From assembly GCA_029265995.1 (NCBI GenBank), contig JAJUFM010000022.1, positions 1-32,504 of the forward strand: DNA of 32,504 nt, read 5' to 3'. Within the stretch, counting starts at the first letter, position 1. The number at the start of each line of letters is the position of its first letter. This DNA is from Rhodospirillaceae bacterium (GTDB lineage: Bacteria > Pseudomonadota > Alphaproteobacteria > Kiloniellales > DSM-21159). The notes beneath the pieces were generated by a model. The model worked only from the letters and a program-made list of their open reading frames with translations. It ran no database searches and was not told the DNA's origin. This document shows positions 1 through 32,504 of the stretch, piece by piece. The position numbers and the translations under genes were made by a program.

Positions 1-50
1 ATCCGGTCTAGACAATCGCCGCCTACGGGGCTTCCTCCGCACTCTGTCCC

Positions 51-848
51 TTAGCCATCGCCATTCTCGTCTCGTCGGAAAGGGTGAAACAGGAGCTGGT
101 GCAGCGGCAGTTCCGCGCGGCCTTCGACGCCGATCGTCATGTCGAGCCGTCGGCCGCGTGGGTTTCTGGAGCCGAACAGCCGATCCCAGAGAACCAGCAC
201 CGTTCCGTAGTTTGAATCAGTATCCTTTCGCCGGGCATGGTGGTGTACCCAGTGCAGGGCAGGGGTGATGATAAGGTTGGAGAGGTTCTTCTCCATTCGC
301 TCTGGCAGCCTCAGGTTCGAATGATGAAAGATCGCTGCCATCAGCACCAGTATTTCGAACAAGAGAACAGAGCTTAGCGGGAAGCCGAGCAGCCAGATGA
401 TGCCGGCGCGGGCCAGGGCTGACAGCATCACTTCGCCAAAGTGGAAGCGCACCGCCGAGGTGGTATCGAGAAACTGGTCGCGATGGTGCACTTCGTGGAA
501 GCGCCAGAGGAAGGGCAGCTCGTGATTTGCCCGGTGCCACCAGTAGATCAGGAAATCCAGCAGCAGCAGATCGAGCAGCAGGCCGCCCCAGCCGCTCCAC
601 CACCCCGGCCGCCAATCCAGGGAGGCTGTAGCGGCCCAAACAGTCAGCGGCACTACAAGAAGGGGGGAGAGGCCACTATTGATGAGCCAGAGCGAACCGT
701 TGCGCAGGAGGCGGGAGGCGCTGCTACGCGCCACCACGCTGGCGGGGCTGGCGGCCGGTCTAAGCCGCTCGAGCGCGAAGAACGCCAGAAACCAAAGCGC
801 GACCAGCGCCACCTTCACGCCCAGCAGCAGGGTCAGGCCTTCGTCCAT
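51..848 (-). CDS. Sterol desaturase / fatty acid hydroxylase family membrane protein
   Basis: 265-residue membrane protein of the fatty acid hydroxylase superfamily, di-iron enzymes that hydroxylate or desaturate lipids at the inner membrane. The histidine clusters are visible: HRANH at 105-109, HEVHH at 118-122, HH at 175-176 and HWVHH at 199-203, which together would ligate the two irons. Hydrophobic segments lie around 5-25, 55-75, 86-104 and 145-175. The ATG at 848 has no strong ribosome binding site. It lies 57 bases downstream of the metallopeptidase gene on the same strand, so the two may be cotranscribed. The family call is secure; the substrate (sterol, carotenoid, fatty acid or ornithine lipid) cannot be told from sequence. 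Confidence 0.88.
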   Translation of the reverse strand: MDEGLTLLLGVKVALVALWFLAFFALERLRPAASPASVVARSSASRLLRNGSLWLINSGLSPLLVVPLTVWAATASLDWRPGWWSGWGGLLLDLLLLDFLIYWWHRANHELPFLWRFHEVHHRDQFLDTTSAVRFHFGEVMLSALARAGIIWLLGFPLSSVLLFEILVLMAAIFHHSNLRLPERMEKNLSNLIITPALHWVHHHARRKDTDSNYGTVLVLWDRLFGSRNPRGRRLDMTIGVEGRAELPLHQLLFHPFRRDENGDG

Positions 849-905
849 CGCCCATGATCGGTCGCAGAAGGAGGCTGGTCTACAATGGCCGCCGCGGGTG
901 CTGGC

Positions 906-1340
906 TCATACCTCTTGTTCAATGCGTTCCATGTCCTCATCGGACAGGCCGAAATGATGGCCGATCTCATGGATCAGGACATGGCGCACGATCCTGGTCA
1001 GGTCTTCCCCGGTTTCGCACCAATAGTCGAGTATCGGGCGCCGATAGAGAAAGATGACGTCAAGGTCCTGAGCCTGATCGGAAAAGCTGCGCCGCGTAAG
1101 GTCGACGCCACGGTAGAGGCCCAGCAGGTCGAAGGGCGACTCGCAATCCAGCTCCTCCAGTACCTCGTCGTCGGGGAAATCTTCCACGCGGATGGTCACG
1201 TCGCCCAGGTAGCGGCGCAGTTCCTGCGGCACGGCATTTAGGGCTTCCCGAGCCATAGCGTCCATATCCAGCAGGCTGGGCGGCGCGCTGTGAGCTTGCA
1301 AGAACCTGGACTCAACCATGATGCTTCTCTTCATGAGCAT
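906..1340 (-). CDS. Small zincin-fold metallopeptidase family protein
   Basis: 144 residues, the usual size of the short proteins of the 'possible zinc metalloprotease' family (minimal zincin, formerly DUF1025). The zinc site is clear: H124, E125, H128 and D134 in the sequence HEIGHHFGLSD, with a glycine at the usual turn. No signal peptide is visible, so it should be cytoplasmic. Two starts are credible: ATG 1340, preceded by AAGGAAAG at a spacing of six, and ATG 1319, preceded by AAGAGAAG. It is divergent from the pterin dehydratase gene across 78 bases. The cellular substrate of this family is not established. Family membership is secure. Confidence 0.87.
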   Translation of the reverse strand: MLMKRSIMVESRFLQAHSAPPSLLDMDAMAREALNAVPQELRRYLGDVTIRVEDFPDDEVLEELDCESPFDLLGLYRGVDLTRRSFSDQAQDLDVIFLYRRPILDYWCETGEDLTRIVRHVLIHEIGHHFGLSDEDMERIEQEV

Positions 1341-1418
1341 GAATGACTTTCCTTGACCGCCATAGGCCCGGCGGCCACTTCCTTCAAGATAGTGTGTTTA
1401 ACGGAGGAACCGAGGTCC

Positions 1419-1724
1419 ATGCCTGACAAGCTGCCGGAAGCCCAACGCAAGGCTGCTCTCGCAGAACTGCCCGAGTGGTCTGAAGTCGAGGGACGAGACG
1501 CCATCCGACGTAGCTTTCAATTCAGGAACTTCAACGAAGCCTGGGGCTTCATGTCACGGATCGCGCTCACGGCCGAGAAGATGGACCACCATCCGGAATG
1601 GTTCAACGTCTACAATAGAGTCGAGGTAACTCTCTCGACGCATTCGGCTGGAGGTATTACCGACCTCGACATCAAGCTCGCAAAGGCGATGGATCGGGTC
1701 GCTGCCAGTTTGACTGCGGATTGA
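1419..1724 (+). CDS. phhB: Pterin-4a-carbinolamine dehydratase
   Basis: 101 residues, the normal length of the family. The enzyme dehydrates 4a-hydroxytetrahydrobiopterin to quinonoid dihydropterin, recycling the cofactor of aromatic amino acid hydroxylases. The active-site signature is intact: E53-K54, H57-H58-P59, W61, then NVYN and H75 in LSTH. I chose ATG 1419 because it follows a GGAGG at 1403-1407 and matches the family N-terminus; the frame is open 22 codons further upstream without homology. No phenylalanine hydroxylase gene is adjacent, so the partner enzyme is elsewhere, or the protein has another role. Confidence in the family is high. Confidence 0.93.
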
Positions 1725-2028
1725 CGCCAAACTGTGTTATCCGCCACCACCCGAAAGCGTCAGCGGTTAATGCGGGTATACACCATCATCTAAACTAGCG
1801 GCTGGCGGTTTTCGTCTATAATCTTCTCGCAAAGGGCCACAGGGGATCCCGCGTGGGGAGCGTATTGATGGGGCGTACGGGCCGGTGAGGGGGGCGCTTC
1901 ACGCTTTCGCGAAGTGTGATGCTGCATTGCACCCGGCGAACATCCCGCATCTGCCGATCAACCAGGCAGCCGAAGCTCCAAGCGCTGGAAGCGGAAACTT
2001 TAGATAAAAATGCGGACAGGAGGCAAAA
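1725..2028 (+). promoter_or_regulatory. 304-base leader upstream of the amino acid importer
   Basis: No gene of normal size lies here. A perfect TATAAT sits at 1817-1822, but the bases 17 upstream (about 1794-1799) do not resemble a good -35. If it is used, the transcript would carry about 200 bases of leader before gltI. Inside that leader is a six-codon frame, ATG 1868 to TGA 1886-1888, preceded by GGGGAG at 1855-1860. Minus-strand open frames crossing this stretch have no recognisable protein character. Both promoter and leader peptide are candidates only. Confidence 0.35.
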
Positions 2029-2898
2029 TTGAGAAAACTCATCCTCGGCGTTGCAGCAGCGGCCATCGTTGGAGTTAGTTCGCCGATCCAAGCACAGGAT
2101 TTGGGGCCGACGCTCAACCGTATTGCCGAACGAGGCATGGTGAACCTCGGTCACCGGGAAGCCTCCGTTCCCTTCGCTTATATTGGAGATGACGGTGAGC
2201 CGGTCGGCTATTCCATCGATCTTTGCCTGCACATCGTTGACCGGATTGAGGAAGCGATCGGCGTTGAGGAACTGGAAATCCGCTACATTCCCGTAAACCC
2301 GCAGACGCGCATTCCATTGATGGCCAACGGTACCATCGACCTCGAGTGCGGCTCCACGACCAACAATTTCACCCGCCAGCAGCAGGTCGACTACGCCTTC
2401 ACGACTTTCATCACCGGCACCAAGATATTGACCCGAAAGGACAGCGGGATCGAAACGGTGGAGGATCTAGCAGGGCAATCGATCGCGTTGGCGCAAGGTA
2501 CGACCAACGAACGCGCAATTCTCCAGGCGATCGAGGAGCGGGAAATTGAGGACGTCAACGTCCTGAACGTCCGCGACCACTCGGAAGGATTTCTAGCGTT
2601 GGAAACGGACCGAGTAGATGCCTATTCCACCGATGACATTCTTCTCTATGGCCTGATCAGCACGGCGCGCGAGCCGGATCAGTATGCTGTGGTCGGTGAA
2701 TACATCTCCTATGATCCTTATGCGATCATGGTGCCGCAGAACGATTCTCAGTTCCGCCGGGTGGCCAACATGGCACTCGCGGATCTTTTCCGCTCCGGCG
2801 AGATCGAAACGATCTATGAGAAGTGGTTTGGGCCCATGGGCGTGCCAATGTCCGACGAATTGAAGGCCGCCATCAAGCTCCAGGCACTGCCTGAGTAA
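2029..2898 (+). CDS. gltI: Glutamate/aspartate-type ABC transporter, periplasmic substrate-binding protein
   Basis: 289-residue family 3 solute-binding protein. A signal peptide is evident (MRKLILGVAAAAIVG, cleavage near residue 22, before QDLGP). The segment LECGSTTNN is typical of GltI-type glutamate/aspartate binders, and the protein ends in a normal ligand-binding lobe (YEKWFGPMG). The start is TTG 2029: an AGGAGG at 2018-2023 lies five bases upstream, and the nearby ATG at 2010 is out of frame. Two permease genes and an ATPase gene follow, giving a complete importer. Acidic amino acids are the likely ligand; glutamine or another polar amino acid cannot be excluded. Confidence 0.92.
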   Translation: MRKLILGVAAAAIVGVSSPIQAQDLGPTLNRIAERGMVNLGHREASVPFAYIGDDGEPVGYSIDLCLHIVDRIEEAIGVEELEIRYIPVNPQTRIPLMANGTIDLECGSTTNNFTRQQQVDYAFTTFITGTKILTRKDSGIETVEDLAGQSIALAQGTTNERAILQAIEEREIEDVNVLNVRDHSEGFLALETDRVDAYSTDDILLYGLISTAREPDQYAVVGEYISYDPYAIMVPQNDSQFRRVANMALADLFRSGEIETIYEKWFGPMGVPMSDELKAAIKLQALPE

Positions 2899-2908
2899 GA
2901 AGGAAGTG

Positions 2909-2935
2909 GCGGGCGGCCGTCCAATGGCCGCCCGC
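2909..2935 (+). promoter_or_regulatory. Intercistronic GC hairpin after the binding-protein gene
   Basis: A perfect 10-bp inverted repeat: GCGGGCGGCC at 2909-2918 and its complement at 2926-2935, with a 7-base loop. No T-run follows, so it is not a classical terminator. A hairpin between a solute-binding gene and its permease genes commonly protects the upstream mRNA or attenuates read-through, so that the binding protein is made in excess. That role is inferred from position. Confidence 0.6.
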
Positions 2936-2955
2936 GGCAGCGGGCCAGGGCGCTT

Positions 2956-3678
2956 ATGAACTACAACTGGAATTGGGGGATCCTGTTTCAGGAACCCTAC
3001 TTTGGCTGGCTGCTGTCCGGCTTGCTTTGGACGGTGCTCGTAGCGAGCGCAGCCTGGGTCATCGCCTTCCTGCTCGGCATCCTGATCGGCATCCTGCGAA
3101 CCGTCGAGAACCGGTGGCTGCGTTTTATCGCTACCGCCTACGTCGAGCTGTTCAGGAACGTGCCACTGCTGCTGCAGCTTTTCATCTGGTACTTCGTCGT
3201 GCCGGAGCTGCTGCCCCAGGAGGTCGGACGGTGGGTCAAGCGCGATCTGCCCAATCCGGAGTACTGGAGCGCGGTGATCTGTCTCGGAACCTATACCGCA
3301 GCCCGGGTGGCTGAACAGGTGCGCTCGGGGATCAACAGTCTCTCGCGCGATCTTGTGAATGCCGGCCTGTCGCTCGGCATGACGCCGGCCCAGAACTATC
3401 TTTCGGTGAGGCTCCCGATCGCCTTCCGAATTGTGGTGCCCCCCCTGACGTCGGAGTTCCTAACCATCTTCAAGAACTCCTCGCTCGCTCTCACCATCGG
3501 GGTGCTGGAGCTGACGGCGCAAAGCAGGCAGATCGAGAACTATACCTTCCAGGGGTTTGAAGCCTTTACCGCTGCCACAATCCTCTACCTGATCATCACC
3601 ATGATCGTCGTTCTCATCATGACAGTGGTCGATCGTAGGGTCCGCATTCCGGGCTTCCTGGAAGGGCGGCATCGCTGA
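2956..3678 (+). CDS. gltJ: Amino acid ABC transporter permease (GltJ-type)
   Basis: 240-residue inner-membrane permease of the HisM/GltJ family. The first membrane segment is at about 14-40. A conserved cytoplasmic loop, reading from RSGINSLSRDLVNAGLSLGM through the QNY region, is the EAA-type contact site for the ATPase. It starts 57 bases after gltI, beyond the intercistronic hairpin, and its TGA shares one base with the ATG of the next permease gene, so translation is coupled. With GltK it would form the heterodimeric channel of the importer. Naming as J rather than K follows gene order and length. Confidence 0.9.
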   Translation: MNYNWNWGILFQEPYFGWLLSGLLWTVLVASAAWVIAFLLGILIGILRTVENRWLRFIATAYVELFRNVPLLLQLFIWYFVVPELLPQEVGRWVKRDLPNPEYWSAVICLGTYTAARVAEQVRSGINSLSRDLVNAGLSLGMTPAQNYLSVRLPIAFRIVVPPLTSEFLTIFKNSSLALTIGVLELTAQSRQIENYTFQGFEAFTAATILYLIITMIVVLIMTVVDRRVRIPGFLEGRHR

Positions 3679-4331
3679 TGCGCTTCGACTACCAGGTCAT
3701 CATCGACGCGCTGCCCTTCCTGCTGGACGGGCTGCTGCTCAGCTTTTACCTGACCGCGATCGCGATGGTCGGCGGTCTGGCACTGGGGACGTTGCTCGCG
3801 CTGATGCGAACGTCGGGAAAACTACCCCTCGTCTGGTTCGCCAAGCTGTACGTCAACTTCTTCCGGTCGTTGCCGCTCATCCTGGTCATCTTCTGGTTCT
3901 ATTTCTTGGTGCCCCTGGCCATCGGACGGCCGGTCGGCAGCCTCTATAGTGCCCTGATCGCCTTCACCCTCTTCGAGGCCGCTTACTACAGCGAGATCAT
4001 GCGCGCCGGCTTGAACAGTGTGTCCCGGGGGCAGATTAACGCAGGACTGGCTCTCGGGCTGACGTGGCGCCAGAACATGCAGTATGTGGCCTTGCCCCAG
4101 GCCATCCGGGCAATGCTGCCAGTACTGGTCACCCAGGCGATCATCCTTTTTCAGGACACCTCGCTCGTCTATGTCGTCGCCCTGCGCGATTTCATGACGG
4201 CCAGCAGCATTGTCGCCGTCCGCGAAGGCCGTTTGATTGAACTCTACCTCTTCGCGGCGGTGGTCTACTTCATCATTTGCTTCGCCGGCTCGATGTTTGT
4301 CAGGTCGCTGCAACGACGGATGGTTAGATGA
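3678..4331 (+). CDS. gltK: Amino acid ABC transporter permease (GltK-type)
   Basis: 217-residue permease, paralogous to the preceding one, with about five membrane segments and the EAA-type loop (RAGLNSVSRGQINAGLALGL). The ATG overlaps the upstream stop by one base (TGATG), and the gene's own stop overlaps the ATPase start by four bases (ATGA), a tightly coupled operon arrangement. It acts at the inner membrane as the second half of the channel for acidic amino acid uptake. The sequence is intact, with no frameshift or truncation seen. Confidence 0.9.
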   Translation: MRFDYQVIIDALPFLLDGLLLSFYLTAIAMVGGLALGTLLALMRTSGKLPLVWFAKLYVNFFRSLPLILVIFWFYFLVPLAIGRPVGSLYSALIAFTLFEAAYYSEIMRAGLNSVSRGQINAGLALGLTWRQNMQYVALPQAIRAMLPVLVTQAIILFQDTSLVYVVALRDFMTASSIVAVREGRLIELYLFAAVVYFIICFAGSMFVRSLQRRMVR

Positions 4332-5056
4332 TTGAAATCGACTCAATCAACAAGTGGTACGGCGACTTTCAGGTTCTGAAGAACTGCAGCCTGAGAGTCG
4401 AGAAAGGCGAAGTCGTCGTCGTATGCGGCCCTTCTGGCTCAGGCAAGAGCACCCTGATCAAGTGTGTGAACGGTCTGGAGCCAGTGGACAGCGGCCGTAT
4501 AACGGTCAACGGCATGGTGGTGACGGATCCATCGACACGCCTGCCGAAAGTGCGTGCCCAAATCGGCATGGTGTTTCAGCATTTCGAGCTGTTTCCGCAC
4601 AAGACGGCGCTGGAAAATCTGATGCTGACTCAGATCAAGGTCCTGCGTCGCTCCCGGCACGAGGCGGAAAGGAAGGCTCATCAGCTTTTGGAACGGGTGG
4701 GGCTTGCCGATCAGGCGGACAAGTACCCGAATGCCCTCTCTGGCGGACAGCAACAGCGGGTGGCGATCGCGCGCGCTCTCGCCATGGATCCAGTAGCCAT
4801 GCTGTTCGACGAACCCACCTCAGCGCTAGATCCCGAAATGATCAGTGAAGTGCTGGATGTGATGGTAGAGTTGGCGCGGGAGGGAATGACGATGATCGTC
4901 GTTACCCACGAAATGGGGTTCGCCCGTAAGGTTGCACAGCGCGTAGTCTTCATGGATGGAGGAATGATACAGGAGATCGCGCCGACCCCGGTCTTCTTCG
5001 AAAGCCCCTCCAGCGAGCGCGCGAAGCTATTCCTTTCCAAGATCCTGAGCCATTGA
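4328..5056 (+). CDS. gltL: Amino acid ABC transporter ATP-binding protein (GltL-type)
   Basis: 242-residue ATPase of the polar amino acid importer group. All motifs are present: Walker A GPSGSGKST at 34-42, the Q-loop near Q84, signature LSGGQQQRV at 137-145, Walker B ending in D161-E162, and the switch histidine H194. It energises uptake through GltJK. It overlaps gltK by four bases. Its 3' end overlaps the convergent MFS gene by 30 bases, so no terminator fits between them and transcripts from the two strands must be partly antisense to each other. Confidence 0.93.
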   Translation: MIEIDSINKWYGDFQVLKNCSLRVEKGEVVVVCGPSGSGKSTLIKCVNGLEPVDSGRITVNGMVVTDPSTRLPKVRAQIGMVFQHFELFPHKTALENLMLTQIKVLRRSRHEAERKAHQLLERVGLADQADKYPNALSGGQQQRVAIARALAMDPVAMLFDEPTSALDPEMISEVLDVMVELAREGMTMIVVTHEMGFARKVAQRVVFMDGGMIQEIAPTPVFFESPSSERAKLFLSKILSH

Positions 5057-6286
5057 ACGAGGCTCGTCCTCCGCGAGGAATCTGAAAGCCAGGGGGCCAA
5101 GCGCGGCCACGAGTCCCAGGCAGGCAAGAGCCAGGCCCCAGCCAAGCGGGGTGGGGCCGCCCAGATCTAGGGCCAGTCCAGCCACCAGCGGCGCCACGAA
5201 GGCAAAGCCGAAGCCGAGAAGTGAATGAACCGCCATCGTCGCGCCCCGGTGGCTCCTGGCCGCAGCAACAGCCCCCGCGGTCAGCGAGGAGGAATCGGCG
5301 ATGACCAGAATGGCGTGAAGGATAACGAGCGCTATGAGCAACTCGAGGGGGAGGAGGGTGGCGAAGCCCAGGGTGAGCGCGAGCACGCCAGAGGCTATCA
5401 TGATCAGGGTGATCGAGCGGCGGCGTCCCCACCTCAGCGCCGCCTCGTTGCCGAGTACGGAAGCCGGCAGCCCCAGCATCAAGAGGAACGTGGCCCATTC
5501 GGTGGGACTCAATCCGACGAACCTGTCCTGCCCGTGCCAGGCGAAGGCGAAGGCGAGAAAGGCGACGAGCCAGGTCCGCCAGCCGAAGAGCTCCCAGGTG
5601 TGGCAGGCATAGGCGATGTTGTAGCCAAGTGCCGTTCGATTTCGCAGGGCCGGCCGGAGGTCCAGCAAGTGCCCGGAGGTCGCGCTCGTCCGCAGACGTT
5701 CCGGGGAGGGGGGCAGCAGCAATACCGGCACGACCGCAGCCAATGTCATCGCCCCCGCTACCAGGAACGCCAGACGCCAGCCCTCCAGAGCCAGTTCCCC
5801 AGCCAGATAGGTTGAAAGCGCAAGGCCAATTGAGAAGCTGGCCAGGTAGAAGGAGGCGCCTCGGCTTTCCTGAGCCCCGCTCAGCCGATCGGTGACAAGG
5901 CGCAGCCCTACCATATAGGTCCCTGCCATTCCGAGCCCGGCGACAGCGCGCAGGAGCAATGCTGACCAGAAGCCTTCGGCGAGGAAGGCAAAGGCAAGGG
6001 TTGCCGCACCACCGAGTACCGCTGAACCGACATAGATGCGACGAGGGTCGATTCTGTCGGTAGCCGTAACCAGAACCGGCACACCGAGAAGATAGCCGGC
6101 GAAGTAGATGCCGCTGATCCAGCCACTCTGGCTGTTGGTCAGATTCCAGGCTTCCTGAAAAACCGGAATGAGCGCTGGGAAGGTGGCGTTGTTGGCAAGG
6201 CTGAGCACGTGCGCCAGGCAGGCCAGAGCTACGACATGATAGAGACGCTGTGGTCGATTCTCGGGGTCTCCGTCATGCGACTGCAT
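5027..6286 (-). CDS. Major facilitator superfamily transporter
   Basis: 419 residues with about 12 hydrophobic segments. A motif-A-like loop between the second and third segments reads TDRIDPRRIYVGS. The N-terminal half (residues 17-180) looks like the drug/metabolite exporter branches of the family, but the substrate is not recognisable. ATG 6286 lies inside the 3' end of pyrD (14-base overlap), so it is the last gene of the DUF952-pyrD-MFS operon. The final 30 bases overlap the end of gltL on the other strand. Proton-coupled efflux or uptake of a small molecule is the most that can be said. Confidence 0.85.
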   Translation of the reverse strand: MQSHDGDPENRPQRLYHVVALACLAHVLSLANNATFPALIPVFQEAWNLTNSQSGWISGIYFAGYLLGVPVLVTATDRIDPRRIYVGSAVLGGAATLAFAFLAEGFWSALLLRAVAGLGMAGTYMVGLRLVTDRLSGAQESRGASFYLASFSIGLALSTYLAGELALEGWRLAFLVAGAMTLAAVVPVLLLPPSPERLRTSATSGHLLDLRPALRNRTALGYNIAYACHTWELFGWRTWLVAFLAFAFAWHGQDRFVGLSPTEWATFLLMLGLPASVLGNEAALRWGRRRSITLIMIASGVLALTLGFATLLPLELLIALVILHAILVIADSSSLTAGAVAAARSHRGATMAVHSLLGFGFAFVAPLVAGLALDLGGPTPLGWGLALACLGLVAALGPLAFRFLAEDEPRSMAQDLGKE

Positions 6287-7340
6287 CGAGGCCTACTGCT
6301 TCGGCTGGCCCGGCGAGCCCATCGCGGCGCAAGGACTCGGCCAGATCTCTCTTGATACGGCTGACCAAGCTGGGGCCATGCAACGTAAGGGCAGTATAGA
6401 GTTGGATAAGGGAGGCGCCGGCCCGCAGCTTCCGATAAGCGTCTTCACCGCTCGCGATGCCGCCGACACCGATCAGCGGTACGCGACCTCCAGTCAGACG
6501 GTAGACAGTCTTCAGGACGGTGGTCGACATTTCGAAGAGCGGCCGGCCGCTCAAGCCGCCGGTTTCCTCGCGGTGAACGCTTCGCAGGCTTTCGGGACGC
6601 TGGATCGTGGTGTTGGAAACGATCAGGCCGTCGAGCGCCTGCTCGAGCGCCACGGCGGCAATGTCTTGCAGATCTGCTTCCGCAAGATCCGGCGCGATCT
6701 TCAGGAGCAGCGGCGGTGCGGGTTCAGGTATCGCGGTGCGAACCCGTGCCACCAGCTGCTCCAGCTCCTCGCGGCTCTGCAGAGCCCGCAGGCCCGGCGT
6801 ATTCGGGGAAGAAACGTTGATGACGAGGTAGTCCGCGTAGGGCGCGAGCGTGCGGGCCCCCAAGGCATAATCAGAGGCGGCGTCCTCCGACTCCTTGTTC
6901 TTCCCCAGGTTCACCCCTAGCAGGCCAGAGGCGCCTCTGGCGCGGTAGCGGGCGAGACGCTTTGCGGCCACATCCAGGCCTTCACTGTTGAATCCATAGC
7001 GGTTGATGACCGCTTCGTCTTCCAAAAGCCGAAACACCCGTGGCCGTGGATTGCCTGGCTGCGGACGCGGGGTGATCGAGCCCACTTCCACAAAGCTGAA
7101 GCCCATCGACAGCAGCGGCCCCATGGCCTCGGCGTGCTTGTCAAAGCCTGCGGCAATACCCAGCGGATTGCTAAATCTGCGGCCCCACACCTCGGTAGCA
7201 AGAATTGGATCGTTCGCCTCCGCTTTCGGAATGCCCACACCCAACGACAGTGCCCGTACCGTTAGGCGGTGAGCCGTTTCCGGGTCCAGGCGCCGGATGA
7301 GCGGGAAGGCGAGGTCTGCGAGGGACACCCTAGTCCTCAA
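6273..7340 (-). CDS. pyrD: Dihydroorotate dehydrogenase (quinone), class 2
   Basis: 355-residue flavoenzyme that oxidises dihydroorotate to orotate in pyrimidine synthesis and passes electrons to the quinone pool at the inner membrane. The class 2 features are present: an N-terminal amphipathic extension (residues 1-45), the FMN-binding segment NPLGIAAGFDK at 58-68, the catalytic serine region NVSSPNTPGLR at 175-185, and C-terminal SNTT and GVGGI FMN-phosphate loops. The start at 7340 overlaps the preceding DUF952 gene by 11 bases. The length is normal for the class. Identification is secure. Confidence 0.95.
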   Translation of the reverse strand: MRTRVSLADLAFPLIRRLDPETAHRLTVRALSLGVGIPKAEANDPILATEVWGRRFSNPLGIAAGFDKHAEAMGPLLSMGFSFVEVGSITPRPQPGNPRPRVFRLLEDEAVINRYGFNSEGLDVAAKRLARYRARGASGLLGVNLGKNKESEDAASDYALGARTLAPYADYLVINVSSPNTPGLRALQSREELEQLVARVRTAIPEPAPPLLLKIAPDLAEADLQDIAAVALEQALDGLIVSNTTIQRPESLRSVHREETGGLSGRPLFEMSTTVLKTVYRLTGGRVPLIGVGGIASGEDAYRKLRAGASLIQLYTALTLHGPSLVSRIKRDLAESLRRDGLAGPAEAVGLDAVA

Positions 7341-7677
7341 GCTCGGGAAATTGGTGGTGCCCCCCTGGTGTAAGGGGCAAGGGGCGCACCCAGCGAACGG
7401 CGAAGGCAGGCAAGGGGCCGTAGAGGTGGGGGAAGAGCTGGCCTCCTCGGGAAGGCTCCCACTTCAACGCCTCTCCAAGCGCATTCGTGGAAACGGCGAG
7501 TATTACCAGACCGTTTTGCCCCGCCCGGTGCTTGGCAACGCTCTCCTTTACCTGGTTGGCCGTGGAGAAGTGAATGAAGCCGTCGCGCAAATCATCATCG
7601 GAGCCGCGGTAGGTTCCGCTTTCACCGGTGGCCGTCCAGCTTTCGGCGGGACATACGTGGTAGATCGTCTTTGTCAT
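7330..7677 (-). CDS. DUF952 family protein
   Basis: 115 residues from the chosen ATG at 7677 (MTKTIYHVCP), where family similarity begins. The frame is open for 36 further codons to ATG 7785, with alternatives such as 7749, but that part is Ala/Arg-rich and lacks family character. Recognisable family features are the N-terminal IYHV segment, DGFIHFST at about residues 33-40, the central LVILAV strand, and the FPHLYGPL segment. The biochemical function of DUF952 is unknown; the fold is thought to be related to ADP-ribosyltransferase-like proteins. It overlaps pyrD by 11 bases and heads that operon. No ribosome binding site is obvious at 7677. Confidence 0.8.
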   Translation of the reverse strand: MTKTIYHVCPAESWTATGESGTYRGSDDDLRDGFIHFSTANQVKESVAKHRAGQNGLVILAVSTNALGEALKWEPSRGGQLFPHLYGPLPAFAVRWVRPLPLTPGGHHQFPELED

Positions 7678-7843
7678 GGAGTGAAAGAGTAGCTTTCTTG
7701 CGCAGCGGGTGCCAGCGCCACTTCTACGCGTAACGAACGCTTCAGCCATGCTTTTCGTGGCCGCCGTCGCAGCTTGTGCAGGCACCGATTGCGCGGCCGC
7801 TGGCAGCGGTTATGCTGACCCGAGCAGCTACTTGAGGTGAGTG

Positions 7844-8680
7844 ATGACATCCTGGACTTTCGTTGATGGGCAATGGCTGGAGGGCAATCCCGGACTCGTG
7901 GGGCCGATGAGCCACGCGCTTTGGCTGGGATCTTGTGTGTTCGACGGGGCGCGAGCCTTTGAGGGCGTGGCCCCCGATCTGGATCTGCACTGCCAGCGGA
8001 TCAACAACTCTGCCCGCGCCATGGGCCTCAAGGCTTTGCACGAAGCGGGGGAGATCCTGGAGTTTTGCCAGGATGGTCTAGCGAAGTTTCCCAAGGATGC
8101 CGCTGTTTACATCCGCCCGATGTATTGGGCCGAGGGCGGTTTTGTCGACAATGATCCCGAAACGACGCGCTTTAGCCTGAGCATCTATGACTCGCCCCTG
8201 CCTGAGCCCGGGAGTTCGGCTCTTACCCTGTCACCCTTCAGGCGGCCAACTATCGAAACTGCCCCAACCAACGCAAAAGCGGCGTGCCTCTACCCCAACA
8301 GCGGGCGGGCCCTGCGGGAAGCGCGTAGTCGCGGCTTTGACAATGCGGCGATGTTGGATTCCGCAGGCAACGTTGCTGAATTGACAACCGCCAACATCTG
8401 GCTGGGTAAGGACGGTGTGGCTCATACGCCGGTGCCCAACGGCAGCTTCCTGAACGGCGTGACCCGCCAGCGGGTGATCAAGCTGCTGCGTGAGGCTGGC
8501 ATCCAGGTGCATGAGCGGACTCTCACCTGGCAGGATTTTCTGGAGGCGGACGAGATCTTCCAGACCGGAAACTATGGAAAGGTTCTGCCCTTTACCCGAA
8601 TCGAAAACCGTGAATTGCAACCTGGCCCCCTCTACAAGCGGGCGCGCGAACTCTACTGGAACTGGGCGCACGGCGGCTGA
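7844..8680 (+). CDS. Class IV aminotransferase, branched-chain type
   Basis: 278 residues from ATG 7844, which has GAGG at 7834-7837; a GTG immediately before (7841) is the alternative. This is a pyridoxal-phosphate enzyme of fold type IV, the group of branched-chain aminotransferases, D-amino acid aminotransferases and aminodeoxychorismate lyase. The lysine in NAKAACLYPNS (about K145) is the expected Schiff-base residue. A conserved AELTTANIW segment with a glutamate at about 179 follows, then the GVTR phosphate-binding loop. It is slightly shorter than E. coli IlvE. Its stop overlaps the start of the dapF-like gene (TGATG), so the two are probably translated together. Branched-chain versus D-amino acid specificity is not settled by sequence. 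Confidence 0.85.
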   Translation: MTSWTFVDGQWLEGNPGLVGPMSHALWLGSCVFDGARAFEGVAPDLDLHCQRINNSARAMGLKALHEAGEILEFCQDGLAKFPKDAAVYIRPMYWAEGGFVDNDPETTRFSLSIYDSPLPEPGSSALTLSPFRRPTIETAPTNAKAACLYPNSGRALREARSRGFDNAAMLDSAGNVAELTTANIWLGKDGVAHTPVPNGSFLNGVTRQRVIKLLREAGIQVHERTLTWQDFLEADEIFQTGNYGKVLPFTRIENRELQPGPLYKRARELYWNWAHGG

Positions 8681-9531
8681 TGAGCACCAACAGGGTACTT
8701 CCCTTCCGCAAGATGCACGGTCTGGGGAACGATTTTGTCATCTTTGATACCCGACACATCCCTCTCGAGCTGACTGCCGAGCAGCTTGCGCGGGTGGCCG
8801 ATCGCCATTTCGGCGTCGGATGCGACCAGGTCGTCATCCTGCTCCCACCCCCTGAAGGGGCGGACGTCGGCGTTCGCTTCTACAATGCTGATGGCAGCCG
8901 GGCCGAGGCCTGTGGAAATGCCACTCGCTGCGTTGCGCGGCTGCTCTTTGAGGAGACGGGCAAGGAGGCGGTCGTTATCCGCTCGCTGGTTGGGGAACTC
9001 CACGCGCGGCAGATGGGAGAGGGGCTGATCACGGTGGATATGGGCACGCCACAGCTGGAATGGCAGGCGATCCCGCTAGCGCGAGAGATGGATACGCTGG
9101 CCCTCGACTACAAGATCGACGAGCTCCCTAAGCCGGTCGCGGTATCCATGGGCAATCCCCACGTCGTCTTCTTTGTGGAAGATGTGGAGGCGGTGGACCT
9201 CTACGCTTTGGGACCCAGGATCGAGCACGATCCCCTATTCCCGGAGCGTTGCAACGTGCAGTTCGTGCAAAGGCTGCCTGACGGCTCGCTGAAGCACCGC
9301 ATCTGGGAGCGGGGTGCCGGCGCCACCCACGCCAGCGGGTCGAGCGCCTGCGCCGTCATCGTGGCCGCTGTGCGGCGCGGCATCATCGACGGACGCTCTG
9401 CTTTGCTGCGTCAGCCCGGCGGGTTACTGAGGATGGAGTGGCGGGAAAGCGACGGCCACGTGCAGATGACAGGCCCCGCGACGGATGTCTTCACGGGGGA
9501 GCTGAACGCCGAGGTGCTGGGGGTGGCATGA
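8680..9531 (+). CDS. dapF: Diaminopimelate epimerase-like protein lacking the second catalytic cysteine
   Basis: 283 residues, full length for DapF, which interconverts LL- and meso-diaminopimelate for lysine and peptidoglycan synthesis. The first half-site is intact: N70-A-D and C78 in ACGNATRC. SMGNPHVV and NVQFV are also typical. In the second half-site the usual sequence is GAGET-x-ACG; here it reads GAGATHASG, so the conserved Glu is Ala215 and the catalytic Cys is Ser219 (codon AGC at 9334-9336). A cysteine does occur five residues later (C224), at a site also often Cys in normal enzymes. The gene is fused by a one-base overlap to the aminotransferase. Either a variant DapF or a different isomerase; the symbol marks family only. 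Confidence 0.82.
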   Translation: MSTNRVLPFRKMHGLGNDFVIFDTRHIPLELTAEQLARVADRHFGVGCDQVVILLPPPEGADVGVRFYNADGSRAEACGNATRCVARLLFEETGKEAVVIRSLVGELHARQMGEGLITVDMGTPQLEWQAIPLAREMDTLALDYKIDELPKPVAVSMGNPHVVFFVEDVEAVDLYALGPRIEHDPLFPERCNVQFVQRLPDGSLKHRIWERGAGATHASGSSACAVIVAAVRRGIIDGRSALLRQPGGLLRMEWRESDGHVQMTGPATDVFTGELNAEVLGVA

Positions 9532-9539
9532 GACAGAAA

Positions 9540-9564
9540 GGGGGACGGCCTCGGCTCGCCCCCC
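9540..9564 (-). terminator. Possible terminator for cobS
   Basis: In the 45 bases between the convergent dapF and cobS ends, GGGGG at 9540-9544 can pair with CCCCC at 9559-9563 across a 14-base loop. Read on the minus strand, the stem is followed by TTTCTGTCT. On the plus strand no T-run follows. The loop is long and the stem is short, so this is only a candidate. Confidence 0.3.
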
Positions 9565-9576
9565 GCCGCCTTGCCC

Positions 9577-10581
9577 CTAAACCGCGATGGCTTGTACGGC
9601 TTCTGCCGGCAGGTCGTCGCCGAAGCTGCGCTGGTAATACTCCGCCACGATCGGGCGCTCGACCTCGTCGCACTTGTTGAGGAAGGTGACGCGGAAGGCG
9701 AAGCCGATGTCGCCGAAAATCTGGGCATTTTCGGCCCAGGTGATCACCGTACGGGGGCTCATCACTGTTGAGATGTCGCCGTTGATGAAGCCGGCGCGCG
9801 TGAGATCGGCCACGGCGACCATCGCCCGGATCGTCTTGCGTCCTTGCTCGGAGTCATAGCCCGGAAGCTTCGAAAGGACGATGGACTCCTCCTCCTCGTG
9901 CGGGAGGTAATTCAGGGTCGCCACGATATTCCAGCGATCCATCTGGCCCTGGTTGATCTGCTGGGTCCCGTGATAGAGCCCGGTAGTGTCGCCCAGCCCA
10001 ATGGTGTTCGCTGTCGCGAAGAGGCGGAAGGCAGGGTGCGGGCGGATCACCTTGTTCTGGTCGAGCAGTGTCAGCTTGCCCTGGACCTCCAGCACGCGCT
10101 GGATGACGAACATCACGTCCGCGCGACCGGCATCGTACTCATCGAATACCAGGGCAACCGGGTGCTGCAGCGCCCACGGAAGTAGTCCTTCCCGAAACTC
10201 TGTTACCTGCTTGCCATCCTTCAACACGATCGCGTCCTTGCCGATCAGGTCGATACGGCTGACGTGGCTATCAAGGTTGATGCGGATGCAAGGCCAGTTA
10301 AGGCGCGCTGCGACCTGCTCAATGTGGGTGGACTTGCCCGTCCCGTGATAGCCCTGGATCATCACGCGGCGGTTGTGCGCAAAGCCGGCCAGTATGGCGA
10401 GCGTGGTGTCACGGTCGAAGCGATAGGAGTCGTCCAGGTCCGGCACGTACTCGCAACGTTCGGAAAAGGCCGGCACCGTCATGTCGACATCAATGCCAAA
10501 GGTCTTGCGCACAGAGACTGTGGTATCGGGCATTCCGGTGGGCATTCCACCGGTCTGCTGCATTTCTTGAGCCATGGACAA
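9577..10581 (-). CDS. cobS: Cobaltochelatase subunit CobS (AAA+ ATPase)
   Basis: 334 residues, the usual CobS length. With CobT it forms the AAA+ motor that drives CobN in inserting cobalt into hydrogenobyrinic acid diamide during aerobic cobalamin synthesis. Walker A is GYHGTGKST at 77-85, Walker B LVFDEYD at about 144-150, and sensor residues lie in the FATANT segment. Start choice is open: TTG 10581 sits six bases after GAGGA, while ATG 10575 is two codons in. It is preceded by a J-domain gene, a common alphaproteobacterial arrangement. cobT, normally the next gene, is absent; the dapF-like gene converges 45 bases downstream. Confidence 0.94.
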
Positions 10582-10628
10582 CTCGAATCCTCGCTTGCGT
10601 ATCCTGGGATTAGATAATGCGGTCGCCG

Positions 10629-11198
10629 TTACGCGTGAAGCGCTTTAAGCGTGGCGTAGGCTTGCGTCACGCGCTTGAGACGCTCCTCAGCCTGCTTATC
10701 ACCGCCGGTGGCATCTGGATGTAGCCGCTTTACCAGTTCACGGTAACGGCGGCGAATCTCAGTGAAGTCAGTGTGTAACTCCAAGCCGAGAACGTTTAGC
10801 GCTTTCTCTTCCTCGCTGCGAGCGCCGTGTCGTTGCCGCCGCTGCTCATTAGCTCTCTGGTGTCGGCGCGCCCGCTCAAAGCCCGCAAACTCCCACGCTT
10901 GGCGTTCTGCTTCGTGGAGCTTGGCACCCGGACCGCTGCCCAGGCGCCACGTGGGCCTGTCCCAGAAATGGGCGCGCCTCCGGTCGGCTTCAATCTCGCT
11001 CTCGCTCATGTCGCGATGGTAGTTCCAGCTGGCATTGTAGGCACGCACGTGCTCCAGACAGAACCACAGATAGTCGCGCATCCGTCCGGGCTCGGCCGGC
11101 GCCTTGAAGCGGCCTGGTTCACTGCAGCCCTCGTGCATGCAGCAGGGGAAGGAAGCCTCCTCCTTGCCTGCTTTGGAGAAGAAATCGGTGCGCGACAT
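10629..11198 (-). CDS. J-domain protein encoded next to cobS
   Basis: 189 residues. A C-terminal J domain (about residues 133-189) carries the HPD motif at 160-162, which stimulates Hsp70 ATPase. The N-terminal 60 residues hold C19, C20, C25 and C47 with nearby histidines (MHEGC, CLEH), a possible metal site. The middle (about 95-130) is rich in Arg and charged residues, likely helical. There is no Gly/Phe or classical DnaJ zinc-finger region, so this is not DnaJ itself. The gene lies 47 bases upstream of cobS on the same strand, a linkage seen in many alphaproteobacteria. A role as specialised cochaperone is inferred; the client is unknown. Confidence 0.85.
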
Positions 11199-11246
11199 CA
11201 GCAGAGTATGGAAATCGACGGGGGGTACTGCAAGCGGAGCATCGCT

Positions 11247-12191
11247 TCACCTTTTCTTTCGTCTAGCCGGGCTACCTGGCAGGCGGTTGAGATCCGACAA
11301 GTTAACTAGCGCGACGCCCAACAAGATGGCGAGCAGGCCGCTAGCGACGCTGGCAGTCAGGGGCTCTCCCAATGCTAGCGCTGAGGAGAGCACCCCGATC
11401 ACCGGAACGCCGAGGAAGCCGAGCGAGGTCGTCATGGCGGGCAAAGCGCGGGTCACGGTAAAGGCGCCCCAGTAGGCAAGCCCTGTCGCCAGAACGCCGT
11501 TATGCAGAAGCAGAAGGGCAAGGCGCCAATCCAAATCCGGTACCCAGGGTGGATCGAACGCCAGCGCACCCAGCAGCAGAATGGGAAGAGCGAAGAGAAG
11601 CTGCCAGGGTGCGAGCTGCAGGGGTGAGCCCTGCCATCGGCGTGAGCGAACATGAAGAATGGCCACGGCCCAGGCGAGGGAAGCAAGCATCAACAGCAAA
11701 TTGCCGCGTCGCTGATCGCCATCACTCCAATCTACCGCAGTCGGATTGAAGAGAATGGCGACCCCGACGAGGCCGAGCAGAAGCCCCAAAAGCTTCAGCT
11801 TTCGCAAGCGCTCACCCAGTAGCAGGATGGCCCCGGGTACGACCCAAAGCGGCGTCGTATAAGCCAGGATGGACGAGCGGCCGGCGCCCACGGCGGGAAC
11901 CGCCAGGTTGATGATGACCAGGAAGGCCGCAATCTGCAGAAAGCCTACACTGACGATGACTGGAAGGTCAGTGCGTTTCGGTAATTCCAAGCGACCTGTC
12001 AGCAAGAGCGCCCCAAACAGCGTGAGGCAGCCAAGGCCTACGCGTAAGAAGGCGAACCAGAAAGGTGGGATGAGCGTCAGGCCCACCTTCATGATGGGCC
12101 AGTTCGTACCCCAGATTAGGATGGTAAGGCCGAAAAGTAGGTAAGCGAAGGTTGGACCAGGCTCGTCAGACGGTCTGCTGGGCGCAGGCAT
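11247..12191 (-). CDS. DMT-family (EamA) transporter
   Basis: 314-residue inner-membrane protein with about ten hydrophobic helices arranged as two EamA repeats (roughly residues 14-148 and 160-300). The N-terminal helix contains the typical IWGTNWPIMK sequence, and the C-terminus ends in a basic tail. The family exports or imports amino acids, nucleosides or other small metabolites; the substrate is not recognisable. It is the first gene of a minus-strand run with the J-domain gene and cobS, with gaps of 48 and 47 bases, and separates them from the divergent bolA. Confidence 0.87.
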   Translation of the reverse strand: MPAPSRPSDEPGPTFAYLLFGLTILIWGTNWPIMKVGLTLIPPFWFAFLRVGLGCLTLFGALLLTGRLELPKRTDLPVIVSVGFLQIAAFLVIINLAVPAVGAGRSSILAYTTPLWVVPGAILLLGERLRKLKLLGLLLGLVGVAILFNPTAVDWSDGDQRRGNLLLMLASLAWAVAILHVRSRRWQGSPLQLAPWQLLFALPILLLGALAFDPPWVPDLDWRLALLLLHNGVLATGLAYWGAFTVTRALPAMTTSLGFLGVPVIGVLSSALALGEPLTASVASGLLAILLGVALVNLSDLNRLPGSPARRKKR

Positions 12192-12253
12192 GTATCAGGG
12201 GCTCAAATATGGATGAAAGGGTTCGCACCGGGCCCCCAAGGTCACCAGCTAGG

Positions 12254-12285
12254 CCAGCGCCTTGACAGTGTGGCACAGGTGCTGG
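12254..12285. promoter_or_regulatory. Inverted repeat with TTGACA in the DMT/bolA divergent spacer
   Basis: CCAGCGCCT at 12254-12262 can pair with AGGTGCTGG at 12277-12285 (nine pairs, one G-T) around a 14-base loop. A perfect TTGACA at 12262-12267 begins at the last stem base and runs into the loop. No convincing -10 is found 16-18 bases downstream, so promoter status is doubtful. An operator for a dimeric regulator is possible. The spacer is 12192-12350. Confidence 0.3.
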
Positions 12286-12350
12286 ACCAGTACAGGAAGA
12301 TTGCGACGCTGAAGGCTGAACAAGTTTAAACCTAGAAGGGGCAAAGCATC

Positions 12351-12620
12351 ATGTCCATGGGCACCCGAATCGAGGAAAAGTTGCGCAGTGAGCTTGCGCC
12401 ACGGCGTTTGGAGATTCGGGACGACTCATCCCGCCACGAGGGCCACGCCGGTTGGCGCCCGGGTGGCGGCACTCATTTCCGCGTGGAAATCGTTTCCGAT
12501 GCGTTCGCCGGGAAGAACCGTGTCGAGCGGCAGCGGCTGGTCTATGGCCTCTTGAAGGAGGAATTTGCCTCGGGCCTGCATGCGCTCGAGTTGCTTACCC
12601 GCGCGCCTTCAGAGGAATAG
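12351..12620 (+). CDS. bolA: BolA family protein
   Basis: 89 residues, the normal size for BolA. It has the expected class II KH-like alpha/beta arrangement: helix with IEEKLRSEL, the [11 protein letters not shown] segment with the conserved histidine, [12 protein letters not shown], and the R[11 protein letters not shown] helix. BolA proteins bind glutaredoxin-linked iron-sulfur clusters and affect stress response and cell shape. The start is ATG 12351 after AAGGGG at 12336-12341; a second ATG is two codons on. In many alphaproteobacteria bolA is divergent from the J-domain/cobS genes; here a DMT transporter gene intervenes. Confidence 0.92.
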
Positions 12621-12708
12621 AGGGCAGGGCGGGGAGACCTTCCTCCCGCTTGAAGAGGAGGAAGCTGCCCCTATTGCCGTAAAGACGTGGGCATTGCACA
12701 GTTGGCTC

Positions 12709-13275
12709 ATGTCGGATCCACGCGAGAGCCCTCCTGCCTCCCATATTGCCAACTTTGAAGAGCGGATGCCGGAAGGTGATGATCGCCTGCGGCTGGTCTG
12801 CCGCTCATGCGGCTTCATCAACTATCAAAACCCGAAGATTGTGGTCGGTTCGGTGGTGCAATGGAATCATCAACTCTTGCTATGCCGCCGAGCGATCGAG
12901 CCGCGTAAAGGGTATTGGACTCTGCCCGCGGGCTACCTGGAACTGCAGGAGGAGGCGGAGGAAGGGGCACGCCGGGAAGCCTGGGAGGAAGCCCGCGCGC
13001 GGATCATGATCGACCAGCTTCTGGCCATCTACTCCATTCCGCGGATCAGCCAGATACAGCTCATCTATCGCGCAGCACTTGCCTCGCCAGACGTTTCGGC
13101 CGGGCCTGAGTCGGCCGAAGTCGGGCTTTTCACCTGGGATGAGATCCCTTGGGAAGAGATTGCCTTTCCCTCGGTGCACTGGGCGCTGCACCATTTTGCG
13201 GAAACGCGCGAACAGAAGGCCTTTGCTCCCTTCGGCAACCCCGCGGGCGCGGAGCGATCAGCGAGCCAGCTGTAG
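12709..13275 (+). CDS. NUDIX hydrolase with N-terminal zinc-ribbon segment
   Basis: 188 residues from ATG 12709 (MSDPRES), chosen because the frame upstream is open but runs through the end of bolA without homology. A short CxxC knuckle (C31, C34) precedes the YQNPK segment typical of this subgroup. The NUDIX box runs from G75 to about A97 and keeps E81 and the REAWEE core that binds magnesium, but its last Gly is Arg. The substrate is likely a nucleotide diphosphate such as ADP-ribose, NADH or a sugar nucleotide; not determinable. It is 88 bases after bolA and converges on the EamA gene with an 18-base overlap. Confidence 0.88.
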
Positions 13276-14115
13276 CAGCACGGTGCCGAAGACCACGAAA
13301 GCAGAAGCAGCCAGCCGCTGACGGCCGAAACCTTCCTTGAGAACCAGAGCCCCGATGGCGGCCGCTATTAGAACGCTCGTTTCGCGAAGGGCGACGACGT
13401 GGGCAATGGGCGCCATGGTCATTGCCCAGATCACGATAGCGTAGGCCAATCCGGCCATGAGTCCGCCGCCCAAACCTGGCAGGAGAACCGGCTTGATGCT
13501 CTTGACAAATCTGCCTCGCCGCAGTCCGGCGATGATCAGGAAAAACACCGTTCCCTCGAGGAAGAACAGCCAGGCGATGTAGCTCATGAGCGAGCTTGCC
13601 GAGCGAGCCCCAAGGCCATCGGTGAGCGAATAGGCAGCGATGGAAAGCCCGACCAGGAAGGCGAGAAAGACGGACTGGCTTTCGCCATGGCGGCGGGGGC
13701 CTCGGCGATAGGAAAGCGCCAGAATGCCGAGGCTGACGATAAGAATGGCCAGCATCTCTGCCGAGGACTTCTCCTCCCCCGCCACGACCCAGGCGCCAAT
13801 GGCGACCAGAAGTGGAGCCGAGCCGCGCGCGATCGGGTATACCTGACTCAAGTCACCGTGGCGGTAAGCCGCGACCAACAGCGCGTTATAGACGAGGTGC
13901 AGGGTCACGGACGCCAGGAGGAAGGGCAAGGCCGCCGCGCCTGGGAACGGGAGAATCAGCAGAAAGGGGGCGGCCACCAGTGCAGGCGCCAGCATGACCA
14001 GCGCCTGCACCGCCAGCCTGTCGCCGCCAGCCTTGACCAATGCATTCCAGGAGGCATGAAGCGCGGCGGCCAGCAGAACAAGCGGCAAAACTAGTGCAGC
14101 GCTTGCATCGGCCAA
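13258..14115 (-). CDS. EamA/DMT-family transporter
   Basis: 285-residue inner-membrane protein with about ten hydrophobic helices in two EamA repeats. An [15 protein letters not shown] segment near the N-terminus and the [12 protein letters not shown] segment around residue 97 are typical of the branch. The start is apparently TTG 14115, two bases beyond the ftsY stop, so it is the third gene of the mtaB-ftsY-EamA run. Its end overlaps the convergent NUDIX gene by 18 bases. The substrate is unknown. It is distinct from the DMT transporter at 11247-12191. Confidence 0.87.
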
Positions 14116-14117
14116 CG

Positions 14118-15041
14118 TTAGTTTTCCAGTCCCATGAGGCTACGGGCAAAGGCGCCGGCCTCGAAGGGGCGCAGATCGTCCGCGCCTTCGCCAACGCCCA
14201 CTGCGTGAACCGGCAGACCAAACTTCTCCGCCAGCGCTACCAGCACGCCCCCGCGCGCAGAGCCGTCGAGCTTGGTGACGACAAGGCCAGTGACGTTGAC
14301 CAGATCCTTGAAGGTCGCCACCTGCTGCAGGGCGTTCTGCCCGGTGGTCGCATCAAGAGTCAGCAAGACATCGTGGGGTGCTTCAGGATCGAGCTTGCGG
14401 ATCACGCGAATGATCTTCTGCAGCTCGGCCATGAGGTTTTCCTTGTTGTGCAGCCGGCCTGCCGTATCGATCAGCAGGAGATCAGCATTATTGGCCCGTG
14501 CTTGCTGTAGGGCGTCGTATGCCAGGCCGGCAGCATCGCCGCCTTGCTTCCCCGCAACAACATCACAGCCCGTCCGCTCACCCCAAATTTGAAGCTGCTC
14601 GATGGCGGCGGCTCTGAAGGTATCGCCTGCCGCCAGAACTACCGTGAGACCTTGCTCTCGGTAGTACTTCGCAAGCTTGCCGATGGTGGTTGTTTTGCCG
14701 GTGCCGTTGACGCCAACCACCAGAACTACATGTGGACGCCTTGCGCTGTCGGGCTCCAAGGGCTGGGCAACCGGCTCTAGAAGCTTCGCAGCTTCTTCGG
14801 CCAGGGCGCTGCGGATCTCCTCAGGGCTGACGTCGGTGCCGAAACGAGTTTTCGCCAGTTGACTCGTCAACTTGGCGGCCGGCCCCACACCCAGATCGGC
14901 AGAGATCAGCAGTTCTTCAAGTTCCTCCAGCGCCGCGTCATCCAGCTTGCGCTTGGTGAAGATGCCGGTAATGCCCTCGCCGATACGCGAGGAAGAGCGG
15001 GCCAATCCGGCTTTTAGCCGTGAAAACCACCCCTTGCTCAT
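14118..15041 (-). CDS. ftsY: Signal recognition particle receptor FtsY
   Basis: 307-residue SRP GTPase that docks ribosome-nascent chain-SRP complexes at the membrane. The start is ATG 15041 (MSKGWF), since this ATG overlaps the mtaB stop by four bases; the frame is open 15 codons further without family character. The N domain covers about 1-95 and the G domain about 104-300. Motifs: G1 GVNGTGKT at 110-117, DTAGR at 192-196 and TKLDG at 256-260. The acidic A domain of E. coli FtsY is missing, as usual in alphaproteobacteria, leaving a basic amphipathic start suited to lipid binding. Confidence 0.96.
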   Translation of the reverse strand: MSKGWFSRLKAGLARSSSRIGEGITGIFTKRKLDDAALEELEELLISADLGVGPAAKLTSQLAKTRFGTDVSPEEIRSALAEEAAKLLEPVAQPLEPDSARRPHVVLVVGVNGTGKTTTIGKLAKYYREQGLTVVLAAGDTFRAAAIEQLQIWGERTGCDVVAGKQGGDAAGLAYDALQQARANNADLLLIDTAGRLHNKENLMAELQKIIRVIRKLDPEAPHDVLLTLDATTGQNALQQVATFKDLVNVTGLVVTKLDGSARGGVLVALAEKFGLPVHAVGVGEGADDLRPFEAGAFARSLMGLEN

Positions 15042-16327
15042 GCCGCGGCCTCCAGCGGCTGGGCTGTCAGCTCCGTTTGGTTGCACCCGGTCATGGTCAC
15101 TTCGATAACTTCTCCAACAGGTCCGTCCACCGCTACCGGAGCGAAGTGGGTGCAGCGCCCAAGCCCCTGCCGCTCGATCAGAACTTGATCGCGGCTACCG
15201 ACCCGGCTTTCCAGATAGCGTCTGGCTGCCGTCTCTCCGGCGGCCCGAATCAAGGCGGCGCGCTCTTTGCGCAGTGGCTTGGGTACGCTTGGCATGCGTG
15301 CTGCGGGCGTTCCGGGACGTTCCGAATAGGGAAAGACATGCAGCCAGGTCAGCCCAGCATCTTCGACCAGATTGAGCGAATTCCGGAACATCTCCTCGGT
15401 TTCGGTAGGGAAACCGGCGATCAGGTCAGCTCCGAAAACCACATCCGGTCGCAGGTGTCTTACTTTCTCCGTCACCGCCAAGAGGTCTGCGCGCAGATGG
15501 CGTCGCTTCATGCGCTTCAGAATCATGTCGTCGCCCGCTTGGGCAGAGAGGTGCAGATGCGGCATGAGCCGCGGTTCCTCTGCCAACAGCCGGTAAAGAT
15601 CATCGTCTATCTCGACCGGATCCAGCGAGGAAAGGCGCAGCCGGGGCAACTCCGGCACCGTTGCGAGCAGGCGGCGCAGCATTTGGCCTAGTGTCGGCTG
15701 GCCCGGCAGGTCTGCGCCATAGGAAGTCACGTCGACCCCGGTTACCACGACCTCTCGCGTGCCGTTGGCGACGAGCCGGCGCACCTGAGCGACGATCTCT
15801 CCCATGGGAACCGAACGGCTCGGGCCTCGTCCAAAGGGGATGATGCAGAAGGTGCAGCGGTGATCGCACCCCTGCTGCACTTCGATGAAGGCTCGCGTCT
15901 TCTCGGTGAAACCCTCGATGAGGTGCCCGGCGGTTTCGCGCGCCTCCATGATGTCCGCAACCTTGACCCGGGGCACGCCATGCGGCTGAAACGATCGCGG
16001 GTCCAGCTTCTCCATGTTGCCTAGAACGCGGTCCACCTCCGGCATCGCTGCGTAGCGGGTTGGGTCGATTTGCACCGCGCAGCCGGTCACGATAATCGTT
16101 GCGTCTGGATGATCGCGCCTGGCCTTTCGGACAGCCTGGCGGAACTGTCGTTCTGCTTCTGCTGTTACCGCGCAGGAGTTCAACACGACCGCCTTCTCCA
16201 GGCCGGCAGCGCGGGCATGGCGACGCATCACCTCGGACTCGTACGCGTTCAGGCGACAGCCAAAGGTGACGACTTCTACCGCGTCTGAGAGTGGCTCTGC
16301 CGAGGGGTCTGATGGGGAGGGTCGCAT
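15038..16327 (-). CDS. mtaB: tRNA N6-threonylcarbamoyladenosine-37 methylthiotransferase MtaB
   Basis: 429-residue radical SAM enzyme that converts t6A37 to ms2t6A in tRNAs reading ANN codons. The N-terminal cluster ligands are C24 (TFGCRLNAYE, diagnostic for MtaB rather than MiaB), C52 and C83. The radical SAM cluster is C154-x3-C158-x2-C161, and a TRAM domain ends the protein (from about residue 365). ATG 16327 is chosen because homology begins there; the frame stays open 269 codons upstream, but that part is antisense to exoD. Its stop overlaps the ftsY start by four bases. The frequent alphaproteobacterial neighbour upstream, dapF, is not here. Confidence 0.95.
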   Translation of the reverse strand: MRPSPSDPSAEPLSDAVEVVTFGCRLNAYESEVMRRHARAAGLEKAVVLNSCAVTAEAERQFRQAVRKARRDHPDATIIVTGCAVQIDPTRYAAMPEVDRVLGNMEKLDPRSFQPHGVPRVKVADIMEARETAGHLIEGFTEKTRAFIEVQQGCDHRCTFCIIPFGRGPSRSVPMGEIVAQVRRLVANGTREVVVTGVDVTSYGADLPGQPTLGQMLRRLLATVPELPRLRLSSLDPVEIDDDLYRLLAEEPRLMPHLHLSAQAGDDMILKRMKRRHLRADLLAVTEKVRHLRPDVVFGADLIAGFPTETEEMFRNSLNLVEDAGLTWLHVFPYSERPGTPAARMPSVPKPLRKERAALIRAAGETAARRYLESRVGSRDQVLIERQGLGRCTHFAPVAVDGPVGEVIEVTMTGCNQTELTAQPLEAAA

Positions 16328-16385
16328 AGGCCGGTTATAGGAAGCATGGCGGTAGCTGTCCACGTCCCGCCACAGCTTGGCTACT

Positions 16386-17081
16386 ATGTCGATCTGTTTG
16401 ATCTTTAACCAAGAGGACAGGATCCTGCCCGGAAGAGTAGCCTTGGCATCAGCGAATTTGGACAAGCAATCTGTCACCGGCCTGCTGGAATCTCTTCCGG
16501 ACCAGCTGACCGGAGGAACCTTTCGGTTGCAGGAACTGCTCGATATCCTGCGCGGCCGCAGCATGGCTGCCGCGCTCCTGCTCGCGGCCACGCCACAGGT
16601 GCTCCCACTTCCACTTTTTCTGGCGAATGTCCTTGCGCTGCCGCTGGTACTGCTTTCCGCCCAGATACTGATGGGGCGAGAAATTCCTTGGTTACCGAAG
16701 TGGATGAGGGACCGGCCGATCAGGCGGTCGCGGCTCGAGCAACTCTGCCGCCGCATGGCTCCGATTCTGCGGGTGATGGAAAGGTTCATCCGGCCGCGGA
16801 TGGGCGGAGTATTCGGCAAGGGTGAAAGGCTGATCGGTCTTGCTGCAGTCGTAATTTCGCTGGTGGCGGTCGTGCCGCTGCCGCTTGCGGGATGGCTGCC
16901 GGGGTGGTCGCTGGTGCTGATCGCACTCGGGCTGTTGGAGCGCGATGGTCTTCTGGTACTTTTTGGCGTTGCCGTCGGCGCTGCCGCCGTAGGTGTCCTG
17001 GCTGCAATGGTGCTGGGACTGGTTTCTGTCGGGGAGGCGGTAGCCAGCGACGGGTCGCTGTGGCGGGTAGCGCCGACCTGA
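16386..17081 (+). CDS. exoD: ExoD family membrane protein
   Basis: About 231 residues from ATG 16386. TTG 16377 and TTG 16443 are alternatives; the last has GGAAGAG at 16431-16437 and would remove an unremarkable N-terminal stretch, so the start is uncertain. Similarity to the exopolysaccharide synthesis protein ExoD covers the segment from TGLLESLPDQL to the end, with hydrophobic segments at the LLLAATPQVLPLPL region and three near the C-terminus. In rhizobia ExoD is associated with exopolysaccharide production and alkaline sensitivity; its biochemical role is not known. It is divergent from mtaB and converges on pheA with an 18-base gap. Confidence 0.8.
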   Translation: MSICLIFNQEDRILPGRVALASANLDKQSVTGLLESLPDQLTGGTFRLQELLDILRGRSMAAALLLAATPQVLPLPLFLANVLALPLVLLSAQILMGREIPWLPKWMRDRPIRRSRLEQLCRRMAPILRVMERFIRPRMGGVFGKGERLIGLAAVVISLVAVVPLPLAGWLPGWSLVLIALGLLERDGLLVLFGVAVGAAAVGVLAAMVLGLVSVGEAVASDGSLWRVAPT

Positions 17082-17099
17082 AGTGTCCGCGCGGCTGGC

Positions 17100-17957
17100 T
17101 TAGCGCCGGTCGCTCTTAAGTCGGAAGGAAGCACCCGGATAGACGCCGAGGATTCTCACCTCGCGGCTGAAGAAGCCGAGTTCTTCCAGCGCCAGGCGCA
17201 CCATGCGCTGCTCGGGATGTCCTTCGATGTCCGCGTAGAACTGTGCCACGGTGAAGCGGTCATCGATCATGTAGCTTTCCAGCTTCGTGATATTGACCCC
17301 GTTGGTGGCAAAGCCGCCCATGGCCTTGTAGAGCGCGGCCGGAACTGACCGGACGCGAAACACCAGGGAGGTGATGACCAGTTCCTCGTCCGGCCCAACC
17401 TCCGAGGGCTCGCGCGCCATGATAACGAAGCGCGTGGTATTGTGGGGCTGGTCGTGAATGTTTGGGATCAGTGTCTGCAGACCATAGATCTCGCCGGCGA
17501 GCGCCGAGCCCACGGCGCCCCGCGTTACATCTCCTCGTTCTGCGACTTCCTTGGCGGCGCCAGCCGTATCGGGATGGACAACGGGCAGGAGGCCTCGACT
17601 GCGCAGGAAGTTGCGGCATTGGGAGAGCGCCTGAACGTGACTGTGAACCTGTTTCAGATCTTCAAGGCGCGCACCAGGCACCGCAAGCAACTGGTGCTCC
17701 ACCTTCTGAAAATGCTCGCCGATGATGTGCAGGCCCGAATCCGGTAACAGATGATGGATATCCGCCACCCGACCGGCGCTTGAGTTCTCGATGGGGATCA
17801 TGGCCAGTTCGGCCTGACCCTCGCGAACTGCCATAAAGGTGTCTTCGAAGGATTCGCACGGCAGCGTAGGGCGGTCTGGATAAACCGCTCGGCAGGCCAT
17901 GTCGGAATAGGCGCCGTGCGCTCCCTGAAAGGCAATGGCCTGTGCCGTCTCAACCAT
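17100..17957 (-). CDS. pheA: Prephenate dehydratase
   Basis: 285-residue monofunctional enzyme converting prephenate to phenylpyruvate in phenylalanine synthesis. The periplasmic-binding-like catalytic domain (about 6-180) ends in the signature NTTRF at 173-177, and a C-terminal ACT domain (about 195-275) would bind phenylalanine for feedback control. The usual ESRP motif of the ACT domain reads ESYM here, so allosteric behaviour could differ. No chorismate mutase domain is fused. It follows kdsB by 33 bases on the same strand, a pairing common in alphaproteobacteria. Confidence 0.95.
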   Translation of the reverse strand: MVETAQAIAFQGAHGAYSDMACRAVYPDRPTLPCESFEDTFMAVREGQAELAMIPIENSSAGRVADIHHLLPDSGLHIIGEHFQKVEHQLLAVPGARLEDLKQVHSHVQALSQCRNFLRSRGLLPVVHPDTAGAAKEVAERGDVTRGAVGSALAGEIYGLQTLIPNIHDQPHNTTRFVIMAREPSEVGPDEELVITSLVFRVRSVPAALYKAMGGFATNGVNITKLESYMIDDRFTVAQFYADIEGHPEQRMVRLALEELGFFSREVRILGVYPGASFRLKSDRR

Positions 17958-17990
17958 GCTCTACCACCGGATGATTGGTGCGGATGCTGC

Positions 17991-18740
17991 TCATTGTTGC
18001 GCGAGTAAAGCGCGAGCCCGCTCTAAGTCCGCGGGAGTATCGACACCCAGCGGAAGGGTGTCAACGAGGGCTACATCCACGCGCATACCGGCCTCGAGCG
18101 CCCGTAGTTGCTCCAGGCGTTCGCGCTCTTCCAGAGGACTTGGCGGCAGTGAGACGAAGCGCTCAAGAGCCTCTCGGCGGTAGGCATAGATACCGATGTG
18201 GTGGTAAAGCGGTTGGCGTTCATCACCTTGATCCCAAGGGGCGCTGCAGCGCGTGAAGTAGAGGGCGCGCGCAATTCTCTTCCCCCCGACGAAGGCGCAA
18301 ACGGGTTTCACCACATTGGGGTTTTCGCGCTCCTGGGGCTCCGTGATCTCCACCGCCAAGGTCGCGATGTCCACGGCCGGATCTTGCAGCGGCGCCAAGA
18401 CCGCGCTCACCAGTGAAGGATCGAGGGTGGGCAGGTCGCCTTGCAGATTCACGACCACATCGTAATGCGCCGTCGGATCGACTTGGCGGAGAGCCTGGTA
18501 GATCCGATCCGATCCCGAGGGAAGAGATGGGTCTGTCAGCACCGCTTGGCCGCCGGCGGCCTCCACGGCGTCTACAACGGCTTGTTCCGCGGCCGCAACC
18601 ACGGTGGGACCCACCTTTGCTTCCATCGCCCGGCGCAGCACCTGTACGATCATGGGCTGACCGTGGATGTCCGCGAGAGGCTTGTTTGGCAATCGGGTTG
18701 AGGCCATTCGGGCCGGAATCAGAACGATCGGATTGGGCAA
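17991..18740 (-). CDS. kdsB: 3-deoxy-manno-octulosonate cytidylyltransferase
   Basis: 249 residues from TTG 18740 (family-length N-terminus, then [17 protein letters not shown]), with GGAAG eight bases upstream. The open frame extends 27 codons further to 18821, without family character. The enzyme activates Kdo with CTP for lipopolysaccharide inner core synthesis in the cytoplasm. Visible motifs are [15 protein letters not shown] at about 8-22, SGSDRI, and NLQGDLP, where the more usual form is NVQGDEP. It is divergent from the cytochrome gene and followed by pheA. This proves a Kdo-containing outer membrane. Confidence 0.94.
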
Positions 18741-18914
18741 AACTAAGGCTTCCACTTGCGGGGCGCGACTGGAGCGGTTAAAGCATCGAGCGGCGCAGAC
18801 GGCAAGCGCCTGCGGGGGCAATAAGATTTCGACTGCTTCGGAGTTGCGTTAGCCCCCTGTGCGCATGCCTGGTTCAACGAGACGCAGACCGCATCGAAAG
18901 GGTAGCGAAGCGCG
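18741..18914. other. Divergent spacer between kdsB and the cytochrome gene
   Basis: 174 bases that should hold the promoters of both divergent genes. I see no pair of hexamers good enough to name. The cytochrome start has only a weak AAGGG about a dozen bases upstream. Confidence 0.3.
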
Positions 18915-20534
18915 ATGTCCCTCGAGTTCAATAAAATGGCCGCGGCTGTCCTTACCGCAGGCGTGGTGGCCATGACTACCGGCTTCATAGCTAATCTTCT
19001 GGTTCATCCGGAGTCACTTGAAGAAAACGCTTACCCGATCGAGGTTGCGGATGCCGGCGGCACTGCACCGGCGGCCGCAGAGGAGCCTGGCCTGGAGCCG
19101 GTCCTGCCGCTTCTGGCTGATGCGGATCTAGCGGCGGGCGAAGCAGCCTTCCGTGCATGCGCCTCCTGCCACACCTATGAGGAAGGCGGGCCGAATCGCG
19201 TTGGCCCGAACCTCTGGGGTGTTGTCGGCGCGCCCCATGCTCATGCCGAGGGCTTCAACTATTCCGATGCCATGATGGAGCGGAGTGACGAGCCCTGGAC
19301 CTACGAAGCGCTCAACGCTTTCCTGGCGAGCCCTCGCGAAGCCGTGCCTGGCACCCGGATGGCGTTCGGCGGTATTCGCAATGTTCAGGATCGCGCGAAT
19401 CTGATCGCTTGGTTGCGCACGCTCGACAACGAGCCTGAGCCTCTTCCCACCGAGGAGGAAATTCAGGCGGTTGCCGGGGACGAACCAGCTGCCGCCGAGG
19501 AAGGTGAGGCTGCTGCGGGAGAAGAGGCCACGGTCGAGCAGGCTGAAGCTCAGCCCAGCGAAGACGTGGAAGCCGCCGGCACGGGAGACGAGGCCGCTGG
19601 AGAGGAAGCTGCCGCCGCCTCCGGGGCTGGTGGAGACAGCGCCCTGATCGCCGCGATTGCTGAGGCGGATCCGCAGGACGGCCAGAACATCTTCCGTCGC
19701 TGTGCGGCGTGCCACACCTACGAGGAAGGCGGACCTAACCGGGTTGGGCCGAATCTCTGGGGCGTCGTGGGCGGCCCGGTCGCGCACCTGGATAACTTCA
19801 ACTACTCGGATGCTGCCCAGGCTATGCACGATGAGGGCGTAACCTGGACCTACGAGAACCTGAGCGCCTTTATCGAGAATCCTCGCAGCTTCATGCCGGG
19901 CACGCGAATGGTCTTCCCCGGTCTTCCAAATGAAGCCGACCGTGCTGCCTTGATCGCTTTCCTGCGGGAGCAGTCGAACGATCCAGCGCCCTTGGATGCC
20001 GGTGGGGAAGAGGCTGCAACCGAGGAAGCTGCGCCAGAGGCTGATGAGGCCGAAGAGGCTCCTGCGGAGGAAGAATCTGCGGAAGCTTCGGCAGAGGAGG
20101 GCGAAGCATCCGCTGAAGCTGAGGCGGGAGCCGCCGATGCGGGTGAAGAGGCAGCCCCAGCCGATGGTGATAGCGAACTTCTCGCAGCCATCGCCGAAGC
20201 TGATCCAGCGGATGGAGAAGCACTGTCCCGCCGCTGCGCGGCCTGTCATACCTTCAATGAAGGGGGTCCGAATCGGGTTGGTCCAAACCTTTGGAACGTG
20301 GTGGGCGGTCCCGTGGCGCACCTGGACAACTTCAATTACTCGGATGCCGCTCAGTCGATGCACGACGAGGGGGTCACCTGGACGCACGAGAACTTGAGTG
20401 CCTTCCTCGAAAACCCCCGTGGCTTCATGCCGGGTACGCGAATGGTCTTCCCGGGCTTGCGCGATGCGGATGATCGGGCGGCCATGATTGCCTACTTGCG
20501 CAGCATGGGAACCGACGCGCCGCCATTGCAGTAG
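18915..20534 (+). CDS. Membrane-anchored cytochrome c with three class I heme domains
   Basis: 539 residues. One uncleaved N-terminal helix (about 8-30) would anchor it in the inner membrane with the rest in the periplasm. Three CycM/c552-like class I cytochrome domains follow. Heme sites are CASCH at 82-86, CAACH at 263-267 and CAACH at 441-445; axial methionines are M149, M332 and M510, each in PGTRM. Domains are joined by long Ala/Glu-rich linkers (about 171-242 and 355-420) that contain almost no Lys or Arg and are strongly acidic. Single-domain CycM, about one third this size, carries electrons from the bc1 complex to terminal oxidase. kdsB-pheA next door is a usual cycM neighbourhood. 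Function as a multi-heme electron wire is inferred. Confidence 0.9.
   Translation: MSLEFNKMAAAVLTAGVVAMTTGFIANLLVHPESLEENAYPIEVADAGGTAPAAAEEPGLEPVLPLLADADLAAGEAAFRACASCHTYEEGGPNRVGPNLWGVVGAPHAHAEGFNYSDAMMERSDEPWTYEALNAFLASPREAVPGTRMAFGGIRNVQDRANLIAWLRTLDNEPEPLPTEEEIQAVAGDEPAAAEEGEAAAGEEATVEQAEAQPSEDVEAAGTGDEAAGEEAAAASGAGGDSALIAAIAEADPQDGQNIFRRCAACHTYEEGGPNRVGPNLWGVVGGPVAHLDNFNYSDAAQAMHDEGVTWTYENLSAFIENPRSFMPGTRMVFPGLPNEADRAALIAFLREQSNDPAPLDAGGEEAATEEAAPEADEAEEAPAEEESAEASAEEGEASAEAEAGAADAGEEAAPADGDSELLAAIAEADPADGEALSRRCAACHTFNEGGPNRVGPNLWNVVGGPVAHLDNFNYSDAAQSMHDEGVTWTHENLSAFLENPRGFMPGTRMVFPGLRDADDRAAMIAYLRSMGTDAPPLQ
19635..20507 (+). repeat. Direct repeat of cytochrome domains 2 and 3
   Basis: Two copies of a 113-codon unit, 19635-19973 and 20169-20507, offset by 534 bases. 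From the heme motif to the end of the methionine loop, residues 263-338 and 441-516 agree at 68 of 76 positions by my count. The first domain (from about 19130 to 19424) is clearly less similar. The pattern suggests a recent duplication of one unit, with linker, after an older one. Confidence 0.85.
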
Positions 20535-20542
20535 GTCGGGAC

Positions 20543-21355
20543 GTGCAAAGCGTCACGTCCGCTACGCCCTCCCAGGCCTTAATTGACCTGGCAGAGCGCG
20601 TAGCGGACGCAGCCCGTGCCGTTACACTGCGGTACTTTCGCAGCGATCTTGCAGTCGACACCAAAACCGACCTCAGCCCGGTAACGCTCGCGGATCGCAA
20701 CGCGGAAGCAGCGATGCGCGATCTGCTTGCACAGGAAGTCCCTGAGCACGGAATCGTCGGGGAGGAGCACGGGACGGAGGGACGCGACAGGGAGTACGTC
20801 TGGATCCTCGATCCCATCGACGGAACCAAGTCCTTCATCACCGGCAACCCTCTCTTCGGTACCCTTGTGGCCTTGGCACACAAGGGACGGCCCGTCCTGG
20901 GCGTCATCGACTTCCCGGCCCTGGGGGAGCGTTGGATTGGTGCAGGGGGGCGAGGAACGCTGCATCGGGATGCTAGGGGGCAGGAGCGGGAAATCAGAGT
21001 CCGTGCCTGCATCAGTCTCGAAGACGCAGTGCTTCGCTGTACATCACCCAGCATGTTTACCTCAGAGCAGGATGTTGCCGCTTTCGGGCGGGTGGCGCGA
21101 TCGAGCCGTTTGACGATCTACGGTGGCGATTGCTTCTGCTATGCCCAACTTGCGAGTGGCTGGGCCGATGTTGTCGTGGAAGGGGATCTCCAACCATACG
21201 ACTTCATGGCGCTCCTGCCCGTGGTCGAGGGGGCAGGGGGCTGCGCGAGTGACTGGCGAGGCCAACCACTTAGTTTGGACTCCGACGGGAGTGTCGTCTT
21301 CGCGAGCAACCAAAAACTACGCGATGAGGTACTTCAAAAACTGCTCCGCGACTGA
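20543..21355 (+). CDS. hisN: Inositol monophosphatase-family phosphatase, likely histidinol-phosphatase
   Basis: 270 residues with the metal-binding motifs of the inositol monophosphatase superfamily: E74-E75, D90-P-I-D93-G-T (WILDPIDGTKSF) and a C-terminal DLQPYDFMALLPVVEGAGG segment. The last, with the overall length, resembles the HisN-type histidinol-phosphatases of alphaproteobacteria and actinobacteria, which dephosphorylate histidinol phosphate in histidine synthesis. An inositol or other sugar phosphatase is the alternative. It begins with GTG only eight bases after the cytochrome stop, so it is probably cotranscribed with it. No other his gene is in the window. Confidence 0.83.
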   Translation: MQSVTSATPSQALIDLAERVADAARAVTLRYFRSDLAVDTKTDLSPVTLADRNAEAAMRDLLAQEVPEHGIVGEEHGTEGRDREYVWILDPIDGTKSFITGNPLFGTLVALAHKGRPVLGVIDFPALGERWIGAGGRGTLHRDARGQEREIRVRACISLEDAVLRCTSPSMFTSEQDVAAFGRVARSSRLTIYGGDCFCYAQLASGWADVVVEGDLQPYDFMALLPVVEGAGGCASDWRGQPLSLDSDGSVVFASNQKLRDEVLQKLLRD

Positions 21356-21672
21356 TGCATGAGCGCGATACGGCCGCGCTGGATGAGCTCGTTTGGAAGA
21401 GCTGTCTCGAGAAATGAGACATGCCTACCTCTTGGCCATTAGCGCAAACCTTACAAAAAGATAATGCTACGCAGGCTCCTGCACTGTTGCGGCACGCCGT
21501 ATAAGCCGTAGGTTAGGAGCAGACACATTTAGTGGGGGCCAAGGCAAATCTCCGTTGATGTGAGAAGCTACTCCATATGCTTGTCTGAAGCCGATCCTGC
21601 TTCGTTAGAGAGTTGAACAGGCGCGCTGGCATTGGAGAGGACCTGGGGGCGGAAAAAAGAGAGGCGCTGGTA
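21356..21672 (+). other. 317-base spacer upstream of yejA
   Basis: No gene is supported here. An AGCGCG/CGCGCT inverted repeat at 21362-21367 and 21375-21380 follows hisN but lacks a T-run. A GATAAT at 21460-21465 has a TTGGCC 22 bases upstream, too far for a standard promoter. The stretch 21613-21672 is open in frame with yejA from a TTG, but I prefer the GTG at 21673. Confidence 0.3.
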
Positions 21673-23562
21673 GTGTTGTTGCGCGCGGTTGTGCTGGCTC
21701 TGGCAATTGCTGTTTCTGGCAGCACTACGGCTGTGGGTCAGGAAGCAGAGCCCTTGTCGCCGCCGCCAGCGCTGGAAGTCGAGCCTCGCCACGCTGTTGC
21801 GATGCATGGGCAACCGAAGTACGGCCCCGATTTCACCCATTTTGACTACGCCAATCCTGACGCTCCAAAAGGCGGTGCCATCCGGCTGGCTGCTCAGGGA
21901 AGCTTTGACTCTTTCAATCCCTTCATCGTCCGAGGGACCGCCGCACTTGGTACTGGCTACCTTTTTGAATCTCTTATGATGCCCAGTGCTGACGAACCCC
22001 TGACGATGTACGGCCTGCTGGCAGAAAGCATCGAACTGCCGGATGACCGCTCCTGGGCCATCTTCAACATTAATCCTGAGGCGCGCTGGCATGATGGCGA
22101 GCCCGTTACCGCGGACGATGTAATCTTCTCCCACGAGATCCTTACCACCGACGGCCATCCCTTCTATCGCTACTACTACGCAGATATTGTCGAGATCGAG
22201 AAGCTGGGTCAGCGCCGCCTGCGCATGATCTTCAGTGAGGGAGACAATCTGGAGCTCCCCCTTATCGCCGGCCAGATGCCGATCCTGCCGAAGCACTGGT
22301 GGGAGGGAAGAGATTTCAGCCGGGCAATTCTGGAGTCTCCCCTCGGGAGCGGCCCCTACCGAGTGGCTGGATTCGAGGCCAACCGCTACGTCACCTATCA
22401 GCGGGTGGAAGATTATTGGGGGGCGGAGCTGCCGGTCAATCGGGGGCGCTTCAATTTCGATCGCATACGCTATGACTACTATTTAGATGACACGGTCATA
22501 CGCGAGGCGCTGAAGGCAGGTCGCATCGACCTCAGGGTGGAGAACCAAGCTAAAGCCTGGGCGCTCGATTATGACGTACCGGCAGTGCGCGATGGATGGT
22601 TGAAGATGGAGGCCTTGGAGCACAAGCGGCCGACTGGCATGCAGGGCTTCGTATTCAACACCCGTCGGGAAATCTTTCAGGATCCGCTGGTACGTGAAGC
22701 GCTTGCTTATGCCTTCGATTTCGAATGGTCGAACCGGGCCCTCTTTTTCGGCCTCTATACTCGAACGAAGAGCTACTTCTCGAATTCCGAGCTGGCCTCC
22801 AGCGGGCTGCCAGAGGGACGCGAACTTGAAATCCTGGAGAGCTATCGGGGGCAGGTGCCAGAGCGGGTGTTTACCGAGCCCTATGAACCGCCTTCTACCG
22901 ACGCTTCTGGCTGGCCGCGGGCTAACTTGCGAGAAGCCTTCCGATTGCTACGGGAAGCCGGTTGGGAAGTAGATCCCGAGACGCTGCTGCTGACCAACCA
23001 GGAGAGCGGCGAGCCCATGACATTCGAGATTCTGCTCGTTAGCCCGGCAATGGAACGTATCGTCTTGCCGTTCCAGCGTAATCTCGGCCGGCTTGGGATC
23101 ACCACCACGGTCCGTCTCGTCGACAGCTCCCAGTACATCAACCGCTATCGTGCCTTTGACTTCGACATGATCATCAACGTCTGGGGGCAATCTGATTCTC
23201 CCGGCAATGAACAGCGGGAGTTCTGGAGCAGTGCAGCCGCGGACATGCCTGGTAGCCGCAATCTTGCCGGGGTACGCGATCCGGTGGTGGATGAGCTGGT
23301 GGAACTCTTGATTGCCGCCCCAACCCGAGAGGAACTGGTGGCACGCACACGTGCCCTCGATCGCGTGCTGCTTTGGGGGCATTACGTGGTCCCGCAGTAT
23401 CACTCGCGCGTTGATCGTGTGCTCTACTGGGACAAGTTTGCCCATTCCGACGTGATCCCGGACTCTGGCTATGATCTCGACACCTGGTGGTTCGATGAGG
23501 AGCGCGCGCGTCGCCTTGAACGGCGTCAGCTTGTGCAAAGTGAGCAAGAGCTTGGAAGCTAG
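21673..23562 (+). CDS. yejA: Oligopeptide ABC transporter substrate-binding protein YejA
   Basis: 629 residues from GTG 21673, which has GAGAGG at 21659-21664 and gives a compact signal peptide (MLLRAVVLALAIAVSG, cleavage near GQEA). TTG 21613 would add 20 charged residues. The protein is a family 5 solute-binding protein. The N-terminal HAVAMHGQPKYGPDFTHFDYANPDAPKGG region and the tail with DTWWFD are characteristic of YejA. In E. coli the system imports oligopeptides and microcin C. The three remaining subunit genes follow at once, 72 bases downstream. Confidence 0.92.
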   Translation: MLLRAVVLALAIAVSGSTTAVGQEAEPLSPPPALEVEPRHAVAMHGQPKYGPDFTHFDYANPDAPKGGAIRLAAQGSFDSFNPFIVRGTAALGTGYLFESLMMPSADEPLTMYGLLAESIELPDDRSWAIFNINPEARWHDGEPVTADDVIFSHEILTTDGHPFYRYYYADIVEIEKLGQRRLRMIFSEGDNLELPLIAGQMPILPKHWWEGRDFSRAILESPLGSGPYRVAGFEANRYVTYQRVEDYWGAELPVNRGRFNFDRIRYDYYLDDTVIREALKAGRIDLRVENQAKAWALDYDVPAVRDGWLKMEALEHKRPTGMQGFVFNTRREIFQDPLVREALAYAFDFEWSNRALFFGLYTRTKSYFSNSELASSGLPEGRELEILESYRGQVPERVFTEPYEPPSTDASGWPRANLREAFRLLREAGWEVDPETLLLTNQESGEPMTFEILLVSPAMERIVLPFQRNLGRLGITTTVRLVDSSQYINRYRAFDFDMIINVWGQSDSPGNEQREFWSSAAADMPGSRNLAGVRDPVVDELVELLIAAPTREELVARTRALDRVLLWGHYVVPQYHSRVDRVLYWDKFAHSDVIPDSGYDLDTWWFDEERARRLERRQLVQSEQELGS

Positions 23563-23634
23563 CTTGATCGCAACCAGCCTGACTCAGATGGTCTGTAAGA
23601 GCGCCTTGTCCTGTGGGAAGGGCACTGCACAGCC

Positions 23635-24735
23635 ATGACTGCCTATATTGTCCGGCGTCTTTTCCTGATGATACCGACCCTCTTCGGTATCATGCTGCTC
23701 AACTTTGCTGTCCTGCAGTTCGTGCCTGGAGGGCCGGTTGAGCAGGTCTTGGCGCAGATGACTGGAGAGGGCGCTGGCTCTACTATGGAGCGGGTGACCC
23801 GCTCTGGCGGCCCCGAGGTCAGCAGCGGTCCAATGCGACAAGGGGAGACGGGCACCTATCGGGGAGCGCAGGGGCTGGACCCGGAGTTTATCGAGGAGCT
23901 CGAACGGCAGTTCGGCTTCGATAAGCCTGCGCATGAACGCTTCTTCCTGATGCTGGGAAATTACCTGGTCTTCGACTTTGGCGATTCTTTCTTCCGCGGG
24001 CGCAGCGTTGTAGAGCTCGTTGTGGAGAAGCTGCCGGTTTCCATTTCTCTCGGGCTCTGGACGACCCTCATTACCTACCTGGTCTCCATTCCTTTGGGCA
24101 TACGCAAGGCTGTCCGTGATGGCAGTAGCTTCGATGTCTGGACCAGCGGTTTGGTGATCGTCGGCTTCGCAATTCCCAATTTCCTTTTCGCGGTACTTCT
24201 GGTGGTGCTCTTCGCCGGCGGAAGCTACCTGGATTGGTTCCCCATCCGGGGCCTGACATCAGATGGGTGGGAAGATTTCTCCCTCCCGATGAAGGTCTTG
24301 GACTATTTCTGGCACCTGACATTGCCGGTGCTCGCCATGGTGATTTCCGGTTTCGCCGGGCTCACGATGCTGACCAAGAATTCCTTTCTAGATCAGATAC
24401 ATCAACAGTATGTGCTGACAGCTCGTGCCAAGGGATTGAGCGAAGGGAAAGTGCTGTACGGCCATGTGTTTCGCAATGCTATGCTGATCGTGATCGCAGG
24501 ATTTCCCTCCGCGTTTATAGGTATTCTCTTTACTGGCGTGCTGTTGATCGAGGTGATCTTTTCGCTGGACGGTCTAGGACTTCTGGGTTTCGAAGCTGTG
24601 GTCAATCGTGACTATCCCATTGTTCTGGCGACGCTCTACTTCTTCACGCTGCTTGGCCTCTTTCTCAATCTCGTGGGAGATCTTCTTTACACCGTAATCG
24701 ACCCGCGGATTGATTTCGAAACGAGAGAGGCTTGA
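23635..24735 (+). CDS. yejB: Oligopeptide ABC transporter permease YejB
   Basis: 366-residue inner-membrane permease of the OppB/DppB class. The first helix ([20 protein letters not shown]) and a long periplasmic loop (about 35-100) are followed by five membrane segments and the EAA-type loop [20 protein letters not shown]. The length agrees with YejB of E. coli, and the extended loop is typical of this branch. Its stop overlaps the yejE start by four bases. With YejE it forms the channel for peptides delivered by YejA. Confidence 0.93.
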
Positions 24736-25886
24736 TGGCACGGCTAGCAGACGTCGCACCAGGCGCGGGCCATCGCCTCCTAGGCTTCCGGCTTTCTCCC
24801 ATCGCCGCCCGACGTTGGCAGAACTTTCGCGCGAACCGGCGGGGCTTTTGGTCCCTCTGGATCTTTCTGCTTCTCTTCATGGTGAGCCTTTTTGCCGAGT
24901 TCATAGCGAACGACAAGCCGATCCTCGTTCGCTATGACGGCGTCTTCTACATGCCGATCTTCGAGACGCTACCGGAAACCCATTTTGGCGGCGAGTTCCC
25001 CACGGAAGCGGACTACCGAGATCCTTACGTGCGGGAATTGATCTCGGAGAAGGGCTGGATGCTATGGCCGCTGGTCGCCTACAACCACCGGAGCGTAGCG
25101 TGGGATTTGCCAGAACCGGCCCCCACACCGCCGAGTAGCGAACATTGGTTGGGAACGGATGATCAGGCCCGCGACGTGATGGCGCGCACGATCTATGGCT
25201 TCCGCATCTCCGTTCTTTTTGGTCTCGCGCTTACCTTCTTCAGTTCGATCATCGGGGTCGCCGCCGGAGCGATTCAGGGCTACTTCGGAGGTTGGACGGA
25301 CCTATTGTTCCAACGCTTCATTGAGATCTGGTCAGGTTTGCCCGTGCTCTATCTCCTGATCATTCTCGCCAGCGTCGTGGAGCCCAACTTCTGGTGGCTG
25401 CTGGGCATCATGCTCGCCTTTTCCTGGATGGGACTGGTGGGGGTCGTACGGGCGGAATTCCTAAGGGTTCGTAACTTCGATTACGTGCGGGCGGCGCGGG
25501 CGCTTGGTGTTGGCGACTCGACGATCATTTTCCGGCATGTGCTGCCGAACGCCATGGTGGCGACCTTGACCTTCTTGCCCTTTGTGCTGACGGGATCGAT
25601 TACTACCTTGACTGCCTTGGACTTTCTGGGCTTTGGCCTGCCCCCGGGTTCTGCTTCCCTTGGTGACCTGCTGGCGCAAGGAAAGGCGAACTTGCAAGCA
25701 CCCTGGCTCGGCCTCACAGGCTTCTTCGTCTTGGCCTTGATGCTGAGCCTTCTCGTCTTCATTGGCGAGGCAGTACGCGACGCCTTTGACCCTCGCAGAC
25801 TCTTCACTGGCGCTGCGCCGCCGCCGGAAGCGGCAGCAGAGCCGGGAGCCCAGTCTGTCGCTTCGGTTCACCGAGGGGCGCCATGA
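24732..25886 (+). CDS. yejE: Oligopeptide ABC transporter permease YejE
   Basis: 384-residue permease of the OppC/DppC class. After a cytoplasmic N-terminus with [19 protein letters not shown] (first helix about 38-58) comes a large periplasmic insertion (about 60-140) with [11 protein letters not shown], typical of these subunits, then five more helices. The EAA-type loop is [20 protein letters not shown]. Four-base overlaps join it to yejB upstream and yejF downstream, so translation of the three is coupled. No disruption is seen. Confidence 0.93.
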
Positions 25887-27544
25887 GCGGGAAGGTGGCA
25901 GAACCGATTCTGCAGGTGCGCTCTCTTGGGGTGAATTTTCGTCTGCCCGACCGCGTGGTGGAGGCGGTTAAAGGCGTTTCCTTCGACATAGCTCCCGGTG
26001 AGACGGTGGGACTGGTCGGAGAAAGCGGTTCGGGCAAGTCAGTGTCGGCGCTGTCAGTCCTGCAGCTACTTCCCTATCCCCAGGCTGAACATCCCCCCGG
26101 CAGTTCGATCCGCTTCAAGGGGCAAGAGCTTATCGGTATCGGCGAGCGGCGTATCCGACAGGTGCGCGGCAACGAGATCTCCATGATCTTTCAGGAGCCG
26201 ATGACGTCCTTGAATCCACTGCATAGCGTGCAGAAGCAGATCGGAGAGGTTCTGCTTTTGCATAAAGGCATGGACCGTGGACAGGCTCGGCGGCGCATTC
26301 TTGAACTGCTCGACCTGGTCGGGATTCAGGATGCGGAACGTCGACTCACCGCCTTTCCTCACGAACTGTCAGGGGGGCAGAGACAACGCGTGATGATTGC
26401 CATGGCCTTGGCAAATGAGCCGGACCTGCTCATAGCCGATGAGCCGACGACCGCATTGGACGTGACGATACAGGCGCAGATACTTGAGCTTCTAAAGGAT
26501 CTGCAAAAGCGACTGGGCATGTCTATGCTCTTGATCACCCATGATCTCGGGGTGGTGCGCAAGATGGCCCAGAGGGTCTACGTGATGACCGACGGGCGGG
26601 TGGTGGAGCAGGGGCCGGTGGAGGAGATCTTCCGCGCGCCCCAGCATTCCTACACTCAGCGTTTGTTGGCGGCCGAACCGAAGGGCCGCCCCCCGGCTCG
26701 TGACCCCGGCGCTCCAGTGATAATGGAAGGTAAGGATATCAAGGTCCACTTCCCCATCCGCAAGGGGCTGCTCAAACGGGCCGTCGATTACGTCAGAGCA
26801 GTGGACGGGATCGATCTCGTCGTCCGCGAAGGCCATACGATTGGGGTCGTGGGGGAATCCGGCTCCGGCAAGACCACCTTGGGCATGGCCTTGTTACGCC
26901 TTACCGCCAGTCAGGGCTCGGTCGTTTTCCTGGGTCGGAACATTCAGGGCTGGAAAGCCAGCCAGCTAAGGCCGTTGCGTCGCGAGATGCAGGTAGTATT
27001 TCAAGATCCTTATGGTTCTCTTTCTCCCCGTCTGTCTGTGGGGCAGATCGTTGGAGAAGGTCTCGCCATCCATGAACCGGGCGGCGCAGGCGATTATGAG
27101 GCCCGCATCATCGAAGCACTGGAGGAAGTGGGGCTCGATCCGGAAAGCCGCCATCGCTATCCCCACGAATTTTCAGGCGGACAGCGGCAAAGGATCGCCA
27201 TTGCGCGGGCGATGGTCCTGAAGCCGCGCTTCGTCGTACTGGACGAACCCACCTCGGCCCTAGATATGTCGGTGCAGGCGCAAATCGTCGAGTTGCTTCG
27301 CGGCCTGCAAAGCCGCCATCGCCTGGCCTATCTCTTCATCAGTCATGATCTGAAGGTGGTTCGCGCGCTGGCGGATGAAGTTGTCGTCATGCGCCATGGC
27401 AAGGTCGTAGAGCAGGGACCGGCAGAGCAGATTTTTGAAGCGCCGCGCGATGCCTATACCAAGGCGCTGATGAAAGCAGCCTTCGACCTGGAAACATTGG
27501 ACCCGCGCGATCTTCAAGACCAGGAGGTCATCTCGCCGGCGTAG
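25883..27544 (+). CDS. yejF: Oligopeptide ABC transporter ATP-binding protein YejF (two ATPase domains)
   Basis: 553 residues with two complete ABC domains in one chain, as in YejF. Domain 1: Walker A GESGSGKS at 46-53, signature LSGGQRQRV, Walker B followed by DEPTTALDV. Domain 2: Walker [10 protein letters not shown] at about 323, signature [18 protein letters not shown]. Each has its switch histidine in an ITHDLG or ISHDLK segment. It drives import through YejBE. Convergent with regA, with 29 bases between the stops, where only a four-pair CGGC/GCCG hairpin is seen, not a convincing terminator. Confidence 0.95.
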
Positions 27545-27573
27545 AGTACATCCGGCGTCTGCCGTTGACTGCT

Positions 27574-28134
27574 TTAGCCTTTGGGGGCGTACTTGGCCAA
27601 GATGCGCTGGAGCGTGCGCCGGTGCATCCTGAGTTGGCGTGCAGTTTCCGAAACGTTGCGATCGCACTGCTCGAAGACCCGCTGGATATGCTCCCAGCGC
27701 ACCCGGTCGACGGTCATGGGGTGTTCCGGAGGTGGCGGAAGAGAGCCTTCCTCGGCCATGAGGGCGGCTTCGATCTGATCGGCGTCCGCGGGTTTCGGGA
27801 GATAGTCGGTGGCGCCTGCCTTCACCGCGGCCACAGCTGTCGCGATGTTGCCGTAGCCCGTGAGCACGATAATCCGCGTATCCTTCTTCAACTCGCGTAG
27901 AGCCTGTACCACGTCCAGGCCGTTTCCGTCGCCGAGGCGAAGGTCAACAACCGCAAAATCGGGCGGGCTCTGCCGCGCCGTTTCGATACCCTCGGTGACA
28001 CCGAGTGCGACCTGGACGTCGAAATCGCGCTGCGTCATGGCGCGCGCGAGGCGCTGCGCGAAGCGCTGATCGTCATCCACGATCAAGAGTGTTCGGCTGC
28101 TGTCCGAGGTGCGCGCGGCTTCATCTGCTGTCAT
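27574..28134 (-). CDS. regA: Redox response regulator RegA/PrrA/ActR
   Basis: 186 residues, the normal RegA size. Receiver domain about 14-125 with the phosphorylated D64, acidic D20-D22, T92 and K114. A four-proline linker at 133-137 is a RegA hallmark. A Fis-type helix-turn-helix follows (about 148-180, SETARQLRMHRRTLQRIL). In relatives RegA controls photosynthesis, respiration, carbon and nitrogen fixation genes according to redox state. Its start overlaps the regB stop by four bases. The senC gene often found with regA is not adjacent. Confidence 0.95.
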   Translation of the reverse strand: MTADEAARTSDSSRTLLIVDDDQRFAQRLARAMTQRDFDVQVALGVTEGIETARQSPPDFAVVDLRLGDGNGLDVVQALRELKKDTRIIVLTGYGNIATAVAAVKAGATDYLPKPADADQIEAALMAEEGSLPPPPEHPMTVDRVRWEHIQRVFEQCDRNVSETARQLRMHRRTLQRILAKYAPKG

Positions 28135-29528
28135 GCTGCATTACTCCTCGTCCTTCTATCGCCAAGCGGCCACACGATGGCAACCTCCGCGCCACCTCCT
28201 GAGCGGTTTTGAAAGGCTACTGTGGCATTCGCTTGAGCCAGAAGATTGCGGGCAATGAAAATGCCGAGGCCCATATGTTCGCCGGCTTCTCCGGAGGTGT
28301 TCATATAGGTGCTTGCCTGGCGCCCGCGATTTCCCGTGGACACATAGGGTTCACCCAAGTCGCCAAGGATGCCTTCATCGAACCCCGGCCCGTCGTCGCG
28401 AATGACGATGTGGGCCTGGCGGTCTGTCCAGGAAAGCTCAACTTCTACCCTCGACTGGGCGAACTGCAGCGCGTTCTGCAACAGCATCCCCAGACCATGC
28501 AGCATTTCCGGCATGCGGGGCACCAGTGGCTGTTCGTTCGGCGCGCCTTGATACTCTATTTGCAGGCTGACCCCGTTGCCTGCGTAGGGATGAGCCGCGG
28601 CTTCAACCAGCGCGGATAGTGGAAGGTGATGGTAGGGCGTGTCCTCCTCAGCAGCGGGACGATTGGCAAGTTCAGTGAGGATACGTCGACACCGCTCGGC
28701 TTCCTCGCGCAGCAAGGCAATATCCTCCCGCAAGGGATGGTCTTCGGGGGTATCTTCGGGAAGTTCACGTTCTAGCTCGCGCGCCACCACGGCAATGGTC
28801 GCGAGCGGACTGCCTAACTCATGGGCTGCAGCAGCGGCCAGGGCCCCAAGGGCCGAAAGCTGCTGCTCGCGCGCCAGCGCCAGTTGTGTCGCGCCCAAGG
28901 CATCCGCAAGCCGGCGCGATTCCAGGGCGAGCGAAGAAACGTAGCTTGCAGTGAAGGCGACCGCCAGAACGAGCGCTGCGAGGATGCCCGCAATATAGAT
29001 CCTGGGCAGCTGGAGACCTTGATCATCCCACGGCAGGGGCAGATGCAAGTAGGCCAGGACAGCAATGCCCCCTATCGCGAGGGCCGCGAGCAAGATGGTG
29101 CTACGGCGCGACAGCGTCGCGGCCGAGACAACGACCGGGGCAAGTATTAGAACGGCAAAGGGATTCTGCAGACCGCCGGTCATCGCCAGCAGCACCAGTA
29201 GCTGCAGAAGATCACACGCCAGGTACAAGCGGGCAGGGCGGTCGCTCAGCCACGTGGCGCCGCGGTGCTGCAGCGCGGTGATAAGGTTCAGGGCGGCGAG
29301 TCCACCAACTGCTGCCAAGGCTGGCACCAGTGGCACGTCGAAGTTCAGTCCGGCCTGTACTACAGCGATTGCAAGGACTTGACCGATAACCGCGATCCAA
29401 CGGATGAAGATCAGGGTCCGCAGGCGCAGACGACTAGCGGGGTAGATCAGGGGTAACGGCGTGCCAGCGGCAGCATCGGTCACAGGGGCCATGCGGTCAG
29501 CATGCGAGATGGCCATCCTCCGCCGCAA
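28131..29528 (-). CDS. regB: Redox sensor histidine kinase RegB/PrrB/ActS
   Basis: 465 residues. Six membrane helices (about 38-200), with the ubiquinone-binding GGLQNPF at 118-124. The H-box AAAHELGSPLATI carries H236. The redox-active cysteine is C280 (ERCRRIL). The catalytic domain shows N352 and DGPGF at 379-383. The frame begins with TTG 29528; ATG 29516 (preceded directly by GGAGG) and ATG 29492 are alternatives. RegB senses the quinone pool and thiol state and phosphorylates RegA, whose gene overlaps by four bases. All known signal-sensing residues of the family are kept. Confidence 0.95.
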   Translation of the reverse strand: MRRRMAISHADRMAPVTDAAAGTPLPLIYPASRLRLRTLIFIRWIAVIGQVLAIAVVQAGLNFDVPLVPALAAVGGLAALNLITALQHRGATWLSDRPARLYLACDLLQLLVLLAMTGGLQNPFAVLILAPVVVSAATLSRRSTILLAALAIGGIAVLAYLHLPLPWDDQGLQLPRIYIAGILAALVLAVAFTASYVSSLALESRRLADALGATQLALAREQQLSALGALAAAAAHELGSPLATIAVVARELERELPEDTPEDHPLREDIALLREEAERCRRILTELANRPAAEEDTPYHHLPLSALVEAAAHPYAGNGVSLQIEYQGAPNEQPLVPRMPEMLHGLGMLLQNALQFAQSRVEVELSWTDRQAHIVIRDDGPGFDEGILGDLGEPYVSTGNRGRQASTYMNTSGEAGEHMGLGIFIARNLLAQANATVAFQNRSGGGAEVAIVWPLGDRRTRSNAA

Positions 29529-29586
29529 GGGCTATCGGAAAGTGTTCAGACCCTGAGGGCGCGGTCTCTGACAGCGGCTTCTGGTT

Positions 29587-30306
29587 TCAACCGTAGCGAA
29601 GAAGCCGCGCGCCTTGGCTTCTTAGCCACTGACGCGCGTAGTGCATGTCTGGCGTAAGACTGTCGTTCAGCTGCCAGAAGGCAGGTGAGTGGTTCATATG
29701 CACGAGGTGGGCGACCTCGTGCGCGACAACATAGTCGAAAACCGGCTCCGGCGCGAAAATCAGACGCCAGGAGAAGTTCAGGTTGCCCTGGGAGGAGCAG
29801 CTTCCCCAACGGCTGCTCGTGTCGCGCACGGCCACCCGCCGCAAGGGACGTGCAGTGCCCGCTGGCAAGGAGGCCCATTTTTCCCGGGCTCTTGTGCGGA
29901 GCAGCTTGCGAGCTTCCTCGCGCAAATAATCTGAAACCCTCCTTGGAAGATGCTCGGCTTTACCGCTGACCCACAGACAGCCCGCCTCACGCCAGACGCC
30001 GCGCCGTTCCTCTGGTGCGTGGCGGATCTCATGCTCCTCGCCCAGGAGCGGAAGTTTTGCGCCCTCTGCAAAGGGAACGCGGTCTGGCAGTTTGGAGAGT
30101 CGCTGCTGAATCCAGGTTTGCTGCCGACGCACGAAGTCCAGGCCAGCCTCCCGCGTCACGCCTGTCGGCAAGGTGAGGAGAAGCGCTTCCTCGTCATGGA
30201 CGATCCGGAGAATCATCCGCTTCGCGCGAGAAGACCGGCGCACTCTGACCGCCACCGGGCGGCCATCGAGCAAGAGCAGGCTGGGATCAAGCTGAAGCGA
30301 AGTCAT
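29587..30306 (-). CDS. YgjP-like (DUF45) zinc metallopeptidase
   Basis: 239 residues, close to E. coli YgjP. The zinc-binding helix is H196-E197-V-A-H200, with H206 the probable third ligand (MNHSPAFW). RWGSC at 166-170 is conserved in the family, and the N-terminal half forms the beta-rich segment. There is no signal peptide. The family is related to SprT/WSS1 proteases; its own substrates are not established. It lies 58 bases upstream of regB on the same strand and 84 bases after the permease gene, so it could be transcribed with regBA. Confidence 0.9.
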   Translation of the reverse strand: MTSLQLDPSLLLLDGRPVAVRVRRSSRAKRMILRIVHDEEALLLTLPTGVTREAGLDFVRRQQTWIQQRLSKLPDRVPFAEGAKLPLLGEEHEIRHAPEERRGVWREAGCLWVSGKAEHLPRRVSDYLREEARKLLRTRAREKWASLPAGTARPLRRVAVRDTSSRWGSCSSQGNLNFSWRLIFAPEPVFDYVVAHEVAHLVHMNHSPAFWQLNDSLTPDMHYARQWLRSQGARLLRYG

Positions 30307-30316
30307 GGTTGCACGA

Positions 30317-30378
30317 TAAGCGAAAGGCGCCGCACTGGCAGCCTGAGTGTGTCACACAAGAAAGGGACTTGTCGCTTA
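30317..30378 (-). promoter_or_regulatory. Nested inverted repeats in the ygjP-like 5' spacer
   Basis: TAAGCGA at 30317-30323 is the exact complement of TCGCTTA at 30372-30378. Between them lie the odd palindrome GTGTGTCACAC (30347-30357) and an ACAAG/CTTGT pair (30356-30360 and 30368-30372, loop of seven). They occupy the 84 bases between the permease stop and the metallopeptidase start. An operator, an RNA structure or a weak terminator would all fit; the pairs partly exclude each other. Confidence 0.3.
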
Positions 30379-30390
30379 CATCCTGCACCC

Positions 30391-32109
30391 TCAATGCTGA
30401 AAGTGAAGGGTCAGCCGTTGCTGCTGACCATGGCTGCGGTGGGTCACCTGGTCCGCGTAACGTCGGATGAGAAAACCCGCCATCAACGAGACGTTGCTTT
30501 CATCCTCGAGGATGTCATCCAGGGAAGGTCGCTCGTCGGGCGTGGCCAATGGCTTCCCGTGCCAGGTCAAGGTGACGTCGAGGTCGAACTCGTTGAAGCT
30601 GGCTGTCATCTCCGGGGGGGCCTTGAACATTTCTTGTGACCGAAGCGTTTCCAGAGCTTCCGACGAGGCTTGAACCGCGCGCTGAACGATCTCGCGGCGC
30701 GCACCCCAAAGATCTCCTTGGCGCTTCAGGAACTCTTGGCTGAAATCATAGGCATCGCTGTCCGGAGGTACGGGCTGGCTAGCCCGCTGTGCAATCCCGA
30801 TGCGGAAGAGCAGGTTGAGCAGGATCGCGCTCAAGGTTGCGAGCGCCAGCTCCGATTGGAACAGCGGCACGAGCCACTCCGGCAATCCCTCGTAGATGTC
30901 TGGGAATATCACCACGGTGAGCCCGAAGACGATGGAGAGGCCGACGGTAAAAATTCGCCGCTCGCTCAACATGCGCGACAGGATGAGGTCCATGCCGGAG
31001 ACGATCATGTAGGCCGCGGTGTAGATCATGATCGCGCCGATGACCGGGGCTGGAATAGATGCCAAGGCGACGATCGCCTTTGGCAGAAAGACCGCTCCGA
31101 TCATCAGGCCGCCGGCGACAAAACCGACGATCCGAGCGGAGGTCCCAGTAGCGAATGCCAGGCCAACGTTGCTGGAGGAGATGCCAACAGCAGTCCCACC
31201 AACCGTACCTGCGATTAGATTACCTATCGAACTGGCCTGAACCCCGCCGGCGGCGCTGCGTAAGTCGGCCCTGACCCAGTTAGGATCATTCAGCCGCTGG
31301 ATGCTCACCAGGACCCCGAGGTTGTCGACCGTGGTGACGATTGCAATCAGGACAAAGAGCGGGATCAGGAGAACCTCGACCTGCCAGGCCGGGAACAACA
31401 GGGTTGGGAGGCCGGCCACTGGCGCGTCGCGCAGTGCGTGCCAGACGGAGGGCTCGATCAGCCCCATCACGAGGCTGAGCAGAGCCCCTGTCAGGAGGCC
31501 GAACACCAAGGCAAAGAGCTTCAGGCCGCCACGGCCGAAGACGGCAAAGCCGACTATTGCGGCAAGAGTAGCCGTCCCGACCAGCAGATAGGCCGGATCG
31601 AGAGCGAGCGCACCGGCTTGATCCAGATTGACACCAGTGAAGCGCACTAGCGCTGGTTGGGCAATGGAGATGCCGAGCATGAGTACCGCAACGCCGCAGA
31701 CCTCGGGCGGGAAGAGCTGCCTTAGCCTGTGCAACATGCGCGCAAGCGTCGCTTCGGCCAGACCGTGTACAGTCAGCATGGCAGCCACCGCCCCAAGACC
31801 ACCCAGCGAGCTCGCATGAATCATGGCCGGGAGGACGAGAGGCCCAGGAATCTCCACCGCAAGCGAGCCGCTCCCGAGAGGGGCGGCGCGCGCTTGCAGC
31901 ATGGTCGCGACCCCTGCCGCGATCAGGCTGCCGGTGATGAGCCCACTGGTTTCGAGGGACGTCAAGCCGATCTCCCGAGCCACCACGACCGGATAGATCA
32001 TGAACATGATCGCAAGCCCGGCGTGCTGCAGGCCCAAAACAAGGATCGCCATTGGAGGCGGTCGGTCGTTCGGTCCGTAAATCAGGCCAGTAGAGTTTGC
32101 CGTCACCAA
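30391..32109 (-). CDS. NCS2 family nucleobase permease with soluble C-terminal domain
   Basis: 572 residues. Residues 20-437 are an NCS2 (xanthine/uracil permease) transporter with about 12-14 membrane segments; the TTVDNLGVLVSIQRLND segment at about 259-275 and the AVGISSSNVGLAFATG segment at about 307-322 match the two substrate-site regions. Residues 438-572 form a hydrophilic domain not found in ordinary permeases. Its form (WGARREIVQRAV helix, FNEFDLDVTL strand, GFLIRRYADQV then a final LTLHF strand) resembles a degenerate GHKL/anti-sigma ATPase fold, but this is inference. Start TTG 32109 or GTG 32106. A relic copy of the last 40 residues lies at 32238-32357. Substrate: uracil, xanthine or urate, not settled. 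Confidence 0.85.
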   Translation of the reverse strand: MVTANSTGLIYGPNDRPPPMAILVLGLQHAGLAIMFMIYPVVVAREIGLTSLETSGLITGSLIAAGVATMLQARAAPLGSGSLAVEIPGPLVLPAMIHASSLGGLGAVAAMLTVHGLAEATLARMLHRLRQLFPPEVCGVAVLMLGISIAQPALVRFTGVNLDQAGALALDPAYLLVGTATLAAIVGFAVFGRGGLKLFALVFGLLTGALLSLVMGLIEPSVWHALRDAPVAGLPTLLFPAWQVEVLLIPLFVLIAIVTTVDNLGVLVSIQRLNDPNWVRADLRSAAGGVQASSIGNLIAGTVGGTAVGISSSNVGLAFATGTSARIVGFVAGGLMIGAVFLPKAIVALASIPAPVIGAIMIYTAAYMIVSGMDLILSRMLSERRIFTVGLSIVFGLTVVIFPDIYEGLPEWLVPLFQSELALATLSAILLNLLFRIGIAQRASQPVPPDSDAYDFSQEFLKRQGDLWGARREIVQRAVQASSEALETLRSQEMFKAPPEMTASFNEFDLDVTLTWHGKPLATPDERPSLDDILEDESNVSLMAGFLIRRYADQVTHRSHGQQQRLTLHFQH

Positions 32110-32162
32110 TACATCCCATCTGTTCGTGCTCTTCGCTGAGCATTCCAGTATCGTTTCCTGAA

Positions 32163-32191
32163 AACTTAGATTAGCAATAGGAAGTGGACAA
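32163..32191 (-). promoter_or_regulatory. Candidate promoter of the NCS2 permease gene
   Basis: On the minus strand TTGTCC (32186-32191) and TAAGTT (32163-32168) are 17 bases apart, about 55 bases upstream of the permease start. The -10 matches consensus poorly. It lies in the AT-richer 128-base spacer 32110-32237, which holds no gene. Confidence 0.25.
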
Positions 32192-32237
32192 CTTAATCGG
32201 GTGGCTGCTGTTTTCTATCCGCGCGTAGTTTGAAGCT

Positions 32238-32357
32238 CTAGTTCTCGAAGTGCAGGATCAGCTTTTGCCCATCGCCCTTGCTCTGCGAGGTGATCTGGTC
32301 CGCGTAGCGGCGGATGAGGAAGCCGGAAAGGCGGGCGAGATTGGCGATCAGCTCGAG
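32238..32357 (-). pseudogene. Relic of a second permease C-terminal domain
   Basis: Reading back from TAG 32238-32240, the minus strand encodes about 39 residues that align without gaps to the end of the NCS2 permease at 30391-32109. GFLIRRYADQ is identical in both, followed by V/I-T and, near the end, L-x-LHF. The DNA is also similar codon by codon. Similarity fades at about 32342-32357, where plus-strand IS5 transposase similarity begins. The 5' remainder of this copy is not in the window. It is most likely the tail of a duplicated permease gene cut by transposition and deletion. Confidence 0.7.
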
Positions 32358-32504
32358 GCCTTCGCAGCGGTGGTGGATTTCGAGATATTTCGGGCAGACT
32401 TGATAGCAGCGCTGGGTTATAGCGATGGTGCCAAGGGCGGCCGTCCGCCCTTTGATCCGGTCATGATGTTCAAGGTCCTGGTGGTTCAGGCGCAGAACAA
32501 CCTC
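32343..32504 (+). mobile_element. IS5-family transposase, N-terminal part, cut by the window end
   Basis: The plus-strand frame GDQLEAFAAVVDFEIFR at 32343-32393, then GGRPPFDPVMMFKVLVVQAQ, is the N-terminal domain (DUF772) of IS5-family DDE transposases, still open at the window edge. The frame is open back to TAG 32226-32228, but the part before about 32343 is the complement of the permease relic and has no transposase character. No ATG lies in frame at the expected place and no terminal inverted repeat is visible upstream. So the element is probably truncated at its 5' end, with the junction near 32343. The catalytic residues lie beyond the window. Confidence 0.75.

Follow-up and report, generated by a model that had tools for sequence, protein, structure and literature searches.

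The window (the whole stretch of DNA that was analysed, 32,504 nucleotides) carries a dapF gene lying between a gene for a class IV aminotransferase and a convergent cobS gene (Table 1). The stop codon TGA of the aminotransferase gene (8678-8680) and the start codon ATG of dapF (8680) overlap by one base, and the two genes are probably co-transcribed as one operon. On the other side of dapF, cobS and then a gene with a DnaJ domain are found on the minus strand (window positions 9577-11198), convergent to dapF. An earlier note on this DNA had remarked that dapF is not placed beside mtaB. This holds for the window, where the convergent cobS is found downstream instead; an mtaB-like gene (Radical_SAM and UPF0004) lies downstream of dapF in the family relatives L006 and L011. 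The aminotransferase gene adjoins dapF in the relatives G001, G003 and G008, and in G005, G006 and G010 no such gene was seen within 1.5 kb flanks of dapF. The operon partner was dropped as a clue to function, since it is not conserved beside dapF genes of this type.

Table 1. Coordinates of dapF, its diagnostic codons and the adjoining genes in the window
Feature	Position	Strand	Basis
Class IV branched-chain-type aminotransferase gene	7841..8680	+	NF009896, 437.8 bits
dapF, 283 aa, predicted Cys78/Ser219 diaminopimelate epimerase	8680..9531	+	TIGR00652, AlphaFold2 model, fold match
Cys78 codon TGT, first catalytic residue, motif EACGN	8911..8913	+	just before helix 79-93
Asn192, counterpart of the DAP-binding Asn190 of Haemophilus DapF	9253..9255	+	alignment and literature residue list
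Gln194 codon CAG, coupled to Ser219	9259..9261	+	146-row column scan
Glu210-Arg211, counterparts of the DAP-binding Glu208 and Arg209 of Haemophilus DapF	9307..9312	+	alignment and literature residue list
Ser219 codon AGC, position of the second catalytic Cys, motif IWERGAGATHASGSSACA	9334..9336	+	just before helix 220-232
Ser222 codon AGC, i+3 from Ser219	9343..9345	+	146-row alignment
cobS, convergent, downstream of dapF	9577..10581	-	TIGR01650, 611.9 bits

A DapF protein with serine at the second catalytic site

The product of the open reading frame scored 246.9 bits against TIGR00652, the NCBIfam profile of DapF, for which the equivalog cut-off is 114.65 bits. In its AlphaFold2 model (pLDDT 94.1) Cys78 and Ser219 are each placed at the start of a helix (79-93 and 220-232), and the best Foldseek match of the model was 9mro, the diaminopimelate (DAP) epimerase of Anabaena (43% identity, E 1.4e-36). 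The protein does not fall into the proline racemase family: its nearest folds are DapF enzymes at 26-43% identity, and proline racemases appear among the Foldseek matches from rank 38 downward at about 16% identity. The alignment of solved DapF enzymes reads ACGTGACA at the second site, and the earlier note was borne out in that Cys78 is present (TGT) and the second catalytic cysteine is replaced by Ser219 (AGC). Profile score, first cysteine, DAP contacts and fold are all those of a DapF, and the second catalytic cysteine is absent. The protein is classed here as a variant DapF, the function of which we infer from these features.

The residues which contact DAP in Haemophilus DapF are Asn64, Asn157, Asn190, Glu208, Arg209, Gln44, Gly74, Asn75 and Gly218, and the catalytic Glu is Glu208 (PMC8225329). 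Every one of these contacts is present in the window protein (positions 69, 159, 192, 210, 211, 50, 79, 80 and 220), the Haemophilus numbering being transferred through the offset and the alignments of other solved DapF enzymes rather than through a direct Haemophilus alignment. The DAP-recognition residues were intact in all 44 serine-type rows of a 146-row alignment, which comprises 44 rows with Ser and 102 with Cys at 219, includes the G204 gene twice (L129 and L185, both Cys) and omits the Ser/Ser form L120 and the second copies L183 and L184. The earlier note read Ala215 as standing in place of the usual Glu. This was mistaken: the counterpart of Haemophilus Glu208 is Glu210 of the WERG motif, which is retained. 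At position 215, the x of GxT, Glu occurs in 2 and Ala in 4 of the 146 aligned alphaproteobacterial rows, and Arabidopsis DapF has Ala at the equivalent position in the alignment. Going by these alignments Ala215 is no lesion, the catalytic Glu being retained.

A base-calling error, another source that had been considered for Ser219, was ruled out. AGC is also the codon in the independent same-genus genome G001 (79% identity) and in five further genomes from three other genera of the family.

Copy number, pathway context and selection

A Pfam search of the genome that contains the window returned a single PF01678 gene, the window dapF, as two half-domain matches. The second dapF with both cysteines, for which the earlier note had suggested a search, was not found in this 3.17 Mb genome (96.8% complete), though a draft of 208 contigs could have let a further copy be overlooked. 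The same-genus genome G001 (100% complete) likewise has a single dapF, and 15 genomes with a serine-type enzyme that were searched have one DapF gene (two half-domain matches) apiece. DapF was found in 54 of the 58 genomes of the relatives search.

DapF output feeds the cell wall in addition to lysine. Profile searches of the window's own genome detected DapD and LysA, and no DAP dehydrogenase (Ddh) above the cut-off. Among 21 genomes tested, 18 of which carry a serine-type DapF, DapD was present in 19 and LysA in 20, and Ddh did not pass the cut-off in any (0/21), a single weak sub-threshold match being seen in G210. A bypass of DapF through DAP dehydrogenase was rejected on this count. Since DapD and LysA are present and Ddh is absent, L,L-DAP must be epimerised to supply lysine and the cell wall. 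Comparison of the window dapF with that of a sister species gave dN 0.174 and dS 1.57, and the resulting dN/dS of about 0.11 indicates that the gene is under purifying selection.

Distribution and number of origins of Ser219

Within the family of the window organism (f1), four genera (g1, g3, g5, g6) contributed 7 genomes with Ser219, encoded by AGC without exception, and two genera (g2, g4) contributed 4 genomes with Cys; a further member, G009 (88% complete), gave no DapF match. A set of 80 loci from the genome collection contained 24 with Ser and 56 with Cys at 219, and all 24 came from organisms of the Rhodobacterales type, for example Ruegeria, Sulfitobacter, Loktanella and Paracoccus. 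An even sample of the class (385 genomes, the denominator being all sampled genomes and not those bearing DapF) gave Ser by the strict motif in 9 genomes with TCN and 5 with AGY codons, or 13 once the off-target G204 is removed. The serine form was also counted in family f30, which is taken as Rhodobacteraceae because its members group with named Rhodobacteraceae. DapF was found in 74 of its 80 genomes, and 53 of these 74 have Ser219 (50 TCN and 3 AGC) and 21 have Cys; the TCN pattern gave 52 matches, 2 of which (G460 and G496) lie outside dapF by coordinates and were not counted, and the AGC-serine and cysteine groups were read directly. Both the TCN and the AGY class of serine codons are one step from TGC or TGT. 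The impression that such ASG variants might be a clade feature was correct, as Ser219 recurs in f1, f30 and other lineages.

Two of the 53 f30 serine genomes (G444 and G506) show four half-domain matches, which corresponds to an additional DapF-like gene. The main DapF of G444 is serine-type and its second copy (L183, on G444:C47) is a distant Cys-type protein with both cysteines, ERPG for ERG and about 36% identity to the window protein. Another observation concerns family f91, in which L114 and L115 (G254 and G140) are divergent Cys/Ser DapF proteins that do not have Cys224; G140 also gave no LysA match.

In trees the window DapF groups with ordinary alphaproteobacterial DapF. A 42-row tree, built without columns 194, 219 and 222-224, requires at least 4 changes at 219. 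Forcing all serine rows into one clade lowered the likelihood by 73 units and was rejected (p-AU 0.002), and a constraint that joins the own-family Ser and Cys rows gave a likelihood 7.5 units above that of the free search. The fewest changes at 219 in other row sets were 6 (122 rows), 4 (63 rows) and 2 (81 rows, column 194 kept). In the 63-row set, with column 194 kept, a clade uniting own-family and Rhodobacterales serine rows was not rejected (p 0.27). The number of changes at 219 is thus uncertain, and a single origin of Ser219 is unlikely.

Residues that accompany Ser219

A scan of the columns of the 146-row alignment showed that, besides 219 itself, only position 194 differs strongly and alike in the own family and in Rhodobacterales. 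Gln194 is present in 40 of 44 serine rows against none of 102 cysteine rows, in which the residue is Glu (51), Gly (37), Ser (8), Asn (5) or Pro (1). By lineage, Gln194 was found in 7/7 serine rows of f1, 2/2 of f168 and f23, 2/2 of f124, 2/2 of f91 and 27/31 of Rhodobacterales; it should be noted that serine rows are akin to one another, and 40 of 44 does not stand for 44 independent events. The four exceptions belong to one Paracoccus-type clade (L091, L097, L098 and L112) with Glu194 and Cys222. These four read ASGSC around Ser219, and their thiol has possibly moved by one helical turn.

Position 222 also varies with the catalytic residue. It is Ser or Cys in 35 and Gly in 9 of the 44 serine rows; the 102 cysteine rows invariably have Gly or Ala. 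The backbone amide of Gly227 in Anabaena DapF is close enough to the second catalytic sulphur for a hydrogen bond (PMC12039745), and this glycine, three residues past the catalytic Cys, corresponds to window position 222. Ser222 sits at i+3 of Ser219, the pairing of 219 with 222 being a statistical one from alignment columns. Position 194 lies two residues past the DAP-binding Asn192 on the same strand of the AlphaFold2 model. From the geometry of this strand, the side chain of Gln194 would face the same way as Asn192 and contact Ser219.

In 398 Pseudomonadota genomes, a pattern that requires Gln194 and permits either Cys or Ser at 219 gave 14 matches. Ser219 was present in every one of them, and 11 came from genomes new to the analysis. 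Four of the 11 (G848, G638, G562 and G566) are from outside the window's class, probably from gammaproteobacteria, and both of their catalytic sites read Ser; the four genomes each possess in addition a canonical Cys/Cys DapF, in which residue 194 is Gly. As the Ser/Ser copy has Gln194 and the Cys/Cys copy Gly194, the link between Gln194 and Ser219 holds between paralogues of one genome. What the present analysis adds to the earlier note is that the Cys-to-Ser swap recurs and that it is tied to Gln194. That nearly every serine form shows one and the same additional change suggests another way of running the DapF reaction.

Discussion

Our data indicates that the window dapF probably codes for the cell's working DapF, a naturally occurring variant whose catalytic pair (Cys78/Ser219) is asymmetric, and we put the probability of this at about two in three. 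Cys78 would act as the base on L,L-DAP. In solved DapF enzymes L,L-aziDAP alkylates the cysteine of the N-domain and D,L-aziDAP that of the C-domain. Because the cysteine alkylated by L,L-aziDAP is the equivalent of Cys78, it would be this residue, kept in the window protein, that attacks L,L-DAP as the base. With Cys78 as base, Ser219 would be needed only as the acid in the L,L to meso direction. The hydroxyl of Ser219 could donate a proton to the carbanion from the opposite face, and Gln194 together with Ser or Cys at 222 may position and tune this hydroxyl. For a hydroxyl it is easier to give a proton to a carbanion than to abstract one, so the serine form would be biased towards meso-DAP. 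An enzyme of this type is expected to be faster from L,L to meso than in reverse.

Canonical DapF (Haemophilus influenzae, E. coli, Anabaena, Arabidopsis; TIGR00652) shares with the window protein the fold, Cys78, the Glu and Arg of WERG, the DAP-contact residues and the placing of both catalytic residues at helix starts. The window protein differs in having Ser for the second catalytic Cys, Gln194 in place of Glu, Gly, Ser or Asn, and Ser222 in place of Gly or Ala. The laboratory-made C217S form of Haemophilus DapF (PDB 2q9j) carries the same change at the second site, but does not have the Gln194 and Ser222 partners. EcL-DER, an enzyme of the glutamate-racemase type, does not have the DapF fold. 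It is an aspartate/glutamate racemase with a Cys/Thr pair that isomerises in one direction and so offers a model for the bias proposed here; as in the window protein a hydroxyl replaces one catalytic thiol, with the difference that it belongs to Thr and not to Ser (PMC8142540). A Ser/Cys pair epimerises 4-hydroxyproline in the proline racemase superfamily, in which the serine is proposed to be held by an i+3 residue. This 4-hydroxyproline 2-epimerase (B9JQV3) resembles the window protein in its related two-domain fold, the change of one catalytic Cys to Ser and the i+3 partner; unlike the window protein it has Ser at the first site, Asn as the partner and hydroxyproline as the substrate, and its activity has been shown (PMC4113996).

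It had been expected that a Cys-to-Ser change would cripple the enzyme, and for laboratory mutants of relatives this is true. Cys-to-Ser mutants of the diaminobutyrate racemase PddB kept less than 0.1% activity, and similarly faint activity is cited for Mt-DapF (PMC8225329). In a histidine racemase the corresponding mutants were greatly reduced in activity. To our knowledge none of these crippled mutants carries the partner residues. No paper describing or assaying a natural serine-type DapF was found in the literature search. The dapF of Rhodobacterales is not named in the available portions of three papers on gene essentiality and amino acid synthesis (PMC5513736, PMC5764234, PMC7311316), and chlamydial DapF retains both cysteines (PMC5885031). 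Phaeobacter inhibens needs no amino acid supplement (PMC5764234) and R. sphaeroides grows in amino-acid-free medium (PMC5513736); growth of the two fits a working enzyme in the family, the comparison being at family level and setting aside the dapF type of these species.

Other explanations have to be weighed against a working Cys78/Ser219 pair. Cys78 could be the sole acid/base, with a water or group held by Ser219 and Gln194 protonating the other face. The co-occurrence of Gln194 and Ser219 agrees with such a relay, and waters are held in the closed site of Anabaena and plant DapF. We still consider it unlikely, as water is nearly excluded on closure of DapF, Gln50 of the window protein corresponds to the Haemophilus DapF residue that occupies the water space, and the structures published in eLife show a catalytic Ser itself at work (PMC4113996). 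The thiol could instead have moved to Cys224 generally, or to Cys222 in the Paracoccus-type clade, leaving Ser219 a bystander. The four rows with Cys222 do have Glu194 and not Gln, as if Cys222 substituted for Gln194, and the backbone amide that touches the catalytic sulphur of Anabaena DapF belongs to this i+3 position. The window protein has Ser at 222, which together with the distribution of Cys224 makes a moved thiol rather improbable here; Cys224 as a general replacement was rejected, since Cys-type DapF has it just as often (101 of 102 rows) and the serine rows L114 and L115 do not have it.

A paralogue with another isomerase role, as proposed in the earlier note, would have shifted to a different substrate, for example as another amino acid racemase. 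DapF-like folds do comprise histidine, O-ureidoserine and diaminobutyrate racemases, and the aminotransferase gene overlaps dapF. Several findings speak against this proposal, and we regard it as very improbable: the window dapF is the sole PF01678 gene of a genome with DapD and LysA and without Ddh, it scores far over the equivalog cut-off and groups with DapF, a constraint to the Cys-type enzymes of its own family gives a higher likelihood than the free search, the aminotransferase neighbour does not go consistently with the serine form, and all DAP contacts are kept, several of which are lost in PddB (PMC8225329). That the gene codes for a weak or decaying enzyme, tolerated through a low flux need, could be argued from the lowered activity of the published Cys-to-Ser mutants. 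It is scarcely credible for a gene with a dN/dS of about 0.11 and a residue that spans whole genera (53 of 74 DapF-bearing f30 genomes) and is accompanied by a partner, the more so as DapF serves the cell wall in addition to lysine.

DapF, a textbook example of thiol/thiolate catalysis, has been thought to need two cysteines. It is also a long-standing antibacterial target, and covalent inhibitors attack both cysteines. A natural and recurrent one-serine form suggests that DapF can dispense with the second thiol in some sequence backgrounds, and Gln194 is a residue that may make the Cys-to-Ser swap possible. How a weak base takes an alpha-proton is an old question, which three swappable positions now make approachable. 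Inhibitors directed at the cysteines of DapF may bind serine-type enzymes differently.

DapF forms with serine at both catalytic sites

In the alphaproteobacterial genome G269 (1.3 Mb, rated 100% complete) a Ser/Ser DapF is the sole DapF. Its gene is part of a cluster in the order dapB-dapA-dapF-aminotransferase, divergent from lysC and lysA (G269:C3, L217:7338-10975). The aminotransferase of this cluster has its best matches to LL-diaminopimelate aminotransferase models, below their strict cut-offs, and DapD and Ddh were not found in G269 by profile search. If the cluster works, epimerisation of DAP would be possible without any catalytic thiol. The one-way argument does not cover Ser/Ser forms, which have no Cys base. 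As a tentative proposal, possible rather than probable, Cys/Ser enzymes with the linked Gln194 (or Cys222) could be one-way DAP epimerases in much of Rhodobacterales and several other alphaproteobacterial lineages, with the Ser/Ser form doing the same job thiol-free in the lysine cluster of G269, which would amount to a repeated departure from two-cysteine chemistry.

The Ser/Ser DapF-like paralogues with Gln194 in G848, G638, G562 and G566 (L196-L199, L211-L214) are adjoined by transporter genes. These are of the urea-transporter and dicarboxylate-symporter families in G638 and of the major-facilitator type in G848.
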